Below are positions 1 to 64,000 of a stretch of DNA of 64,000 nt, piece after piece. A program made the position numbers and the translations under genes. How positions within the stretch are numbered: position 1 is the stretch's first letter; each line of letters opens with the position of its first letter. This DNA is from Brevibacillus choshinensis. GTDB taxonomy: Bacteria; Bacillota; Bacilli; Brevibacillales; Brevibacillaceae. The DNA is taken from assembly GCF_016811915.1 (NCBI RefSeq), contig NZ_CP069127.1, positions 5,850,501 through 5,914,500 of the forward strand, written 5' to 3'. Below the pieces are notes generated by a model. That model made no database searches and was not told where the DNA came from. It saw nothing but the letters and a program-made list of their open reading frames with translations.

Positions 1-259
1 CGCCAGCCTTGACGCTGTCACCTTCATTTCGGCTCAGCTCCACGACACGCCCCCCTACTTCAAAGGAGACGACCGCTTCCTCCAACGGCTGCAGCGTGCC
101 AGAAAGCTCCGACACAAATGTGGCTTGCTCCTGCTTCACCGTTTCCATTACAACCTGCTTTACTTCCTTCACTGGCGCTGCTGCCTGCTCTTTTTCACTG
201 CAAGCCGTCGTTGCCAATAAACATACCATCATTGCAGAAACAAGCCATTTCTTTTTCAT
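1..259 (-). CDS. Efflux membrane-fusion (HlyD/AcrA-type) adaptor, N-terminal part only
   Basis: The gene starts at 259 and runs off the left edge, so only about 86 residues are visible. It opens with a lipoprotein signal peptide (MKKKWLVSAMM, then LLATTAC with the lipobox Cys at about residue 20). A short linker leads into a biotinyl-lipoyl-like stretch (SGTLQPLEEAVVSFEVGGRV, then NEGDSVKAG), the usual start of RND/ABC efflux adaptor subunits. In Gram-positives such lipoproteins bridge a membrane transporter and the cell surface. It lies 22 bp downstream of a tetR gene on the same strand, so the two probably form an operon controlled by that repressor. The substrate cannot be judged; the transporter gene would lie beyond the window. 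Confidence 0.8.
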   Translation of the reverse strand, partial: MKKKWLVSAMMVCLLATTACSEKEQAAAPVKEVKQVVMETVKQEQATFVSELSGTLQPLEEAVVSFEVGGRVVELSRNEGDSVKAG

Positions 260-281
260 GACGCCCTCCGCTCCTATATAC

Positions 282-917
282 CTAGCGATGTGAATGGGTA
301 TTCCCCGTAATTCCATTCATCAGGATGTTGGTTGCATCCTCAAATAACTGCTCTTCCTGAAAATTGAGACTGAGATTGACACGGTATTTCGCCATAAACG
401 AATAAAAGAAGGTGGAGACAAACATGAGTGCCGCAGCGCAGGCATCTCCCTTGGGCAAATGCCCCTGGTCCTGAAATTCCTGGAGCTTGTTGGACAAGAC
501 CTCCACTGCCGTCATCGGAAGGCTGCTGAACAGTTTGATGACCTCTGGGTGATTGTCTGCTTCGATCATGCAAATCATGAGTATTTCCTTGCGTTCAACG
601 AGCATCTGGTAGTACCCTCGCGCGTAGCGCAAGAGCATCTGCTTGAGCTCGGAAAAGTCGCCGTGCAGATCATTTTCCAGCTGCTGGCGGATATCTACAA
701 TCCCCTTCAACAGCTCCTCGAGAATCGCTTCCTTGTTTTTAAAATGGCGGAAGATCGTGACCTCATTGACGCCTGCCAATTGGGAAATCTTGCGGGTCGT
801 TGCCCCCTTGTAGCCTTTTTTGGCCATAAGCTGGCTGGCGGCAGCCAAAATGCGCTCACGAGTCTCCTGCTCTTCTCCTCTCCCTCCCTGTGAAGGTCCT
901 ATATCTGGCTGGTCCAT
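282..917 (-). CDS. TetR/AcrR family transcriptional regulator
   Basis: The protein has 211 residues. The N-terminal TetR helix-turn-helix is clear (TRERILAAASQLMAKKGY, then TTRKISQLAGVNEVTIFRHF, roughly residues 20-60), followed by an all-helical ligand-binding domain. I chose the ATG at 917 because it is preceded by AAGGAGGAGCGG; a longer frame reaching 962 has no such site. The gene is followed after 22 bp by an efflux adaptor lipoprotein, so the likely role is drug- or stress-inducible repression of that efflux operon. Its promoter (TTTACA, 17 bp, TATAAT) carries a dyad overlapping the -35 box, which suggests autoregulation. The inducing ligand is unknown. Confidence 0.9.
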   Translation of the reverse strand: MDQPDIGPSQGGRGEEQETRERILAAASQLMAKKGYKGATTRKISQLAGVNEVTIFRHFKNKEAILEELLKGIVDIRQQLENDLHGDFSELKQMLLRYARGYYQMLVERKEILMICMIEADNHPEVIKLFSSLPMTAVEVLSNKLQEFQDQGHLPKGDACAAALMFVSTFFYSFMAKYRVNLSLNFQEEQLFEDATNILMNGITGNTHSHR

Positions 918-976
918 TCCGCTCCTCCTTATCTTCATGCAAGTGCTTGCTAACATTTTCATTTTTTACCAACGTC

Positions 977-1015
977 ATTATATCCTGCGCCTTCATGCAT
1001 GTAAACACTTGCATG
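977..1015 (-). promoter_or_regulatory. tetR promoter with overlapping operator dyad
   Basis: On the minus strand, -35 TTTACA (1000-1005) and -10 TATAAT (977-982) are separated by 17 bp. An inverted repeat CATGCA-N10-TGCATG (994-1015) covers the -35 region. This is a plausible TetR autoregulatory operator. Confidence 0.6.
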
Positions 1016-1049
1016 CGCTTTCAATTGTGAATTTTTGGTATATCTACAC

Positions 1050-2366
1050 TTACGCATTTCCATAGTTCCGGAAGAGCAAACGCTTTATCGGTGGAAGGGA
1101 CTGAATCAACCGAAATACGCTCTTCATCACGGCTAAGGCTACCGCATTTTCAGAGGTGGCTTGCCGTGCAGCTTTCATCGAACTTCGAACGGCATCAAAT
1201 CCATATTGGACCATCTTGTTTTCGTAGTCGCGAATCGCTTGCAGAAGCGGCTTTTCTCCGCGATGCGCAGAAATGACATTTTCGCAAAGAAGCTCCGCAT
1301 CCCGCAAGGCCGTATTGGCTCCAATCCCTCTCATCGGCGTCATGCTGTGGATGGCATCCCCCAGGAGCGTAATCGTTTTCGTTTCCCATGGTTGAATCGG
1401 AACAGAAGAATGGATGGGCAAAGGAGTGATCGTACTCGGATCAGCCATGCGAACCAAGCTTTGAAAACGTGGATCCCAGTCCCTGATCAGTGTCAAAACC
1501 GCCTTCTGCATTTCGCACCCATCCGCTTCTGTCACGTCTTTCTGGAACGGGTATTTTTCCCGGCGAGCGATGAACTGCCACAGGATGTGATCTTTGGTAT
1601 TTTCAAACAAAAGAGAGGACTGTTTTTCAGAGGAGTTTCCTCCGATGGAATAGATCACATCTTTGGGGTCGTGCACAAACTCTTGAACCGCGACAAACAT
1701 CCCCAGTCCATTCGGTGCTACAACAGATGCCGGTCCATCGAAAAGATTGACCGGAAGCAGCCGCCGTGTTTCCTGTGTCAAAAGAAGCTTTCCTGCAATA
1801 ATCAGAATTCCCGTGTCGATTCGTTTGGCATGAGGAAGAAACTGTTGTCGTACCCTCGAGTTCCCGCCATCCGCTGCAACCAGCATATCCCCCGTGGCTG
1901 ACGTGCCATCCGCAAAGAAAGCCGTAATCTTCCCTTCCTGCCCTACCCGGTAGCATGTAAACTGCTTATCGAAATGCACGATATTGTCCATCTCAGCCAG
2001 CAGCACCTGCCGTAATGTCATTCGACTGACCGACTTATGGCTTTGGACGGGATCAGGCTCTCCCCCGCTTTCATTACGGCAAATGGAAAGCAATTCTTCC
2101 ATCTGCTCGGTATAAAAGCCAAAGCGTTTTGATGCTTGCCCGCAGGTCGAAAGGAATGCATCATATAAATGCGGGGGTAAGCATGCATGCAAAGCGCGGC
2201 TTCCATTGGGATTGATATGGATCCGGTAACCTTGCAACCGTGCAGCAGCTGTCCGATCCCGCTCGTAAACGGCTACGCTGACTCCTGCTTTTTTCAGTCC
2301 CTGCGCAAGACATAGCCCCCCGATCCCTCCCCCGATGATGATGACATGAAAAGGTGCTTCCGACAT
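1050..2366 (-). CDS. FAD-dependent monooxygenase (PHBH/TetX-like)
   Basis: The 438-residue flavoprotein shows the dinucleotide-binding GxGxxG (IIIGGGIGGLCLAQGL, residues 9-24), an acidic strand end (VAVYERDR), a DG-type motif (AADGGNSRVRQQF) and the C-terminal FAD motif (GDAIHSMTP near residue 336, then GIGANTALRDA). This order is typical of class A flavin monooxygenases, which use NAD(P)H and O2 to hydroxylate aromatic or polyketide-like substrates; some inactivate antibiotics. The start at 2366 has AAAGGAGG six bases upstream. The gene is divergent from a MarR regulator, with two palindromes in the shared intergenic region. The substrate is not predictable from sequence. Confidence 0.88.
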   Translation of the reverse strand: MSEAPFHVIIIGGGIGGLCLAQGLKKAGVSVAVYERDRTAAARLQGYRIHINPNGSRALHACLPPHLYDAFLSTCGQASKRFGFYTEQMEELLSICRNESGGEPDPVQSHKSVSRMTLRQVLLAEMDNIVHFDKQFTCYRVGQEGKITAFFADGTSATGDMLVAADGGNSRVRQQFLPHAKRIDTGILIIAGKLLLTQETRRLLPVNLFDGPASVVAPNGLGMFVAVQEFVHDPKDVIYSIGGNSSEKQSSLLFENTKDHILWQFIARREKYPFQKDVTEADGCEMQKAVLTLIRDWDPRFQSLVRMADPSTITPLPIHSSVPIQPWETKTITLLGDAIHSMTPMRGIGANTALRDAELLCENVISAHRGEKPLLQAIRDYENKMVQYGFDAVRSSMKAARQATSENAVALAVMKSVFRLIQSLPPIKRLLFRNYGNA

Positions 2367-2429
2367 GTTAATCCTCCTTTTATGTGGTAAGATTTTCGTA
2401 ACGAAACATTCTTTCCAAGTGTTTTTCTT

Positions 2430-2444
2430 AGATAATGATTATCT
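2430..2444. promoter_or_regulatory. Fur-box-like palindrome (7-1-7)
   Basis: AGATAAT-G-ATTATCT is a perfect 7-1-7 inverted repeat. It matches the Bacillus Fur consensus TGATAATNATTATCA at 12 of 14 arm positions. It lies 64 bp upstream of the monooxygenase start and about 40 bp upstream of the marR start. Confidence 0.5.
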
Positions 2445-2457
2445 TAGTTACTAAGAT
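2441..2457. promoter_or_regulatory. Probable MarR operator
   Basis: ATCTTAGT-T-ACTAAGAT is a perfect 8-bp inverted repeat with a one-base centre. It sits just upstream of the marR start and shares three bases with the Fur-like palindrome. The size fits a MarR dimer site, so it may repress both divergent genes. Confidence 0.6.
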
Positions 2458-2483
2458 ATATACGTATGCGGGGGTATGCCAAA

Positions 2484-2957
2484 ATGCCAAGCCGGAAAGA
2501 AATCTTGGCCTCCTTGTTGAATGAAATGCGCCGGCTCAGTACGGCGACTGTACTGATGCATCAAAGCATCGCGGATCATCTGGGACTGAATTCAACCGAC
2601 CATAAATGCCTTGACTTCATTTTGAACAGGGAGCCCATGACAGCCGGTCAGCTGTCGGAATTGACCAACCTCACGACCGGAGCCGTGACCGGCGTGATCG
2701 ATCGATTGGAGAGGGCCGGCTACGTGCAAAGGGTGACGGATCCAAAAGATCGGCGGCGCATCTACATCCAACCGATTCATGAGAAGGCTTACGCGGATAT
2801 CGAGCCATTGTTTCGTCCCATCTCGGATGCGACCATCCAGATGTGTTCTCGCTACAGTGAGCAGGAGCTGATGACCATAGTAGACTTTGCCGCCCGTGCC
2901 GTTGATTTGTCTGAAGCTGAGACGGCTCGCATACGGAGCGAAGGGAAAAAGAACTGA
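2484..2957 (+). CDS. MarR family transcriptional regulator
   Basis: The product has 157 residues with a winged helix-turn-helix. The recognition region reads MTAGQLSELTNLTTGAVTGV, followed by IDRLERAGYVQR and the wing VTDPKDRRRIYIQ. I prefer the ATG at 2484, preceded by GCGGGGGT; an in-frame ATG at 2466 lacks a spaced ribosome binding site. It is divergent from a flavin monooxygenase, and the palindrome at 2441-2457 directly precedes it, so it probably represses itself and the monooxygenase until a phenolic or other ligand binds. A large hairpin terminator follows. Confidence 0.88.
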   Translation: MPSRKEILASLLNEMRRLSTATVLMHQSIADHLGLNSTDHKCLDFILNREPMTAGQLSELTNLTTGAVTGVIDRLERAGYVQRVTDPKDRRRIYIQPIHEKAYADIEPLFRPISDATIQMCSRYSEQELMTIVDFAARAVDLSEAETARIRSEGKKN

Positions 2958-2961
2958 AGTA

Positions 2962-3047
2962 CGGAAAAGCCGTTGCACAAGCAATGCCCGGATTTTGTGG
3001 ATTCAAGGCTATGGGTTTGAATCTTTGTCAATCCGGGCGGCTTTTTC
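2962..3047 (+). terminator. Terminator after marR
   Basis: A long imperfect hairpin has outer arms GAAAAGCCG/CGGCTTTTTC, middle arms GCCCGGATT/AATCCGGGC and inner arms GATTCAA/TTGAATC, ending in a T-run. It may also serve the convergent bactofilin gene. Confidence 0.7.
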
Positions 3048-3771
3048 AATGCTGTTTGTGTTCTTTTACCTGCGAACTGCTGTCTTTGCGAAATTCCCCC
3101 GTATATTCGACCAAATCGATTTCACAGCCTGGCCCGATCTCTACGTTGTTTCCGCGCACGACCTTGGCCCGCGTGTACTCCAGATAGATTTCGTCACCCT
3201 CGACCGTATCGACCGACAGCGTATTGTTGAAAATGTGCTTGATGATTTTGTTTAGCGTGCTGTTCCCCGCCTTGCGGACTTCGATATGCTCACCGCCGAT
3301 CTCCCTCGCTTCGCAGCCGCCGTGCAAATGGATTTCGATGCGACCGGCGTTCAGCAAGCCTCCGATGGAGAATGCCCCTTTGGCTTTGAACAGTTCCGCT
3401 TCGCAATCTCCCGTTGACTTCAAATATCCCCGCAGCTTGATTTCCTCACCAGACATGCTGCCGTGCACTTTGGCACTGCCATCCACGCGCAATTGAGTAA
3501 ACTCCACATCCCCATTGACATCGACCTGCCCGTAAATCTCCATGTTTTCAGCATGGAACGCACCGCTCACAGTGGCATTTCCCTCCACCTTCACATTTGT
3601 CGCCTGAACATCCCCGTCGATGCTGACGTGACCCGCGCAATGCAGATCGATACACTCCACATCACCTTTTACTTTGCCAAAGCCCTGTACGTTGACTTCC
3701 CGGTAAACGCCTCCCGAAGCATGCACCGAGCCGTGAATGACCAGATCCGGTCGATTATCCTGATTCATCAT
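3046..3771 (-). CDS. Bactofilin-like polymer-forming protein (YhbE/YhbF type)
   Basis: The protein has 241 residues built from repeated short beta-turns with regularly spaced Gly, Val and Asp (VQGFGKVKGDVECIDLHCAG, GHVSIDGDVQATNVKVEGNA). This is the right-handed beta-helix pattern of bactofilins and the DUF583-type YhbE/YhbF proteins. Two such segments occur, roughly residues 10-140 and 140-220. Bactofilins polymerise into filaments that help localise cell-envelope enzymes. The gene lies 14 bp downstream of a yhbD-like gene on the same strand, the same arrangement as B. subtilis yhbD-yhbE-yhbF, but with one bactofilin gene here. Its specific role is unknown. Confidence 0.82.
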   Translation of the reverse strand: MMNQDNRPDLVIHGSVHASGGVYREVNVQGFGKVKGDVECIDLHCAGHVSIDGDVQATNVKVEGNATVSGAFHAENMEIYGQVDVNGDVEFTQLRVDGSAKVHGSMSGEEIKLRGYLKSTGDCEAELFKAKGAFSIGGLLNAGRIEIHLHGGCEAREIGGEHIEVRKAGNSTLNKIIKHIFNNTLSVDTVEGDEIYLEYTRAKVVRGNNVEIGPGCEIDLVEYTGEFRKDSSSQVKEHKQH

Positions 3772-3785
3772 CGATTCCCTCCCGA

Positions 3786-4415
3786 TTACTTGAGCAGTTT
3801 CGCTTTCAATTCCTCCAGGCAGCTGGCTACATTCAGCCTGCTGACCACCTTGACACTGTTATCGAAATACAATTCCGAAGCGCGGGGCGCGAGGGCGAAC
3901 GCGGAAACACCCATCTTGCGGACAAAGATCAGCTCACACGGCTTCCCTTGAAAGGCCGGGTAATGGCTATCCAGCACCTGGAGCAGTCCCCTGCCTTCCT
4001 CCAGACCCATTTCACCCATCACCAGCAGGCGTTCCACGATGTAGGCGTACAGGACGTTCTGAAATGGATAGGCATCTGCGGTGATGCCGAAGTGTTGAGC
4101 AAACAAGTCCAGCGTCGCCTTCGAAACAATGTTCTGTTTAATTAAGTCCTCCAGCATGATCATGGATTCAGCCAAGTTCGGTGAAAACATGTCAGCCAGT
4201 TCATCGAGTGACAGGTCATCCTTCATGTGAATGATCTTGTCGATTCTGGCCAGGATTTGCTCCTTTGGGAAAAACGTCTCCTGACCCGTAAAGGTTGAGC
4301 GGCGAATAAACCAGTCCTCCGGAATCAGGTTTTTTCTTTTCCAACGATACAGCTGGCCGTACGAAATACCGGTAAGCTCCAGCAGCTCCTTTTTCGAAAT
4401 GAAGTCGTCTTCCAT
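3786..4415 (-). CDS. yhbD: YhbD-like MerR-fold regulator (DUF4004)
   Basis: The 209-residue protein starts at the ATG at 4415, preceded by GTGGAGGT with seven-base spacing. Its N-terminus has a MerR-like helix-turn-helix (FISKKELLELTGISYGQLYR, then WKRKNLIPEDWFIRR, residues 5-40). Next come a helical middle and a C-terminal domain with two short Leu/Val-rich stretches. It resembles B. subtilis YhbD. It heads a two-gene unit with the downstream bactofilin gene, and a 21-bp dyad just upstream looks like a MerR-type operator. Control of the bactofilin gene by this protein is an inference. Confidence 0.8.
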   Translation of the reverse strand: MEDDFISKKELLELTGISYGQLYRWKRKNLIPEDWFIRRSTFTGQETFFPKEQILARIDKIIHMKDDLSLDELADMFSPNLAESMIMLEDLIKQNIVSKATLDLFAQHFGITADAYPFQNVLYAYIVERLLVMGEMGLEEGRGLLQVLDSHYPAFQGKPCELIFVRKMGVSAFALAPRASELYFDNSVKVVSRLNVASCLEELKAKLLK

Positions 4416-4438
4416 GTCAAGCACCTCCACGAACAATG

Positions 4439-4459
4439 TAACATAACACTGTTACGTTA
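4439..4459. promoter_or_regulatory. MerR-type operator dyad upstream of yhbD
   Basis: TAACATAACACTGTTACGTTA is an imperfect 21-bp palindrome in which 8 of 10 base pairs are symmetric. It is centred 34 bp upstream of the yhbD start. The length is in the range used by MerR-family proteins between -35 and -10. Confidence 0.5.
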
Positions 4460-4468
4460 TCAACCAAA

Positions 4469-4494
4469 AGAAAAGACTGCTTGTCTGCAGTCTT
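4469..4494 (-). terminator. Terminator of the pseudouridine synthase gene
   Basis: On the minus strand AAGACTGC-AGACAA-GCAGTCTT is followed by TTCTTTT, starting about 10 bp after the stop codon. Confidence 0.75.
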
Positions 4495-4503
4495 GTTCAC
4501 AGC

Positions 4504-5454
4504 CTATTCAAATTCTGCTGCAATCAAACGCTTCAGATCCGTTGGCAGCGGCGCTTCGCATTGGAGCTTTTCATTCCGCAGCGGATGGTGGAACGCCAGT
4601 GACGATGCATGAAGTGCTTGTCTGCGTAACAAACCTCTGGTACCTCCGTACATCGTATCTCCTGCCAGGGGATGGCCGATGTGCTCGAAATGAACCCGAA
4701 TCTGGTGGGTTCGGCCCGTCTCCAGCCAGACACGCACCATCGACATGTGCGAAGACCGCTGGATTACCTCATAATGCGTGATCGCTGCATCTCCTCCCTC
4801 TACGACTCTTCGCTTGGTCGGATGCCCCGGGTCGCGGCCGATTGGCGCATCGATGGTTCCCCGTTCATTCTCCAGCACTCCGCTGACGACGGCCACATAT
4901 TCCCGGTGGATGCCCCCTTCCCGCAGTAAACGATCCGCGATTTGATGTCCATAGCTGCTTTTGGCGAGCAGAATGGCTCCAGAGGTATCCTTGTCGAGGC
5001 GATGTACAGGGTGGATGCTCAATTGCTCTCCTCGCGGGGCAAAGTGGGCTGCCAATGCATGGACCAGCGTCCCATCCTGCTCCTCTTTTATCGGGTGCAC
5101 CATCATGCCTGCCGGTTTGTTCGCAATCAACAGATGATCGTCCTCGTACAAAAGCTCGACCGGCAGGACATGAGTGCTTGGGGCAGGGGCCTGTGTCTGT
5201 ACTTTCACTCGCGACGTATCATGCTGCGGCTGTCTATCTGGCTGTCGCTCCACGACCCGGATCGCGACTTGATCTCCCGCCTTTACCTGGCGCTGTAAAA
5301 AAGGCTGCTTTCGGTTGAGCAAAATCCCCTTGCTTCTCGTCAGCCGCTGCATCATACGCCCCGATACGTTCAGCTTTTGCCGAACGATCTGCTCTACATT
5401 CATTCCTGCTTCCTCTTCAGTGACGGTATATTCGATCCAGTCTTTGCGGCTCAC
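4504..5454 (-). CDS. RluA family pseudouridine synthase
   Basis: The 316-residue protein has an N-terminal S4-like RNA-binding region (NVEQIVRQKLNVSGRMMQRL, then SKGILLNRKQP). The catalytic domain carries HRLDKDTSGAILLAKS, where the Asp is the conserved nucleophile, and the downstream GRTHQIRVHFEHIGHPLAGD motif. The family converts uridine to pseudouridine in 23S rRNA or tRNA. I prefer the GTG at 5454 (AGAGGG upstream); an in-frame GTG at 5502 would add 16 residues without a clear ribosome binding site. It is transcribed alone and ends in a good terminator. The target nucleotide is not predictable. Confidence 0.9.
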   Translation of the reverse strand: MSRKDWIEYTVTEEEAGMNVEQIVRQKLNVSGRMMQRLTRSKGILLNRKQPFLQRQVKAGDQVAIRVVERQPDRQPQHDTSRVKVQTQAPAPSTHVLPVELLYEDDHLLIANKPAGMMVHPIKEEQDGTLVHALAAHFAPRGEQLSIHPVHRLDKDTSGAILLAKSSYGHQIADRLLREGGIHREYVAVVSGVLENERGTIDAPIGRDPGHPTKRRVVEGGDAAITHYEVIQRSSHMSMVRVWLETGRTHQIRVHFEHIGHPLAGDTMYGGTRGLLRRQALHASSLAFHHPLRNEKLQCEAPLPTDLKRLIAAEFE

Positions 5455-5541
5455 GTCTATCCCTCTGTTCCATGCTTTTTTCTTATTGTAGCAAAAAGGC
5501 ACGCCGACATCCTACTTTGCGTCATCCCATCTGACTTCCCC

Positions 5542-5712
5542 TCACCGGTTGATCCACACGTTTTGCAGCGCTTCGTCAAAGTCGGCTACCGCGACCTTCT
5601 GCCCCATCTCCAGCATCTGGGTCACATACCCTTCATCAGCAAGGAATTCGCAGCCGAGCAGGCGTCCTGCAAAAAAGGTGTGCAAGCGTTGTTTCCATCC
5701 CAGTCGAATCAT
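5542..5712 (-). CDS. Small hypothetical protein, 56 residues
   Basis: An ORF too short for usual cut-offs starts at ATG 5712 with GGGGGAATGAAGG just upstream and ends at TGA 5542-5544. The product begins MIRLGWKQRLHTFFAGRL, continues with EFLADEGYVTQMLEMGQK and ends NVWINR. Codon choice resembles its neighbours. A 7-bp dyad, ACTTATT-N5-AATAAGT (5741-5759), lies in its upstream region. I recognise no domain. It fills an otherwise empty gap between two genes on the same strand; conservation in relatives would be needed to confirm it. Confidence 0.45.
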   Translation of the reverse strand: MIRLGWKQRLHTFFAGRLLGCEFLADEGYVTQMLEMGQKVAVADFDEALQNVWINR

Positions 5713-5844
5713 CCTTCATTCCCCCAAACTCATTTAATAAACTTATTTGTATAATAAGTATATGTTAGAGTTTGGTAATTTGTAAATATTTTTGTTTAGA
5801 AAGTTTCTACTCTTATTTTCATTCGCCTTCTTTTTTGCGGGAGA

Positions 5845-5937
5845 TTAGAAAACTTGGCTGCGCCAAGCCTTTTGGCGAAGCCGTAGTTGCACTTATACTG
5901 GATAGGAATCTCATAAATTCCTATCTGTGCAAAAAAA
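5845..5937 (+). repeat. Dispersed hairpin repeat, copy A
   Basis: Begins TTAGAAAACTTGGCTGCGCC and contains GGCTGCGCC-loop-GGCGAAGCC. A second hairpin follows, GATAGGAAT-N7-ATTCCTATC (5901-5925), then CTGTGCAAAAAAA directly abutting the terminator. Related copies occur at 12030, 29327, 51482 and 62380. Confidence 0.65.
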
Positions 5938-5961
5938 CCACCATGCTAGGCATGATGGCTT
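5931..5961 (-). terminator. Terminator of the M29 aminopeptidase gene
   Basis: On the minus strand CCATCATGC-CTA-GCATGGTGG is followed by seven T residues, a few bases after the stop codon. Confidence 0.8.
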
Positions 5962-5967
5962 CGATAA

Positions 5968-7080
5968 TTACCCCTTCAGATTTTCCGGGTTCAGTCCTTG
6001 CAGCTCCGGCAGAACGAACAGTCCGTCTTTGCGGATCAGCACGTCATCAAACCAGATTTCTCCGCCGCCGTACTCTGGGCGCTGGATGTTTACCATGTCC
6101 CAGTGGATTTGGCTGCGGTTGCCGTTGTCGGCATTGTCATAGGCGCGTCCTGGCGTGAAGTGGAAGCTGCCCGCGATTTTCTCATCGAACAGAATGTCGT
6201 TCATCGGATGCAGAATGTATGGATGTACGCCGATCGCAAATTCCCCGATGTAGCGAGCTCCCTCGTCCGTGTCAAAGATTTGGTTGAGCTTTTCGGTGTT
6301 GTTGGAAGTCGCCTCGACGATCTTTCCATTTTCAAAAGTCAATTTGACGTTTTCAAACTTCGTGCCCATGTAGCTCGTTGGCGTATTGAACGTGATGGTC
6401 CCGTTTACGGAGTCACGCACAGGCGCAGTGAAAATCTCCCCATCCGGAATGTTGCGCAGACCGGAGCAGATCACATTCGGGATATCTTTGATGGAGAAGT
6501 GAAGGTCGGTACCTTTTCCAACGAGACGCACTCTGTCTGTGCGATCCATCAGTTCCTTCAGCGGCAGGAACGCCTCGTGCATGTTTTTGTAGTCAACGGA
6601 GCAGACATTGAAATAAAAGTCTTCAAATGCTTCTGTCGACATATTCGCACTCTGCGCCATCGCAGCTGTCGGGTAGTTGAGCAGTGTCCAGCGAACGTTC
6701 GAAATCAGGAAATCGTTCAGCTCCTGCATCACTTTCTGGTGAGCGCGGCGACGTTCAACCGGGACATCTGCCATTTCGCTGTCGTTTGTCGGACCATTGA
6801 TGACAATGTACGTATCCAGATCCTTGAACATCGGCTCTTCCCATTTCGCCAGATGGGCAGCACGTTCTTCACTCGCCCCCATCATCAGCTCTCGTTGAAT
6901 GCTCGGATCGATGATGCGAACAAATGGATAGGCACCTTTTCCGTACGCTTGCTTGACCAATTCCTTGGCCAGCGCGTGACCTTCTCCCCGCACCTCAATC
7001 AGCAGACTTTCCTTTGCTTCCAGGCGAACCGAGTGGCTTAGCAAATTTTCGGCCAATTTGACCAGTCTTGTATCCAACAT
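5968..7080 (-). CDS. M29 family metallo-aminopeptidase
   Basis: The 370-residue protein resembles the thermophilic aminopeptidases AmpS/PepS/AmpII of peptidase family M29. Visible family segments are VRLVGKGTDLHFSIKD, GEIFTAPVRDSVNGT with its metal-binding Glu, IGEFAIGVHP, and near the C-terminus HFTPGRAYDNADNGNRSQIH, then WDMV. These cytosolic enzymes use two divalent metals to remove N-terminal residues from peptides. I chose the ATG at 7080, preceded by GGGGGGATTACGG, rather than the longer frame to 7101. It is followed by a strong terminator. A second, shorter relative lies at 62485-63429. Confidence 0.88.
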   Translation of the reverse strand: MLDTRLVKLAENLLSHSVRLEAKESLLIEVRGEGHALAKELVKQAYGKGAYPFVRIIDPSIQRELMMGASEERAAHLAKWEEPMFKDLDTYIVINGPTNDSEMADVPVERRRAHQKVMQELNDFLISNVRWTLLNYPTAAMAQSANMSTEAFEDFYFNVCSVDYKNMHEAFLPLKELMDRTDRVRLVGKGTDLHFSIKDIPNVICSGLRNIPDGEIFTAPVRDSVNGTITFNTPTSYMGTKFENVKLTFENGKIVEATSNNTEKLNQIFDTDEGARYIGEFAIGVHPYILHPMNDILFDEKIAGSFHFTPGRAYDNADNGNRSQIHWDMVNIQRPEYGGGEIWFDDVLIRKDGLFVLPELQGLNPENLKG

Positions 7081-7174
7081 CCGTAATCCCCCCGCGCTCA
7101 TGATTGGTAAAAGCCTCTAACTCAGGACTGCTCCAGCCCCGTTAGAGCGACTTGCCGTCTTGATAAAATATATT

Positions 7175-8236
7175 TTACCGAATGGGCAGACTTTTTTCAA
7201 TTATTCCCGTGATCTGATTTACCGCCGCTTCCAAATCGGTCGTGTCTACGTGATGCTCCAGTCTCTCTACGTATTCGCTCTGCTTGTTCTGGTAACGCGG
7301 GTCATAATAATGGACCAGGAGAGAAGCTATCGCCGTTCGATAGTCTCTTTCCTCAAGCGCCGTGCGCAAGAGGGCTGCCTGCTCGGTTGGAATTCTCCTG
7401 GAGATGGAGGTGTACGCCTTCTCTACCTTTTCTGCGAAATCGGGCCGCCAAGAAAAAGGGACAACGTAGTCATCGTAGATTCTTTGCACCCGAACATCCA
7501 AAGGGGCGGTGACCTGAACATGGATGGCATGCTGTTTGGCATCCATCAAAAAGGAAGGCAATATCGCGTTTCCAATCCGTTTGCTTTCCGCCTCCATGAC
7601 AAAAAAGCGTGCTTCCCGATTCCTTTGCAGCGTTTCGAACAATCTCGCATCAAACATCTTCTGATTGGCCGGCTTGCCTTTCCCGATATGCCCGAAAACG
7701 GAGCCGCGATGCCCAGCCATTCGCTCCAGGTCGAGCACGGGTAGTCCCTTTTCCTCCAGTCTGCGAAGAAGTTCTGTTTTCCCTACCCCTGTCATACCGT
7801 GTAGCAGGAAGACAGGGACTTGCAGCTCATACGGGGCGATTGTCTCCAGCACATGCTGACGGTACGCTCGGTACCCGCCTTGCAATCGTCGGACCTTCAG
7901 CCCTGAAAACGTAGCGAACGTCGCCATCGCTCTGCTGCGCATGCCGCCGCGCCAGCAAAAGATCGTCGGTGGTTCTCCCCATTCTTCTCCCCGCTGCTTG
8001 ATCGCCTGCATGACGGATTCCATTTTGGGGGAAACGATTTGCATGCCGAGCCATTGAGCCGCTTCCTGTCCCACCTGTTTGTAGGTCGTCCCTACTCGCG
8101 CCCGCTCTTCATCGCTAAACAAGGGAATGTTGACTGCCCCTGGAATGGACTCCCTGGCGAACTCTCCCGGCGAGCGGACGTCCACCAAATTGGCATAGCC
8201 TTTGACTAGTAATTCCTGAACGGTTATCTCTTGCAA
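7175..8236 (-). CDS. mnmH: tRNA 2-selenouridine synthase
   Basis: The 353-residue protein has an N-terminal rhodanese domain (residues 1-130) with active-site Cys94 in IFCWRGGMRS. A C-terminal P-loop domain follows (HGMTGVGKT, residues 146-154). This two-domain layout is diagnostic of SelU/MnmH, which uses selenophosphate to convert 2-thiouridine at the tRNA wobble position to 2-selenouridine via a geranylated intermediate. It is divergent from selD, the enzyme that makes selenophosphate, with 92 bp between the starts. The pairing implies that selenium is used here for tRNA modification; no selenocysteine genes are visible in the window. Confidence 0.93.
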   Translation of the reverse strand: MQEITVQELLVKGYANLVDVRSPGEFARESIPGAVNIPLFSDEERARVGTTYKQVGQEAAQWLGMQIVSPKMESVMQAIKQRGEEWGEPPTIFCWRGGMRSRAMATFATFSGLKVRRLQGGYRAYRQHVLETIAPYELQVPVFLLHGMTGVGKTELLRRLEEKGLPVLDLERMAGHRGSVFGHIGKGKPANQKMFDARLFETLQRNREARFFVMEAESKRIGNAILPSFLMDAKQHAIHVQVTAPLDVRVQRIYDDYVVPFSWRPDFAEKVEKAYTSISRRIPTEQAALLRTALEERDYRTAIASLLVHYYDPRYQNKQSEYVERLEHHVDTTDLEAAVNQITGIIEKSLPIR

Positions 8237-8328
8237 TGTATGTCACCCTAACTTCTGATATGCTAGATTTACCTACTCGAATTTTCAAATATTCTACTAT
8301 TATACCTTGATTGTCAGGAGGCCATAAC

Positions 8329-9390
8329 ATGTCTGAAAGAGTGAAACTCACTTCCCTCACAACAAAAGGAGGGTGCGGATGCAAGATTAGCCCTGACGCC
8401 TTGTCCGCTGTTCTGAAAAACCTGCCGGCTCCCTCCCAGCGTGATCCCCGCTTGCTGGTCGGCGTGGAGACTTCTGATGACGCCGGCGTCTTTCAATTGA
8501 CGGATGATCTGGCCATCGTCCAAACCCTCGACTTCTTTACCCCCATCGTCGACGATCCGTACTGGTTCGGGCAGATCGCTGCGGCCAATGCGATCAGCGA
8601 TGTATTCGCTATGGGCGGCAAGCCGATTACGGTCCTGAACATCGTCGGATTCCCTATTTCCAAGCTGGACCCGTCGATTTTGACCGAGATTCTTCGCGGG
8701 GCCGCTGACAAGGTAGCCGAAGCAGGCGCGGTGCTCGTCGGCGGACACTCCATCGATGACCCTGAGCCGAAATTCGGGCTGGCCGTTACGGGTACGGTAC
8801 ATCCCTCTCGCGTCCTGACCAATGCCACAGCCAAGCCAGGCGACGTGTTGATCCTGACCAAGCCGATCGGCGTCGGTATCCAGACGACCGCGATCAAGCG
8901 CGACGCCTTGTCCGAGGAGCAGACGGAGCTCGTCATGACCGTCATGGCTACTTTGAACAAATACGCAGCCGAATGCATGGAAGGCTATCCTGTTCATGCT
9001 TGCACGGATGTGACAGGCTTTGGATTATTGGGCCATGCGCTGGAAATGGCGGAGGGCAGCCAGGCAGGCATCCGTCTCTATGCAGGGGAAGTTCCCATTC
9101 TGGCAGGTACGCGTGAGCTGGCGGAGCAAGGCATCATTCCCGGCGGCAGCAAGTCCAACTTCCGCTGGGTGGCTGATCGCGTGCAATTCCCTGAGGAAAT
9201 GGAAGAGCTGGATCGCCTGATCTTGTGTGACGCCGTTACCTCCGGGGGACTGTTGATCAGCGTCCCGGGAGATCAAGGAGCTCAGCTTTTACATGAGCTG
9301 CACCAGAAAGGAATCGAGTGGGCCCAGATCATTGGCGAAGTCGTCTCAGACCACCCAGGCACCATTCAAGTAATTTCCGATAAATCATAA
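8329..9390 (+). CDS. selD: Selenide, water dikinase (selenophosphate synthase)
   Basis: The 353-residue protein starts at ATG 8329 behind AGGAGG. The N-terminal active-site motif is KGGCGCK (residues 13-19), with Cys16 at the position occupied by Cys or Sec in SelD and Lys19 as the partner lysine. Later come DDAGVFQL, a glycine-rich ATP-binding segment (LVGGHSIDDPEPKFGLAV) and ACTDVTGFGLLGH. It makes selenophosphate from selenide and ATP, the donor for the divergent mnmH product. It is the Cys form, so its own translation needs no Sec machinery. The 3' flank holds only a weak hairpin (ATCAAC-AAGA-GTTGAT, 9430-9445). Confidence 0.95.
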   Translation: MSERVKLTSLTTKGGCGCKISPDALSAVLKNLPAPSQRDPRLLVGVETSDDAGVFQLTDDLAIVQTLDFFTPIVDDPYWFGQIAAANAISDVFAMGGKPITVLNIVGFPISKLDPSILTEILRGAADKVAEAGAVLVGGHSIDDPEPKFGLAVTGTVHPSRVLTNATAKPGDVLILTKPIGVGIQTTAIKRDALSEEQTELVMTVMATLNKYAAECMEGYPVHACTDVTGFGLLGHALEMAEGSQAGIRLYAGEVPILAGTRELAEQGIIPGGSKSNFRWVADRVQFPEEMEELDRLILCDAVTSGGLLISVPGDQGAQLLHELHQKGIEWAQIIGEVVSDHPGTIQVISDKS

Positions 9391-9711
9391 AATTTTCCTT
9401 GCGTCTGTTCCAGCTTTTGAAGTATCCTAATCAACAAGAGTTGATCCTTTTAAAAAATTTGAAAGACGGGAGTGTTGGTTCATGGTGATTTCTGTAGTTA
9501 TCTTAGCTTAGGTAGGCCTCTGATAAGGGGCACTGCCTCTTAAAGACCACCTATAGCAAGAAACTGCAGGATGCCAGAACCGCTTCCGTCTTTTTCCCGA
9601 TTGGTTGTTGTGGGCACCAGTTTATGTGAGGAACATACCGCCCCAGGTATGGAGCCCTTTTTGGGTAACCTTAGACTGGCTTTATTTGCCCGACACCTGA
9701 TATCGATCGTC
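9391..9711 (+). ncRNA. Candidate structured RNA downstream of selD
   Basis: About 320 bp without a convincing ORF. A possible promoter (TTGCGT, 18 bp, TATCCT near 9425) lies at its start. Potential helices include a closing stem GTGTTGG (9472-9478)/CCGACAC (9690-9696), allowing one G-U pair, a TAGGT/ACCTA stem around 9511-9553, a TATGT/ACATA hairpin near 9625, and a 3' hairpin CCAG...CTGG (9643-9679). It ends at a strong intrinsic terminator. Length and closed outer stem would suit a free-standing small RNA such as a 6S-like RNA, but I do not recognise a conserved family motif. Confidence 0.4.
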
Positions 9712-9761
9712 AAAGCGCAAGCGGAAGAGCCTTTCGTCTCTCTCCCGCTTGCGCTTTTTTT
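9712..9761 (+). terminator. Strong intrinsic terminator
   Basis: AAAGCGCAAGCGG and CCGCTTGCGCTTT form a 13-bp stem followed by a run of seven or more T residues. It would end the candidate RNA or the selD transcript. Confidence 0.85.
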
Positions 9762-9865
9762 GTGAAAAACGTCCCCTCTCACCGGGGGATTGGAGCATCT
9801 CGACGTTTTTCACAAACGAGGATATGGCCGCTCGCGGTCAAACAAAATGGTCTTGACCGTTTTGT
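9761..9865 (+). promoter_or_regulatory. Hairpin-rich leader of the MFS gene
   Basis: A perfect 13-bp inverted repeat TGTGAAAAACGTC (9761-9773)/GACGTTTTTCACA (9802-9814) is followed by an 11-bp hairpin ACAAAATGGTC-TT-GACCGTTTTGT (9842-9865). Neither is followed by a T-run, so an operator or RNA-based control is possible. Confidence 0.4.
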
Positions 9866-9927
9866 GCAAAAAGTGAAGATCATGGCTCCTGCAGATAGAG
9901 AAACAGGTAGGAATGGAGGATCTTGTC

Positions 9928-11178
9928 ATGCATTGGCGTTCATGGGATTTGAATTTAAAGGTCCGTTTAGTCGGAGAATTGATTACCCACACCTTTTTCT
10001 GGATGTACTTTCCGTTCATGGCTCTGTATTTCAGCGAATCGTTCGGCAAGGATGTCGCTGGCATTCTGCTGATGGTGCCACCGCTCCTCGGCATGCTGTC
10101 CAATCTGTTCGGCGGCTATTTGGCAGACAAGGTCGGACGCAAGCCGACGATGCTGCTCTCCCTCTGTACGTCGTCTGTCATGTTTGCGCTGTTCGCCTTT
10201 TCCGGCTCTCCGCTGATTGACTACTTCGCCTTCATCGGAATCGGGATTGCGGGCTCCCTGTATTGGCCGGCGAGCTCCGCAATGGTGGCAGACTTGACCA
10301 CAGAGGAAGACCGTCGCCTTGTATTCGCTACGTTCTACACCGCCATGAACATGGGGGTAGTAGCCGGTCCCGTACTTGGCTCGTTTTTCTTCGTGCATTA
10401 CCGCTTTGAGCTTTTGCTCGTCTGCACCGTCATCGAGCTCCTTTTTGCCTGCGCGATCTTCTTTTTGGTAAAGGAAACCTTGCCTGCTGAAGTGCGAAAA
10501 GAGAAAGCCAAAGAGCGCTTCTCTATTTCCCAGCAATTCAAGGGATACGCCGTCATTTTCCGTGACAAAGTGTTTGCCCTCTACATCGGTGCAGGCATCC
10601 TGGTCGCCATCGCCTTCATGCAGCTGGACATGTACATGGCGCTATACGTAAAAGAGTACGTGCACAATCAACCACTCGTCTGGTGGGGAGATTGGACCTT
10701 CAACGTAGGCGGGACCAGCGCATTCGGCTGGCTGATGGGACTCAACGGCTTGCTCGTGGTGCTGTTTACCCTTCCCGTCACTCAGTGGTTCCAGCATTGG
10801 AGCGACCGAAACAGCATGGTCATTTCGTCGGTTCTGTACGGCTTCGGCATGTTCCTCATGGCCTTTACGGCAAATATCTGGCTGTTGTTCGGCTGCATGT
10901 TCATCCTGACGCTCGGGGAGCTGATTCGCACACCTGTGGCGCAGAGCTTTATCAGCAAGTATGCACCTGAAGATGCTCGCGGACAATATATGGGGGCATC
11001 CTCCCTGCAATTTTCCATTGGCCGCTTCATCGCGCCTCTCGCCATAGGGATCTCCCAATGGCTGTCGCCAGTAGGCGTATTCGGGATCATTTTGGCTGTC
11101 TCGCTGATCAGTGCGTATATTTACATCCGCCTGTTCCGCATGATTCCAGACGAATCGCAGCAATCCCCCCAAACGTAA
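9928..11178 (+). CDS. MFS transporter (multidrug-type)
   Basis: The 416-residue integral membrane protein has about 12 predicted transmembrane segments. The MFS loop 2-3 motif is present (GYLADKVGRKPTMLL), with a motif-C-like glycine/proline stretch in TM5 (MNMGVVAGPVLGSFFF). The start at ATG 9928 is supported by GGAGGA seven bases upstream; the in-frame ATG at 9913 sits too close to its AGG. It is a proton-driven efflux or uptake carrier of the drug:H+ antiporter type; the substrate is unknown. The leader contains two strong inverted repeats, and a GC-rich terminator follows at 11188. Confidence 0.88.
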   Translation: MHWRSWDLNLKVRLVGELITHTFFWMYFPFMALYFSESFGKDVAGILLMVPPLLGMLSNLFGGYLADKVGRKPTMLLSLCTSSVMFALFAFSGSPLIDYFAFIGIGIAGSLYWPASSAMVADLTTEEDRRLVFATFYTAMNMGVVAGPVLGSFFFVHYRFELLLVCTVIELLFACAIFFLVKETLPAEVRKEKAKERFSISQQFKGYAVIFRDKVFALYIGAGILVAIAFMQLDMYMALYVKEYVHNQPLVWWGDWTFNVGGTSAFGWLMGLNGLLVVLFTLPVTQWFQHWSDRNSMVISSVLYGFGMFLMAFTANIWLLFGCMFILTLGELIRTPVAQSFISKYAPEDARGQYMGASSLQFSIGRFIAPLAIGISQWLSPVGVFGIILAVSLISAYIYIRLFRMIPDESQQSPQT

Positions 11179-11187
11179 AGCAAATAA

Positions 11188-11217
11188 AGTCGGCCCTCGC
11201 TAGCGGGCCGACTTTTT
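11188..11217 (+). terminator. Terminator of the MFS gene
   Basis: AGTCGGCCC-tcgcta-GCGGGCCGACT followed by TTTTTC. Confidence 0.85.
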
Positions 11218-11312
11218 CTCTGCTCGCAAACTCGTCCCCATCGTACTAGCTTTCAAAATCTAGCATATAGTGTGTACTAGGTAGGAGAGTTACGTCAGGA
11301 GGGGGTTTTTCC

Positions 11313-11951
11313 ATGAATCAGCCGAGCGCATTCGCTACGTTTAAAACAAAGGGAGAGTACGTATACCGCACGTCTGCCTATATTCAATGGGGGACGTCAT
11401 CTGAGTCTCTGGGCAGCTGCCTCTTGCTGAATCCAGGCTCATCCACCCTATTCCGGGAAAGGCCTGCGCCTCAACATGCGATCATGGGACAAACAACGAT
11501 CGATCCGACGATGCACCAGCTGATCAAAATGACGGAAGCGATCTATTCCTCAAAGGCCGAGCAAGGCAAGCTCGAGGGCAGACTGCACATCTACAACCTG
11601 TTTTCCCTGCAAAACCCGCAAGCAAAGGACGCCATCAGCCTGTTTGAAGCCCTCCTTCTGGCAGGCCAGACCGCTCTCGATGAACACATTACGCGCTCCC
11701 ACGAACTGGTCAAGCACCCTTGGATGTTGCTCGGCTGGGGATGCGTGGCGAAATCCTCTCGCCTCCTCACTTCCCTGAAGGAAATGTGGCTGCGAGAAAT
11801 TGCCGCTGCGGGGGTTCCTGTTTTCGGCAAACCGTGTGCTTCTGGGAGGAACTACTACCATCCCTGCCCGCAGCTTCACGCCATGAGAGAACTGATCCTG
11901 CGCGACTTGGTCGCCCTGCATGACCTGGCCGTCCCATCCATTCGCAGGTAG
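11313..11951 (+). CDS. DUF1643 domain-containing protein
   Basis: The 212-residue protein of unknown function carries the family's marker segments. The first is LLLNPGSSTLF at residues 37-47. A central RLHIYNLFSLQNPQAKDA follows, and later HPWMLLGWGC and a C-terminal FGKPCASGRNYYHPCPQ. The family is annotated only as DUF1643 and is found in bacteria and phages. The start at 11313 has GGAGGGGG upstream. It stands alone between the MFS terminator and the convergent SLH gene. Nothing in the context reveals a function. Confidence 0.75.
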   Translation: MNQPSAFATFKTKGEYVYRTSAYIQWGTSSESLGSCLLLNPGSSTLFRERPAPQHAIMGQTTIDPTMHQLIKMTEAIYSSKAEQGKLEGRLHIYNLFSLQNPQAKDAISLFEALLLAGQTALDEHITRSHELVKHPWMLLGWGCVAKSSRLLTSLKEMWLREIAAAGVPVFGKPCASGRNYYHPCPQLHAMRELILRDLVALHDLAVPSIRR

Positions 11952-12029
11952 GACACACAAACAAAAGCCGAGGGCATGTGGTCGTTAGCTGAACGATGTC
12001 ACTATGTTCGCAATAAATTCGGTCTCCAT

Positions 12030-12086
12030 TTAGAAAACGTGGCTACTTCAAGCTTTTGGCGGAGGATTCTTATCTGTACAAAAAAA
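12030..12086 (+). repeat. Dispersed hairpin repeat, copy B
   Basis: Begins TTAGAAAACGTGGCTACTTC, keeps AAGCTTTTGGCGGAG, and ends TTCTTATCTGTACAAAAAAA directly against the terminator of the SLH gene. The layout is the same as copy A, but the inner hairpin is degenerate. Confidence 0.55.
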
Positions 12087-12121
12087 GAGTCTGTCCCCCT
12101 CTCGATAAGGGGAGCAGACTC
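12079..12121 (-). terminator. Terminator of the SLH protein gene
   Basis: On the minus strand GAGTCTGCTCCCC...GGGGGACAGACTC is followed by TTTTTTT, just after the stop codon. Confidence 0.85.
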
Positions 12122-12128
12122 TTCGGCT

Positions 12129-14807
12129 TTACGGCATTTCGTTTGCCTCATAATACTCTTCCCGGTCAAACTTGCCGCGCATCCATTTGTACGTATCGTC
12201 GTAAATGCCTCGCACCACCTGATCCGTGCTCGTCGCTGCCTGAATCAGCGTTTTGGAGCCGTAATAGTACGCATGCACGTTGTTTTTGTCCATACCGAGC
12301 TTGTGGGCAGCCACCAGCTGGTTGTAATAGGTCTGATAGAACTTGGGATCACGGTACATCCGTTCATCCCCTTCGATCTCTACTCCCATCCCGTACTTGC
12401 TGATGGCGTCCAGCACGCCTTCGATGCGATCCAGCTGCACCGGCTTGTCGCTGTAGTAGTTCGGCTGCAGGAATGCATAATCGAAGTACAGTGACTTCCA
12501 CTCGCCGGCACCGGGAGCGCCGTAATACGGAATCCAGTAGAAACGCAGCGCCTCATCATGGACCATGCTCGCCATGCTGCGAATCAGATCGCGTTCTTTC
12601 GGAGCACTGTCTTCGATCAGCTCATGGAACCAGTAAATCCCCTCCAGCTGCAGATACGAATACCCCGCTTTGTTCCAACGTTTTTGCAGCTCCTGGAAGT
12701 ACCATTCCAGCGCCTGCTTGCGGTTTTCGTACGCTTGCTCTTCGCCGATGCCTGTCGGATTAAATGACAGGGATGGCTTGTTATCGGCGAGCTTGCCGAA
12801 GTTGGTCTGATTCATATTCGGGTACGGCAGTGCCAGAACGACTTTTTCCTGTGTCGGCGTGGTGTACAAGGTCCCTCTCAGGCGATTGTACTCCCGCATG
12901 GCACTGTTCAAGGCATCCAGCTGTCGATTGGTCCCAAACAGGTCGTTCAGATAGCCTTGCCAGCCCACCTTCGTTGCCGGCATATCCTGGTACGGCAAAA
13001 AGAGAATCGTATCAAACATTTGGTCACGCATATAGCCGTCCGCCGTGCGGTAGCCCACCATCGGCAGGAAATCATCCTTGGTCCAGTTGCCGCGGTCTCC
13101 ATACGCACCCGAATAAGCGAGCAGCATGTTTTCTACGCGATTTCCTGCCTTTTTATCCTCCATCATTTGCGTCGGGCTTGGCGGCGGCAGCAGCACCGCT
13201 TCGTCCCAACGGCTGTTTTCGTTCGCCCAGACTTCCAGCTGACGAGCAAACGCAAACACCTTTACCGGGAAGGACACCCGCACGTAGCGTGCCTCCACAT
13301 CGGGGAGCGTCACACTCAGCGTACGCAGCACCTGTTTTTCTTCCGATGCCGGAACGTCGTGCACAGCTTTCCCCGCGTAAGACCAAGCCTTGCCGTCACG
13401 AGATACTTCTACATCCATCGACTCGGGAAGCGTAATCCCCGAGGTCTTTTGCTGTCTGAAGGTCAGCGCTACCCGCTCCAGCGGCTTCGCTTCGGAAAGA
13501 GTCACGGTCACTTTTCGACCGAACTGACGGTTATAGCCCGTCCATTCCTCCGAAGGCGTCACCAATCCGCCTACCGGACCTGGATACTGCTTTTCCACCG
13601 TTTGGAAGTATGAATCAGGCGGTCCAAACGTTTTCACCGAAGTGAAGCTTCCCGGTGCCACGTTGACCAGATCGTCCTGTTCAGCCGACTCAGCCGCTTC
13701 TTCCTCCTCTTCCGCAGGCTCTTGGGAGTCTGTGGCAGTGGTCTGCTCGGCAGGTGCAGCGGCATCGGCTGGTTCTGCAACCTGTACCTTGGTATCCGCT
13801 GCCTGCTCGCCAGACGAGACAGGCTGGTCATTTTCCTCAGTCTTAGGGGCATTCGTAATCTCGACGGGAATGGTCTCGCTGTGATAGCCCACCGTAACCG
13901 TCACATTGCCCCTCCCAGGTGCAGGACCAGCCACGAATGTCCCATCCGGAAGAATCGTGCCCAGCTCAGGACGATCAAATGCAAAAATCGGTGTGAACGG
14001 GAGTTTTTCCCCATTCGCGCTCGCCACCCTCAGGCGCTCGCTCGTTCCTGCCATCAGGCTCAAGCTCTTGGCATTCAATGTAAACTGGGCTTGCTCCGCC
14101 TGCTGGTACCGGGCATTCAATACACGCTCCGCGATGACAGCGGCTTCCGCACGCGTCACGGTTCCGAGCGGATTAAACTTGCCATTCGCTCCCTGCATCC
14201 AGCGCTGATTGGTGACATCCGCGATCGCCTCACGGGCATAGCCCGCCATTTCTTCCTCGTCACTGTAGGAAGTGGCACTCGTGCTTGCCGCTTTGGCTAC
14301 GTGACTTTCTTTCATCAGTCGCGCGAGCAACACAGCCAGCTCTTGTCTCGTCAGGGGATCGGCTGCTCCTACCGTTCCGTCATTTCTACCATTCATGACC
14401 CCCAGCTCGGATAATCCGTAGACGTACGGCGCGTACGGACTATCCACAGGAACATCCGCAAAGCTTGCTTCTTTTGCCGACTTTGGCAGCAACCCGGCCA
14501 CCTTGGTCAGCAAAACGGCAATATCCTGCCGGGAAATGGTTTTCTGTGGATAAAAGAGTCCTTCTCCCTGCCCATTGATGATTTGCAGGGACGCCAAGTG
14601 ATTGATGGCATCTTTTGCATAGCTGTTCCCCAGATCCGTAAACGCTGTGGTCTGGTCTTGCACGGCAGTCTGAGCTGTTCCGGCTTCAGTCGTGGTTGTA
14701 CGGCTCGGATCAGATGCAGCACCTGCCATCGGAGCCGCCGCGGCCAACAGCGTAGAAAACGCCAGACAGGCAGCCACGAAACGGTTCCCCATTCGTTTCT
14801 TACTCAT
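12129..14807 (-). CDS. S-layer-homology surface protein with DUF4855 domain
   Basis: The 892-residue exported protein starts at ATG 14807 (GGAGGAGAATACA upstream). It has a Sec signal peptide (KKRMGN, a hydrophobic stretch, then AGAAS). Three SLH repeats span about residues 55-235 (FTDLGNSYAKDAINHLASLQ; FADVPVDSPYAPYVYGLSEL; YAREAIADVTNQRW). An Ig-like region, a Glu/Ala/Thr-rich linker (about 325-385), a discoidin-like segment and a C-terminal DUF4855 domain (YQDMPATKVGWQGYLNDLFG) follow. SLH domains bind pyruvylated wall polymers, so the protein is anchored in the cell wall. The role of DUF4855 is unknown; a carbohydrate-related function is often suspected. Confidence 0.88.
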   Translation of the reverse strand: MSKKRMGNRFVAACLAFSTLLAAAAPMAGAASDPSRTTTTEAGTAQTAVQDQTTAFTDLGNSYAKDAINHLASLQIINGQGEGLFYPQKTISRQDIAVLLTKVAGLLPKSAKEASFADVPVDSPYAPYVYGLSELGVMNGRNDGTVGAADPLTRQELAVLLARLMKESHVAKAASTSATSYSDEEEMAGYAREAIADVTNQRWMQGANGKFNPLGTVTRAEAAVIAERVLNARYQQAEQAQFTLNAKSLSLMAGTSERLRVASANGEKLPFTPIFAFDRPELGTILPDGTFVAGPAPGRGNVTVTVGYHSETIPVEITNAPKTEENDQPVSSGEQAADTKVQVAEPADAAAPAEQTTATDSQEPAEEEEEAAESAEQDDLVNVAPGSFTSVKTFGPPDSYFQTVEKQYPGPVGGLVTPSEEWTGYNRQFGRKVTVTLSEAKPLERVALTFRQQKTSGITLPESMDVEVSRDGKAWSYAGKAVHDVPASEEKQVLRTLSVTLPDVEARYVRVSFPVKVFAFARQLEVWANENSRWDEAVLLPPPSPTQMMEDKKAGNRVENMLLAYSGAYGDRGNWTKDDFLPMVGYRTADGYMRDQMFDTILFLPYQDMPATKVGWQGYLNDLFGTNRQLDALNSAMREYNRLRGTLYTTPTQEKVVLALPYPNMNQTNFGKLADNKPSLSFNPTGIGEEQAYENRKQALEWYFQELQKRWNKAGYSYLQLEGIYWFHELIEDSAPKERDLIRSMASMVHDEALRFYWIPYYGAPGAGEWKSLYFDYAFLQPNYYSDKPVQLDRIEGVLDAISKYGMGVEIEGDERMYRDPKFYQTYYNQLVAAHKLGMDKNNVHAYYYGSKTLIQAATSTDQVVRGIYDDTYKWMRGKFDREEYYEANEMP

Positions 14808-14933
14808 TGTATTCTCCTCCAATTACCCCTTCTCTTTTTACGTGTGAGTAACGCCATTCCTCGCGTGACTTACCGTAACATCCTTGCGCCACACACATCC
14901 CCCAAGCAAGGAGCAGCGTCGGCAAAGGCACTC

Positions 14934-16091
14934 TTATTCGGCAGGGGGAACCAACGACGGGCGAGGCGGTTTTGGTCCGAAAAACTGGTAGTAATCGACC
15001 TTCATGTTTCCGTTGTAGAGCTTCCGCTTTTTGCTCGCTTTCCGTCCAAAATGTTCTTCAAACAATTCGTCAGACGTGATGACGTAGAAAGACCACGTAT
15101 CCAAGGCGGCAAAGGTTTTGCCCATTTCCCCGTACATTCGGCTGACTTGCTTCCACTCACCCAAGCGTTCCCCGTACGGCGGATTGCAGATCAGATAGCC
15201 GTATTTTTTCTTGGTGCGGATATCACGCACGTCCATGCGCTGGAAGTGGATTAGCTCGTCGACCCCTGCCTCTGACGCGTTTCTGCGGGCGATCTTCAGA
15301 ATCTCCTCATCGATATCCGTACCGATGATCTCCAGCTTTTGATCATAGCGAGCCAAATCGTGAGTCTCCGCCCGAGCCTCCCGCCAAGCTGCCTTCGGAA
15401 TGGTCGGCCAGCTCTCCGAGACAAACTCCCGGTTCATGCCTGGCGCGATATTCTGTCCGATCAATGCCGCCTCGATCGGAATGGTACCGGAGCCGCAGAA
15501 CGGGTCCATGAAAACGCGATCCGGCTTCCAGCGGGACAGCAAGATCAGCGCTGCAGCCATTGTTTCCTTGAGCGGCGCCGTACCGATCAGCTCACGGTAG
15601 CCACGCTTATGTAATCCCGGCCCTGATGTGTCGATCGTCAGTGTAGCTACATCCTTCAGCAGCGCCACCTCAATCTTGTACAATGGCCCCTGCTCCTCAA
15701 ACCAGTCCCGCTTGTACGTCTGTTTCAGACTCTCGACCACTGCCTTTTTGACGATCGCCTGACAGTCAGGAACACTGAACAGGGTAGATTTGACAGACTT
15801 GCCCTCCACCGGAAAAGCAGCGTCCTCCGTGATCCAATCCGCCCATGGCAAAGCCTTGGTCTTTTCAAAAAGCTCGTCAAACGTAGACGCTTGGAACTCC
15901 CCAATCTTTAGACGCACCCGGTCGGCTGTTCGTAACCATAAATTTGTTCGCGGTATCGCAGAAATATCTGCGGTAAATGTCACCTTGCCGTTTTCCACCT
16001 GTACATCCGTGTAGCCAAGCGCTTTTACCTCTTCTGCTACCACAGATTCCAATCCAAATGTCGCCGTAGCGATCAATTCCACTTTTTGCAT
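14934..16091 (-). CDS. ypsC: THUMP-domain class I SAM-dependent RNA methyltransferase (YpsC/RlmL-type)
   Basis: The 385-residue protein has an N-terminal THUMP/ferredoxin-like RNA-binding region (VELIATATFGLESVVAEEVK through DCQAIVKKAVVESLK). The catalytic domain carries FMDPFCGSGTIPIEAAL (SAM-binding) and the N6-adenine/N2-guanine methylase motif LICNPPYGERLG. These are hallmarks of the YpsC/RlmL family that methylates guanosine in 23S rRNA. I chose the ATG at 16091; an in-frame ATG at 16106 is an alternative. It is transcribed alone toward the SLH gene. The exact modified base is inferred from the family only. Confidence 0.88.
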   Translation of the reverse strand: MQKVELIATATFGLESVVAEEVKALGYTDVQVENGKVTFTADISAIPRTNLWLRTADRVRLKIGEFQASTFDELFEKTKALPWADWITEDAAFPVEGKSVKSTLFSVPDCQAIVKKAVVESLKQTYKRDWFEEQGPLYKIEVALLKDVATLTIDTSGPGLHKRGYRELIGTAPLKETMAAALILLSRWKPDRVFMDPFCGSGTIPIEAALIGQNIAPGMNREFVSESWPTIPKAAWREARAETHDLARYDQKLEIIGTDIDEEILKIARRNASEAGVDELIHFQRMDVRDIRTKKKYGYLICNPPYGERLGEWKQVSRMYGEMGKTFAALDTWSFYVITSDELFEEHFGRKASKKRKLYNGNMKVDYYQFFGPKPPRPSLVPPAE

Positions 16092-16187
16092 CCTACTTTT
16101 CTCCATTCCGTGCATATGGCTTCGGGCTACACCCTTATACTATATTACCCGATTTGGGTATGGGGTTGGTAATCTTGTCCTAAAATC

Positions 16188-16216
16188 GAAAAACCGCCAT
16201 CAGGCTGGGATGGCGG
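16188..16216 (-). other. Orphan hairpin with T-run
   Basis: On the minus strand CCGCCATC-CCAGCCT-GATGGCGG is followed by TTTTTCG, resembling a terminator. No minus-strand gene lies immediately upstream, and it sits 55 bp before the plus-strand glycosylase gene. Confidence 0.4.
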
Positions 16217-16270
16217 AACAGGTGGCCGGAAAGCCTATGAAAAGAAAGCACGCTGGAAAAGGAGGTACCC

Positions 16271-17080
16271 ATGCCCGAATTGCCTGAGATGGAGACTTAT
16301 CGCAGACTTCTGCAGCAGCAGATCGTCGGATTGACCATAACCGATACCCATGTTGAACGGGAAAAGACCATCAACATGTCTCCGGATCCATTTGCGCAAA
16401 TCTTGCACGGAAGCAGGTTCACGCTCATCGATCGGCGCGGCAAGCATCTGCTGCTTCATTTGGAAAACAGCCATGTCCTGCTCCTCCATTTGATGCTGGG
16501 CGGTTTTCTCTATCTAGGCACAGCGGAGGACAAGCTGTCGCGAACCTCGCAGGTGACGCTGTCTATAGGCAACCGCATTCTTTATTTTCACGGGCTGCGA
16601 CTTGGGTACCTGCATCTGTTGACGTCCGAGCAAATCGATGAAAGACTATCCGAGCTGGGGCCCGAACCGCTCGCCCCCTCCTTTACGCCGGCTCAATTCT
16701 CCCAGCAGCTGTCCGGCAAGCGAGGTATCCTCAAGACAGCTCTGGTCGACCAGCATTGGCTCGCCGGGATCGGAAACTGCTACTCGGATGAGATCTGCTT
16801 TCATGCAGGGATCTTGCCCACGCGGCGCATCCCCACTCTCACATCTGAAGAAGTGACGCGTCTCTACCACTCGATGCAAGCAGTCTTGAAAGAAGCCATG
16901 CAATACGGCGGGTATATGGAGACTCCTCTCTACAAAGGCGACGGACTGACAGGCGGCTTCAATGACCGCTGCCGGGTATACGACAGAGGAGGAGAGCCGT
17001 GCCTACGCTGCGGACACGCCATCGCACTAGACAAGCTCTCCTCCCGAAAAGTCTTTTTCTGTACGCACTGTCAGAACTAG
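16271..17080 (+). CDS. Formamidopyrimidine-DNA glycosylase family (Fpg/Nei) protein
   Basis: The 269-residue protein begins MPELPEMETYRRLL, with catalytic Pro2 and Glu3 after Met removal. It has the beta-strand Lys in RRGKHLLLHL, the helix-two-turn-helix motif WLAGIGNCYSDEI, and a C-terminal zinc finger (CLRCGH...CTHCQ) with an Arg (SSRK) at the tip. It would excise oxidised bases by bifunctional glycosylase/AP-lyase chemistry. The helical motif reads GNCYSDE rather than the more usual GNIYADE, so this may be a divergent paralogue rather than the housekeeping mutM. The start is well supported (GGAGGTACCC). The convergent GNAT gene ends 7 bp beyond it. Confidence 0.88.
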   Translation: MPELPEMETYRRLLQQQIVGLTITDTHVEREKTINMSPDPFAQILHGSRFTLIDRRGKHLLLHLENSHVLLLHLMLGGFLYLGTAEDKLSRTSQVTLSIGNRILYFHGLRLGYLHLLTSEQIDERLSELGPEPLAPSFTPAQFSQQLSGKRGILKTALVDQHWLAGIGNCYSDEICFHAGILPTRRIPTLTSEEVTRLYHSMQAVLKEAMQYGGYMETPLYKGDGLTGGFNDRCRVYDRGGEPCLRCGHAIALDKLSSRKVFFCTHCQN

Positions 17081-17086
17081 AGTCAA

Positions 17087-17995
17087 TTACACGGCTGCGT
17101 CTTCCGGCTTTTTCATCTTTTTCACCATATATACTTGCTCTGTGCCCGACGGACCGAATCCCGCTTCCTCCAGAATGTGCAGGAGCTGCTCCTGGGCAGC
17201 CGGCAGGTTAAAGGTCGAGCGGCGGCATTCCAAATCGTGCGGTGCATACAGCTCATGCAGGGCTGCACGCATAATCGTGTCAGCATCGGCGTGTCCTGGC
17301 TGTGCGGCGCAATGCCGAAGGACGATGGCTGAGACTTTTCCTTCGTCATTTACCATTCGTTTGTACATGGCGTATCCGACAGTCTGGCCTTGCTCATCTT
17401 CAATCGACAGGGCTTCTCCATCCCGCATGCTCTGCCATTGATTTTGCCAAGGAGCATCTGCCTGATAAAAAGGCAGCCTGGAGACCTCTTGAGCCAGCAC
17501 ATGACGTACACGGTAGGGGGCATTCTCTTTGACGCCAAAGAGATTCTCAGGCAGGGCATCGGTCCTTTGCCAGAAGAGCAGGCGGTCCAATACCTCGTAG
17601 CCCAATTGTTCGTAGAGGGCAATCGCTTTGTCGTTTTGGCTGACCGCCTCCAAGGTCGCATCATCGACGCCAGCTTCCTCGTACAGCTCCAATGTTGCTG
17701 CCATCAGCTGACGCCCCACTCCCTGCCTGCGATAGGCGGTTGCGACGCCTGTGCCTCCATTCCATGCGATTTTTTTGCCATTCACAGTACGCAAGCCGCT
17801 CGCGACAAGGCCGATAGGCTCCTGATCGTCAAACGCAACCACCGACAACCCGAGCACATAGCCCTCTGCACCGAGTCGTTGCACCAGCATTTCTTCCGTC
17901 ATGGCAACGGGAAAGAAATATCCTTCAAATCCCCTGTTCCAGGCCTTTGTCACTTCTGCAAACGTACAGTCACTCATCCGCTTGATGGTAATCAT
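17087..17995 (-). CDS. GNAT family N-acetyltransferase, tandem-domain
   Basis: The 302-residue protein has a complete N-terminal GNAT fold with the acetyl-CoA-binding motif A (GTGVATAYRRQGVGRQLM, near residues 80-100) and the following NDKAIALYEQLGYEVLDRL segment. The C-terminal half looks like a second, degenerate GNAT unit (SAIVLRHCAAQPGHADADTI). Tandem GNAT proteins of this size acetylate small amines or are uncharacterised. No substrate can be assigned. It is convergent with the Fpg-like gene, with seven bases between stops, and no clear terminator is seen between them. Confidence 0.85.
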   Translation of the reverse strand: MITIKRMSDCTFAEVTKAWNRGFEGYFFPVAMTEEMLVQRLGAEGYVLGLSVVAFDDQEPIGLVASGLRTVNGKKIAWNGGTGVATAYRRQGVGRQLMAATLELYEEAGVDDATLEAVSQNDKAIALYEQLGYEVLDRLLFWQRTDALPENLFGVKENAPYRVRHVLAQEVSRLPFYQADAPWQNQWQSMRDGEALSIEDEQGQTVGYAMYKRMVNDEGKVSAIVLRHCAAQPGHADADTIMRAALHELYAPHDLECRRSTFNLPAAQEQLLHILEEAGFGPSGTEQVYMVKKMKKPEDAAV

Positions 17996-18197
17996 GGAAT
18001 CACCCTCCGCTAATTAGTAAAAATACTGTAATCGAGGCCAGCTCATGGATGAGCGACCGCGTCGATTCTTACTCATTAAAATTATTTTAATCAATAAAAT
18101 CAAAACATTCAATCACTTTCAATCGACAATTCCCTTCCCTGTCCCTCGACCTGCCGTCGTGGTAAGATGGTGAAAAGCTTGTTTCCCGGAGGTTCCC
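17996..18197. other. AT-rich divergent intergenic region
   Basis: Holds the upstream regions of the GNAT and ferredoxin genes. I see no clear operator or RNA element. Confidence 0.5.
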
Positions 18198-18611
18198 ATG
18201 CGCAAACCGCTCACGGTAGGCTCACTCATTCCCGGCCGTTCCATACCATCGCAACCGCAGATAACATCTTTACATACAAGCCCGGCACCAGTTGCCAAGA
18301 AAAATGGCAGCTCTTCAACCTCCCGGCAGCAAAATGTTCAACACGTTCGTGTGAAGCAGAGAGACCAAGTCTTTCAAGTACGTGCTGTTCCACGCGAGAC
18401 AATCCTGTCGGCAGCGCTGGCCCAAGGGCAGGCTATCGAATACAAGTGCCAGCAAGGGCAATGCGGCAAATGCGCCGTGCAGCTGATCGAAGGAAGCTCC
18501 TGCCTCTCGTCACCCGGCAATCAAGAAAAAGATAAGCTAGGCAGCAAGCTCAGTCAGGGATACCGCCTCGCTTGCCAGAGCACATTCCGATCGATGACAC
18601 AGAATTCATAA
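18198..18611 (+). CDS. 2Fe-2S ferredoxin-like protein
   Basis: The 137-residue protein has a basic, Ser/Pro/Gln-rich N-terminal extension of about 45 residues followed by a plant-type [2Fe-2S] ferredoxin domain. Cluster ligands are Cys84, Cys89 and Cys92 (CQQGQCGKC) and Cys126 (LACQS), the C-x4-C-x2-C...C spacing of the family. It would act as a one-electron carrier. ATG 18198 has CGGAGG five bases upstream. It is followed after 13 bp by thiN on the same strand, suggesting co-transcription, though a functional link is not obvious. The N-terminal extension is unusual and of unknown role. Confidence 0.85.
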   Translation: MRKPLTVGSLIPGRSIPSQPQITSLHTSPAPVAKKNGSSSTSRQQNVQHVRVKQRDQVFQVRAVPRETILSAALAQGQAIEYKCQQGQCGKCAVQLIEGSSCLSSPGNQEKDKLGSKLSQGYRLACQSTFRSMTQNS

Positions 18612-18624
18612 AGGTGGCTACCAC

Positions 18625-19266
18625 ATGAATACCAACCGAATCTTATTGTTCGCCGGGGGAAGTCTGGGACAATGGGCCATTCGTCAGATCCAGCCGGGGG
18701 ATTGGTTAGTCGGTGTGGACCGGGGAGCCTTGTTCCTCGTCCAGCACGGCTTTTCCCCTCGTCTCTCTATTGGAGATTTTGACTCCGTCAGTGTGGAAGA
18801 GCAGGCAGAAATCGAACGAAAAAGCCAGACCATCTCCTCCTGCGACCCGGTCATGAAGGATTTGACCGATACGGAGATGGCCCTCACCTGGGCATTGGAG
18901 CAAAAGCCTGCGCAGATCATTCTGGTGGGCGCTCTTGGCTCTCGCTTCGATCATTCCTTGGCCAATGTTCAACTGCTGCAAAAAGCGCTGGCGGCCGGCA
19001 TCTCCTGCAGGATCGTCGATGAACACAACGAAATCCAGCTGATGAACCGCTCGCTCACGATCGAGCGCAGCCATTTTGCTCACGTCTCCCTGCTGCCATT
19101 GAGCCCAGAGGTAACCGGCATTACTCTCCATGGATTTCAATATCCGCTGGAGGATGCCACACTGCGCATCGGCGATACGCTGGGAATCAGCAATGTGCTT
19201 ACCTCGGATACAGGAACCATCTCCATCGGCTCCGGTCTCTTGCTCGTCATCCAGAGTAGGGATTGA
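18625..19266 (+). CDS. thiN: Thiamine diphosphokinase
   Basis: The 213-residue protein has the family's SIGDFDS motif (residues 48-54), KDLTDTEMAL, and ALGSRFDHSLANVQLL, which form the catalytic and nucleotide-binding surface. The C-terminal beta-sandwich binds thiamine (NVLTSDTGTISIGSGLLLVI). It converts thiamine and ATP to thiamine diphosphate in the cytosol. It differs from the common rpe-linked location in Bacillus, being placed here behind a ferredoxin gene. No TPP riboswitch is visible upstream. A bidirectional terminator separates it from ung. Confidence 0.92.
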   Translation: MNTNRILLFAGGSLGQWAIRQIQPGDWLVGVDRGALFLVQHGFSPRLSIGDFDSVSVEEQAEIERKSQTISSCDPVMKDLTDTEMALTWALEQKPAQIILVGALGSRFDHSLANVQLLQKALAAGISCRIVDEHNEIQLMNRSLTIERSHFAHVSLLPLSPEVTGITLHGFQYPLEDATLRIGDTLGISNVLTSDTGTISIGSGLLLVIQSRD

Positions 19267-19290
19267 GCTACTCGGTTCATCTATAAACAA

Positions 19291-19332
19291 GGAAAAGGAT
19301 CGCCCTCTGCCAAAAGATGGGCGATCCTTTTT
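19291..19332. terminator. Bidirectional terminator between thiN and ung
   Basis: AAAAGGATCGCCC and GGGCGATCCTTTTT form a stem with A- and T-runs on both sides. Confidence 0.85.
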
Positions 19333-19340
19333 CGTGACAT

Positions 19341-20033
19341 CTAGCGTGCTTCCTCTTCCGGGTCCATGGGCAGCTGCCAGTCGATTTCCTGGATTCCTTT
19401 GGAGCGCAAAAAGGCATTGGCCCGTGAGAAAGGGCGGCTGCCAAAAAAGCCCCGATTGGCGGAAAACGGGCTGGGATGCGGCGATTGGATGATGAAGTGC
19501 TTGTTCGTATCGATAAAAGCGGCTTTTTCCTGAGCATGCTTGCCCCACAGAATAAACACCAACGGGGTATCCCGCTCGTTCAGGTGCGCGATGATTTGGT
19601 CCGTAAACGTTTCCCAGCCCAGCCCCTTGTGCGAATTAGGGGTACCGCCGCGAACGGTCAACACCGCGTTAAGCATCATCACGCCTTGCTTCGCCCAATG
19701 TGTCAGGTAGCCGTGGTTTGGAATCGAGCAGTTCAAGTCGCTCTGCAGCTCCTTGTAGATGTTTTGCAGAGAGGGAGGCGGCTTGATTCCCGGTTTTACA
19801 GAAAAACTGAGGCCGTGTGCCTGCCCCGGTCCGTGATACGGATCCTGTCCCAGAATCACAACCTTGGCATTTTCATAGCCGGTCAGATGGAGAGCGGTAA
19901 AGATGTCATGCATATCGGGATAGATCGTCTGCGTCTGGTATTCTTCCTTTAGCATTTGCCGCAATTTTAAATAATAGGGCTTCTCGAACTCATCAGCCAG
20001 TACGGGCGCCCAATCATTTTGCAAGATCGTCAT
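19341..20033 (-). CDS. ung: Uracil-DNA glycosylase (family 1)
   Basis: The 230-residue protein has the catalytic water-activating motif [19 protein letters not shown] (Asp64, His67), NAVLTVR, and the C-terminal Leu-intercalation motif [17 protein letters not shown]. These are the signatures of UNG, which removes uracil from DNA to start base-excision repair. Length and motif order are normal. It is monocistronic and convergent with thiN across a shared terminator. Confidence 0.97.
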
Positions 20034-20255
20034 GTATTCTCACCTTGTCCGATAATTTTGCTTCTAGCTTATCATAATGCCACGAGGAATGAGAGAGAAG
20101 TCGGAAAAAGTAGGCCCTCCCTCGTCCAGTCCTATTTTTTCTCGTTTTTCTAGTCTTTGTTTCCTAGTACCCTCGTTTGATAGCTGATCTTGTCGATTTT
20201 TGCCATAATATTTCCTGGGAAGATTTAGATATATAAAAGGGAAGAGGTTTACTAC

Positions 20256-20771
20256 ATGAAATGGGATTTCAAATCGTTCGTCGGGGGCATCATCGTTGGC
20301 TCGGTGTTGTTCTCCGGGATCGCCATCGCGGCACCAGCTTTTCCTGATGTGACCGAGGGAACCAAAACGCCGTTCACCTACTACTTTGAAGGTGTACCAA
20401 AATCGCCGTCGAGCGACGTGCAAGGAATTATGTACAAAAATTCTGTATACGTACCCATCCGCTTTGTCGCCGAAAACCTGAACAAACCCGTCATTTACGA
20501 CGCAAAGTCCAAATCAATCTTCATCGGCAAGCTTCCGGTAGCCAAGATGTACTCCAAGATGGAAGCCGTCGAGCTGGTCAAAAAGAAATTCGCGGGCAGT
20601 CTGACCCCCAACCACGTAGTCGAATACGATCACGACGACGAAAAAGGCCATTATGTTATCCAAGTTTATCAAACCGTCGTGAACAACTTCCAGTCCGGAG
20701 ATAGCTATACAAGCACCTATGGCTGGTTTGTAGTGAATCCGAATACCGGGGAAATCAAATCATTGCTCTAA
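20256..20771 (+). CDS. Exported copper-amine-oxidase-N-like (stalk domain) protein
   Basis: The 171-residue protein has an N-terminal signal or membrane anchor (FVGGIIVGSVLFSGIAIAAP). A segment typical of the copper amine oxidase N-terminal/stalk domain follows (YKNSVYVPIRFVAENLNKPV, then YDAKSKSIFIGK, residues 60-100). The C-terminus looks PepSY-like (TYGWFVVNPNTGEIKSLL). Such small exported proteins are common in Paenibacillaceae and are often wall-associated; no enzymatic residues are evident. It is transcribed alone from an AT-rich upstream region and ends at a bidirectional terminator. Confidence 0.78.
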   Translation: MKWDFKSFVGGIIVGSVLFSGIAIAAPAFPDVTEGTKTPFTYYFEGVPKSPSSDVQGIMYKNSVYVPIRFVAENLNKPVIYDAKSKSIFIGKLPVAKMYSKMEAVELVKKKFAGSLTPNHVVEYDHDDEKGHYVIQVYQTVVNNFQSGDSYTSTYGWFVVNPNTGEIKSLL

Positions 20772-20780
20772 CGATACAGA

Positions 20781-20817
20781 AAAGAACAGCAGCCTAGGGG
20801 GGCCGCTGTTCTTTTTG
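20781..20817. terminator. Bidirectional terminator
   Basis: AAAGAACAGC...GCTGTTCTTTTT lies between the convergent stalk-domain and sigma-54 activator genes. Confidence 0.85.
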
Positions 20818-20836
20818 GTTTGTGCCCGCTTCACGG

Positions 20837-22288
20837 CTAAACCAGCTCGTATTTCTCCAGCTTCCGATACAGCGTGGACAGGCTGATCTGCAGCTCGTTT
20901 GCGATGGCTGCCTTATCCTGTGCGTACGCATGATCTGTAAAATAGCGCTGCAGCACAGAGCGCTCATACTCTGCCAGCAGCTGCTCCAGGCTTTGTGCCT
21001 GATGAGCGTTACGTTTTCCTTCTCCTTCCGAGAGCAAGTAATCCGGAGCGTCCTCCAAGCCGATTCGTTCACCCTCAGCCATGTTCACCATGTACTCTAC
21101 TGCATTTTCCAGCTGCCGTATATTTCCCGGCCAGTCGTATTCGATGAGTCGCTCGACCATGCCTGCCTCCAGCTGGCAACGATTCTTTTGGAGCAACGTC
21201 GAATACCGATGCAAAAAATGCTGCAGGTACAAGGGAATATCCTGACGACGCTCTCGCAATGGCCGCAAGCGCAAGGGGATGACATTCAGCCGGTAATACA
21301 GATCTTCCCGGAACGTTCCCTCTTTCACCATCTGTTCCAAATCTCGATGAGTTGCAGCAATGACCCGCACATCAATCCCGATCGTTTTGACCCCGCCTAC
21401 ACGATCGACGGTCTTTTCCTGCAAGACCCTGAGCAGCTTGGGCTGGAGCGCCAACGGGATATCGCCCACTTCATCGAGGAAAATCGTCCCTTTGTGCGCC
21501 AGCTCGAACTTTCCTGGTTTGCCCTCCCGTCTCGATCCGGTAAAGGCTCCCCCTTCGTAGCCGAAGAGTTCGCTCTCCAGCAGAGTTTCCGGGATCGCTG
21601 CGCAGTTGATCGCCACAAAAGGATACCGGCTGCGAGTGCTCTCACTGTGAATCGCACGCGCCAACAGCTCTTTACCCGTCCCGCTTTCTCCCCGCACCAA
21701 GACGGTAGAGATGCTGTTTGTCACCTTCTTCGCCTTTACGATCACATCCCGCATCCCCGTCTCTGCCCCGATCAACTGGGCAAAGTAGACAGGAGCAATC
21801 GATGCCTCGGGCTTTTCCTCCTGAATATGGCAGCTCTTTTCCAGCTCAGCATCCAGCTCGAGCAGCTTGTGCTCAATCAACGAGCTGATATGCTGCAAAA
21901 AGGGCATCCACTTTTCCGAATGGTGCAGCATCTTTTCCTTTTGCTCAGGAGAAAAACCGATGATTCCGATGACCCCCACCGTCTTTTCCCGCTTGTGCAC
22001 CGGGAACCCGATCGTTCCCAGCTCCCGGCATTGCAGCAAGAACTTGCAGTTCATGCACTGCGCCTCGTTTTTCTTCATGTCAAACATCATACCCGGCTGC
22101 CCGGTCTGCAAAATCATCCGAAAGAACGACCCTTCCGGAGCAGGCAGCCCAATAAGCTCTTGATAATAGCCTGTTCCACTCACACGGATTCCCTGCTCAT
22201 CCAGAATGGTGACATCCAGACCTAATACCTTTGCAATGTTATCCGCGTATGATTGAATGAACTCCTCAATGCGGGAAAATTCGGTCAT
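20837..22288 (-). CDS. Sigma-54-dependent enhancer-binding activator
   Basis: The 483-residue protein has three parts. The N-terminal sensory domain (1-165) looks GAF/PAS-like and contains CMNCKFLLQC, a cysteine set that could bind a metal or cofactor. A central AAA+ domain follows (Walker A GESGTGKELLA; sigma-54 contact loop GAFTGS; Walker B GTIFLDEVGDI; DLYYRLNVIPLRLRPLRER). The C-terminal Fis-type helix-turn-helix is AIANELQISLSTLYRKLEKY. The contact loop ends in Ser instead of the usual Ala. It lies 26 bp downstream of the methionine gamma-lyase gene on the same strand, and that gene has a -24/-12 promoter, so it probably activates its own operon. Confidence 0.92.
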   Translation of the reverse strand: MTEFSRIEEFIQSYADNIAKVLGLDVTILDEQGIRVSGTGYYQELIGLPAPEGSFFRMILQTGQPGMMFDMKKNEAQCMNCKFLLQCRELGTIGFPVHKREKTVGVIGIIGFSPEQKEKMLHHSEKWMPFLQHISSLIEHKLLELDAELEKSCHIQEEKPEASIAPVYFAQLIGAETGMRDVIVKAKKVTNSISTVLVRGESGTGKELLARAIHSESTRSRYPFVAINCAAIPETLLESELFGYEGGAFTGSRREGKPGKFELAHKGTIFLDEVGDIPLALQPKLLRVLQEKTVDRVGGVKTIGIDVRVIAATHRDLEQMVKEGTFREDLYYRLNVIPLRLRPLRERRQDIPLYLQHFLHRYSTLLQKNRCQLEAGMVERLIEYDWPGNIRQLENAVEYMVNMAEGERIGLEDAPDYLLSEGEGKRNAHQAQSLEQLLAEYERSVLQRYFTDHAYAQDKAAIANELQISLSTLYRKLEKYELV

Positions 22289-22313
22289 GATTGGTCCTCC
22301 TGCAAAACGTTCC

Positions 22314-23522
22314 TCAGCCCTTGTTCACTGATGCCACCAGCAGTTGGGACAGTGCCTGCTCCAAATCTGCGATGATGTCCTTCGCATCCTCCAAGCCTGT
22401 AGACAATCGGATGAGACCGTCTGTGATATGAAACTTGACCCTCTCTTCAGCCGGAATGGAAAAATGGGTCATCGAGGCAGGATGCTGCACCAGTGTTTCC
22501 GGATCTCCTAGACTAAACGATATCATAGCCAGGCGCAGTGCGTTAATGAAAGATTTGGCTGCTTCGTAGCCGCCTTTGACCTCAAATGAGACGATTCCTC
22601 CCATCCCTGCCATTTGCCGCTTTGCCAGCTCGTGCTGCGGATGGGAAGCCAGACCCGGATAATACACGCGCTCGATGGCAGGATGCTCTGCCAGATAATG
22701 AGCCACCGCTTCGGCATTTTGACAGTGCTGCCGGACGCGAAGGCCGAGTGTTTTGAGTCCGCGAAGGATCAGGAAAGCGTCCCATGCGTTCAGGTTTTGT
22801 CCGAGATCGCCCATGATGTGCTTGCGCATGAACTTGATGCTCTCCCGATTTCCCACGATGAAACCGGCAATCACATCTCCGTGTCCGTTCAAATACTTCG
22901 TTGCGCTATGAACCACAACATCCGCTCCCAGGTCCAGCGGTCTTTGCAAATACGGTGTCATGAATGTATTGTCGACGATCACGGTGATGTTGCGAGCATG
23001 GGCCAATCGCGATAATGCCTCTATGTCGAGCACGGTCATGCATGGATTGGATGGCGTCTCGAGGTACAGTACCTTGGTCTGCGGCAAAAACGCTCGCTGC
23101 ACGGCATCCAGATCGGTACAATCCACAAAATCGGCGGAGATGCCGTAGCGAGGGGCCAAGGTCGTCAGGAATTTATGGCTGCCTCCATAAACATCGCGCG
23201 TACACACGACATGGTCGCCTTGCTGTAGAAATGCGAGCAACGATGCTGAAATGGCAGCCATGCCGCTGCTGACCCCCAGGGCTGCTTCTCCGTTTTCCAG
23301 TGAGGCAATTTTCTCCTCCAACGTCTGGATCGTCGGGTTGCCATAGCGTCCGTAATAGATGCCTTCCCGCTGCCCTGCTACGCACGCCGCTGCCGCATCC
23401 GCGTCCGGAAATGCGTAAGCCACCGCGGGTACGACCGCCGAAACCACTGCTCCTGTCTTCTGGCATGGCGTTTGTGCTGTATGAATAATGGCGGTATCCA
23501 ATCCCCATTGATTTTTTGTCAT
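22314..23522 (-). CDS. Cys/Met-metabolism PLP enzyme, probable methionine gamma-lyase
   Basis: The 402-residue enzyme belongs to the trans-sulfuration fold-type I family. The Schiff-base lysine lies in VVHSATKYLNGHGD (about residue 208), with SSGMAAISASLLAF and YLETPSNPCMTVLDI binding the cofactor, and a YGRYGNPT segment from the neighbouring subunit. Features such as IRLSTGLEDAKDIIADLEQAL fit methionine or homocysteine gamma-lyase or cystathionine gamma-lyase. Control by a sigma-54 activator favours a catabolic lyase giving methanethiol, ammonia and 2-oxobutyrate over biosynthesis. This is an inference; the exact substrate is not fixed by the visible motifs. Confidence 0.85.
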   Translation of the reverse strand: MTKNQWGLDTAIIHTAQTPCQKTGAVVSAVVPAVAYAFPDADAAAACVAGQREGIYYGRYGNPTIQTLEEKIASLENGEAALGVSSGMAAISASLLAFLQQGDHVVCTRDVYGGSHKFLTTLAPRYGISADFVDCTDLDAVQRAFLPQTKVLYLETPSNPCMTVLDIEALSRLAHARNITVIVDNTFMTPYLQRPLDLGADVVVHSATKYLNGHGDVIAGFIVGNRESIKFMRKHIMGDLGQNLNAWDAFLILRGLKTLGLRVRQHCQNAEAVAHYLAEHPAIERVYYPGLASHPQHELAKRQMAGMGGIVSFEVKGGYEAAKSFINALRLAMISFSLGDPETLVQHPASMTHFSIPAEERVKFHITDGLIRLSTGLEDAKDIIADLEQALSQLLVASVNKG

Positions 23523-23562
23523 GTTCCTTCGCTCCCTCTTCCTTTGTGTGTGCCCTTGATCG

Positions 23563-23580
23563 TAGCAAGGACCATGCCAG
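23563..23580 (-). promoter_or_regulatory. Sigma-54 (-24/-12) promoter of the gamma-lyase operon
   Basis: On the minus strand CTGGCATG-GTCC-TTGCTA matches YTGGCACG-N4-TTGCW with one mismatch and exact spacing. The predicted start of transcription is about 23551, 29 bp before the ATG at 23522. Confidence 0.8.
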
Positions 23581-23610
23581 ATCGAAAAAGCAATATTTAC
23601 GCTTTTCCCT

Positions 23611-23647
23611 GCGAGTCTCGCGCTGTTTTTTTCGCAAAGCTGCGAAA
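23611..23647. promoter_or_regulatory. Candidate upstream activating sequences
   Basis: TTTCGCA-AAGC-TGCGAAA (23630-23647) and GCGAG-T-CTCGC (23611-23621) are perfect dyads lying about 60-95 bp upstream of the expected transcription start, as needed by an enhancer-binding protein. Confidence 0.55.
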
Positions 23648-23662
23648 GATTTTTTCACAAAT

Positions 23663-23690
23663 AAAAAAGCCGTTGGTTTTCCAACGGCCT
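23663..23690 (-). terminator. Terminator of the GMC oxidoreductase operon
   Basis: On the minus strand GGCCGTTGG-AAAA-CCAACGGC is followed by TTTTTTA. Confidence 0.85.
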
Positions 23691-23703
23691 TTCCCTTTCC
23701 CCT

Positions 23704-25422
23704 TTAGACGACCATTCCGCCGCCGCTCTTGTGATACTTCATGATGCCTTCCGCACAGCGGTAAGACAAAGCGCCCATGGTTCCGGTCGGATTGTATCCG
23801 CTGTTGTGGGCAAATGAAGATGCCCCCACGACAAACACGTTTTCTGCGTCCCACATTTGCAAATAGTTGTTAACCGCCGACGTGTCCGGCGATGATCCCA
23901 TGATCACGCCGCCCGTATTGTGCGTGGACTGGTATGGGGTAATATCGTACGGACCGAGCTTTCCATTGACTTCAACTTTGCTTGCACCCATTTCCTTGAG
24001 AAGCTCCCCGCAGCGATCTGCCAAGTACGCAGCGAGCTGCCTGTCCTGCTCCTCAAAATCGAATGTGATACGAATCAACGGATCTCCGAATACGTCTTTG
24101 TAAGTCGGATCGAGGTCCAGGAAATGATGCCGCCACGGCAGCGACGCACCCTGCGCACCTACGGTCAACGTCCTGTTCATATATTTGAGGGAATTCGCTT
24201 TGAATTCTTTACCCCAGCTAGGCGTTCCCTGTGGGACTGGATTGTTCGCAATGGGACGGAGGCCCGTCATCGTGTGGGCGATATTCGCACCGTGCAAGAA
24301 CTTGAGGTCTTTGTGGTCAAAATTGTCGCCGTTGAAATCATCGAGTACGATACCGAGCGCCCCGGCACCTGCGTAGTAATTGAACTCCTTGTCCTCGAAA
24401 AAGCCCGTTGCTCCGCCCCGCATGACCTGGTAGCAGTAATTCTTCCCGATGACGCCTTTTCCTGTATTGGGATCATACGGCCTTCCGAGGTTGGACATCA
24501 GCAAAAGGCGCGTATTGTTGAACACATAACTCGTCAATACGACGATGTCGGCCGGCTGTTCGATTTCCTCTCCAGTCGTGACATCGGTGTACAAGACACC
24601 TGTTGCTTTTTTCCCGGTATGTAAGATACGGCGGACATGCGAGTGAGTCCGAATCTCGAATTTCCCCGTTTTTTGTGCGACAGGGATGACTGTGACGACC
24701 GGATCGGCCTTGGCTCCGTACTCGCATCCGAAACGCTCACAGTAGCCGCAGTACTGGCAAGCTGCCCGGGAGATTCCATCCGGATTGGTATACGCCTGCG
24801 ACAAGTTGGCGGATGGCAGCATGTACGGGTGCCAGTTTTTCTTTTTGGCAGCTTCCGCAAACATTTTCATGCTCGGAGTGCTTTTCATCGGCGGCGTCGG
24901 ATAAGGCTGCGAACGCTTGCCTCCCAAAGGGTTTTCCTCACCGGAGATGCCCGCCATCCGCTCGAATTTGTCGAAGTACGGCTCCAGCTGATCGTAGGTC
25001 ATGCCCCAGTCCTGAATGGTCATGCCGTCTGGAATTTTCTTATCTCCATACCGTTCGACCGTTTTGCTGCGAATTTCAAAATCATAGGGAAGGAAACGGA
25101 ACGTATGGCCGTTCCAGTGAACCCCCGACCCTCCCAGGCCCGTTCCAAGCAAAAAGGATCCGTAAGAGCGCATTGGAAGTGCCCGAACGCTAGTTTTGCT
25201 GCGGAAGGTGATCGTTTCCTTGGACAGATCCTGCATGAGCTCGTAGCGGAGCGCATATCGCAGCTCGTCATGCACCATGAAATAGTCTTCCGTCTTTCTT
25301 TCCTTGCCTCTTTCAAGCCCGACTACGTTTAGACCTTGCCTGGTCAACTCTGAGGCAATGACGCCGCCACCCCAGCCTACGCCTACAATGACAACATCGA
25401 CTTTCGGTAATTTTTTGGCCAT
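23704..25422 (-). CDS. GMC family oxidoreductase, large flavoprotein subunit
   Basis: The 572-residue protein has an N-terminal FAD-binding fold (VVIVGVGWGGGVIASELTRQ, residues 9-28). The GMC segment LGTGLGGSGVHWNGHTFRFL follows, then a Cys-rich stretch (CQYCGYCERFGCEYGA) that could be structural or ligate a metal. The C-terminal GMC signature region is STHNTGGVIMGS...FPHN-like (GASSFAHNSGYNPTGTMGA). It resembles the dehydrogenase subunit of gluconate/sorbitol dehydrogenases. It is preceded by a subunit-3-like gene (18 bp gap), so the two form an enzyme probably working at the outer membrane face. No cytochrome c subunit gene is adjacent. The sugar or alcohol substrate is unknown. Confidence 0.9.
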   Translation of the reverse strand: MAKKLPKVDVVIVGVGWGGGVIASELTRQGLNVVGLERGKERKTEDYFMVHDELRYALRYELMQDLSKETITFRSKTSVRALPMRSYGSFLLGTGLGGSGVHWNGHTFRFLPYDFEIRSKTVERYGDKKIPDGMTIQDWGMTYDQLEPYFDKFERMAGISGEENPLGGKRSQPYPTPPMKSTPSMKMFAEAAKKKNWHPYMLPSANLSQAYTNPDGISRAACQYCGYCERFGCEYGAKADPVVTVIPVAQKTGKFEIRTHSHVRRILHTGKKATGVLYTDVTTGEEIEQPADIVVLTSYVFNNTRLLLMSNLGRPYDPNTGKGVIGKNYCYQVMRGGATGFFEDKEFNYYAGAGALGIVLDDFNGDNFDHKDLKFLHGANIAHTMTGLRPIANNPVPQGTPSWGKEFKANSLKYMNRTLTVGAQGASLPWRHHFLDLDPTYKDVFGDPLIRITFDFEEQDRQLAAYLADRCGELLKEMGASKVEVNGKLGPYDITPYQSTHNTGGVIMGSSPDTSAVNNYLQMWDAENVFVVGASSFAHNSGYNPTGTMGALSYRCAEGIMKYHKSGGGMVV

Positions 25423-25440
25423 GTTTTCCAGCTGCCCCCC

Positions 25441-26199
25441 TTAATGTTGATGATCCCGCAAGCTCAAAGGGGCCATCTTCACAAACTTGTCCTGTTCGAT
25501 GACTTGCGTATAAGCCATTTGATTACCCGGGTAATTTTTCAGCTTCCAACCGTCCATATTTTTGTTGCCACCATACAGCGGGTCGGAATAAATACCTTCG
25601 AGCGTGTTTGCACGGAGCATCTTGAAGAAGGCACTCGCGGAGATCGTCGTTAATTTGACTTCATCCGATTCAAATGCCTTGAGCGCTGCATCCTGTTGTT
25701 CAGGAGCAAGCTCGTAAAACTTTTTCTTTTGCGTGCTTTGGCTGTAATTGTTCAGTTCCTGAATCCCTATATCAAAGATTTCCCGCCGTTTCAGCCTGCC
25801 CTGATAGCCCTGCGTGACCTCCCCAGGGTAAAAAGGACCCGACATGTAATCGCGGGCGTTGAAGCCCCAGTCTCCCGCCAATTGATGGTCGATGAAATAA
25901 GCAGCTCCGAGAGCCTTTGCTCCAGGGCCATTCTCATCCTCAGGGAAAATCCGCTCGCATGCAGCGTCGACCACTTTGAACTGTTCCGGAGTGAAGTACA
26001 TCAAGGCTTGATTGAAATCTGTGACGGGAGCTGGTGTCGCTCCCGGTTGCTGCGGTGCAGGTGCTGATGTTCTGTTGATCAGGCTGCCTGCCACTCCGCC
26101 CACAACCAGTCCACCGAGTACTAGTCCAGAGTTTTTCAGAAAGTTCCTCCGTGATACGGGTTGTTCGTTTTCATTGTTTGCTTGTGCCAACACTACCAC
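25441..26199 (-). CDS. Gluconate 2-dehydrogenase subunit 3 family protein, Tat-exported
   Basis: The 252-residue protein has a twin-arginine signal (SRRNFLKNSG, residues 16-25) followed by a hydrophobic segment (LVLGGLVVGGVAGSLI). The mature domain includes FTPEQFKVVDAACERIFPED and LAGDWGFNARDYMSG, typical of the small gamma subunit of membrane-bound gluconate or sorbitol dehydrogenases. The subunit assists export and folding of the flavoprotein, which lacks its own signal peptide. It is the first gene of a two-gene operon with the GMC subunit and is divergent from a lipoprotein gene. Confidence 0.88.
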   Translation of the reverse strand: MVVLAQANNENEQPVSRRNFLKNSGLVLGGLVVGGVAGSLINRTSAPAPQQPGATPAPVTDFNQALMYFTPEQFKVVDAACERIFPEDENGPGAKALGAAYFIDHQLAGDWGFNARDYMSGPFYPGEVTQGYQGRLKRREIFDIGIQELNNYSQSTQKKKFYELAPEQQDAALKAFESDEVKLTTISASAFFKMLRANTLEGIYSDPLYGGNKNMDGWKLKNYPGNQMAYTQVIEQDKFVKMAPLSLRDHQH

Positions 26200-26339
26200 C
26201 TCCTGATGTCTCTATTCACTTGTTTGTGCATTTTTTCGACAAGCTAAACAGATCTTTCTATATTTTTTCCAGCAACCCCCTTAAATACTCACGAATGCAG
26301 CAGGGGCAGGATAAAAGTATGAAAAAAGGAGGGATCGAC

Positions 26340-27017
26340 ATGAAGGTTGGAAAATGGATGGGCAGCTGTGGACTTGGGATGGCTCTCCTGCTTACGGCCT
26401 GCAATAATCAGGCGGCACCTCAGCAACCGCAACCGACTCGGACGCAATCCATAAACAATCAAACGGTGCCGGGACCAGAAACAGTCATTCCTAGCGTAGA
26501 CCGCGACAAAAAATTCACCACAAACGCACAAGGGTCGACCTATAGCGGAATGGGTACGAACGTATACAGCAGCATCGGCAGCTCTCATCTCCATAGCGGC
26601 GGACCCTCCACCAAATTGGAAGCGCAGCTGAATGCAGCTGGGGTACATGGGGTTCAGGCGCTCGTGTTGAAGGATGCCATCGTCATCTGCCCCGCCACCG
26701 CGGGAAGCCATTCCATCAACCAAATGGATCCGATGCAATCTCATCTGCTCAGTAATTTCACGGGCAGTTCGGCGCGTGGAAACGAGCATACGACACCTGG
26801 ATCTGCAGGTACTCTCGGAACCAGCGATCTCAATGCCACTCTGAAGAATGCCCGCACCCATATCCATCGTTTGTACGGAAAAGAAAAGCGCGTTTTGACC
26901 GTCACTTCCAAAGCAGGCATTGCGGCTTTCGACCAAGCAAAAAAACAATTGCACGAAACCGGTCAGGATCCACACGCTTCCACGATCAGCAAACTCATGC
27001 GCGAAGCAAAGCAATAA
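26340..27017 (+). CDS. Lipoprotein, YhcN/YlaJ-like (spore-associated type)
   Basis: The 225-residue protein starts at ATG 26340 after AGGAGG. A lipoprotein signal (MGMALLLTACNN-like, lipobox Cys near residue 21) is followed by a Gln/Pro/Thr-rich linker. The domain segments VHGVQALVLKDAIVICP and KRVLTVTSKAGIAAFDQAKK resemble the YhcN/YlaJ sporulation lipoproteins, whose C-terminal part spans the same pattern. Such proteins sit in the inner spore membrane or forespore and affect germination. The similarity is judged by eye, so the family call is moderate. It ends at a bidirectional terminator. Confidence 0.65.
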   Translation: MKVGKWMGSCGLGMALLLTACNNQAAPQQPQPTRTQSINNQTVPGPETVIPSVDRDKKFTTNAQGSTYSGMGTNVYSSIGSSHLHSGGPSTKLEAQLNAAGVHGVQALVLKDAIVICPATAGSHSINQMDPMQSHLLSNFTGSSARGNEHTTPGSAGTLGTSDLNATLKNARTHIHRLYGKEKRVLTVTSKAGIAAFDQAKKQLHETGQDPHASTISKLMREAKQ

Positions 27018-27028
27018 TCGTGTCAAAA

Positions 27029-27060
27029 TAAAAAGGGACAAGCATCGAAGCTTGTCCCTT
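27029..27060. terminator. Bidirectional terminator overlapping a stop codon
   Basis: AAGGGACAAGC-atcgaa-GCTTGTCCCTT. Its right arm overlaps the TAA of the convergent hydrolase gene. Confidence 0.8.
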
Positions 27061-27910
27061 ATTCTTTCGTAAACGCCATGATTTCTCTCACTGTTTCCTC
27101 TGGATGAGTCACCATCAGCAGATGGAGCGACTTTGGAATCGAGCGGATCCTTGCCTGTGTAACGAGCTTTTTGTAAGAATCGACAGCGTCACGATAGAAT
27201 CTGCGCTGCTCATCGTCAGGCAATAGACTTTCATCAGCCAACACCAACAGGACCGGGCAGACTACCTCACGAAACAGGGCCTCTTTATCAAATTCCATGT
27301 ACTCACGGAAATAGGCCGTCCAAGCTTCTCGGGAAAGGACGTAACCATAGCCTCCATCCTGCTTCTGCTCCAGCTCTGTTGCCATCCAGCCCTCGGGCAG
27401 ATTACCGTTTCCATAGCGGCTGGAAAATTGCCCTTCAGCGTCCTTCACGGAGACAAACCTTGTCGCAGTCAATCGCTCGACGACAGCTGGCAATTGGAAG
27501 CCGGGCATTTCGCCTAACTGGTAAAAGCCACCGTCCAACAGCACCAGCCTAGCCACTCGCCGGGGCTCACGGACAGCCAGCATCTGCGCGGGTACTGCGG
27601 AAAAGGAGGCTGCAACCACCGTCACCTGTTCGATCGCTTCCGCATCCAGCAGTTCAATCAGATCGTCCACAATGGCCTCGAAGGAGTACTCCGATGTACC
27701 CGAGGAGTGACCGTGTCCGCGCAAGTCAACCGCCACCACCCGAAAATGCTGAGCCAACGCCGGAACGATCCCCGCAAACAGCATTTTCGTATTGCGGATG
27801 GCATGCAGCATGAGCAGGACAGGAGCATCATTTGGCCCTGCAAGCCCGTACTCCATGGCAAAGCCAGCCCTTGTTATACTTTTTACCGTCGTGAATACTG
27901 GTACACTCAT
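27059..27910 (-). CDS. Alpha/beta hydrolase
   Basis: The 283-residue protein has the alpha/beta hydrolase core: an oxyanion segment (LLMLHAIRNTKMLFAGIVPA), VVAVDLRGHGHSSG, the nucleophile elbow VAASFSAVP, a candidate acid in LVLADESLLPDD, and a C-terminal His in KSLHLLMVTHPEET. The elbow reads AxSxA rather than the usual GxSxG, which is uncommon but occurs in some family members. It follows an APC permease on the same strand after 16 bp, so it may hydrolyse an imported amide or ester. The substrate is unknown. Confidence 0.82.
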   Translation of the reverse strand: MSVPVFTTVKSITRAGFAMEYGLAGPNDAPVLLMLHAIRNTKMLFAGIVPALAQHFRVVAVDLRGHGHSSGTSEYSFEAIVDDLIELLDAEAIEQVTVVAASFSAVPAQMLAVREPRRVARLVLLDGGFYQLGEMPGFQLPAVVERLTATRFVSVKDAEGQFSSRYGNGNLPEGWMATELEQKQDGGYGYVLSREAWTAYFREYMEFDKEALFREVVCPVLLVLADESLLPDDEQRRFYRDAVDSYKKLVTQARIRSIPKSLHLLMVTHPEETVREIMAFTKE

Positions 27911-27926
27911 GCCTTTTTCACCTCAG

Positions 27927-29261
27927 CTACTCGTCAAATTTCATGCGCTCCAGTTTGGTCTGCTTGACTTTCACCAAATACAGCAGATAGATCAGCCCGA
28001 CAAAGGACCACATCAAACCGAGAATCATGGACTTGATATCCAGATTGACCCACAGAAAGCCGACAAACGAAGCTCCGATCAACGGCGACAGAAGATAGCG
28101 CCACCAATCCGCTACTCGCAATCGTTTTTGTCTCCATACATAATGGGCGATGACGCTGATATTGACAAAGCTAAAAGCAATCAATGCCCCGAAGTTGATA
28201 AAGGATGTAGCCGTCAGCAGATCCAGTTTCAGCGCTGCCAGCATCAGCACGCCGACCAATAGAACATTGTAGAGCGGCGTTTTCAAGCGAGGGTGAATAT
28301 ACCCGAACCACTTTCTCGGCAAGTAGCCGTCCCGTCCCATCGCATAAAGCAGGCGAGTCACGCTGGTGACGGATACAAGTCCGGACGCCAGCGTAGATGA
28401 CAAGGCTGCCGCCAAAAACACGAGCTGAAAGATCGTTCCCCCGATAGAGAGCGCAATTTCTGCGGAAGCGGCTTCCGGGTCAGAAAAGACTGAAGCGTCT
28501 GGAAATAACGACTGCGAAAAGTACGATGCAGTAATGAACAGCGCGCCCCCAGCAAGTGCGACCAGAAAGATGCCGCGGGGAATCGTCTTTTTGGCATCGA
28601 CGGTTTCTTCCGTGAGCGTCGTCACCGCATCAAAACCGAGGAAGGAAAAGCACAAGATGGACGCCCCGGCAAGTAAAGCGGCAAAGGACATGTCCGGTGA
28701 GAAAAAGGGGCGTACTGTTATTACCTGTTCGAACCCGCCTCCATGCATCAATCCCCGAATCGCCAAGCCTGCGAAGACGATCACGACGGATATTTGAAAC
28801 AACACGAGGATGGAATTCACCGAGGCTGTCACGGTTACCCGGAACACATTCAACAAAGTGATTAAGAGAATAAAGCCAACAATCCACCAATGAGTAGGAA
28901 CTTCCGGAAAAACGGATGACAAGTACACACCCGTCAAGAGTGCATTGATCATCGGTAAAAATAAGTAATCCAGCAGAGAGGCCCAGCCCACCAGGAATCC
29001 TGCATACGGGTGTATAGACCCCTGCGTGTAGGTATAGGCCGTCCCTGCCGAAGGATAGACCCTCACCATTTTCCCGTAGCTAGCTGCGGTAAACAAAATG
29101 GCGAGCAGCGTGACAGCGTATGCGGCCGGGACATGCCCTCCCGTCTCTTCTGCCACAATGCCAAACGTATCAAAAACAGCCATCGGCGCCATATAGCCGA
29201 GACCGATCACCACGATATGCCATAGTTTCAGGCTGCGGTGAAGCTCTGTTTTCCCGTTCAC
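27927..29261 (-). CDS. APC superfamily amino acid/amine permease
   Basis: The 444-residue integral membrane protein has about 12 hydrophobic segments. It opens with LKLWHIVVIGLGYMAPMAVF and includes the APC signature stretch FLGFDAVTTLTEETVDAKKT after TM5. I chose the GTG at 29261 (AAAGGGGG seven bases upstream), which gives the usual N-terminus; the open frame extends 36 codons further without a ribosome binding site. It probably imports an amino acid, amine or related solute by proton symport. It is co-transcribed with the downstream hydrolase. Confidence 0.87.
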   Translation of the reverse strand: MNGKTELHRSLKLWHIVVIGLGYMAPMAVFDTFGIVAEETGGHVPAAYAVTLLAILFTAASYGKMVRVYPSAGTAYTYTQGSIHPYAGFLVGWASLLDYLFLPMINALLTGVYLSSVFPEVPTHWWIVGFILLITLLNVFRVTVTASVNSILVLFQISVVIVFAGLAIRGLMHGGGFEQVITVRPFFSPDMSFAALLAGASILCFSFLGFDAVTTLTEETVDAKKTIPRGIFLVALAGGALFITASYFSQSLFPDASVFSDPEAASAEIALSIGGTIFQLVFLAAALSSTLASGLVSVTSVTRLLYAMGRDGYLPRKWFGYIHPRLKTPLYNVLLVGVLMLAALKLDLLTATSFINFGALIAFSFVNISVIAHYVWRQKRLRVADWWRYLLSPLIGASFVGFLWVNLDIKSMILGLMWSFVGLIYLLYLVKVKQTKLERMKFDE

Positions 29262-29326
29262 TACCTGTCCCCCTTTATTCACAATACGAATAATTATACC
29301 TACTATCCGAAAAATATCCACAATAT

Positions 29327-29347
29327 TGCCAAGCCTTTGGCCAAAGG
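29327..29347 (+). repeat. Dispersed hairpin repeat, degenerate copy D
   Basis: TGCCAAGCCTTTGGCCAAAGG keeps the core GCCAAGCC-TTTGGC of the repeat and contains the perfect palindrome CCTTTGGCCAAAGG. It sits directly beside the glnS terminator. Confidence 0.35.
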
Positions 29348-29390
29348 AAAAAACGCTGCAGACACCCATCTTGCGTGCCAGCAGCGTTTT
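29348..29390 (-). terminator. Terminator of glnS
   Basis: On the minus strand AAAACGCTGC...GCAGCGTTTTTTCC forms the stem and T-run, 12 bp after the stop codon. Confidence 0.8.
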
Positions 29391-29401
29391 CCTATTTTCC
29401 G

Positions 29402-31069
29402 TTAGGCTTTCGGCAATTCGAACGAGCTCTTCAGCGATACGATCCGGTTGAAGACGAGCTTCCCTTCCTTCGTATGCTTTGGATCGACATTGAAATAGCC
29501 GTGGCGGAAGAATTGGTATTTATCTTGAGGTGCTGTGTCCTTCATGTTTGGCTCCACGAAGCCATTTTGCACTTCCAGTGATTTCGGATTGATGTTGTCC
29601 AGGAACGTTCCTTCGTTTTCTTCCTCATCCATAATCAATGGCTCGTACAATCGGAATTCAGCCGGAACCGCCTGTGTCGCTTCCACCCAGTGGATGGTCC
29701 CTTTTACCTTGCGTCCGGTAAAGCCGCTGCCGCTCTTGGTTTCCGGGTCGTACGTGCAATGCAGCTCGATCACGTTGCCATCCGCATCCTTGATGACATC
29801 ATGGCACTTAATGAAGTAAGCGTGCTTCAAGCGCACCTCATTCCCTGGGAAGAGTCGGAAATACTTGCTCGGCGGATTTTCCATGAAGTCGTCTTGCTCG
29901 ATGTAGATCTCACGGGAAAACGGAATTTGGCGGTTGCCCATCTCTTCGTTTTCGGGATTGATTTCCGCATCCAGCATCTCGACTTGACCTTCCGGATAAT
30001 TCGTGATGACCACCTTCAATGGATTTAAGACAGCCATTGTGCGCGGAGCCTTGAGCTTGAGGTCTTCCCGGATAAAATGCTCCAGCATTTTCTCGTCGAC
30101 CGTACTGTTGCTTCTGGCTACACCGATTTCACGTGCGAAGGCGCGGATCGCTTCAGGCGTATAGCCGCGGCGGCGGTAGCCTGCGATGGTCGGCATGCGA
30201 GGATCGTCCCAGCCGTCCACGATATTTTCATCGACGAGCTGCTTGAGCTTCCGCTTGCTCATGACGGTATTCGTCAGATTCAGTCGGGCGAATTCGTATT
30301 GGTGCGGCACGTGTGCCATCTCGCATTCGGCGACTACCCAATCGTACAACGGGCGATGGTCTTCGAATTCCAGGGAGCAGAGCGAGTGCGTCACGCCTTC
30401 GATCGCATCCTCCAACGGGTGTGCAAAATCGTACATCGGATAGATGCACCATTGATCCCCGGTGTTGTGATGGGTCGCGTGGGAGATGCGGTAAAGCACC
30501 GGATCACGCATGTTGAAATTCGGGGATGTCATGTCGATCTTCGCACGAAGCACTTTCTCTCCGTCCTTGAATTCGCCTTTGCGCATCCGCGCGAAAAGAT
30601 CGAGGTTCTCCTCCACGGAACGATTGCGGAATGGACTTTCTACACCTGGCTCCGTCAAAGTACCGCGGTACTTGCGCATGTCTTCAGCAGAAAGGTCGTC
30701 CACGTACGCTTTTCCTTTTTTGATGAGGAGTACCGCCCGGTTGTACATCTCCTCGAAATAATCGGAAGCGAAAAACAGCCCGTCCCAATCAAAGCCAAGC
30801 CACTGCACATCTTCCTTGATGGCATTCACATACTCGGTGTCTTCCTTGAGCGGATTGGTATCATCAAAACGCAAGTGAGCTTTCCCGGAAAACTCATGTG
30901 CCAAATCAAAGTTCAGGATGATGGCCTTTGCATGTCCAATATGAAGATACCCGTTCGGTTCAGGGGGAAATCGGGTAATGATTTTTTTCACTTTACCTTC
31001 TTGCAAGTCATCAATCACAATATTTCGGATAAAATTGGATGACGCTACCTTGTTTTCCAATGAAATCAA
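29402..31069 (-). CDS. glnS: Glutamine--tRNA ligase
   Basis: The 555-residue class I synthetase carries [18 protein letters not shown] (HIGH at residues 43-46) and the second ATP motif [11 protein letters not shown] near residue 270. GlnRS-specific segments include [19 protein letters not shown] and FYFYP-like anticodon-domain strands. The C-terminal beta-barrel anticodon-binding region is complete ([19 protein letters not shown]). It charges tRNA-Gln directly. Most Bacillota lack glnS and form Gln-tRNA by GatCAB transamidation, so the gene was probably acquired laterally in this lineage. It is monocistronic with its own terminator. Confidence 0.95.
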
Positions 31070-31124
31070 CCTTTCACTTCACCTTTACATTCCATAATAC
31101 TGATTCTCCCTCCAGAGTTCAACA

Positions 31125-31148
31125 AAATCGGGCCGTGGTCCGGCCCGC
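31125..31148 (-). terminator. Possible terminator of the SET-domain gene
   Basis: On the minus strand CGGGCCG-gacca-CGGCCCG is followed by ATTTTG, a strong stem with a short T-tract. Confidence 0.5.
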
Positions 31149-31165
31149 TGTGTCCATTCCGTTCC

Positions 31166-31765
31166 CTATTTTCTCGATGGCGGACGATAGTAAAGCTGAA
31201 TGACAGAGTCCAGAGGGATATCGTGCTCCAGAATGGCGTGCAGCTTTTTCTGATGCTCGGGACGGATGAGATGTCGCAGCGGCTGTTCGACATGATTGAA
31301 ATGCTCGAACGCTCCCGCCGCAATTTCATCCCATTGGCGGTAATACCGCAGCAGGTCATCCGGCATCACCCGCGAACGAGTCGTGCCTTCTTCCGGCAGG
31401 CAATCAAAGGGTTCATCCAAGTTCAACGTTCCATAATCATCTGTCAGTTCTTCACCCGGGTAAATATCCCTGGCCGCCAGCTCCATATCGTACATGGTGG
31501 CCACACAATTCGCGTGGAAGCTGTGATTGACGAACCGAGACTTATCCCAGCAGAGGATATACTTGCCGAACTGGTTTTTAAACGAATACTTCTGCACGTC
31601 CCGTTTTCGCAATGGATCCAGTGTTTCCACGAAAGCAGGATCCAATACCTGATCCAGTTCATCCATGGCCCACACGATCGTCCCTTTGGGAATGAATTTG
31701 GTCGCAAAAACGCCGAACCCGATTTGATCATTGATGTAACGCAATTCAGTATCGGGATGCATCAT
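31166..31765 (-). CDS. SET domain-containing protein
   Basis: The 199-residue protein has the SET-domain landmarks in order: GFGVFATKFIPKGTIVW (residues 17-33), RFVNHSFHANCVATMY (the RFxNHSxxPN-like SAM/knot motif), and GEELTDDYGTL (the second knot element with the catalytic Tyr). SET domains transfer methyl groups from SAM to lysine side chains and are mostly eukaryotic; scattered bacterial members methylate ribosomal or other proteins, or are uncharacterised. It is transcribed alone between glnS and the glycerophosphodiesterase operon. The target is unknown. Confidence 0.85.
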   Translation of the reverse strand: MMHPDTELRYINDQIGFGVFATKFIPKGTIVWAMDELDQVLDPAFVETLDPLRKRDVQKYSFKNQFGKYILCWDKSRFVNHSFHANCVATMYDMELAARDIYPGEELTDDYGTLNLDEPFDCLPEEGTTRSRVMPDDLLRYYRQWDEIAAGAFEHFNHVEQPLRHLIRPEHQKKLHAILEHDIPLDSVIQLYYRPPSRK

Positions 31766-31876
31766 GATCCTGTTTCACTCCTTGGCGCACGCCGCCTTTT
31801 TCTTATCATAAGCAGCATCGCGATAGGAGGTGTATGATTGTCTGTAAAAAATCCGAGAAAACCACCTGACTTTTAC

Positions 31877-31911
31877 AGAAAAAGCCGCCTGAAGCATTGC
31901 TCCGGCGGCCT
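31877..31911 (-). terminator. Terminator of the glycerol-3-phosphate operon
   Basis: On the minus strand GCCGCCGGAGC...TCAGGCGGC is followed by TTTTTCTG, just past the glycerophosphodiesterase stop codon. Confidence 0.8.
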
Positions 31912-31924
31912 TTCGCGACATGCA

Positions 31925-32653
31925 TTACACAAACTCGAGCATCCGATCGGGATGATTGGTGCAGATCTGTACGTCTGGATGCCATGACATGACGGTGCGA
32001 ATATGCTCAGGGTCATCCAAGGTCCACGCAACCACCTTGTAGCCTCGGTTGATCGCTTCGATAGTCAGCTCGCGGGTCAAATACGGGTAGCCCATGGAAA
32101 GGATATTGGCACCCGCCTCCTCCAGCTGTTCCATCATCAGCACCGGGCGCCCGGAGACGATCAAGCCAGTCTGTACATCCGTATCCAGCTGACGCACCTG
32201 ACGGATCAAGTCGTGATCAAAGGATGTGATGTACACCTCTTGCTTCATATCGTGCTTTTCCAGGAGCTCCAATACCTTTTCCGCAATACCCGGGTACATA
32301 TCGCTGGTCGCTTTCAGCTCGATGTTCAGCGTGCAGCGTCCTTTGACAGCCAAGAGCACCTCTTCCAGCGTCGGAATGCGTTCGCCTGCGAACTTCTCGT
32401 CCAGCCAGCTGCCAGCATCCAGTCCCCGCAGCTCCTGCAAGGTGTGATCCTTCACCAGTCCCTTGCCATTCGTCGTACGTCCGAGCGTAAAATCGTGGAT
32501 GAGCACAGGAACTCCGTCGCTGGACAGCTGCACGTCAATCTCCATCGCCTGAATGGCAGGCTCCGCCAATGCGAGACGAATCGCGGTCATCGTATTTTCC
32601 GGCGCCTTGCCTGACCAGCCTCGGTGTGCCATGCAAATGTTCATGTTGCTCAC
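31925..32653 (-). CDS. Glycerophosphodiester phosphodiesterase
   Basis: The 242-residue protein carries the GDPD motifs AHRGWSGKAPENTMTAIRLA (catalytic His and metal-binding Glu, residues 9-28), MEIDVQLSSDGVPVLIHDFT and LNIELKA. It hydrolyses deacylated phospholipids (glycerophosphodiesters) to glycerol-3-phosphate and an alcohol. There is no signal peptide, so it acts in the cytosol on imported diesters, like UgpQ. It is the last gene of the glpP-HAD-ugpCAEB operon, 13 bp after the binding-protein gene. Confidence 0.92.
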   Translation of the reverse strand: MSNMNICMAHRGWSGKAPENTMTAIRLALAEPAIQAMEIDVQLSSDGVPVLIHDFTLGRTTNGKGLVKDHTLQELRGLDAGSWLDEKFAGERIPTLEEVLLAVKGRCTLNIELKATSDMYPGIAEKVLELLEKHDMKQEVYITSFDHDLIRQVRQLDTDVQTGLIVSGRPVLMMEQLEEAGANILSMGYPYLTRELTIEAINRGYKVVAWTLDDPEHIRTVMSWHPDVQICTNHPDRMLEFV

Positions 32654-32666
32654 TCCCCATTTCGGT

Positions 32667-33995
32667 TTATTTTTTCAGCAGCTTCTGCCCTTTTTCCGTC
32701 GCTTTTTGGATGGCTTCGTCTACGCTAGCCTGACCCAATACGGCACGCTGGATCTCTGTCATGATGACTTCCTGCAATTCTTTATAGCCAGGTACCATTG
32801 GGCGCGGAGAAGCGTACTGCAGCTGCTTTACTGCCACTTGGAAGTTCGGCTCTTTTTCATAGGCTTTCTTCATATCTTCGGATTCTACCGCTTCGGTCGT
32901 TACTGGCATGTAGCCGGATTCCAGCGAGAACGGGATGGTTTGCTTGGTGTCCGTCATCCACTGCATGAATTCCCAGGAAGCTTTTTTCTCTTCATCGCTC
33001 GATTTAGCCAGCATGACCAGGTTGGCACCGCCTGTAGGCGCACCGAAGTTCTTGTTTGCTGGCAAGAAGGCTGTTCCCAAATCAAATTTGGCATTTTCTT
33101 TCAAAGATCGCAAGTCCCCTGTCGAGGTAAAAATCATGCCGACTTGTTGATTGAGGAAATCCTGTTTCGCCACATCCCATGCGTTGTACTTCTCGCCTGG
33201 AGGTGCCTTCATGACGCCTTCTTTCAGCATACCTGTCCAGAATTCCAGCGGCGCTTTTCCTGCTTCGCTGTTGATTGCCAGCTCTTTGTTGTCGTCCGTC
33301 AAAATTTTACCGCCGCTTTGGAAAACAAGCGCTTCATAGAACCAGATGTCAATCGCCGTGGAGAATCCGTAGGTAGCCGTCTTGTCTCCTTCTTTTTTCG
33401 TCAGAGCCTCAGAGAATTGACGCAGCTCATCCCATGTTTTCGGTCCATTCGGGTCGAGCCCTGCCGCTTTCAGCATATCGCGGTTCAGGTACAAGAGCGG
33501 AGTCGAGCGGTTGAAAGGAATGGCGTACAGTTTGTCTTTCCAGTAGGAGTTCCCCAAGAGACCGGGAATGTACTTTTTCTCCGCTCCATTCGCGTAGGGT
33601 CCCAGATCTTCCAGAACTTTTGCGTCTGCGAACGCACCGATCGATCCTACCTCTACCATCGTCACGTCAGGCTGGTTCCCGGCGGATACCGAAGCGAGTA
33701 CCTTGGAATGGTTTTCATAGTAGCTTCCTTGATACGCAGGCTTCACCACAATATCTTTATGCGATGCATTGAAGTCCTTGACCATCTTTTCGATGTATTC
33801 CCCGTTTTTGCCGCCGAGCGCATACCAGAAGTCGATTTCCACCGGTTTCCCTGCACTCGCAGTCTGTCCTTGCGGCGCCGCGCTTCCACCCGATTGATTA
33901 TTCGTGCCAGCCGCTTCCTTGCTGCCTCCGCACCCTGCCAAAACTGCCGTCACGCTAAGAACACACGCCAACATGGATACCTGTAATTTTTTCAC
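32667..33995 (-). CDS. ugpB: ABC transporter substrate-binding lipoprotein (UgpB-like)
   Basis: The 442-residue protein has a lipoprotein signal (VSMLACVLSVTAVLAGCGG, Cys22) and the family 1 extracellular solute-binding fold (IDFWYALGGKNGEYIEKMVK; YNAWDVAKQDFLNQQVGMIF; ESGYMPVTTEAVES). It closely follows the UgpB pattern for glycerol-3-phosphate and glycerophosphodiester binding. Placement between ugpE and a glycerophosphodiesterase, in an operon headed by glpP, supports that substrate. It is anchored outside the membrane and delivers ligand to UgpA/UgpE. Confidence 0.88.
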   Translation of the reverse strand: MKKLQVSMLACVLSVTAVLAGCGGSKEAAGTNNQSGGSAAPQGQTASAGKPVEIDFWYALGGKNGEYIEKMVKDFNASHKDIVVKPAYQGSYYENHSKVLASVSAGNQPDVTMVEVGSIGAFADAKVLEDLGPYANGAEKKYIPGLLGNSYWKDKLYAIPFNRSTPLLYLNRDMLKAAGLDPNGPKTWDELRQFSEALTKKEGDKTATYGFSTAIDIWFYEALVFQSGGKILTDDNKELAINSEAGKAPLEFWTGMLKEGVMKAPPGEKYNAWDVAKQDFLNQQVGMIFTSTGDLRSLKENAKFDLGTAFLPANKNFGAPTGGANLVMLAKSSDEEKKASWEFMQWMTDTKQTIPFSLESGYMPVTTEAVESEDMKKAYEKEPNFQVAVKQLQYASPRPMVPGYKELQEVIMTEIQRAVLGQASVDEAIQKATEKGQKLLKK

Positions 33996-34024
33996 GAATA
34001 GATCCTCCTTTTAATGGGTACCGC

Positions 34025-34852
34025 TTATTTGGACTGATAGACAAACGCGCTGATAATGTGCCGCTGTGCGATGAAAAAGACGACGAGGATTGGCAAGACG
34101 AGAATCAAGTTGCCCGCCATGATGACGTTCCATTGTTTGCCGCCTTCCGCTGCCTTCAGCATCGAAATCCCGATCGGGAGCGTCCGCACACTATCGCTGT
34201 TCGTCATGATCAGAGGCCAGAAGTAATCATTCCAATGGTAGATAAAGCTGAACAATCCAAAGGTGACCAGCACGGGTTTTGCCATCGGTACCATGATGGT
34301 CCACATGATTTTCCACTCCGACGCGCTGTCGAGACGTGCTGCCTCGATGACTTCATCGGGTACCTGCATGAATGACTGGCGTAAGAGGAAAATGCCAAAT
34401 GCACTGGCTCCGAACGGAAGAATCAGGGACCACAAGGTGTTGACCAGCCCCCAGTGACTCATCTCCACATAGACCGGCAAAAAGATAACCTGCGAAGGAA
34501 TCATCAGGGCGATCAGGCTCAGGCCAAACAGCAGGTTTCGCCCTGGAAAGCGATACCGGGCAAAGGCGTAGGCTGCGGGTACCGCAATCAGAAATTGCAG
34601 GATCAAGATTCCTCCAGCGACCAGAATGCTGTTCATGACATAGGTCACAAATGGTCCGGAGCTCCAGGCAATACGGAAGTTCTCAAATTGCCAGGATTCA
34701 GGCCACCACGTCGGAGGAAACTGATAGACCTCCGGCATGGTTTTAAAAGCAGTCAGGAACATCCATAGAAACGGGAAGAGAAAGACGAGTCCGACAGCCG
34801 CCAGCAGCACCCACTCCACCGTTTTCCATGCGGTTCGTCCTACTTGCATCAT
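34025..34852 (-). CDS. ugpE: ABC transporter permease (UgpE-like)
   Basis: The 275-residue inner-membrane protein has six predicted transmembrane segments and the EAA loop that contacts the ATPase (EVIEAARLDSASEWKIMWTI, then MVPMAKPVLV). It is the second permease of a carbohydrate/glycerol-phosphate importer of the CUT1 class. It pairs with the permease gene upstream in the operon (28-bp gap) and precedes the binding-protein gene. Confidence 0.9.
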   Translation of the reverse strand: MMQVGRTAWKTVEWVLLAAVGLVFLFPFLWMFLTAFKTMPEVYQFPPTWWPESWQFENFRIAWSSGPFVTYVMNSILVAGGILILQFLIAVPAAYAFARYRFPGRNLLFGLSLIALMIPSQVIFLPVYVEMSHWGLVNTLWSLILPFGASAFGIFLLRQSFMQVPDEVIEAARLDSASEWKIMWTIMVPMAKPVLVTFGLFSFIYHWNDYFWPLIMTNSDSVRTLPIGISMLKAAEGGKQWNVIMAGNLILVLPILVVFFIAQRHIISAFVYQSK

Positions 34853-34880
34853 GAGCGAGTCTCCTTTCTGGTTGAGTGTC

Positions 34881-35834
34881 TTAACGATAATGAACCCTTT
34901 TCTCCATCAAGCGGAAGTGCAGCCAGGTCAAGAGGCCAACCATTGCGAGCAGGATGACCGAAGCGGCAGAAGCAGCACCGCCGTTGTAGAAGTCCATGCC
35001 TTGCTCATAGATGTAAAAGACGAGCATGTTGGTGCTGTTGACAGGTCCCCCCTGCGTCATGATGTAAATCGTATCGAACACCTGGAAGGATGAGACCGTA
35101 TTGATGACGAGCAAAAAGAATATCGTGGGAGAGAGCATCGGAACCGTAATGCGTGTCAGCGTACGCCACCACGGAGAGTGGTCCAGCTCCGCTGCTTCGT
35201 AGATGTCCTTCGGGATACTTTGCATACCGGCAATAAAGACCAGCGTGTTGTATCCGACTCCCTTCCAAATGCTGACCAGAATCAGGGAGATCATCGCGCT
35301 CTTGGTGTCGGACAGCCATGTGTATCCGGGCAGTCCCACCATCTCCAAAATGGCGTTCAACAGACCGTACTGCGGATCCATGAGCCACATCCACAGCATG
35401 GCGATGGAAACGAGTGACACGATGTGCGGACTGAATACGGCAGCCTGGACGATCCCGTATACTTTTGCCTTCCGATTGAGCCATAGCGCCAGCATAAAGG
35501 AAAGGAAGATCCCCAAGCCTACGGTAACTGCGGTATAGACGAGCGTGTTTCCCAATACTTGCAGGAAATCTTCCTCCATCATCAACGCCGTAAAATTACC
35601 GAGCCCGACCCACTCCATCTCCTCCAGATTCAGCAAAGACCAGTCAAAGAAGGACAAGTAAATCACATAGGCGATGGGAAAGAAGAAGAACAGGGTAAAA
35701 AACAGCATTGCTGGTGCGACATACAGGTATGGCCGAAGCCGCTCCATCCGATCGACAGCAGGTACTCCCTCAAGCTTTTGGGTCACCTGGTTGCTCGTTC
35801 CGGCTAGCTCTGGTGCAGCAACCGCTTTGCGCAT
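34881..35834 (-). CDS. ugpA: ABC transporter permease (UgpA-like)
   Basis: The 317-residue membrane protein has six transmembrane segments after a cytosolic N-terminus (AVDRMERLRPYLYVAPAMLF) and the EAA motif (DIYEAAELDHSPWWRTLTRI, then TVPMLSPTIFF). It is the first permease of the CUT1-type importer. Its start codon overlaps the stop of the ATPase gene by one base (shared 35834), indicating translational coupling in the operon. Confidence 0.9.
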   Translation of the reverse strand: MRKAVAAPELAGTSNQVTQKLEGVPAVDRMERLRPYLYVAPAMLFFTLFFFFPIAYVIYLSFFDWSLLNLEEMEWVGLGNFTALMMEEDFLQVLGNTLVYTAVTVGLGIFLSFMLALWLNRKAKVYGIVQAAVFSPHIVSLVSIAMLWMWLMDPQYGLLNAILEMVGLPGYTWLSDTKSAMISLILVSIWKGVGYNTLVFIAGMQSIPKDIYEAAELDHSPWWRTLTRITVPMLSPTIFFLLVINTVSSFQVFDTIYIMTQGGPVNSTNMLVFYIYEQGMDFYNGGAASAASVILLAMVGLLTWLHFRLMEKRVHYR

Positions 35835-36901
35835 CAGACAACCCCTCCAGCCAATGCTTGCTGGTTCGCTCGCCCAGTCGCTTTCCCCGTTCGCTTCCCG
35901 GTTGCCCGATCAAATTCGTAAATGTTTGCGGCGTGTACGGCTACCTGCACATGGGTTCCCATTTGGATCGAGGTCTCCGTGTCGACTTTGACAACGACAC
36001 GACCTTTATCCGTTTCCACGTGGCAGAGCGACTCCGAACCGAGGATTTCACGGGAGATGACTGTTCCCCGCAATGTGCGCATTTCGAGTGACACGGCGGG
36101 TGCCGCAGACTCGGCAAGCAGCTGTGCCTTTTCTGGACGGAATCCCCACACGACCTGGCTGTTCTCCCCGTCCGACACAATATTCATCGCCGGAGAGCCG
36201 ATAAACTGGGCGACGAACAGGTTGTCCGGCTCCTGATACAGCTCCAGCGGTGCGGCCACCTGCATGATATTGCCTTCGCTCATGACGACAATCTGATCGC
36301 CCATCGTCATCGCTTCCACCTGATCGTGCGTCACATAAATGAACGTGCTGCCCAGCTGCTTGTGCAGGCTCGTCAGCTCTACCCGCATCTGGTTGCGCAG
36401 CTTGGCATCCAGATTGGATAGCGGTTCGTCCATCAAAAACACTTTGGGTTTTTTCACCATCGCCCGCGCCAGCGCCACACGCTGACGTTGTCCGCCAGAG
36501 AGCTGGGACGGCTTGCGTTTGAGATACTGAGTCAAGCCGACGATCTCGGCGATTTCCTCTACGAGAACCTTGCACTCTTTTTTCGAGGTCCCGCGGTTTC
36601 GCAGCCCGTAAGCAATGTTGTCATAGACATTCATCGTCGGATACAAGGCGTAGTTCTGGAACACCATCGCGATATCCCGTTTTCCCGGCGGCAATTGGTT
36701 GACCGTCTGATCCCCGATCACGATCTGCCCGCTAGAAGCGCTCTCCAATCCTGCGATCATCCGAAGCGTCGTGGATTTCCCGCAGCCTGACGGGCCGACC
36801 AGAACCGTAAACGATCCATCCGGGATCATGAGATCGATCCCTTTCACCACCTGCTGGTTGGCGAACGTCTTGGTCACCTGGTTCAATACGACTCGTGCCA
36901 T
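35834..36901 (-). CDS. ugpC: ABC transporter ATP-binding protein (UgpC/MsmK-like)
   Basis: The 355-residue protein has Walker A GPSGCGKST (residues 36-44), signature LSGGQRQRVALARAM, Walker B VFLMDEPLSNLDAKLR and the H-loop THDQVEAMTMGD, followed by C-terminal TOBE/OB regulatory folds from about residue 235. It powers the UgpA-UgpE-UgpB importer. In many Bacilli sugar importers share one MsmX ATPase; here the operon has its own. It follows the HAD gene after 5 bp. Confidence 0.92.
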   Translation of the reverse strand: MARVVLNQVTKTFANQQVVKGIDLMIPDGSFTVLVGPSGCGKSTTLRMIAGLESASSGQIVIGDQTVNQLPPGKRDIAMVFQNYALYPTMNVYDNIAYGLRNRGTSKKECKVLVEEIAEIVGLTQYLKRKPSQLSGGQRQRVALARAMVKKPKVFLMDEPLSNLDAKLRNQMRVELTSLHKQLGSTFIYVTHDQVEAMTMGDQIVVMSEGNIMQVAAPLELYQEPDNLFVAQFIGSPAMNIVSDGENSQVVWGFRPEKAQLLAESAAPAVSLEMRTLRGTVISREILGSESLCHVETDKGRVVVKVDTETSIQMGTHVQVAVHAANIYEFDRATGKRTGKATGRANQQALAGGVV

Positions 36902-36906
36902 CTGCT

Positions 36907-37569
36907 TCAGCTCCCTCCCTGGATTTTTACTGCCAGCATCTCTGTGACAAACGATTGAAAGTCTGCGAATCGATAGTCAGGAACCGCATAGGACCATTCC
37001 TCTTGCCCGTACCATTCCAGCACGACCGATGCGACCTGGGCTCCTACGGCCGCCAGCACGTCGTAGCGGCTGTCCCCGATCATCAACGCCTGATCGGGGC
37101 GTTTGTTCATCTCTGCCAGCGCCTTTTGGACCGGCTCTGCTGAAGGTTTTCCCTGCGTGACATCATCGACGGTGACGACCGAGGAAAACAGGTGATCGAT
37201 TCCGGCCAGCTCCAGACCGGCCACTGCAAATTCCCGCTGCTTGTTGGTGACGATCGCCAGTTCATAGCCGGCTGCTTGCAATTTCGCGAGTCCCTCTCGT
37301 ACAAATGGAAAGAGCTTCACATGCTTCCCGTGATTTTCCCTGACGTAGGCGAAGTAGTAATCCAACACTTCCTTTTTATCCGGCAAACCAGCTGCCTCTG
37401 CGACCGCTGCGAGAAAATCGTCGAACGATTCCCCAAAGCGAGCGAGCAGCTCCTCCCGGCTGAAATGACCGGGTGCATATTTTTCTGCCGCATGAGCAAC
37501 TGCATCGATAACGGCATCTCGACTATCCAAGAGCGTGCCATCGAGATCAAACAACAACGCTTGAATCAT
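36907..37569 (-). CDS. HAD superfamily phosphatase
   Basis: The 220-residue protein carries HAD motif I (LLFDLDGTLLDSRDAVIDA), motif II (LAIVTNKQREFA), and motifs III/IV (KPSAEPVQKALAEMN, MIGDSRYDVLAA). It has the cap-1 helical insert of phosphoglycolate-phosphatase-like enzymes. The ATG at 37569 has AAGGAGAG eight bases upstream; a TTG two codons earlier is too close. Its 5' end overlaps the glpP gene. Being inside a glycerol-3-phosphate uptake operon suggests dephosphorylation of glycerol-3-phosphate or a toxic by-product, but this is inference. Confidence 0.88.
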   Translation of the reverse strand: MIQALLFDLDGTLLDSRDAVIDAVAHAAEKYAPGHFSREELLARFGESFDDFLAAVAEAAGLPDKKEVLDYYFAYVRENHGKHVKLFPFVREGLAKLQAAGYELAIVTNKQREFAVAGLELAGIDHLFSSVVTVDDVTQGKPSAEPVQKALAEMNKRPDQALMIGDSRYDVLAAVGAQVASVVLEWYGQEEWSYAVPDYRFADFQSFVTEMLAVKIQGGS

Positions 37570-38146
37570 GTACAAAACTCTCCTTCCACAATGAGGGGCT
37601 ACCTACGGAAACAGCTGTCGCACCATGCTGCAGTACTCGCTCCATCTGCTCTCGCTTGCGGATCAGTCCACCTGCAATAATCGGGGTACCCAGCACACTT
37701 CTGTACTCTTCGAGAAATTCAGGCAAGAGGCCCGGCATCAGCTCAACGGCGTCGGGCTGCGTCTCCTGAATAGCCTGAAGCCCTGATTTCAATGCATCGC
37801 TGTCCACCAAAAAATGTCGTTGTATCGTCAGCAAACCTTGTTTTTTCGCCAGCTTGATCAAGGTGTTCCTCGTCGTCACGATTCCATCCGGCTTGACGTA
37901 GTGGGAAAGAAATGCAATGCCTTCCCGGTCGTAGCTGATTCCGCCTACCCGCTCCAAATGGATGAACACGGGAATGTCACGGTTCTTGAAATAATCGACG
38001 TACCCTTTGATCACGCCGATGTTCCCGATGGAAAGTACCACTGCACTCAGATTGGCCTCCGCCGCTTTCTCCAAATACTTCGCCTCTTTCACCGATGCAA
38101 TCAGCTTGTAGTGATTAAGTCTTGCGAGGAATTCCTTTGAATCCAT
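37547..38146 (-). CDS. glpP: Glycerol-3-phosphate-responsive antiterminator
   Basis: The 199-residue protein matches the GlpP/UPF family. It is a TIM-barrel-like protein with VVLSIGNIGVIKGYVDYFKN, HLERVGGISYDREGIAFL and KPDGIVTTRNTLIKLAKKQG in the N-terminal half, and DAVELMPGLLPEF and TPIIAGGLIRKREQMERVL near the C-terminus. GlpP binds glycerol-3-phosphate and the leader RNA of glp operons to prevent termination. It is the first gene of the ugp-type operon and overlaps the next gene by 23 bp. A terminator-like hairpin at 38172-38242 in its own leader could be its target. Confidence 0.92.
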   Translation of the reverse strand: MDSKEFLARLNHYKLIASVKEAKYLEKAAEANLSAVVLSIGNIGVIKGYVDYFKNRDIPVFIHLERVGGISYDREGIAFLSHYVKPDGIVTTRNTLIKLAKKQGLLTIQRHFLVDSDALKSGLQAIQETQPDAVELMPGLLPEFLEEYRSVLGTPIIAGGLIRKREQMERVLQHGATAVSVGSPSLWKESFVHDSSVVV

Positions 38147-38171
38147 TTGTATGGCCTCCTATGCGCATGAC

Positions 38172-38242
38172 AAAAAACCCTGCGACACAACAACGCCAAA
38201 GAACTCTCGAGGAAAAGTGCTTGGGTATTGCTGTCGGGGGTT
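38172..38242 (-). promoter_or_regulatory. Leader terminator, candidate GlpP target
   Basis: On the minus strand CCCccCGACAgCAATA pairs with TGTTGTGTCGcaGGG, with G-U and small bulges, to give about 13 bp around a long loop, followed by TTTTTTG. It lies 26 bp before the glpP start, the position expected for a GlpP-controlled attenuator. Confidence 0.45.
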
Positions 38243-38431
38243 TCTCCATGGCTCCAACCGAGGGAATCTGTTCACTTGTCACTTAGAATGGTAAAGCAGC
38301 CAGGTTAAGGCTACGTGAAGGACATGTTAAAAAAGGGAAAAGGAAATGTGAATTGACAGCATGGAAAAGTCGGGATTATCATAATTTATATTCAAATAAT
38401 CAAATATTCAAAGATAAAGAAGGGTTCTAAC

Positions 38432-40201
38432 ATGATGGGGACGGGAAGATTTGAAGGCTATACGATGAAGTCATTCAGAAGGGATTGCGTGTCCGGGTTC
38501 ATCGTGGCTGTCATTGCTCTACCGCTCGGAATGGCGTTTGCCATCGCTTCCGGAGTCAAGCCGGAGTACGGCATTTACACCACCATTGTTGCGGGAATAT
38601 TGATTTCCCTGTTCGGAGGGTCACGATTTCAGATTGGGGGGCCAACCGGTGCGTTTATCCCCATTTTGTTCGCGATCGTCATGCAATACGGCTACGAAAA
38701 TCTGCTGATTGCCGGCTTCATGGCAGGAGCCATGCTCGTCATCATGGGGCTTCTTCGTCTTGGTGCCTTAATCAAGTACATCCCCCGTCCAGTAACGGTC
38801 GGATTTACGGCGGGGATCGCTGTCATCATTTTCAGCGGGCAGATTGTTCACTTTCTAGGTCTTCGGGACATCCAGAAGCATGAGGACTTCCTATCCAATA
38901 TGAAGGAGATCGCAATCCACTTTCCGACTCTCAACCTCTACAGCATCATTACGGCGTGCATTTGCCTTGCTCTTATCTTGCTGACGCCGCGGATATTCCC
39001 AAAAGTACCCGGCTCGCTCATCGGCTTGATTCTATCGAGTCTGGTAGCTGTGCTATTATTTGAAGAGAAGGTTGCCACCATTGGTTCAACATTCGGAGCT
39101 ATTCCCAGTACACTGCCCTCTTTTCGCTTTCCCGAAATCACGTTTGAGCGCATACAGGCATTGCTGAATCCCGCGCTGGTGATTGCCTTGCTGGGCGCTG
39201 TCGAGTCCTTGCTGTCCGCAGTCGTTGCTGACGGCATGTCCAGCCAGCGGCACAACAGCAATCGGGAATTGATCGGCCAAGGCATCGCCAATATGATCAC
39301 ACCCCTGTTCGGCGGCATTCCTGCAACGGGGGCGATTGCCCGTACCGCGACCAACATCAGGAGTGGAGCTGCTTCTCCTCTGTCTGGCGTGATTCACGGG
39401 GTCATCGTCTTGTTGATTCTGGTCTTGTTTGCACCGTATGCCTCACACATTCCGTTGGCGAGCATGGCTCCCATCTTGATGCTGGTGGCATGGAACATGA
39501 GTGAGCGCAAGGAATTCCTCCATATTCTCAAAACCAGAACCAGCGATTCGGTAGTGCTATTGATTACGTTTCTCCTGACCGTTTTTACCGATTTGACTCT
39601 CGCTGTCGAGGTGGGGCTGATTCTGGCCATTCTCCTGTTCGTCAAACGGATGAGCGGATCGCTGAAGATCACCAAAGCTCTGCCAGATCCGGACAGCAAA
39701 AACCAGAAGATCATGCCTCATATGGTTTCGGAGGTACACGATTGCCCGCAAATCAGCATCTTCACCATCGAGGGACCCCTTTTCTTCGGAGATGCGAGCC
39801 TGCTTGAAAAGTCCATTCTCGATGCTGCTGCATCCTCAACAGGCATCCTGCTTCTGCGGATGGGAAAGGTTCCTTTTCTGGACACGACAGGGGAAGCCAG
39901 CTTGGCGAGCATTGTCAGGCACTTCCGCTCTCGGGGTGGAACGGTGCTTTTCTCAGAGCTGCAGGATCAACCCAGAGCTCTCCTGCAGCGCACCGGGCTT
40001 TATGAAGTGATTGGGAAAGCGAATGATTTTGCGCACACGGGAGAAGCCATCGACTGCGCCTTGACCAGGCTGAATCAAGCAAAATGCCTCGGCTGCCAGC
40101 ATTTTGCGTTTCGCGAGTGTACCGCTCTGTCCGACCATGGCAACTCAGCGCAGGCGTTAGCCGTCCAGAAGCAAGAATCGCCTGCCCATGCCCATACTTG
40201 A
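38432..40201 (+). CDS. SulP family inorganic anion transporter
   Basis: The 589-residue membrane protein has the SulP core (CVSGFIVAVIALPLGMAFAI; GGSRFQIGGPTGAFIPILFA; GGIPATGAIARTATNIRSGA). About 10-12 hydrophobic segments are followed by a cytosolic STAS domain (ISIFTIEGPLFFGDASLLEK, then KVPFLDTTGEASLASIV). A C-terminal tail carries CLGCQHFAFREC. SulP proteins carry sulfate, bicarbonate or other anions with H+ or Na+. The cysteine tail could sense metal or redox state. It is followed after 19 bp by an ArsR-type regulator gene, and the two are probably co-transcribed. Confidence 0.9.
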   Translation: MMGTGRFEGYTMKSFRRDCVSGFIVAVIALPLGMAFAIASGVKPEYGIYTTIVAGILISLFGGSRFQIGGPTGAFIPILFAIVMQYGYENLLIAGFMAGAMLVIMGLLRLGALIKYIPRPVTVGFTAGIAVIIFSGQIVHFLGLRDIQKHEDFLSNMKEIAIHFPTLNLYSIITACICLALILLTPRIFPKVPGSLIGLILSSLVAVLLFEEKVATIGSTFGAIPSTLPSFRFPEITFERIQALLNPALVIALLGAVESLLSAVVADGMSSQRHNSNRELIGQGIANMITPLFGGIPATGAIARTATNIRSGAASPLSGVIHGVIVLLILVLFAPYASHIPLASMAPILMLVAWNMSERKEFLHILKTRTSDSVVLLITFLLTVFTDLTLAVEVGLILAILLFVKRMSGSLKITKALPDPDSKNQKIMPHMVSEVHDCPQISIFTIEGPLFFGDASLLEKSILDAAASSTGILLLRMGKVPFLDTTGEASLASIVRHFRSRGGTVLFSELQDQPRALLQRTGLYEVIGKANDFAHTGEAIDCALTRLNQAKCLGCQHFAFRECTALSDHGNSAQALAVQKQESPAHAHT

Positions 40202-40220
40202 AAGATGGAGGATTCTTTCA

Positions 40221-40547
40221 TTGAATTTAGAACTGCAACAGTTTAAAGCTGATTTTTTCAAAGCGTTGGGACATCCGTTGCGCATCCGCATTTTGGAGCT
40301 GTTATCTGAGGGCGACAAGAATGTCAACGAGCTCCAAAGCTTGATCGGAAGCGAAGGATCTGCCGTCTCCCAACAGCTCGCGGTCCTGCGCAGCAAGAAT
40401 ATCGTGTACGGAACGAAAGACGGCAACAAGGTGACCTATTCGCTTCGAGACCCGATGATCATTGAGCTCTTATCGGTTGCCCGTCAAATCTTTAACAACC
40501 ACCTGATTGATGCCATTTCGATGCTGGACCGATTCAACGAAGAATAA
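40221..40547 (+). CDS. ArsR family winged-helix repressor
   Basis: The 108-residue protein starts at TTG 40221, preceded by GGAGGA with 8-base spacing. The ArsR/SmtB fold reads FFKALGHPLRIRILELLSEG, the recognition helix NVNELQSLIGSEGSAVSQQL, and the wing KNIVYGTKDGNKVTYSLRD. The alpha3 metal-binding ELCVCDL motif is absent and no cysteine is visible, so it does not look like a canonical metal sensor. Co-transcription with the SulP gene suggests it controls that transporter in response to another signal. A bidirectional terminator follows. Confidence 0.88.
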   Translation: MNLELQQFKADFFKALGHPLRIRILELLSEGDKNVNELQSLIGSEGSAVSQQLAVLRSKNIVYGTKDGNKVTYSLRDPMIIELLSVARQIFNNHLIDAISMLDRFNEE

Positions 40548-40589
40548 TGAAAATGCCCAGGACGTTTGCGAGCGTCCCGGGCATTTTCA
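40548..40589. terminator. Bidirectional terminator
   Basis: TGAAAATGCCCaGGACG...CGTCCcGGGCATTTTCA serves the arsR gene on plus and the nucleoside operon on minus. Confidence 0.85.
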
Positions 40590-40591
40590 TT

Positions 40592-41311
40592 TTACACGTT
40601 AATAACCGCATCCAGCGCAATCAACGCTTCCGCTTCGATCGCTTTTGCCAATGTTTCCGTATGTGGATTGTAATCCTGCAGCAGGTCTGCATCAGCAAAG
40701 CCGTCGATTGCCAAAATGGAGCCTGCTTTCATGCCGCGCAAGGCTGCGATGACGAACAGCGCAGAGTTCTCCATCTCTACTGCCAGTACACCCGCTTTTT
40801 GATAGAGCTTGTGCGGGAATTCCAGAACGCCGCTGTAGAATACGTCGAGCGTCAGCGTGATGCCTTCTGCGATGTGGAGGCTGGAATCACTCGACTTCGC
40901 CGCCTCGGCCAATGCTTCTGCCACTTGGCGGTTGGCGATCGCAGGAAATCCCGGAGGCACGAGCTGACTGGTCAGCCCGTCTTGGCGAACGGCTGCCGAA
41001 CTGATGACGAGACTGCCCGGTTGAATCTCCTGTTGATAGGAACCCGCTGTTCCCACGCGGATGATGACTTCCACGCCGCCCTTGGCCAATTCCTCGAAGC
41101 AGACGGCTGCTCCCGGCGATCCCACACCATGGCTGACAATCGCCACCTCGACGCCCTTCCATTCTCCCGCATAGCTGTGGTATTCCCGGTTTTCCGCCAG
41201 CGGCCGGTGGTTGTCCAGCTTGGATGCAATCAAAGCTGCACGCTTCGGATCGCCGCACACAATGACGCGCTTTGGCAGCATATCTGGATCGATCTTTAGA
41301 TTCGTCAGCAT
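40592..41311 (-). CDS. Nucleoside phosphorylase (PNP/UDP family)
   Basis: The 239-residue protein has VIVCGDPKRAALIASKL, VSHGVGSPGAAVCFEELAKG, VRVGTAGSYQQEI and the family signature VLAVEMENSALFVIAALRG. It phosphorolyses a nucleoside to base and (deoxy)ribose-1-phosphate. The hexameric DeoD/Udp-type motifs do not settle purine versus uridine versus methylthioadenosine specificity. Start ATG 41311 is coupled to the preceding gene (TGA-G-ATG). It is the last gene of an operon headed by a SAM riboswitch and a BMP-type nucleoside importer, so it probably cleaves the imported nucleoside. Confidence 0.85.
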   Translation of the reverse strand: MLTNLKIDPDMLPKRVIVCGDPKRAALIASKLDNHRPLAENREYHSYAGEWKGVEVAIVSHGVGSPGAAVCFEELAKGGVEVIIRVGTAGSYQQEIQPGSLVISSAAVRQDGLTSQLVPPGFPAIANRQVAEALAEAAKSSDSSLHIAEGITLTLDVFYSGVLEFPHKLYQKAGVLAVEMENSALFVIAALRGMKAGSILAIDGFADADLLQDYNPHTETLAKAIEAEALIALDAVINV

Positions 41312-41312
41312 C

Positions 41313-41975
41313 TCAATCAAACTCCTTTTTCTCCCACTCGTCTTCCGGAATCGGCAAAGCTTCGCCGGAAAATCGCTCTTCCCGGAAAGGATCGCCATCT
41401 AGATGAAAGCCGTTTTGCTCCCAGAAGCCAGGCTTATTTTCATCCATAAATTCAAAGCCTCGCAGCCATTTCACACTCTTCCAAAAATACAGATGCGGAA
41501 CCACCAGGCGCAGCGGCCACCCATGCTTGTCTGTCAGCTTTTCGCCGTCGAAGGTATGTGCCAGAATCACATCATCGCGATCCAGATCGCTCAAGGCGAT
41601 ATTGGACGTATAATCATGATCGCCGTGCAGCATGACATACGAGCTTTGTGGTGTTACCCCGATCGCTTTCATGAAGTCGCGGAAACGAACGCCCGTAAAC
41701 GCGTTGTCAAAACGGGACCAGCGCGTCACGCAGTGAATGTCGCACGTGACCGTCGACTGAGGCAATGCCATGAATTGCTCATACGTCAGGGTCACTTCCC
41801 GGTCTACCTGTCCGAATACCCGAAACGTCCACTCATTCATGTCGTAGACAGGCACTTCTCCTTCATGCAAAATCGGAAACCGCTCCGTGAGCACTTGCCC
41901 AGGCGGCAGGCGCTTGGCCAATGCAGGATCGACCGCGGGCACCTTCATTCGTTTGATACGTTCTGCCTTGTCCAT
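41313..41975 (-). CDS. Sulfite oxidase-like molybdopterin oxidoreductase
   Basis: The 220-residue cytosolic protein (no signal peptide) has the SUOX-fold molybdopterin-binding segments FMALPQSTVTCDIHCVTRWS, with Cys ligand candidates in CDIHC, and HGDHDYTSNIALSDLDRDDV, then HGWPLRLVVPHLYFWKSVKW. The family includes sulfite oxidases and the methionine-sulfoxide reductase MsrP; this short form is uncharacterised. It is translationally coupled to the following phosphorylase gene (TGA-G-ATG) and follows the transporter genes, so it belongs to the SAM-riboswitch operon. A sulfur-compound substrate would fit, but this is inference. Confidence 0.85.
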   Translation of the reverse strand: MDKAERIKRMKVPAVDPALAKRLPPGQVLTERFPILHEGEVPVYDMNEWTFRVFGQVDREVTLTYEQFMALPQSTVTCDIHCVTRWSRFDNAFTGVRFRDFMKAIGVTPQSSYVMLHGDHDYTSNIALSDLDRDDVILAHTFDGEKLTDKHGWPLRLVVPHLYFWKSVKWLRGFEFMDENKPGFWEQNGFHLDGDPFREERFSGEALPIPEDEWEKKEFD

Positions 41976-42011
41976 CTCGCATTACTCCTTTGTTTTCCTA
42001 TCTCGTTGTCA

Positions 42012-42923
42012 TTAGCGGGAGCTCTGCTGGCTGCCCCCTGCCTTGCTTTTCTCTTTGACAAAAAACATCGCTACGATCGTGAGCAAGTACGGCAGCATGG
42101 AAGTAAACTGAGTCGGCAGGGACAGGCCCTGCAGGCGGATACTGAGGGCATCCATCAAGCCGAACAGGAAGCTCGACGCCAGGATGCCGAGCGGGTGGGA
42201 TTGCCCCATCATCATCGCAACCAGAGCGATAAACCCGCGTCCCGCCGTCATTCCCTCCGAAAACATCGTGACTTGACCCAACGACAGCTGAGCGCCTGCC
42301 ACGCCGCACAAAACGCCGCATGCCGTGATTGCCAGCACTTGCAGCCCTGTTACCTTGAGGCCGAGACTCCGTGCCGCCACCGGATTGAGACCGACCGCAA
42401 GTACGCGGAAACCGGTGACGGTCCGGTAAAAGAACAGGTAGAGCATAATAGCTGCGAGAAAAGCGAAGTACACCAGCGGGGAATGCCCGGACAATATGTC
42501 TCCCAGCACGGGAATCTCTTTGATCACTGGAATATCCAGCTTCGGAAGGCCCGCCATCTCTTTGTCGTAAAAGGCGCCCTTCACACCGAAGATAGCCCGC
42601 AGCGCGAACGTCGTCAGCCCCAGCGCCAAAAAGTTAATCGCCACACCGACCACGATTTCATTTGCCTTAAGGCCGATCGTCATATAAGCAAATAACAGAG
42701 AAAACAGCACGCAGACCAAAGCCGCAAACAGGATGGCGAGAAACAGGCTCCCGGTAAAGTGATTGCCCACGATAGCGGAAAAGGCCCCTACCAGCACCAA
42801 CCCTTCCAACCCGACATTGAAAATACCGACACGTGCACACAGCGCTCCACCCAATGCCGCCAAAAGGATCGGCGTGACCATCCGGATGGTCGAGCTAATG
42901 AGGGACCAATCAAGCAGCTCCAT
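42012..42923 (-). CDS. BMP-type nucleoside ABC transporter permease 2
   Basis: The 303-residue membrane protein belongs to the branched-chain/nucleoside permease family. It shows SSTIRMVTPILLAALGGALC at the N-terminus, GIFNVGLEGLVLVGAF and GVAGAQLSLGQVTMFSEGMT. It resembles NupQ of the B. subtilis guanosine/nucleoside importer. The start is ATG 42923 (AAGGGGGAG upstream), overlapping the end of permease 1 by 14 bp. It pairs with permease 1 in the membrane. Confidence 0.88.
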   Translation of the reverse strand: MELLDWSLISSTIRMVTPILLAALGGALCARVGIFNVGLEGLVLVGAFSAIVGNHFTGSLFLAILFAALVCVLFSLLFAYMTIGLKANEIVVGVAINFLALGLTTFALRAIFGVKGAFYDKEMAGLPKLDIPVIKEIPVLGDILSGHSPLVYFAFLAAIMLYLFFYRTVTGFRVLAVGLNPVAARSLGLKVTGLQVLAITACGVLCGVAGAQLSLGQVTMFSEGMTAGRGFIALVAMMMGQSHPLGILASSFLFGLMDALSIRLQGLSLPTQFTSMLPYLLTIVAMFFVKEKSKAGGSQQSSR

Positions 42924-43980
42924 GCGATTCTCCCCCTTTTGCCTTGCGTTTTTTCCACCAGTCATAGCTGAACTTGGCGGAAATGAATAGAATCAGCACC
43001 GCCTGGATGACGCTGGCCAGCTCCAGCGGAACCTCCGTATTTCGTTCCACACCCATTGCCCCTGTCTGGAACGCTGCCAGAAGAATCGAGGTGAAAATGA
43101 TCCCGATCGGGTTGGAATTAGCGAGCAGCGTCGCCATCATGCCCGTCCAGGCAAAGTTGGGGACAGTCAGCGCGCCATCCACAAAACGGTAATGCGCTCC
43201 CAGCACTTCTACTGTTCCGGCCAATCCAGCCAAGCCACCACTGGCAAACATCCCGGTCAGCATCACCTTGATCTGGTTAATCCCGCCGTACCTTGCAAAC
43301 AGCGGATTTTGGCCGAGCATTTTAACCTCATAGCCGAATGGCGTAAACCGAATCACCCAGAACAACAGCAGAGCAGCTGCAATCGCAAAGAAAAAGCCCG
43401 CATGCACGCTCATTCCGGAAAACAGCTTGGGCAGCCATGCACTTTTTTCCAGCATTACGGTTTGGGCGAGAGCTGCCGAACCCGTTCTGTCTTGAAACGG
43501 ATCACTCACCAGATAGCTGGCGAACAGCACCGCAATATAGTTGAACAGGAGTGTGGAAATGAGCAGGGGAATGCGGAACTTTGCCTCCATGTACCCTGCC
43601 AGCAGGGACCACAAACCGCCAACTGTGATTCCCACGAGGATTCCGGCCAGCATTTTCACGATTCCCGGCGCTGGCAAATAAATCGCTACGAGTGTCGCAC
43701 TGATTGCGCCCAGCACCATTTGCCCCTCAGCTCCCAAGTTAAAAACCCCTGCACGGAAGGCCAGGGCAAGCCCCAGCGCAATCAGCATGATCGGCGTCGC
43801 ACGTGCCAGCGTGGAAGTGAAGAAATAAAAGCTGCCAAAGGCACCCTTCCACATTTCCTGGTACGTTCCAATGACCGATTCGCCGACTGCCGCAATCACT
43901 ACCGCTCCCGTCAGCAGCCCGATCATGACTGCGAGGACCGGCTGAACCAACGACTTACACAGCTCTCTGATCGCTGCCAT
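42910..43980 (-). CDS. BMP-type nucleoside ABC transporter permease 1
   Basis: The 356-residue permease has about eight to nine transmembrane segments and family motifs GLALAFRAGVFNLGAEGQMV and ASGGLAGLAGTVEVLGAHYR. It resembles NupP. ATG 43980 has GGAGG eight bases upstream and overlaps the end of the ATPase gene by 26 bp, so translation is tightly coupled. It carries the nucleoside through the membrane together with permease 2. Confidence 0.88.
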   Translation of the reverse strand: MAAIRELCKSLVQPVLAVMIGLLTGAVVIAAVGESVIGTYQEMWKGAFGSFYFFTSTLARATPIMLIALGLALAFRAGVFNLGAEGQMVLGAISATLVAIYLPAPGIVKMLAGILVGITVGGLWSLLAGYMEAKFRIPLLISTLLFNYIAVLFASYLVSDPFQDRTGSAALAQTVMLEKSAWLPKLFSGMSVHAGFFFAIAAALLLFWVIRFTPFGYEVKMLGQNPLFARYGGINQIKVMLTGMFASGGLAGLAGTVEVLGAHYRFVDGALTVPNFAWTGMMATLLANSNPIGIIFTSILLAAFQTGAMGVERNTEVPLELASVIQAVLILFISAKFSYDWWKKRKAKGGESHGAA

Positions 43981-45484
43981 GAACATTTCCTCCTGCCATC
44001 AACACGCTGATTTTTTCTTCTGTTGCTTCCGATCGTGCCAGCTCACCAGCGATTCGCCCTTTGTACATGACCAAAACCCTGTCTGACAAGGCGAGAATTT
44101 CCGACAACTCAGACGAGACGAGCAAGATCCCATCCCCGTTATTTCGCTTTTCAATGAGTGCCTGATGAATGTGTTCCATCGCTCCGATATCCACGCCGCG
44201 AGTCGGTTCCGCGGCAATCAGCAGGGGTGTTTCCTGCCCCAGCTCTCTTGCGACGATCAGCTTTTGCAAATTTCCGCCTGAAAGGTTGCCTGCCAGCTCT
44301 TGCAGCTGCCTGGAGCCTGTCTTGATCGCAAAGCGGTCCACCCAGCCACGAACGACCTGACGGAACGAGTCACGCAGGATGACGCCTCGACGATAAAATT
44401 CCGGCTTCCGCTGATAGCCCATCAACGCGTTTTCCTCGACGCTTTCCAGCTTCGCGGTCCCCCATAGATAGCGGTCTTCCGGAATATGCGCCAGCCCTGC
44501 CTGACGGATCGCCTCCACCGACTTGTTGGTGACATCGGTACCGTCCAGATGGATTTTGCCTTCCTGAATGGGTCGCAAGCCGCTGATGGCTTGCAGCAGC
44601 TCAGACTGGCCGTTTCCAGATACACCTGCGATCCCCACGATTTCCCCATGGTGAATGGAGAAGCTGACATGATCCAGCAGCGTCTGTTTCTCTCGCATCG
44701 TCACCCGGTCCACGTGCAGCAGCCTTTTGCCTTCCAATGGGACCCGCTGGCTCAGCTCCTCCAGCTCCCTGCCCACCATCAGCCTCGCCAGATCGTCGAC
44801 ATTGGTCTCGCTTTGGGAAACGGTCCCGGTCACACGTCCTCCGCGCAGCACGGTGATCCGATCCGCTACTTCCATGACCTCCTGCAGCTTGTGCGTAATC
44901 AGGATGACGCTTTTCCCGCTCGCTGCAAGATTCCGGATCGTCTGCAGCAAATCTTTGACTTCCAAAGGAGTAAGCACAGCGGTCGGTTCGTCCAGCACGA
45001 TAATTTCCGCCCCTTGGTAGAGCACCTTCAAAATCTCTACACGCTGCTGCTCGCCGACCGAGCAAGCGGACACCTGTGTCAGGGGATTGATGGGGATTCG
45101 GTACTCCTCGCTCAAGGCACGCACCTTTTCTACCGCTTCCTTGCGCCGGAAGAATCCCGCCTGCTTGGGTTCGTACCCAATCACAATGTTTTCCGCTACC
45201 GTAAAATCTCCAAAAAGCATGAAGTGTTGATGCACCATGCCAATGCCGTTCCGAATCGCGTCGTTCGGCCCTCGGAATGCGACCGGCTTGCCGTTCAGCA
45301 GAATCTCGCCTTCTGTCGGCTGCTCCATCCCGTACAGCATGCGCATCAGTGTCGTTTTTCCCGCTCCGTTCTCCCCGACGATGGCATGGACCTCGCCTGC
45401 TTCCAGGGTGAAGGACACTTGATCGTTGGCCGTAAATTCTCCGTACTTCTTGGTCATCTGCTTCATTTCCAAGCGATGCGCCAT
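43955..45484 (-). CDS. BMP-type nucleoside ABC transporter ATPase (double cassette)
   Basis: The 509-residue protein has two ABC domains. The first has GENGAGKTTLMRMLYGMEQP, CSVGEQQRVEIL and IIVLDEPTAVLTPLE. The second has a degenerate Walker A (GVSGNGQSELLQAI), signature NLSGGNLQKLIVAREL and LLIAAEPTRGVDIGA. This layout is that of NupO/RbsA-type ATPases. It powers the importer made with the two downstream permeases and the upstream BMP lipoprotein, from which it is separated by 96 bp. Confidence 0.9.
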   Translation of the reverse strand: MAHRLEMKQMTKKYGEFTANDQVSFTLEAGEVHAIVGENGAGKTTLMRMLYGMEQPTEGEILLNGKPVAFRGPNDAIRNGIGMVHQHFMLFGDFTVAENIVIGYEPKQAGFFRRKEAVEKVRALSEEYRIPINPLTQVSACSVGEQQRVEILKVLYQGAEIIVLDEPTAVLTPLEVKDLLQTIRNLAASGKSVILITHKLQEVMEVADRITVLRGGRVTGTVSQSETNVDDLARLMVGRELEELSQRVPLEGKRLLHVDRVTMREKQTLLDHVSFSIHHGEIVGIAGVSGNGQSELLQAISGLRPIQEGKIHLDGTDVTNKSVEAIRQAGLAHIPEDRYLWGTAKLESVEENALMGYQRKPEFYRRGVILRDSFRQVVRGWVDRFAIKTGSRQLQELAGNLSGGNLQKLIVARELGQETPLLIAAEPTRGVDIGAMEHIHQALIEKRNNGDGILLVSSELSEILALSDRVLVMYKGRIAGELARSEATEEKISVLMAGGNVHGSDQRAV

Positions 45485-45580
45485 TCCCGCTCCTCCTTCT
45501 TTTCACGTTCCTCCCGAATACACAAGCGACCGACTACACAGCTGTAGTCGGTCACCTAAATGCACGAGTGCTGCCAGCTA

Positions 45581-46645
45581 TTAGAACGAGTCAGGAACTT
45601 TACGTGTGCCTGCTACGATCTCGTCATTGATAGCCTTCACTTTATCGATCACTTCTTGGCCGATGAACGGGTTCAGCGGCGTTTTGCTCTCGTGGGTCAC
45701 ATAGGTTACACCCACGCCTTTTTCTTTCAATCCGTAGGTCACTACACCTGGCTTCAGGTTGCCTTCGACAAAGGACTTCACGGTTTCGTACGCTGCCGCA
45801 TCGGTGCCTTTCAGCTGAGAGAGCACGATGTGAGCGGGATCGATGGATGTACGGTCTACGTCTTGACCAGAAGTGTAGAAGCCTTTTTCCTTCGCTGCCT
45901 CAAACACGCCCAGATCGCCAACCGCTGCCGCACCGTTAATGATGTCGGCGCCTTTGGATGCTTGGAGCAAAGCCAGCTCTTTCGCTTTTGCCGGGTCAGA
46001 GAAGCTGCCCACGTAGTTCACGAGGAACTCCGCGTTCGGATTTGTCGCCTTCATCCCCTCTTGGAATCCACCTGTCCATTTTTTCAGGAGAGGAATATCC
46101 ATCGCTACGACCATGCCGACTTTGTTGGTTTTGGTAGCCAGTCCAGCAGCCGCCCCCATCAGATAGGCAGCTTCCTGCTCACGGAAGGTAACGCTGCGGA
46201 CGTTTGGCAAATCAACTACGGTATCGATAATCGCAAAATTGCGATCCGGATTCTCTGCCGCTACTTTTTTCAGCGCATCTTCTGCTTCAAACGAAGAAGT
46301 GATGATCAGATCATAATTTTCTGCCACTGCGACGCGAAGATTTTCCTCGATCGCTCCATGGTCCGTAGACTCGATGCTTTTTACTTCTGCGCCAAACTCC
46401 TGGCCGGCTTTCTTGGCACCTTCATCCATTTGTTGAAAGAACGGGTTGACACCGATTTTCTCCGGCAGGATCAGGGCAATGCGTTTTTTCGCCGCTCCCT
46501 CTTGTCCTGCTGCTTGTCCTTCTGCTTTTTCAGCAGGAGCGCTGCCTCCTGCCGGAGAGCTGCCTCCTGTCGGAGAGCTGCCTCCCGCCGAGCATCCAGC
46601 TGCCAGTACGGCGAATGTGGTCAAAGCCAACAATAGTTTCTTCAT
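45581..46645 (-). CDS. BMP family nucleoside-binding lipoprotein
   Basis: The 354-residue protein has a lipoprotein signal (LLALTTFAVLAAGCSAGG, Cys18) and a Ser/Gly/Pro linker with a short repeat (GGSSPTGGSSPAGGSAPA). The PnrA/BMP fold follows (RIALILPEKIGVNPFFQQMD; VTFREQEAAYLMGAAAGLAT; VGMVVAMDIPLLKKWTGGFQ). BMP proteins bind purine nucleosides in many bacteria. It is the first gene of a six-gene operon whose leader carries a SAM-I riboswitch, so the physiological ligand may be a methionine-cycle nucleoside such as 5'-methylthioadenosine rather than guanosine. Confidence 0.9.
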   Translation of the reverse strand: MKKLLLALTTFAVLAAGCSAGGSSPTGGSSPAGGSAPAEKAEGQAAGQEGAAKKRIALILPEKIGVNPFFQQMDEGAKKAGQEFGAEVKSIESTDHGAIEENLRVAVAENYDLIITSSFEAEDALKKVAAENPDRNFAIIDTVVDLPNVRSVTFREQEAAYLMGAAAGLATKTNKVGMVVAMDIPLLKKWTGGFQEGMKATNPNAEFLVNYVGSFSDPAKAKELALLQASKGADIINGAAAVGDLGVFEAAKEKGFYTSGQDVDRTSIDPAHIVLSQLKGTDAAAYETVKSFVEGNLKPGVVTYGLKEKGVGVTYVTHESKTPLNPFIGQEVIDKVKAINDEIVAGTRKVPDSF

Positions 46646-46815
46646 GGTGTACCCCTCTCTATCTAGAGCCTCTAAATTCGTTTTTATCTATTCACATATG
46701 TAATGTACGGTTTTTATACCAAAAAATCAATATAAATTACGTACATTTCACAAAAAAATACAGTTATCGTTCGTTTTTGCTGTCGCATTTTCTCTTTTTC
46801 ACTTGCGCTAGACAA
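46646..46815 (-). promoter_or_regulatory. Leader between SAM riboswitch and BMP gene, with PurBox-like sites
   Basis: It contains an inverted repeat AATGTACG (46702-46709)/CGTACATT (46740-46747) flanking an AT-rich TATAAA. A PurBox-like AAAAACGAACGAT (minus strand, 46766-46778) and a weaker AAAAACGAATTTA nearer the gene are also present. A second, internal promoter under another regulator is possible. No ORF is seen. Confidence 0.4.
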
Positions 46816-46974
46816 ATAAAAAACTCTTCCCTGAGGAAGAGTTTACGTCCGGAACGGTCCTCTTCCTCATCTTCCAAGACATTCTCCCTGTCTTGTAGGA
46901 ATTGGCACCAGTCTGTACATGTACAGTGGTTGCCGGGCTTCATCGGGCCAGTCCCTCCGCCGCTCTAGATAAGG
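46816..46974 (-). promoter_or_regulatory. SAM-I riboswitch (S-box) with terminator
   Basis: Minus strand. The aptamer spans 46974-46865, with P1 strands CCTTATCT and AGATGAGG. The conserved core GCGGAGGGACTGGCCCGATG, AAGCCCGGCAACC and GGTGCCAATTCC are present. The expression platform has GAGGAAGAG, which can pair with CTCTTCCTC as an antiterminator, competing with the terminator AACTCTTCC-ctca-GGGAAGAGTT plus T-run (46816-46843). SAM binding should therefore switch the downstream operon off. Confidence 0.95.
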
Positions 46975-47050
46975 TAGTATTTTGATAGGATTTTAATTAA
47001 ATCAATTCTAGCAGAACGAAACAAAAATGCAATTATTATTTCTATTCCCT

Positions 47051-48529
47051 CTAATCCTTTGCATGAAACGTCTGCTGGAGGCGATGGGACAACGCGTTCA
47101 GCTCTCCCAGCTCCTCTGTGATTTCCCGCACCTTTTGATGCTGATTTTCCGCAGTAGCGAACAGCTCCTCCAGATTGGCTACCGACTCCTCCGTAACGGC
47201 TGTAATGGTAGACATCTCAGCCGCTACTTCCCCTGAGCGCATTTTTACTCTGTCCATGCTGGAGCGAACATGCTCTGCCGCAGCCAAGAAGGTAACCATC
47301 CCTGCGCGTACGGCTTCGATCGATGCGACGGTTTTGACTGCCAGCTCTTGCCCTTTGGCGACAGATCCCTCTCCCGTGCTGATTTGTTGGACAGCATTTT
47401 CGCTTTCCTGATGGAGGGATTTTAAGATCTCGGTGATTTCCTGCGTCGCAGTGGCACTTTGCTCAGCCAGCTTGCGCACTTCGTCAGCCACGACTGCAAA
47501 GCCTCGTCCATGCTCACCAGCCCGCGCCGATTCGATGGCTGCATTCAGCGCCAGCAGATTGGTCTGTGTGGCAATCTGGTTGATCGCCCCGACAATTTCC
47601 TCTACGCGATTGGCTTGGCGATTGAGCTGGTGGATTGTCGAAGCTGCAATCGTGACGGCCTGAACGATTTGTTCCATCTGCTGGGATAGCTCGTTCATCA
47701 TCCCGATGCTCTCCGCCAGACGCAAATTGCTCTGGTCGGATTCGATCTTCATCGCGTTCGCCTGAGTAGTCACCTCGACAATTTCCTGATCGATCGACTG
47801 CACTTCCTCCTCGATCTTTACGGTGGAGTTTGCCTGAGACTCCATGCCAGTGGCGACTTCCTTGAAGGCGATCATCATGTCGTCCGTGTTGCGCTTGGTT
47901 CCCTCGGCATGTTCATGCACATGTTCAGTTGTACGGTCGAGCTGCTCGGTCATCACTTTGATGTGTCCCAGCATCTCAGCCAGTCGCTGCTCTTTTTCCT
48001 CGGCTTCTTTTCTTGCCGTGTTTGCTTTTCTAAGCGAGGCTTGTCCTGCCAGACAGAGGTACGTCACCGCCGCCATCATCATCAGGATGGCTACGATTCT
48101 CACCTCGAGATTGACTGCGTTGAAATTCCCGGTAAATATCTGGTAGGTTCCGGTGTAATAGCCCACTAACGTGACAATGATCTCGGTGATTCCCGCAAAA
48201 ACGACCAGCTTCCAGTCTAAGTAGGCTGCCAAAAATCCCATGATGATAAATGCCAGAAACGCTATTTCCTGGTACGAGCTAAAATGATCGAAAGAGATGG
48301 CATAAAACATGAGTCCAATTGCAACCAGATAACGAATAACGGCGCTGTCTTTGCGGATGAAATAATACGGCGATACGATCAAGGTCACCAGCAACCCTAA
48401 CGAACTGACGAACCAGAAGTTCACATTTTCCTGGAATGCAATCAGCCCGGCCATCCATAAATGATTCCATAGAACAAAAATCATGAAGCCTTCCTTGTTG
48501 GTCAAGGTACCCTTCACCAGCTGAATCAT
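47051..48529 (-). CDS. Methyl-accepting chemotaxis protein
   Basis: The 492-residue protein has about six N-terminal transmembrane segments (residues 14-165) with little extracellular sequence. A long coiled-coil signalling domain follows with the conserved hairpin tip ([20 protein letters not shown], then [20 protein letters not shown]). Instead of a large external sensor domain the receptor has a polytopic membrane module, so it may sense membrane or energy state or hydrophobic ligands. It signals to CheA/CheW. ATG 48529 has AAGGAGGGATACAGG upstream. Confidence 0.9.
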
Positions 48530-48699
48530 CCTGTATCCCTCCTTGCCCTCTATTGGTAATATCGGATTCTTTTCTCATTATAGATGGAGAAATGTTCCTC
48601 TATCTGTGAAAAAACTGCGAACGGTAGAAACCACTTCGCCCAAATCGGAATACGCTGATACGACAGATACCTATCTTTTGAATGGAAAGGACGAAAAAA

Positions 48700-49317
48700 G
48701 TGGAATTAAACCGTTTACCCGTCACGATCTTGACGCGTACGATCAAGAATCCTTCCACCACCATCTACTACCCTCAGCTGTCCGGACTATCCAACCACCA
48801 GGCTGAGCAGCAAATCAACCGTTCCCTGCTGCAAACCGTCCATGGCCTCATTCACGAGCAGCAGAGAGTCCAGGTCCAGGGAAATACCCAGATGCAAGGC
48901 ACCTACGAGATCAAAAACAACCAACGCGGCATCGTCAGCGCCACTCTCACCAACTATGCCTATACGCCGCAAATGGCACATGGAATGACGTTTCTCGGAT
49001 CGGTCTCCGCTGATGTCGACACGGGTAAGGTCTTTTCCCTGAGGGACCTGTTCAAGCCAGGAAGCCACTACGTCAAGGTATTATCCGACCACATCAAGGC
49101 ACAGATCAAGGAAAGGCAGATCCCCACATTGGGCAACTTCACCCCGATCAAGCCAGACCAAGATTTTTATCTCGCTGACAAAACACTGGTCATCTACTTT
49201 CAGCTCTATGAAATCACGCCCTATTACGTCGGTTTTCCCATGTTTCCGATATCCGTCTACGATCTGGAGTCCATTAGCAATGAAGCGGGACCACTGGGCA
49301 TCCTGGCCGCTAGTTAG
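48700..49317 (+). CDS. DUF4163/DUF3298 domain protein
   Basis: The product has about 205 residues and no obvious signal peptide. It has the DUF4163-like N-terminal part (KNPSTTIYYPQLSGLSNHQA, then EQQINRSLL) and the DUF3298 part (FSLRDLFKPGSHYVKVLSDH; DFYLADKTLVIYFQLYEITP), as in RsiV/lysozyme-binding-like and related proteins. The GTG at 48700 is preceded by AAAGGA at eight bases; the ATG at 48682 is an alternative with no good site. Members are often extracytoplasmic, but here no export signal is visible. Function unknown. Confidence 0.72.
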   Translation: MELNRLPVTILTRTIKNPSTTIYYPQLSGLSNHQAEQQINRSLLQTVHGLIHEQQRVQVQGNTQMQGTYEIKNNQRGIVSATLTNYAYTPQMAHGMTFLGSVSADVDTGKVFSLRDLFKPGSHYVKVLSDHIKAQIKERQIPTLGNFTPIKPDQDFYLADKTLVIYFQLYEITPYYVGFPMFPISVYDLESISNEAGPLGILAAS

Positions 49318-49413
49318 GAGCGAATGGGAACGGTAAAGACAGGCTGATGCGCTCGCAAAAAGGCATCAGTCTATTTGCCTTTGCTAACGCTTATGCTGAT
49401 CCTTCATATACAA

Positions 49414-49479
49414 ATAAGTGTTTACTTATATGTCTGGACCTGATAGTATGTTAATTGTACATATTTACTTAAGCAATCA
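49414..49479. promoter_or_regulatory. Dyads upstream of the second marR gene
   Basis: ATAAGT-GTTT-ACTTAT (49414-49429) is a perfect dyad, and a looser TACTT-N9-AAGTGTA lies near 49466-49485. They are possible autoregulatory sites. Confidence 0.4.
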
Positions 49480-49522
49480 AGTGTATGGAATATCGGACTC
49501 GTTTTCTTGGAGGAAGGATATC

Positions 49523-49942
49523 ATGCAATATTACGGACATAAAATCAGTCAAACCGCCAGAGTCTTCAGTAAAAAACTGAATGGAGTCCTCTCGCCCATG
49601 GGACTCTACAGCTCCCAATGGGGCATCCTCATGTGCCTGCACTATCGCGACACCTTGACGCAGGTGCAGATCAGCAACTACCTCCACGTAGAGGCTCCCA
49701 CCATCACTCGGACGTTGACCCGTTTGGAGGAAATGGGCTGGGTCATACGCGCAGAAGGGGAAGATAAACGAGAGCGCTACGTTTCCCTTTCGCCCCAAGC
49801 GGCGGAAAAGTTCCCGGAATGGCTGGAGGCCGCTGTCCAATTGGAAACGGCTGCTCTGCGCGACATCTCTGAAGAGGATCTCTCTACCTTTAACCGCATA
49901 CTGAAAAAGATGAACGATAATCTGAATAGCCTGCAGGCGTAA
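49523..49942 (+). CDS. MarR family transcriptional regulator
   Basis: The 139-residue protein has a winged helix (LTQVQISNYLHVEAPTITRT, then LTRLEEMGWVIR and wing GEDKRERYVSLS). I chose ATG 49523, preceded by GGAGGAAGGATATC; the frame is open for 35 codons further upstream, across dyads typical of an operator region. No divergent partner gene is adjacent. It may regulate itself or an unlinked drug or stress gene. It ends at a bidirectional terminator shared with the FAD oxidoreductase gene. Confidence 0.87.
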   Translation: MQYYGHKISQTARVFSKKLNGVLSPMGLYSSQWGILMCLHYRDTLTQVQISNYLHVEAPTITRTLTRLEEMGWVIRAEGEDKRERYVSLSPQAAEKFPEWLEAAVQLETAALRDISEEDLSTFNRILKKMNDNLNSLQA

Positions 49943-49953
49943 TCACGCCATAG

Positions 49954-50010
49954 AAAAAGGCTTCCCCCTGAAAGACTGATAGAAGTGCTTTCAGGACGGG
50001 AAGCCTTTTT
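49954..50010. terminator. Bidirectional terminator
   Basis: AAAAAGGCTTCC...CTGAAAG-loop-CTTTCAG...GGGAAGCCTTTTT lies between the marR and FAD oxidoreductase genes. Confidence 0.85.
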
Positions 50011-50023
50011 GATTGTCAGCGTG

Positions 50024-51457
50024 TTACTGATTCCGTTTTGTGATATTGCGAGCCATCCAGACCCCCGCTGCTCCCGCTTGCGCCAGACCGCGAGTAATAC
50101 CCGCCCCGTCCCCGCCGCAGAACAGGCCTTTGATTTCCGTCTCGAATTCTTCGGTCAGCTTTGGACGCGCGGAGTAGAATTTGGCCTCGACGCCGTAGAA
50201 CAGCGTGTGCTCCGATGCAATACCCGGTGTCACCTTATCCAGCGCTTCTACCATTTCCACCAAGCTTTTCATCGTATTGTACGGCAGCACCAGTCCAAGG
50301 TCACCCGGCACAGCTTCCTTCAGCGTCGGTTCCAGGAAGCCTTCGCGAATGCGGGATTCGGTGGAGCGGCGGCCACGCATGATATCGCCGAACTTTTGCA
50401 CAATCACGCCGCCATTGGACAGGTCATTTGCCCGCTTGCAGATTTCCCGTGCGTATTCGTTTGGCTTGTCAAATGGTTCCGTAAAGGTATGAGAAACGAG
50501 AAGCGCAAAGTTGGTGTTGGCCGAGCCGAGAGCCGGGTCTTTGTACGAGTGACCGTTTGCCGCCATGACCCCGCTGTGGTTTTCCACGACGACGTGTCCC
50601 GAAGGATTGCTGCAGAACGTACGCACCCGCGTTCCTACGGATGTGTTGAAAATGAACTTTCCTTCGTACAGATGCTCATTGATTTCACGCATCACGACGT
50701 CTGAGGTCTCTACGCGCACGCCTACGTCCACCTGATTGTTGTACATTTTCAAACGACGCTTTTTCAGGATGTTCGTCAGCCAAGCCGAGCCATCCCTTCC
50801 CGGCCCGATGACGACAAAATCACTTTCGTACTCTTCCCCGTTTTTCAGCGTCACACCTTTGACCTCGTGACCGCCTTCTCCTTTGACGGTAATGATGTCT
50901 TCTACCTCTGTCTTGAACATCATATCGATACGGCCTTTGAGGTGCTCAAAGATCGACTGCAGAATTTGCAGGTTTTGCTCCGTTCCCAAGTGACGCACCT
51001 GTGCGCGCAGCAGCTTCAACCCCGCTGCGTAGCCACGCTGTTCGATATTTTTAATGGTCTCTGTCGTCGGGTCGGTAATCACTTCTGTCGCCCCGTGCTC
51101 CAGATTGATGGCGTCCACATATTTGATCAGATTGAGCACAGTGGAAGGACTCAGATAATCCGTCATCCATCCGCCAAACTCCGTCGTAATGTTAAATTTC
51201 CCGTCACTGTACGCACCGGCACCGCCGAAGCCGCTCGTGATCGAACAGGCTGGCAGGCACCCCGCGAAATCCTTTTTCCCGGCAGGCGGCGGACAGAGCT
51301 TGATTTTCTCTTCCAAAATCGGGCAACGTCTGCTGTAGATGTCGTGCCCCTTGTCGATTAACAGCACCTTGGCATCCGGCCATGTTCGCGTCAGCTCATA
51401 GCATGTAAAAATTCCTGCTGGACCTGCGCCTACCACGATCACATCATACTTCTTCAT
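50024..51457 (-). CDS. FAD-dependent oxidoreductase (COG2509-like)
   Basis: The 477-residue protein has an N-terminal dinucleotide-binding motif (VIVVGAGPAGIFTCYELTRT), a Cys-containing stretch (CPPPAGKKDFAGCLPACSIT), GGAGAYSDGKFNITTEFGGW, and a C-terminal FAD motif (GLFCGGDGAGITRGLAQAGA). It matches the NAD(P)/FAD-dependent dehydrogenases of COG2509, whose reactions are unknown. Its leader carries a purine riboswitch, a sigma-A promoter and, further upstream, PurBoxes, so it is tied to purine levels. The start at 51457 has GAGGGGGAAACGAAC upstream. The enzyme's substrate is not known. Confidence 0.85.
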   Translation of the reverse strand: MKKYDVIVVGAGPAGIFTCYELTRTWPDAKVLLIDKGHDIYSRRCPILEEKIKLCPPPAGKKDFAGCLPACSITSGFGGAGAYSDGKFNITTEFGGWMTDYLSPSTVLNLIKYVDAINLEHGATEVITDPTTETIKNIEQRGYAAGLKLLRAQVRHLGTEQNLQILQSIFEHLKGRIDMMFKTEVEDIITVKGEGGHEVKGVTLKNGEEYESDFVVIGPGRDGSAWLTNILKKRRLKMYNNQVDVGVRVETSDVVMREINEHLYEGKFIFNTSVGTRVRTFCSNPSGHVVVENHSGVMAANGHSYKDPALGSANTNFALLVSHTFTEPFDKPNEYAREICKRANDLSNGGVIVQKFGDIMRGRRSTESRIREGFLEPTLKEAVPGDLGLVLPYNTMKSLVEMVEALDKVTPGIASEHTLFYGVEAKFYSARPKLTEEFETEIKGLFCGGDGAGITRGLAQAGAAGVWMARNITKRNQ

Positions 51458-51481
51458 GTTCGTTTCCCCCTCGTAAGCATG

Positions 51482-51525
51482 CTAGAAAACTTGCTACGCC
51501 AAGCATTTGGCGTAGCCAAGCTTAT
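51482..51525 (+). repeat. Dispersed hairpin repeat, copy C
   Basis: CTAGAAAACTTGCTACGCC-AAGCATTT-GGCGTAGC, then CAAGCTTAT. It is the most symmetric copy, with an 8-bp perfect stem. It sits inside the transcribed leader of the FAD oxidoreductase gene, between the riboswitch terminator and the start codon. Confidence 0.65.
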
Positions 51526-51565
51526 CAGCGGACTCTTCATTCCCTTAGGCTTTCTTTGAAAGCAC

Positions 51566-51675
51566 AAAAAATCCCGGCCGACGAATAGGGTATGTCTGAC
51601 ACAACCCCATTCGTAGCCGGGAATTTACGGTTCCCTGTAGAGACCCTCAAACCATATTTCTGAGGATATACGAAT
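51566..51675 (-). promoter_or_regulatory. Purine riboswitch with overlapping terminator
   Basis: Minus strand. P1 is ATTCGTA (51669-51675)/TACGAAT (51609-51615). P2 is CCTCA/TGAGG with loop ...AATATGGTT. J2/3 is TCTCTA. P3 is AGGGAA/TTCCCG with loop CCGTAAA. J3/1 is GGC, with C at the guanine-recognition position and G replacing the usual A just before it. The terminator (ATCCCGGCCGACGAATAGGG paired with CCCATTCGTAGCCGGGA, then TTTTTT) uses the P3 and P1 3' strands, so ligand binding should block termination. Confidence 0.92.
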
Positions 51676-51722
51676 TGAAAGAGATATTCATCAAGCCAGT
51701 TTTGTGACAATCAACAATATGT

Positions 51723-51751
51723 ATCATACTGACCAACGTGAATCATGTCAA
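51723..51751 (-). promoter_or_regulatory. Sigma-A promoter of the riboswitch transcript
   Basis: TTGACA (51746-51751), 17 bp, TATGAT (51723-51728), about 45 bp upstream of the aptamer. Confidence 0.8.
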
Positions 51752-51827
51752 TACGATTTAACCTATTTATTCGTGTTTACATTTTTTTCGCTCACATAAT
51801 TATAAAATACGGATGGTAACAGGACCA

Positions 51828-51861
51828 AAAACCGAACATTAAATCCGAACGTTCGTTTTTT
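51828..51861. promoter_or_regulatory. PurBox cluster (candidate PurR sites)
   Basis: AAAACCGAACATT (51828-51840) fits AWWWCCGAACWWT exactly. AAATCCGAACGTT follows directly, and an inverted AAAAAACGAACGTT overlaps it (51848-51861). They lie 80-110 bp upstream of the riboswitch promoter. Confidence 0.6.
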
Positions 51862-51865
51862 CTCC

Positions 51866-51916
51866 CAAAAATCAAAATGCCCCTACCCGAACGCTTCACA
51901 TGGGTCAGGGGCATTC
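51866..51916 (-). terminator. Terminator of the amino acid permease gene
   Basis: On the minus strand ATGCCCCT-g-ACCC...GGGT-AGGGGCAT is followed by TTTTGATTTTT. Confidence 0.75.
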
Positions 51917-51936
51917 TCTTTCGTTGAAACGAACAT

Positions 51937-53346
51937 TTATCCTTGCGTCGGCACGTTCGGATGCTTGTCCTTGTTACGGCCATAGCGCAGATAGTAATAG
52001 AGATAAAAGACCACGAGAGCGCCAATTCCGTAAATCAGGCCGAAGCGCTGCGTCGGATCAAAGATCGGATAGATCATCAGAAACGTGCATAGTCCGAGAC
52101 ACAGAAGCGGCATGACCGGATAAAAGGGCGCTGCGAACTGCAGCTCCTCCACCTTGCCCCCCTCGCGCAAATACTGGCGGCGGAAATTGAATTGGGAAAG
52201 GGCGATTCCCATCCAGCAAAAGGTGACGGCGATCCCGGATACGGACATCAAAAGCACGTAAACCGTATCCGCTGCCAAGACACTCGTCAGAAGAGACAGA
52301 AGCGAAAACGCCAAGGTCATCAGCAAGCTGTTGAGCGGCACGCTCCGTTTGGTCAGTTTTCCGAAGACGGGATGCGCCATGTTGCTATGGGACAGCGCCC
52401 ACAGCAGTCGCGTCGCTGCGTACAGACACGAGTTTCCTACGGACAAGAGCGCGGTCAAGATAACGAAATTCATGATATCGGCTGCAAAGGGGATCCCTAC
52501 TGCATCGAATACCGTGACAAACGGACTTTCCAAAAGGCCCAGCTCACTGGATGGGAAAAGTGCGGACAAGATCGTGACAGAAGCGACATAAAAGACGAGA
52601 ATGCGGAAAATGACATTGCGTATGGCTCTCGGAATGTTTTTTTGAGGGTTTTCGGTCTCGCCAGCGGCAATCCCGATCAATTCGGAGCCCTGATAGGAGA
52701 AGACGACATTCATCATGGTGACAAAGACGATGCTGATGCCAAACGGGAACAGGCCCCCGTCTGCGGAGAAATTGGAGAAGAACGGAGCTGGTCTGCCTTC
52801 CATGCTGACCATCCCAAAGATGGCTCCCACACCCACAATAATGAAAATGATAACCGCCAATACTTTGATTCCCGCAAACCAATACTCGGTTTCGGCAAAC
52901 CCTTTGGTCGTCAGGGCATTAAAGCTGAACAGCAATACGATGAATACGGCGCACCAGATCCAGACCGGTGTATCCGGAAACCACCTTTGCATGACCATGC
53001 CCGCAGCGGTAAACTCTACACCCGCAGTGGTCGCAGATCCCAGCCAATACATCCATCCGAGCGTAAACCCGCTCGCCGGGCCAATATACTTGGCAGCATA
53101 CGTCTGGAACGAACCGGTTACCGGCATCTTGACGGACAGCTCTCCCAGGCATGTCATGACCAGGTACAAAAGCACGCCGCCGATGATATACGCCAAAATC
53201 GCGCCGCCCGGTCCTGCTTGGTTGATGGTATAGCCTGCATTCAAAAACAGGCCCGTCCCGATCACGCCGCCCAGCGAAAGCATAAACAAATGGCGGCTTT
53301 TCATCGAGCGCTGCAGTTGTTGGTCCTTCTCATTCCCAAGGCTCAT
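51937..53346 (-). CDS. Amino acid permease (RocC/RocE-GabP type)
   Basis: The 469-residue protein has 12 predicted transmembrane segments and the amino acid permease signature (RHLFMLSLGGVIGTGLFLNA and VFSYQGSELIGIAAGETENP, then QKNIPRAIR). It is a proton symporter of the AAT family; RocC, RocE and GabP are close relatives. Downstream-oriented location next to two DDAH-like hydrolases and RocB suggests uptake of arginine, ornithine or methylated arginine. It is the last gene of the minus-strand group that starts at 55130, 67 bp after the DDAH gene. Confidence 0.88.
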   Translation of the reverse strand: MSLGNEKDQQLQRSMKSRHLFMLSLGGVIGTGLFLNAGYTINQAGPGGAILAYIIGGVLLYLVMTCLGELSVKMPVTGSFQTYAAKYIGPASGFTLGWMYWLGSATTAGVEFTAAGMVMQRWFPDTPVWIWCAVFIVLLFSFNALTTKGFAETEYWFAGIKVLAVIIFIIVGVGAIFGMVSMEGRPAPFFSNFSADGGLFPFGISIVFVTMMNVVFSYQGSELIGIAAGETENPQKNIPRAIRNVIFRILVFYVASVTILSALFPSSELGLLESPFVTVFDAVGIPFAADIMNFVILTALLSVGNSCLYAATRLLWALSHSNMAHPVFGKLTKRSVPLNSLLMTLAFSLLSLLTSVLAADTVYVLLMSVSGIAVTFCWMGIALSQFNFRRQYLREGGKVEELQFAAPFYPVMPLLCLGLCTFLMIYPIFDPTQRFGLIYGIGALVVFYLYYYLRYGRNKDKHPNVPTQG

Positions 53347-53413
53347 ACAGTCCCTCCCTTTTCACTTCACTCACGTCCTGTCTGTACTGCTTTCAGATCA
53401 TGAACTGCCTGCC

Positions 53414-54178
53414 TTAAAAGCGCAGGGACAGGCAGCTCAGGCCTCCGTCTTGTTTGCGGAACTCTGACATATCACACTCAATCACGCTGTAGCCGGCTTC
53501 CGTGAGTTGCTGTTTGGTCGTATCAAAGCCTTTGGGGATGATGACATGATCGTTGATGCGGATGCAGTTGGCGGAGTATTCGTCCTCCTTGCCAACGACA
53601 ATCTGCTTGAAGCCTTTGAAGTCATCCGAACCGATGAACTCGCCTGCCAGCACCAGCGTGTTGTTGCCCAAGTAAGCGATTCCAGTTTTCAGATGAAAAA
53701 ACTCCTTCAGCGGTACGATCGTTGCTCCATAGCCGTATTTGCCCAGAATGCTCTTGAGCTGTTCTGCACCTTCCTGATTCGTGCGCGCGGACAGGCCGAT
53801 GTAGTAATGATCGTCCACTTGCATGACATCGCCGCCGTCCAGATAGCCGGGGGATTCGATGTACTCGATGGTTTCATAAAACTGGGGAATGACTCGCTTC
53901 ATATCCTCGATCTCGCCGTTGCGGCTGGCAGCTCCCGGATTGGTGATCACGGCGCACTTCTCGGTCAGTACAGCGGTGTCCTCGACAAACGTCGAGTCAG
54001 GGAACTGCTCGTCTGCTTCCAGGACGGTCACCTTCAGTCCCGCCTTTTTCAATGCCTCGATATATTCGCCATGCTGCTTCCACGCCAGCTCCAGATCAGG
54101 GGTGCCGAGGTCAGAGGTGGTCAGTCCGTTGACATAGCTCTTGCTTGGTTTTTTTACAATCGCACGAGTAAAGATCAT
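53414..54178 (-). CDS. Dimethylarginine dimethylaminohydrolase (DDAH) family protein
   Basis: The 254-residue guanidino-modifying enzyme has the DDAH landmarks FPDSTFVEDTAVLTEKCAVI, SPGYLDGGDVMQVDDHYYIG, HLKTGIAYLG (catalytic His) and the catalytic Cys249 in GGLSCLSLRF at the extreme C-terminus. DDAHs hydrolyse N-omega-methylated arginine to citrulline and methylamine. It stands between a permease gene and a second amidinotransferase-fold gene, in a module that also holds RocB and an IclR regulator. Arginine itself is an alternative substrate. Confidence 0.9.
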   Translation of the reverse strand: MIFTRAIVKKPSKSYVNGLTTSDLGTPDLELAWKQHGEYIEALKKAGLKVTVLEADEQFPDSTFVEDTAVLTEKCAVITNPGAASRNGEIEDMKRVIPQFYETIEYIESPGYLDGGDVMQVDDHYYIGLSARTNQEGAEQLKSILGKYGYGATIVPLKEFFHLKTGIAYLGNNTLVLAGEFIGSDDFKGFKQIVVGKEDEYSANCIRINDHVIIPKGFDTTKQQLTEAGYSVIECDMSEFRKQDGGLSCLSLRF

Positions 54179-54242
54179 TTCGTCGCTGCTCCCTTCGCTT
54201 TGCGGTTTCGGTATGGTTTTCTCTCCACTCTATCTTGGACGT

Positions 54243-55130
54243 CTAGCTTCTGGCTAACGGCGATGTCAGGCAGGTTGGGCCTCCCGTTCCTTTATAGGTA
54301 ATCTCGGTTCCCTTGTACTCCATCACTTCCACGCCTTCTTGTTCCAGCAATCGCTTCGTCACAGGATTCCCGGCTGACAGGATCACTTTCCGCGGGCCGA
54401 TCGCGAGGACGTTGCAGCCCAGATTGTCGTATTCATCATCCGGTACTTCGATGAGCTTGACTCCTCTTTGGATCAGAAGCTCACGGAAGAAAATCGGCAT
54501 GAGCTTGGAGTAGACCACAGCCAAATCTTTGTCGACATAGCTGATGATCGACATCAGATGCAGGCATTCATCGGGGCCGTTGCCATGCGGAAGCGGTACG
54601 ACGATACATTCATCCACGATGTCCGCCACGAGCTCTCTCAGCTGACGAATTCCCTCATCATTGGTTCGGTACCCTCTCGCCACGGCGATGGTCCGCTCGT
54701 CCATCCAGACGACGTCGCCGCCCTCCACGAGACCATCTCCCTGGATTTCGCCAAGAATGGGAATGCCGATGCTCGCAAAGTAGTCACGAACCGCCTCTGG
54801 TTCCCCTTGGCGCAGCTTTTTCCCCGGGTGGAGCAGGATCGCTCCCTTTTTGGTAATCTTCACGGAGTCATGCGCATAGATCGAGTCTATTCCTGTCCGC
54901 TCATCGGCGGGCAAATAACGGATGTCCGGAACGTGCTGCTTCAAGAGCGCTTCAAACTGCTCGTATTCCCGAACCGCTTCGTCATAGTCAGGGCATGTCA
55001 CGTAATTGTACTCTCGCCAATGACGGTTCAAATGATCTTGACTGATAAACGCGTCTTTGGGGTGTTTCACCATGATGCTCTCAATCGCACCGTACATGGA
55101 TTGGCAGCCGTACTTCACCAATTCGGTCAC
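54243..55130 (-). CDS. Amidinotransferase/DDAH-fold hydrolase, second copy
   Basis: The 295-residue pentein-fold protein shows DSIYAHDSVKITKKGAILLH, GDGLVEGGDVVWMDERTIAV, GNGPDECLHLMSIISYVDKD (His) and the catalytic Cys287 in GGPTCLTSPLARS. The spacing differs from the neighbouring DDAH, so it may act on another guanidino compound, such as arginine (deiminase-like) or agmatine-type substrates. It is the first gene of the minus-strand group and is divergent from the IclR gene. The 35-bp operator at 55151 lies directly upstream of its start. Confidence 0.85.
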   Translation of the reverse strand: MTELVKYGCQSMYGAIESIMVKHPKDAFISQDHLNRHWREYNYVTCPDYDEAVREYEQFEALLKQHVPDIRYLPADERTGIDSIYAHDSVKITKKGAILLHPGKKLRQGEPEAVRDYFASIGIPILGEIQGDGLVEGGDVVWMDERTIAVARGYRTNDEGIRQLRELVADIVDECIVVPLPHGNGPDECLHLMSIISYVDKDLAVVYSKLMPIFFRELLIQRGVKLIEVPDDEYDNLGCNVLAIGPRKVILSAGNPVTKRLLEQEGVEVMEYKGTEITYKGTGGPTCLTSPLARS

Positions 55131-55150
55131 CTCATTTGCCGTCTATTATC

Positions 55151-55185
55151 TTTCCGCATTGTGGAATTATTTCCATAATGCGAAA
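55151..55185. promoter_or_regulatory. IclR-type operator (approximately 35-bp palindrome)
   Basis: TTTCCGCATTGTGGAATTAT with TTCCATAATGCGAAA. The symmetric parts are CGCATT-N-TGGAA-N4-TTCCA-N-AATGCG, and the centre resembles the IclR consensus TGGAAATNATTTCCA. It lies 20 bp upstream of the amidohydrolase start and 165 bp upstream of iclR. Confidence 0.75.
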
Positions 55186-55349
55186 TTACACTCTTAATGT
55201 AAAATAGTTTGAAATTTTTTGTCAATGGATTTTTCATTTCAGGGACCGTATTGATTCGTCCAAAAAATTCTGATAGATTGGAACAAGAAATAGCCCGGCA
55301 AGTCACCTGCAAAAGGCTGAACTTGCGGCATGACTTAGGGGGAAACACG

Positions 55350-56090
55350 TTGGTACAATCGATTGACCGCGCGATGAGCATCATTCACGTACTGGTCTCT
55401 GACGAAAACAAACCGCACTGGTCCATCTCAGAGATCGCGGATCAGACTGCTCTCCCGCTCAGCACGGTTCATCGCTTGATCAGCACCTTGATGCAGTACG
55501 GGCTGATCATGCAAATCCCGGAAACCAAACAATACAAGCTCGGCTATACCTGGATGGAGATCGGATTGCGCCTCCTCGACAAGATCGATACGCGCGCTGT
55601 TGCCCGCTCCGTCATGGAGCTGCTGGCCTCTGAAGTAAAGGAAACCGTTTACTTGAGCATCCCGCACGGCACGAGTGCCATCGTCCTCGAACGAGTAGAG
55701 GGTCCCATGACTGTGCGGATCATAGACAATCTCGGGGAGCGTATTCCGCTTCACATCGGCGCAGCAAATAAAACGATGCTCGCGAATATGGATCCCGCGG
55801 AAGCCAAAAACATCGTGGCCCAGCTCATCCCGGACCCCGAAGCACAGCGCGAGCTTTTGGATCGCTTGCCTGTCATCAAACAAAATGGATATGCGGTCAG
55901 TTACGGCGAAAAAACAGAAGGCACCGCTTCGATCGCATCCCCTATCATCGGCTACAACCACAAAGTAGTCGGCGCTTTGAGCATTGGCGTTCCCAGCTAT
56001 CGGATCACCGATGACCGCTTGGCCGTCTTGATCGAAAAAGCCAAGCAAGGCGCTAAGGAAATCTCCCTCAAGATCGGCGGACTTCCTTAA
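55350..56090 (+). CDS. IclR family transcriptional regulator
   Basis: The 246-residue protein starts at TTG 55350, preceded by AGGGGGAAACACG. The winged helix reads WSISEIADQTALPLSTVHRL, then ISTLMQYGLI, and the IclR effector domain follows (SVMELLASEVKETVYLSIPH; IPLHIGAANKTMLANMDPAE; ASIASPIIGYNHKVVGALSI). The open frame extends 47 codons upstream through the promoter region and is probably not translated. It is divergent from the amidohydrolase-permease group and precedes rocB. The matching palindromes upstream of both units make it the likely regulator of the whole module, with an arginine-related effector. Confidence 0.9.
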   Translation: MVQSIDRAMSIIHVLVSDENKPHWSISEIADQTALPLSTVHRLISTLMQYGLIMQIPETKQYKLGYTWMEIGLRLLDKIDTRAVARSVMELLASEVKETVYLSIPHGTSAIVLERVEGPMTVRIIDNLGERIPLHIGAANKTMLANMDPAEAKNIVAQLIPDPEAQRELLDRLPVIKQNGYAVSYGEKTEGTASIASPIIGYNHKVVGALSIGVPSYRITDDRLAVLIEKAKQGAKEISLKIGGLP

Positions 56091-56095
56091 TTTTT

Positions 56096-56136
56096 TTATC
56101 CATAATGCGGAAAACATTTTCATATAACGGAAAAAC
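56096..56136 (+). promoter_or_regulatory. Second IclR-type site before rocB
   Basis: TATCCATAATGCGGAAAACA repeats the right half of the 55151 operator, and TTTTCATATAACGGAAAA follows in the same direction. It lies between the iclR stop and the rocB start. Confidence 0.5.
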
Positions 56137-56149
56137 GGAGGCATTTCAC

Positions 56150-57766
56150 ATGGGCAAATGGCAAACAAAAGAGCAGTTGATCGATCTTCTTTGCAATATC
56201 GTCAGCATTCCTAGCGTGACAGGCTCTGCCGCCGAAAAACAATTGCCGGCTTATGTCGTGGAGCAGCTGCGCACGCTCCCCTATTATCAAGCTCACCCCG
56301 ACCACGTACGTGCCAATCCCACGGAAGATGGCCGCCACTTTGTAACGGCTTTGGTCAAAAAAGAAGGGGTTCGCGATACCATCATTCTCGTCAGCCATTT
56401 CGATGTTGTCGATGTCGAGGATTACGGCGAGTGGCGCACCCATGCCTTTGATCCGCAAACACTCACTCCCCTGTTCCAAGCGAATGCAGCCGACATGCCC
56501 GCAGAGGTACAGCACGATCTGCGGACAGGCAACTGGCTGTTTGGCCGCGGAACGATGGACATGAAATGCGGTCTTACACTCCATATGTCGATGATCGAGC
56601 GTGCGTGTGAGGGAGAATTCGATGGGAACATCCTGCTTTTGACCGTGCCTGATGAAGAGGTCAATTCCGTCGGGATGCGCGCCGCTGTCCCTGCCCTGCT
56701 GGCACTCGCAGAGGAATTTGATCTGACCTACAAAACGGTACTGAACTCAGAGCCGATGTTTTCCCGTTATCCCGGCGACCAAAACAAGTACCTGTATACG
56801 GGCTCTATCGGAAAAGTGCTTCCCGGCTTCCTCTGCTACGGAAAGGAAACGCATGTGGGCGAGCCATTTGCCGGCTTGAACGGAAACTTTATGGCTTCCC
56901 AGCTCACCTGCGAGCTGGAACTTAACACCTCTTTTTGCGAGATCGTCGAGGGAGAAGCATCTCCACCGCCGACCAACCTGATCCAGAAGGACCTGAAAAA
57001 AGAGTACTCGGTGCAAATCCCGCACCGCGCCGTTACCCTATTCAATCTGTTCCTGCTCGAGAAACGCATGGAGGATGTCGTCGAACCGCTGCTGCAGGCG
57101 GCTAGAAGGGTGGCGGATCAGTTAAAACAAACGTATGTCAGACACGCTAGCCTTTTCGCGAAAAATGCTGCCTTTACGCCTCGGGACCTGTCCATCCAGG
57201 TCATGACCTACGAACAGCTTTACGCTTATGCCGTGCAGACATACGGGGAAGAAAAGCTCAGACAGCTTCAGGCTGAAGCCGTGGCCAACCGAGGAGACAA
57301 GGATGACCGCGACATGACGATCGAGCTCGTCGATCAGCTGGCGATTCTGTGCAAGGAATTGTCGCCGATGATCATCCTGTTCTTTGCTCCGCCGTTTTAT
57401 CCTGCGGTCAGCTCGCGCAATCATCCCGGCATCTTGCGCACAGAGACAGAAATGAAAACCTACGCGCGCGAGCGGCACCAGGTCACGCTGGTGAACCAAA
57501 ACTACTTTGGCGGCATTTCCGACCTAAGCTACGTCGGCCTGCAATACCCGGCAGCGTCCATGCAGCCACTGGTCGCGAATATGCCCATGTGGAACCAGGG
57601 CTACTCGATCCCGCTCCAAGAGCTGGAAGCCTTTGATGTCCCGGTCATGAATTTCGGACCGGTCGGACGCGACGCCCATCAATGGACGGAACGACTCGAT
57701 GTGGACTACGCCTTTGATACCTTGATGGATATGCTGCCGCGCTGCATCCAGTCTCTGCTGAAATAG
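56150..57766 (+). CDS. rocB: M20 family peptidase, RocB-type arginine utilisation protein
   Basis: The 538-residue protein carries M20 metallopeptidase segments ILVSHFDVVDVEDYG, WLFGRGTMDMKCGLTLHMSM and LLLTVPDEEVNSVGM. The long RocB-specific C-terminal half (ILFFAPPFYPAVSSRNHPGI; YSIPLQELEAFDVPVMNFGP, then VGRDAHQW) follows. RocB belongs to arginine catabolism in Bacillus, but its exact reaction is not established; a deacylase or N-acyl-arginine hydrolase role is possible. ATG 56150 has CGGAGG at eight bases. It follows the IclR gene and an IclR-like half-site array. Confidence 0.9.
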   Translation: MGKWQTKEQLIDLLCNIVSIPSVTGSAAEKQLPAYVVEQLRTLPYYQAHPDHVRANPTEDGRHFVTALVKKEGVRDTIILVSHFDVVDVEDYGEWRTHAFDPQTLTPLFQANAADMPAEVQHDLRTGNWLFGRGTMDMKCGLTLHMSMIERACEGEFDGNILLLTVPDEEVNSVGMRAAVPALLALAEEFDLTYKTVLNSEPMFSRYPGDQNKYLYTGSIGKVLPGFLCYGKETHVGEPFAGLNGNFMASQLTCELELNTSFCEIVEGEASPPPTNLIQKDLKKEYSVQIPHRAVTLFNLFLLEKRMEDVVEPLLQAARRVADQLKQTYVRHASLFAKNAAFTPRDLSIQVMTYEQLYAYAVQTYGEEKLRQLQAEAVANRGDKDDRDMTIELVDQLAILCKELSPMIILFFAPPFYPAVSSRNHPGILRTETEMKTYARERHQVTLVNQNYFGGISDLSYVGLQYPAASMQPLVANMPMWNQGYSIPLQELEAFDVPVMNFGPVGRDAHQWTERLDVDYAFDTLMDMLPRCIQSLLK

Positions 57767-57812
57767 CCATTGGGTTATAATGGAGAAAACCGAACAAAAG
57801 GAGGCCCCTTTC

Positions 57813-58196
57813 ATGCAATTTGAAGCCAAGGAAAACGGATTTGTGACCCATCTGTCTTACGGCGACCTGCACGTGTCCGGCGACGAGCAATACGGCTTTC
57901 GCCCGTTTCAGCTGATGGTGTCATCCATCGCCGTATGCAGCGCCGGTGTGCTGCGCAAAGTGTTGGATAAAATGAGAATGCCCTGCACCGATATGAAAGT
58001 CACGGCCGATGTCGTGCGGAACGAAGAGAAGGCAAACCGGATTGAAAAGATTCATCTGCACTTCATCATCAGTGGAGAGAATCTGCAGCAAGAGAAAGTG
58101 AAAAAAGCGATCGAGGCCTCCCGCAAAAATTGCCCGATGGTTCAATCGGTTCAGGACAGCATCGAGATCACGGAATCGTTCGAACTCGTTGTCTAA
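57813..58196 (+). CDS. OsmC family protein
   Basis: The 127-residue protein has the OsmC/YhfA fold (FRPFQLMVSSIAVCSAGVLR with the first Cys; EASRKNCPMVQSVQDSIEIT with the second Cys). The two cysteines form the peroxidatic/resolving pair of thiol peroxidases in OsmC/Ohr, although YhfA-type members may act otherwise. The ATG at 57813 is preceded by AAGGAGG at eight bases. It lies 46 bp downstream of rocB and may be co-transcribed. A bidirectional terminator follows. Confidence 0.85.
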   Translation: MQFEAKENGFVTHLSYGDLHVSGDEQYGFRPFQLMVSSIAVCSAGVLRKVLDKMRMPCTDMKVTADVVRNEEKANRIEKIHLHFIISGENLQQEKVKKAIEASRKNCPMVQSVQDSIEITESFELVV

Positions 58197-58198
58197 CA

Positions 58199-58238
58199 GA
58201 AAAAAACCGCTCCAGAGTTGATCCGGAGCGGTTTTTTC
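58199..58238. terminator. Bidirectional terminator
   Basis: AAAAAACCGCTCC-agagttgatcc-GGAGCGGTTTTTT lies between osmC and the purine permease gene. Confidence 0.9.
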
Positions 58239-58239
58239 A

Positions 58240-59583
58240 TTAGGCGACCTGCTGATTGGCTGCTGCCTGCTTTTTCTCTTTGCTGTCTGGAATGATCAGG
58301 TTGAGGATCACCGTGGCCAGCGCCCCCACCGTGATACCCGAGGACAGGATGTAGTTTGCGAAATCCGGTACGCCATTCAACGCTTCTTTCGGCAGCACCG
58401 TTACCGCAATCGTGCACAGAATAGGCAATCCGATGACCATCATGTTGCGGTCATCGATCGAGATGTGCTGAATCACCTTGATGCCGTTCGCAACAATCGC
58501 GACGCATACGATCCCAAAAATCCCGTTGATCACAGGTTCAGGAATGCAAGTGATCGCAGTCGACAGCTTCGGCACGAGGCCGAGAGCGACCAGAATGATG
58601 CCCCCTGCCATAATCGCCATGCGGCTGCCTACCCCCGTAACAGCGATCAGGCCTGCATTGGAGGAATAACCCGTCGTCGGCGTACCGCCAAACAGAGCCC
58701 CGATCAAGCACCCCAGCCCTTCACCGACCGCAGCACGATTCAAGCGCTTCTCAGTCAGCTCGCTATCCGTCACAGTCGAGACAACAAACCAGGTACCTGT
58801 GGTTTCAATCATGATGATCATGTAGACAAAGAGCATCGTCAGTACGGCGCTGAAGTCAAATACAGGTGCACCGTACGGGAAAAACTTCGGCAGCGACAGC
58901 CAGCTCGCTTGTCCTACCGGGCTGAAATCCACCGTTCCAAAGAATGCTGCAGTGATCGTACCCACTGCGATGGCGATCAATACAGACACCAGGCGGAAAA
59001 ACGTTCCCGCTACTCTGGCTCTTTTACCTAGCAGCATGCATGTTACCAGAACGAACGCAGATACAGCCGCAATCAGGACGTTGGTCCAAATGTCTCCCGG
59101 AGAGTGGTAGATATTTCCCATGCCAATCGGCATCAGTGCGATTCCGACGATGATAATGACCGTTCCCCCTACCAGGGGCGGAATGAACCTCTGCACCGCT
59201 TTGGCAAACCACTTCAACGGATAGCCCATGAGCGCCATCAACAATGCACCCGGGATCAAGCTCCCGATCATGGCACTTAGTCCAAGCTTGCTGCCGATAG
59301 CAGCCAAAGCGCCGATCGGCACGTATGAGGGCCCCTGCACGACAGGCAACCGCAGCCCAAAGCCTGTCTGGATCAACGTACCGATCCCTGTCGCCAAAAA
59401 GCACATCTGAATGAAAAAGGACGTACCCGATGCGTCCATCGTCAGCAAGCCAGCAATAATGATAGGAGCAATATACAAGTCCATGGCCAGCACGTGTTGC
59501 ATTCCGAGCAAAAAGGCTTTGCTGATACTGATTTTCTCATCGACGCCCACCACAAGCCCCGCGCTATCGCGACGTTGTTCCAC
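58240..59583 (-). CDS. NCS2 nucleobase permease (xanthine/purine type)
   Basis: The 447-residue protein has 12-14 predicted membrane segments and the NCS2 signature (GMQHVLAMDLYIAPIIIAGL; LPVVQGPSYVPIGALAAIGS; GGTPTTGYSSNAGLIAVTGV, then GSR). The motif after GTP fits the xanthine/urate branch better than uracil permeases. It imports purine bases by cation symport. Its promoter (TTGCAA, 18 bp, TATAAT on minus) carries a PurBox just downstream. It is divergent from a Rieske oxygenase gene. Confidence 0.87.
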   Translation of the reverse strand: MEQRRDSAGLVVGVDEKISISKAFLLGMQHVLAMDLYIAPIIIAGLLTMDASGTSFFIQMCFLATGIGTLIQTGFGLRLPVVQGPSYVPIGALAAIGSKLGLSAMIGSLIPGALLMALMGYPLKWFAKAVQRFIPPLVGGTVIIIVGIALMPIGMGNIYHSPGDIWTNVLIAAVSAFVLVTCMLLGKRARVAGTFFRLVSVLIAIAVGTITAAFFGTVDFSPVGQASWLSLPKFFPYGAPVFDFSAVLTMLFVYMIIMIETTGTWFVVSTVTDSELTEKRLNRAAVGEGLGCLIGALFGGTPTTGYSSNAGLIAVTGVGSRMAIMAGGIILVALGLVPKLSTAITCIPEPVINGIFGIVCVAIVANGIKVIQHISIDDRNMMVIGLPILCTIAVTVLPKEALNGVPDFANYILSSGITVGALATVILNLIIPDSKEKKQAAANQQVA

Positions 59584-59617
59584 TTTCGAACAGCCTCCCC
59601 AATTACGTTCAATAGTA

Positions 59618-59717
59618 AATAACGAACATTATAACGCAGATTATAAATTATTATTCTTGTTTTTTGCAACAAAAATTAACTAATATTCACATGAAATATA
59701 GTATCGTTCGTGTTTTT
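59618..59717. promoter_or_regulatory. Purine-permease promoter with PurBoxes
   Basis: Minus-strand promoter TTGCAA-N18-TATAAT. AATAACGAACATT (59618-59630) fits PurBox except one base. A second, inverted CGAAC core (GTATCGTTCGTGTTTT, 59701-59716) lies about 75 bp away, just upstream of the -35 of the divergent oxygenase gene. Confidence 0.6.
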
Positions 59718-59718
59718 G

Positions 59719-59747
59719 TTGATTTGCAGGAATGAACCCGCTACAAT
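59719..59747 (+). promoter_or_regulatory. Sigma-A promoter of the Rieske oxygenase gene
   Basis: TTGATT (59719-59724), 17 bp, TACAAT (59742-59747), about 60 bp upstream of the start codon. Confidence 0.65.
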
Positions 59748-59808
59748 AGTGGAGAGTGTGTCCCAAGTCCTATCGTTATCGAGTTATCCATAAAGGAGTG
59801 TCCGATAG

Positions 59809-60786
59809 ATGATCGTCCAAGATACCGTACTGCGAAATGAGTGGATTGTTGCCTGCCGTTCGATCGATGTAGGAGATCGTCCTCTCCAGGTCACCATGAT
59901 GGGAGAGCGGGTAGTCATTTTCCGCAATGAACAAGGCATCCATGCCTTCAAGGACCTCTGTATTCACAGAGGGGCAGCTTTGTCTCTCGGCTGTGTCCGT
60001 GACGGCAAGCTCGTCTGCCCCTATCACGGCTGGGAGTACGAAGCGTCCGGTGCCTGTGTGAAGATTCCTCAGCTCCCCGAACATCAGGCGATTCCGGGAA
60101 AAGCTCGGGCGATTTCGTATGGCTGTGCAGAGCGCTACGGCTTCGTCTGGGTCAATCTGAACAACAATGCGCCTGACTTCTTTTCCCTGCCGGAATTTGC
60201 TGCTCCTGGCTACCGCAATGTCATTTGGGGTCCGCAAACCGTGGCAGCCAAACCGCCTCGGGTGGTTGAAAACTTCCTCGATGTCGGCCATCTCGCCGTC
60301 GTGCACGAGGGCTACCTCGGAGTCGCGACACATATGGAAATCGGTGACTACCACGTACATCGCGATGAAAACGGGATTCGCACCGACGAAATCGCCGTGT
60401 TCCAGCCTGATCCAGACGGCACCGGACAAGCCAAGCACGTGTACTACACCTACGAGGTGCTCCGTCCGCTGACAGTGAAGTTCACGAAGCGCGACCGGGA
60501 AAACAACAATGAAATGTCCATCCTGCTGACCGTCCTACCTACGGACGAGAACCAGTCAGTGGCGTACGGCGTCCTGTCGTTCAACTACGAAACCAATCTG
60601 TCCGATGAGGAAATCAACAAGTTCCAGGACATGATTTTTGCACAGGACAAGCCGATCGTGGAAAATCAGAAACCCGAGGATCTGCCCCTCGATCTGCAGG
60701 TCGAGCTGTCCTTGAAATGCGACCGCGCCAGCATCGCTTATCGCCAGTACCTGGCTGAGCTGGGAGTCAAGCTGGGTACCGCTTAA
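59809..60786 (+). CDS. Rieske non-heme iron oxygenase, alpha subunit
   Basis: The 325-residue protein has a Rieske [2Fe-2S] domain with ligands Cys51, His53, Cys70 and His73 (CIHRGAALS, CPYHGWEY). The mononuclear iron site reads ENFLDVGHLAVVHEG (the N-x2-D-x2-H-x4-H pattern). Its length and sequence resemble the O-/N-demethylase branch (vanillate, NdmA-like) rather than dioxygenases with beta subunits. No reductase or ferredoxin gene is adjacent. It is divergent from a purine permease with shared PurBox-like sites, so a methylated purine substrate is conceivable. AAGGAG lies 10 bases upstream of ATG. Confidence 0.87.
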   Translation: MIVQDTVLRNEWIVACRSIDVGDRPLQVTMMGERVVIFRNEQGIHAFKDLCIHRGAALSLGCVRDGKLVCPYHGWEYEASGACVKIPQLPEHQAIPGKARAISYGCAERYGFVWVNLNNNAPDFFSLPEFAAPGYRNVIWGPQTVAAKPPRVVENFLDVGHLAVVHEGYLGVATHMEIGDYHVHRDENGIRTDEIAVFQPDPDGTGQAKHVYYTYEVLRPLTVKFTKRDRENNNEMSILLTVLPTDENQSVAYGVLSFNYETNLSDEEINKFQDMIFAQDKPIVENQKPEDLPLDLQVELSLKCDRASIAYRQYLAELGVKLGTA

Positions 60787-60794
60787 GCCTACGC

Positions 60795-60839
60795 AAAAGA
60801 CCCGCCAGCCTTGTCATCGCGCAAGGTAGCGGGTCTTTC
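60795..60839. terminator. Bidirectional terminator
   Basis: AAAAGACCCGCC...GCGGGTCTTTC, with an inner CCTTG/CAAGG stem, lies between the oxygenase and cardiolipin synthase genes. Confidence 0.8.
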
Positions 60840-60843
60840 TTCT

Positions 60844-62286
60844 TTATAAAATGGGTGATAGCAACCTCGTGAGGGATTCCTGAATCCGCGAGCGTACCGG
60901 TCGGTTCAAATACTCCTCCATCGTCATTTCCCGGCAGTCGGCGAGGTCCGCCACAAACAGCTCCTCGAGCTTTTCCGCCATTCTCGTATCATACAGAAAT
61001 GCGTTGGATTCGAAGTTTAGCTTGAAGCTGCGAATGTCGATATTCGCAGTGCCAACCGAGGAGATCTGCGTATCGACCACGATCGTCTTGGCATGCATGA
61101 ATCCTTTTTCGTACAGATAGCACCGGACCCCGCTTTTCAAGAGCTCTCCCAAGTAGGAGTGCGTGGCCCAAAAGACCATCAAATGATCCGGCTTTCCTGG
61201 CACCATCACACGGACGTCCACACCCGACATGACCGCCATTTTGAGGGCAGTCAGGATGCTGTCATCCGGAATGAAATACGGGGTTTGCAGGTAGATTTTC
61301 TTTCTCGCCTTGTAGATCATTTTTAAGTAAGCATGCTTGATCTGCTGCTTTTCTGAGTTTGGGCCACTGGATACGATTTGGAGGCCAATTCCTTTTTCCA
61401 AGCCATGCATCTCCGGAAACAGGGAGAGTGATTCCGCCAGCCGCTTTGGCGATGACAAATTCCAGTCCAGGAAAAAGCGAGCCTGCAGCATGTAAACGAC
61501 TTTTCCTTCCATCCGCAAATGCGTGTCGCGCCAATACCCGAGCTTTTTCTTCCCCAAGTATTCGTCTCCAATGTTAAAGCCGCCGATATAGCCGATCTTC
61601 CCGTCGATGATCGTCAGCTTTCTGTGATTCCGGAAATTGACGCGAAAGTTCAGGAGCGAAAAAGAAGCCGGGAAAAAGGAAACGGCCTCCCCTCCCGCGT
61701 CCAGAAGAGGCTTGAAATACCGTGAAGGAATTCCCGCCGACCCTACCGCATCGTACAGCAGCCTGACCTGCACGCCTTCCGATGCTTTTTTGACGAGCAG
61801 ATTCATCAGCTCCGTACCCAGCTCATCATTGCGGATCGTGTAATACAGGAGATGGATATGTTCGCGAGCCTCCGCGATCTTTTGCAGCATGTCGTCGAAC
61901 AGGCTGTTCCCCTCAATAAAGATCCGCACGCTGTTATCCTGCGTGTAGTACGCTCCATCGCTGACGACATTCATATAAATCATGTCGCGATGACGTTCCA
62001 TGGCGGGGTCATTGACTTCCAGATTCCCGCTCTCCAGCAGCTGCTTCTGCCTATCAACAGCCGCTCTGAAGTGGGAGAACTCCCCTTCCTTCAGGCGGTA
62101 AAGCTTCTTTTTGCTCAGCTTTTGTCCGAAGACCAAATAAACGATAAATCCGATACCCGGAATGAACAGCAGGACCATCAACCAAGCCCAGGTGGCCGCG
62201 ATATTGCGCCGCTCCATGAAAATCAGAACAGCGGCCAAGATCACATTGCCGATTGATATGACCGCAACGAATTGTTCCAGCAACAA
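60844..62286 (-). CDS. cls: Cardiolipin synthase
   Basis: The 480-residue protein has two N-terminal transmembrane helices (VISIGNVILAAVLIFMERRN; WAWLMVLLFIPGIGFIVYLV). Two phospholipase-D HKD motifs follow: HRKLTIIDGKIGYIGG near residue 220 and HAKTIVVDTQISSVGTANID near 398. This is the bacterial ClsA-type enzyme that condenses two phosphatidylglycerols into cardiolipin. It is membrane-bound. Relatives often occur in two or three copies per genome. Confidence 0.93.
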   Translation of the reverse strand: MLLEQFVAVISIGNVILAAVLIFMERRNIAATWAWLMVLLFIPGIGFIVYLVFGQKLSKKKLYRLKEGEFSHFRAAVDRQKQLLESGNLEVNDPAMERHRDMIYMNVVSDGAYYTQDNSVRIFIEGNSLFDDMLQKIAEAREHIHLLYYTIRNDELGTELMNLLVKKASEGVQVRLLYDAVGSAGIPSRYFKPLLDAGGEAVSFFPASFSLLNFRVNFRNHRKLTIIDGKIGYIGGFNIGDEYLGKKKLGYWRDTHLRMEGKVVYMLQARFFLDWNLSSPKRLAESLSLFPEMHGLEKGIGLQIVSSGPNSEKQQIKHAYLKMIYKARKKIYLQTPYFIPDDSILTALKMAVMSGVDVRVMVPGKPDHLMVFWATHSYLGELLKSGVRCYLYEKGFMHAKTIVVDTQISSVGTANIDIRSFKLNFESNAFLYDTRMAEKLEELFVADLADCREMTMEEYLNRPVRSRIQESLTRLLSPIL

Positions 62287-62379
62287 GATTACCCCACATC
62301 CACAAATAGGATTTCTCCCATTTTACACCATACTTCCCCAAGTTTCATCTTTGCTGCAAACCGTACGGATTCACGATTC

Positions 62380-62420
62380 GAAAACGCGGCTGCGCCACCT
62401 TCGTTGCCCTTATTAAAAAA
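62380..62420 (+). repeat. Dispersed hairpin repeat, degenerate copy E
   Basis: GAAAACGCGGCTGCGCCACC, a short stretch, then CCTTATTAAAAAAA abutting a terminator. It has the same order as copies A and B but lacks the second arm. Confidence 0.35.
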
Positions 62421-62445
62421 ACCCGGCTCTGCTCGAACCGGGTAT
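62416..62445 (-). terminator. Terminator of the second aminopeptidase gene
   Basis: On the minus strand ACCCGG-TTCGAGCAGAG-CCGGGT is followed by TTTTTTAA. Confidence 0.8.
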
Positions 62446-62484
62446 GGTCTATCCTCTCTGTCCTTTTTCTTCGAGGGCGGGCTT

Positions 62485-63429
62485 TTAAGCCAGATGCAGC
62501 TGGCCCTTTTTCATGATGAGTCGGTCATCCAGATAGACATCAGGTTCCTTCACGACGAGATCGATGTGGACTCCGGCTACAATCGTACCGCCGAAGGTAT
62601 TGTTGCTGCCAAATGCGACGTGAATGGTTCCATACACCTTTTCATCCTCCAGCACGACTCCGGTGATCCGCGCCTTGTCGTTGGTGCCGATTCCGAACTC
62701 GCCGAGCATGCGGCCATCCTGGTCTCCCAAGATTTGCAGCAGTCGCTCTCCTGTCGTCCCTTCCGTTTTGGTGATCCGTCCCTTTTCTACCGTCAGCAGA
62801 AGCGGGCTGTCCACTTTCCCGATACCGGAAATGGAGCCATCGACCAAAATCTGCCCCTCCGCAGAGCCTTCTACAGGTGCGATGTAAGCTTCCCCAGACG
62901 GGAGGTTCCCCGACTCGCCCGGATTGACGTACATTCCCGTGCTAGGCACGCCAGGACGATTGGCAATGGAAAATTGAAGACTCTTGCCGTCTTTTTCAAT
63001 TCGCACAGTGCTCGCAGCAGTTAGCAGGTCGGTGACTTTCTCCGTCAAGATTTTCACTTGGGAATAGTCGGCTGCAATGGCACCTTCCAGGAACATGTCT
63101 TCCGTAATGCCCGGCATCGTCGCCAAGCGCGTTCCGTTGGCTGCTGCTTCCTTGCGTGCCTTTGTATGGGTCAGCGAATGCTCCGTGACACACACCACGA
63201 CATCCGCATGCTTCATTGCTTCTGCTACGAACGCGGGAGGCTCCTGGCCGCTTTTTTCACGCTCCTGCATCACCAGGTATACCGACTCCGCTCCAAGCTG
63301 TCTCCCGGCCTCCCAGAGGGCTTCTCCCAGCTCTCTTTTGACATCATCGGCGACTACCAGAAAAGACTCTCCCGCTTTCAAATCCATGCAACTCGTCAGG
63401 ATCCTCTTGCTGATTTCGATTAGTTTCAT
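62485..63429 (-). CDS. M29-like aminopeptidase (short form)
   Basis: The 314-residue protein resembles the M29/AmpS fold in its metal-site region: LGEFGIGTNDKARITG, then HVAFGSNNTFGGTIVAGVHI, HIDLVVKEPDVYLDDRL. The N-terminal half has FLVVADDVKRELGEALWEAG. It lacks the longer insert of the 370-residue paralogue at 5968. Relatives are annotated as leucyl aminopeptidases or as NicX-like ring-cleaving enzymes, so function is only approximate. ATG 63429 has AAAGGATG seven bases upstream; an open extension to 63471 lacks a site. Confidence 0.8.
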   Translation of the reverse strand: MKLIEISKRILTSCMDLKAGESFLVVADDVKRELGEALWEAGRQLGAESVYLVMQEREKSGQEPPAFVAEAMKHADVVVCVTEHSLTHTKARKEAAANGTRLATMPGITEDMFLEGAIAADYSQVKILTEKVTDLLTAASTVRIEKDGKSLQFSIANRPGVPSTGMYVNPGESGNLPSGEAYIAPVEGSAEGQILVDGSISGIGKVDSPLLLTVEKGRITKTEGTTGERLLQILGDQDGRMLGEFGIGTNDKARITGVVLEDEKVYGTIHVAFGSNNTFGGTIVAGVHIDLVVKEPDVYLDDRLIMKKGQLHLA

Positions 63430-63550
63430 GTGTCTCATCCTTTCGACCTGATTCCGAAACGCTTGTTTCACGCTTCTCTTTCTTCGTCATCCCCATCGAG
63501 ACTCCTGCCCCGTCATGTCATGCAGGTATCTCTACTATACCACTCCACGC

Positions 63551-63576
63551 CAAAAGGGCCGCCACATGGGCAGCCC
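63551..63576 (-). terminator. Terminator of mdh
   Basis: On the minus strand GGGCTGCCC-atgt-GGCGGCCC is followed by TTTTGG, downstream of the mdh stop codon. Confidence 0.65.
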
Positions 63577-63616
63577 TCCACAATCTCGTTTCTATGTTAT
63601 CCAAAGGACAACCATT

Positions 63617-64000
<384 letters not shown>

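Follow-up and report, generated by a model that had tools for sequence, protein, structure and literature searches.

The S-box (SAM-I) methionine regulon of Bacillales relies on an aptamer with terminator and antiterminator. Nucleoside importers of the BMP/PnrA family (TmpC/PnrA, BmpA, BmpD) consist of four parts, and we take NupNOPQ of B. subtilis to be a nucleoside ABC importer of this family. PfPNP, a Plasmodium-type hexameric PNP which also splits methylthioinosine, and the Sulfolobus 5'-methylthioadenosine (MTA) phosphorylase (MTAP) both belong to the NP-I family. Further systems to be compared are the DHAP shunt and MtnP-MtnA-Ald2 pathways as well as MsrP/YedY and the sulfite oxidase family. 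Among the matches listed in our search of the openly licensed literature (titles and starts of abstracts), no paper dealt with an S-box/BMP/phosphorylase operon or with the reduction of MTA sulfoxide.

Here we describe such an operon in a window of 64 kb from a Brevibacillus-like bacterium, meaning the whole stretch of DNA analysed. It shares the aptamer and the terminator/antiterminator logic with the S-box regulon of Bacillales, but the genes behind the leader form a nucleoside importer-phosphorylase operon, for which there is a putative second, PurR-like controlled start. The four-part importer is common to BMP/PnrA systems, whereas the S-box control and the attached genes, SorL and NP, set the operon apart from them. 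With a probability of roughly 0.7 we propose that the operon serves SAM-riboswitch-controlled uptake and salvage of MTA, with a PurR-like second promoter and a methionine-linked SorL.

The S-box leader and the six-gene operon

All six genes, a four-gene BMP-type ABC importer, SorL and NP, lie on the minus strand. Gene names assigned by eye rest on reading of the translations. The features are:

47005..47032 (-), promoter-like P1, 5' of the S-box: TTGCAT (47032-47027), 16 nt, TAGAAT (47010-47005), with TG extension
46864..46975 (-), SAM-I (S-box) riboswitch aptamer (RF00162, 89.8 bits)
46833..46868 (-), 9-bp antiterminator, 46868-46860 pairing with 46841-46833 (sequence and folding)
46821..46844 (-), intrinsic terminator stem-loop (stem 46844-46821), then T-run (sequence/folding, terminator scan)
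46735..46778 (-), PurR-operator-like pair: AAAAACGAACGAT (46778-46766), 18 bp, AATGTACGTAATT (46747-46735)
46702..46730 (-), promoter-like P2: TTGATT (46730-46725), 17 nt, TACATT (46707-46702)
45581..46645 (-), BMP/PnrA-family lipoprotein, substrate-binding protein of the importer (PF02608, 207.5 bits; alignment to BmpA/BmpD)
43955..45484 (-), double ATPase of the importer (PF00005, two stretches)
42910..43986 (-), permease A (BPD_transp_2; PF02653)
42012..42965 (-), permease B (BPD_transp_2; PF02653)
41313..41975 (-), SorL, sulfite-oxidase family (Mo-cofactor domain, Oxidored_molyb; PF00174, 14-row alignment)
40592..41311 (-), NP, nucleoside phosphorylase (PNP_UDP_1; PF01048), proposed MTA (5'-deoxynucleoside) phosphorylase from residues and gene contexts

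The RF00162 match spans the full covariance model (positions 1-108) and scores 89.8 bits, well above the gathering threshold of 44.4, with an E-value of 4.5e-20. The stem 46844-46821 is the single terminator-like match in 46600-47100 (shuffle mean 0.3). By sequence and folding, antiterminator and terminator are mutually exclusive, as in an expression platform: the antiterminator overlaps and competes with the 3' strand of aptamer helix P1 and with the 5' arm of the terminator. These arms are largely kept across 12 aligned rows, the window being one of them. The preliminary description had placed an S-box with terminator 5' of a minus-strand operon encoding a BMP lipoprotein, a double ATPase, two permeases, a sulfite-oxidase-like enzyme and a nucleoside phosphorylase; the RF00162 search that it proposed and the Pfam matches bear out both leader and layout. 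Besides this S-box, the host genome holds 13 others. In the available part of the published description of spermidine-variant S-boxes, the differences sit in J1/2 and the P3 loop. Here both follow SAM-I by eye, save two P3-loop letters (CU for Aa), and such an identity is not favoured.

The PF02608 binding protein adjoins the ATPase and both permeases, the arrangement of BMP/PnrA ABC importers. It holds the nucleoside-binding residues of the family (two Phe of the aromatic sandwich; Asp/Asp/Lys contacting ribose), while base-edge residues differ, Asp19 and Asn28 of BmpD corresponding to Pro61 and Phe70; the residues were hand-matched to those given in the available part of PMC13325309, with an inferred numbering offset. 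The BMP proteins of known ligand covered there bind common nucleosides. For NP, the listed frame opens at 41398, yet the conserved part starts only with the ATG at 41311, directly past the SorL stop. ArsR and SulP genes adjoin the operon at 38432-40547; they were left out, because they neighbour it in only 5/20 host-family loci and 0/20 other loci.

The six-gene order is found in 19/20 host-family loci and 17/20 other loci, and, in a genome contig search with an overlapping set, in 70 of the best 80 loci (of at least 550 confirmed). The S-box/BMP linkage was compared among relatives as earlier suggested. An S-box lies upstream in 28 of 30 host-family orthologous loci, window included, and 5' of three Bacillaceae operons (L182, L189, L198). 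Host-family loci G032 and G035 have none, nor have L214, two Gracilibacillus operons and, by Rfam, six Paenibacillus/Cohnella operons; 20 further loci, 17 of them with the operon, showed none by pattern. An S-box ancestral to all operon copies is unsupported: two NP subclades have S-boxes, and the tested loci of Paenibacillus/Cohnella have none. One locus, G013, carries no importer or SorL; there, S-box and terminator stand directly 5' of NP, whose start is 92 nt away from the aptamer.

Promoter-like sequences and a PurR-like operator

Promoter-like P1 keeps TAGAAT and promoter-like P2 keeps GTACATTA, each in 9/12 aligned rows, and both may be promoters. Between terminator and BMP gene lies the top-scoring PurR-like pair of the window, a score reached by 0/200 shuffles; the second-best pair is located 5' of a Xan_ur_permease gene. 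The predicted site has the paired inverted CGAA elements of PurR-regulon operators and was scored with our own weights against what we assume to be the operator consensus. It is present at the same place in 12/13 same-genus loci; in the comparison of loci as a whole, the BMP starts of L182, L189 and some others are estimates. The host genome encodes PurR (TIGR01743, 386.1 bits, cut-off 258.7), and the region upstream of host purE scores 29.5.

Since the operator-like pair, to which PurR may bind, and the promoter-like sequence are conserved between terminator and BMP gene, the operon is probably under dual control by methionine and purine. This would fit MTA, which can supply adenine as well as the sulfur of methionine. 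Against dual control speak a strict consensus promoter scan, which detected neither promoter-like P1 nor P2, the weak site upstream of host purR (score 27, matched by 5/100 shuffles) and the absence of the pair at L077 and in other genera of the host family. According to the preliminary description the operon is shut down when SAM is plentiful. This probably covers only one half of the control, given the conserved PurR-like operator and promoter-like sequence in 46646-46815. A promoter in this interval that accounts for all transcription would, according to the same description, have refuted its interpretation; the promoter-like sequence found there looks purine-controlled, so the MTA reading stands.

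NP and SorL

NP has the NP-I fold and the purine catalytic Asp, which is invariant in its clade (support 100/99) and which we presume to be purine-specific. Its best NCBIfam score is to uridine phosphorylase (159.7 bits, cut-off 280.3), and no cut-off of a named phosphorylase is reached. Uridine phosphorylase identity was not adopted because of this low score and the invariant Asp. The structure model (mean pLDDT 88.4) fits PNP, UP and MTAP alike and does not discriminate between them; in Foldseek, PNPs and UPs rank above MTAP. In structural alignment NP shares about 37% identity with PfPNP and 29% with Sulfolobus MTAP, with the positions of Asp206, Met183, Val66 and Val73 kept.

In the available part of PMC3885546, His7 of PfPNP binds the nucleoside 5'-OH and Val66 and Val73 line the methylthio pocket; His7 mutants lose efficiency overall, and Y160F lowers MTI efficiency about 14-fold and halves that of inosine. 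Among 122 NP clade rows (112 distinct sequences, since some records entered twice), the His7 position is Ile in 90, Asn in 31, Thr in 1 and His in none, compared with His in 5/5 outgroup rows. Valine is kept at the V66 position in 122/122 and at the V73 position in 118/122. NP itself has N4, V63 and V70, that is, Asn for the 5'-OH-binding His of PfPNP (Ile in most relatives) and the valine lining. Tyr160 is replaced by Phe in NP, in 122/122 clade rows and in five outgroup rows. Tyr160 matters for methylthio activity of PfPNP but need not define MTAPs.

NP relatives adjoin MtnA in five named genomes, four of them with a class II aldolase, which resembles the DHAP shunt and MtnP-MtnA-Ald2 pathways. 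The MtnA-linked rows cluster together (83/96 in the full tree), and one such contig, L151, also carries a BMP-type importer (29-42% identity). In contrast, the operon in the window has neither aldolase nor MtnA, and its product would enter the oxygen-dependent methionine salvage pathway. The host encodes MtnN, K, A, W, X and B and an ARD-family protein.

SorL shares the Mo-cofactor domain fold and the invariant Cys (in DIHCVTRW, 14-row alignment) with MsrP/YedY and the sulfite oxidase family. It differs in being a lone domain with no signal peptide by eye, in an S-box-linked operon with no membrane partner, and misses the NCBIfam MsrP cut-off (51.9 vs 207 bits). Its structure model (mean pLDDT 79.3) confirms the sulfite-oxidase/YedY fold, nothing more. 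In two other genomes SorL stands alone behind an S-box. At G149, the locus of a SorL relative, there is no S-box and an unrelated-looking ABC importer follows; at L243-L245 none of the probed neighbours was found. Our guess is that SorL reduces an S-oxide. Outside aerobic cells, MTA would be expected as its sulfoxide. It is conceivable, though doubtful, that SorL is a cytosolic Mo S-oxide reductase which would reduce imported MTA sulfoxide before NP splits the MTA, under dual SAM-riboswitch/PurR control, and that lone S-box SorL would reduce free methionine sulfoxide.

Proposed uptake and salvage of MTA and competing explanations

The BMP-type ABC importer would take up MTA, and NP would phosphorolyse it to adenine and 5-methylthioribose-1-phosphate, which would join host methionine salvage at MtnA. 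At low SAM, the S-box leader would be antiterminated and the operon on; at high SAM, helix P1 would be stabilised and the terminator arm freed, and transcription would stop. A second promoter past the terminator, under the PurR-like operator, would probably add purine control, and SorL would be a methionine-linked molybdoenzyme, most likely one that reduces an S-oxide. That a methionine-cycle nucleoside such as MTA is imported and phosphorolysed had been suggested earlier and gains support from NP relatives beside MtnA, the 5'-pocket residues and the S-box linkage; MTA is the likeliest candidate substrate. Against it stand Phe at the Tyr160 position, the overall loss of efficiency in His7 mutants of PfPNP, the lack of an S-box in the operons tested from Paenibacillus, Cohnella and Gracilibacillus and at L214, G032 and G035, the MtnN and MtnK already present in the host, the MtnA/aldolase contexts, which suit 5'-deoxyadenosine equally, and the NCBIfam and Foldseek rankings of NP.

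Ordinary purine-nucleoside scavenging (guanosine/adenosine import plus PNP), run mainly from the PurR-like promoter with the S-box a peripheral addition in some lineages, would account for the operator, for the Phe at position 160, a residue that ordinary PNPs also have, and for the Paenibacillus/Cohnella loci tested that have no S-box; it also agrees with the common nucleosides bound by characterised BMP proteins in the available part of PMC13325309. We nevertheless hold it to be unlikely, as the 5'-OH-binding His is missing in 122/122 clade rows, NP relatives are linked to MtnA, G013 keeps its S-box directly 5' of NP with no PurR-like pair in the leader shown, and the host already has two paralogues of DeoD as well as a further PNP_UDP_1 phosphorylase. 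Quite improbable is a main use of 5'-deoxyadenosine, a radical-SAM by-product, or of mixed 5'-deoxynucleosides for carbon and adenine, not methionine. DHAP-shunt enzymes act on both MTA and 5'-deoxyadenosine in the available part of PMC10986504, and NP relatives lie beside MtnA, with the aldolase at four of the five named ones. However, 5'-deoxyadenosine contains no sulfur, so S-box control would have no obvious purpose; the host encodes methionine salvage enzymes, and the operon has no aldolase.

S-box linkage alone names no substrate, and SorL is placed between importer and NP; the importer might carry a different compound of the methionine cycle (SAH, SAM, methylthioinosine or an S-oxide), with NP acting on its product. 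This we judge very improbable: the six genes include no SAH hydrolase or deaminase, and NP, with its catalytic Asp and its 5' pocket, suits a compact 5'-methylthio-purine nucleoside.

If uptake and salvage of MTA is the true role of the operon, a dedicated importer would make MTA an external source of methionine and purine, beyond an internal waste product. A substrate would then be named for an uncharacterised BMP clade and for a phosphorylase clade that many species of Paenibacillus, Brevibacillus and their relatives carry, and there would be a functional handle on SorL, a common sulfite-oxidase-like protein. The operon offers a testable case of two regulators justified by one substrate.

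The riboswitch leader and its linkage to the operon

The preliminary description placed a SAM-I riboswitch (S-box) and terminator ahead of a minus-strand operon for a BMP lipoprotein, a double ATPase, two permeases, a sulfite-oxidase-family protein (SorL) and a nucleoside phosphorylase (NP). Leader and gene content were both borne out, with the amendment that the NP start is better placed at 41311. An RF00162 match of 89.8 bits covers 46864-46975 (minus strand), accompanied by two further elements:

46844-46821, minus strand: terminator stem of 10 bp, then a T-run; the sole terminator-like match within 46600-47100
46868-46860 paired with 46841-46833, minus strand: antiterminator of 9 bp, from sequence and folding

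The antiterminator sequence overlaps both the 3' strand of aptamer helix P1 and the 5' arm of the terminator. Leader RNA ending before the terminator 3' arm is predicted to fold into the antiterminator, the full-length leader into aptamer P1 plus terminator; this predicted folding follows the usual OFF-switch logic. Upstream of the S-box lies a chemotaxis-receptor-like gene (MCPsignal domain; 47051-48529, minus strand), kept at that place in 13 of 14 same-genus loci (locus L072 is interrupted by the contig start) and in genome G013.

The riboswitch and the operon are real and conserved. A BMP orthologue (E < 1e-130) was found in 31/39 genomes of the host's family, and the linkage proposed for comparison in relatives is kept: 28 of 30 Rfam-scanned family loci, the window's included, carry a SAM-I match upstream of it. 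Those without a match are L052, whose contig starts 175 bases ahead of the gene, and L062 (G032). The 31st orthologue (G035) has no S-box by pattern and is also without SorL and NP. Of 20 family loci fetched, 19 have the order BMP-ATPase-permease-permease-SorL-NP. In G013, where the genome search gave no close BMP match, NP stands directly behind S-box and terminator, beginning 92 nt after the aptamer match ends.

Among 398 genomes of the wider class set (family members included), 60 have an NP match at E 1e-30 or better, with identities of 52-100% in 50 and 34-41% in 10. All six genes are present at 17 of 20 NP loci fetched outside the family and in 70 of the best 80 of at least 550 confirmed loci, the 80 coming from named genomes; within these best 80, NP lacks all probed neighbours in five, is accompanied by MtnA, an aldolase, a CNT transporter and GntR in four, and by MtnA and GntR in the remaining one. 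The best-80, family and outside-family sets share members, so that their counts are not additive. Bacillus sp. FJAT-27251 and two Mesobacillus species carry an S-box ahead of the operon; none was found in that position in L214, two Gracilibacillus loci and the six Paenibacillus/Cohnella operon loci scanned. The two divergent S-boxes seen in Gracilibacillus some 3 kb downstream of NP (L176 11699-12175, L208 11663-12112) belong to other genes.

Candidate substrates of the phosphorylase

Import and phosphorolysis of the methionine-cycle nucleoside 5'-methylthioadenosine (MTA), as originally proposed, is the best-supported role of the operon, with an estimated probability of roughly 0.72. NP is a member of the NP-I superfamily, its closest solved relatives by sequence being Plasmodium PNPs. 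A study of the Plasmodium PNP (PfPNP) describes a 5'-hydroxyl bound by His7 from the adjacent subunit and a 5'-methylthio pocket lined by Val66, Val73 and Met183 (PMC3885546). With PfPNP positions matched by hand in 122 clade rows (112 distinct) and five outgroup rows, the His7 position is Ile in 90, Asn in 31 and Thr in 1 of the clade rows, and His in 5/5 outgroup rows. Val66 is kept in 122/122 and Val73 in 118/122 clade rows, the outgroup having Met/Ile there, and Asp206 is Asp in 122/122. Against MTA counts the Tyr160 position, which is Phe throughout: in the same study, the Y160F change reduces the efficiency of PfPNP with methylthioinosine about 14-fold, and mutants of His7 lose overall efficiency (PMC3885546), the latter likewise counting against MTA. 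The substrate may instead be 5'-deoxyadenosine, with which the sequence is compatible; a study of the E. coli DHAP shunt reports that this shunt supports growth on external MTA and 5'-deoxyadenosine alike (PMC10986504).

In a 33-row tree, for which the tool warns of long branches, the NP clade has support of 100/99 and six MtnA-linked rows cluster inside it at 83/96. These come from Paenibacillus anaericanus, P. maysiensis, Lysinibacillus contaminans, Enterococcus rivorum, a Pseudogracilibacillus MAG and genome G193. MtnA clears its cut-off in G193, Enterococcus and Lysinibacillus, and that of the two Paenibacillus is 93 and 90% identical to G193's; the MAG isomerase is only 36% identical and assigned no closer than the wider IF-2B family. 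The MAG cluster includes a deaminase related to MTA/SAH/5'-deoxyadenosine deaminases, under every cut-off, and the Enterococcus cluster is followed by a BMP-type importer with 29-42% identity to the window's. In L128 (and L148), carboxynorspermidine synthase-like and decarboxylase genes lie directly upstream of the NP-GntR-MtnA-CNT-aldolase cluster.

S-boxes of the host genome and SorL

The host genome (6.17 Mb, single contig) holds 14 SAM-I matches. By eye from translations, the 13 further S-boxes precede homoserine dehydrogenase (two in tandem), MetQ/MetN, MetN, a cystathionine-synthase-like gene, MetH, MetY, MetK, MtnK, MtnW, an aminotransferase, an oligopeptide permease and a ribose-type importer. 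MtnK, MtnA, MtnW, MtnX, MtnB and MtnN are all above NCBIfam cut-off, and the gene next after MtnB belongs by Pfam to the ARD family, that of MtnD. The stretches surrounding the two other host BMP proteins are without S-box. The oligopeptide-type ABC permease gene follows the S-box at G000:C1:1077864-1077968 (L032, G000:C1:1074000-1086000). In L024 (G000:C1:5524000-5536000), the S-box at 9561-9679 (minus strand) precedes a ribose-type ABC importer, then an amidohydrolase, with Rieske-like, MetQ-like and sarcosine-oxidase-like genes (by eye), making this a second unexplained S-box importer.

SorL has a domain of the sulfite oxidase and MsrP/YedY type, including a Cys that all 14 aligned rows share; no signal peptide was seen by eye. 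Relatives at E 1e-50 or better occur in 111/398 class genomes. Two of one genus (G122, G221), outside the 60 with an NP match, have a solitary SorL, 77% identical, which follows a SAM-I riboswitch (102.2 and 91.5 bits) at a distance of about 75-85 nt, and these two cases tie SorL itself to methionine. Its neighbours there are an ABC importer and cofactor genes, resembling by eye ModABC and Mo-cofactor synthesis, with Pfam backing an ABC importer; SorL of G149 has no S-box. Our guess is that SorL reduces an S-oxide, either methionine sulfoxide in free form or MTA sulfoxide, which would be the simplest chemistry of use to a starving cell.

A putative second control region

Shutdown by SAM, the control first proposed, agrees with the OFF-switch leader, but purine control is likely added to it. 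The 170 bases separating terminator from BMP contain AAAAACGAACGAT-18-AATGTACGTAATT, which we read as a PurR-box-like pair, then TTGATT-17-TACATT. Scored with a PurR-box consensus and weights set by us, the pair reaches 30.0 of 35, the highest value in the 64 kb window, and was equalled in 0/200 spacer shuffles; 141 kb of other host sequence held no pair scoring 29.5 or more. As controls, host purE upstream scored 29.5 (19-bp spacing; 0/100 shuffles as high) and host purR upstream only 27, matched by 5/100 shuffles. The host encodes PurR. The sole other window pair scoring at least 28 (59618-59662) precedes a Xan_ur_permease gene by 34 bases, within 58240-59662 on the minus strand.

Across 36 loci compared, the pair stands 126-140 nt ahead of BMP in 12 of 13 same-genus loci (absent from L077), matched by 0/60 shuffles in 11 and 1/60 in L070. 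Similar pairs lie upstream in L182, L189 and L214, and L178 has a site scoring 27 at 270 nt (0/60 shuffles); none was found there in L198, Gracilibacillus, other family genera and Paenibacillus-type loci. The G013 leader keeps the terminator, and by eye no such pair was seen before NP. A strict promoter scan detected neither promoter-like P1 (47005-47032) nor P2 (46702-46730); both are proposed because of conservation, TAGAAT and GTACATTA each being present in 9/12 aligned rows. Elsewhere in the window, a purine riboswitch (RF00167, 72.1 bits; 51594-51693, minus strand) precedes a gene (50024-51457) that by eye is FAD-dependent-oxidoreductase-like and matched no NCBIfam model at 1e-30; a purine riboswitch is likewise near the corresponding gene of G013 (L115).

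Dual methionine/purine control of the operon is likely, as judged from these predicted elements. The component parts are of known kinds; their combination is what is new.
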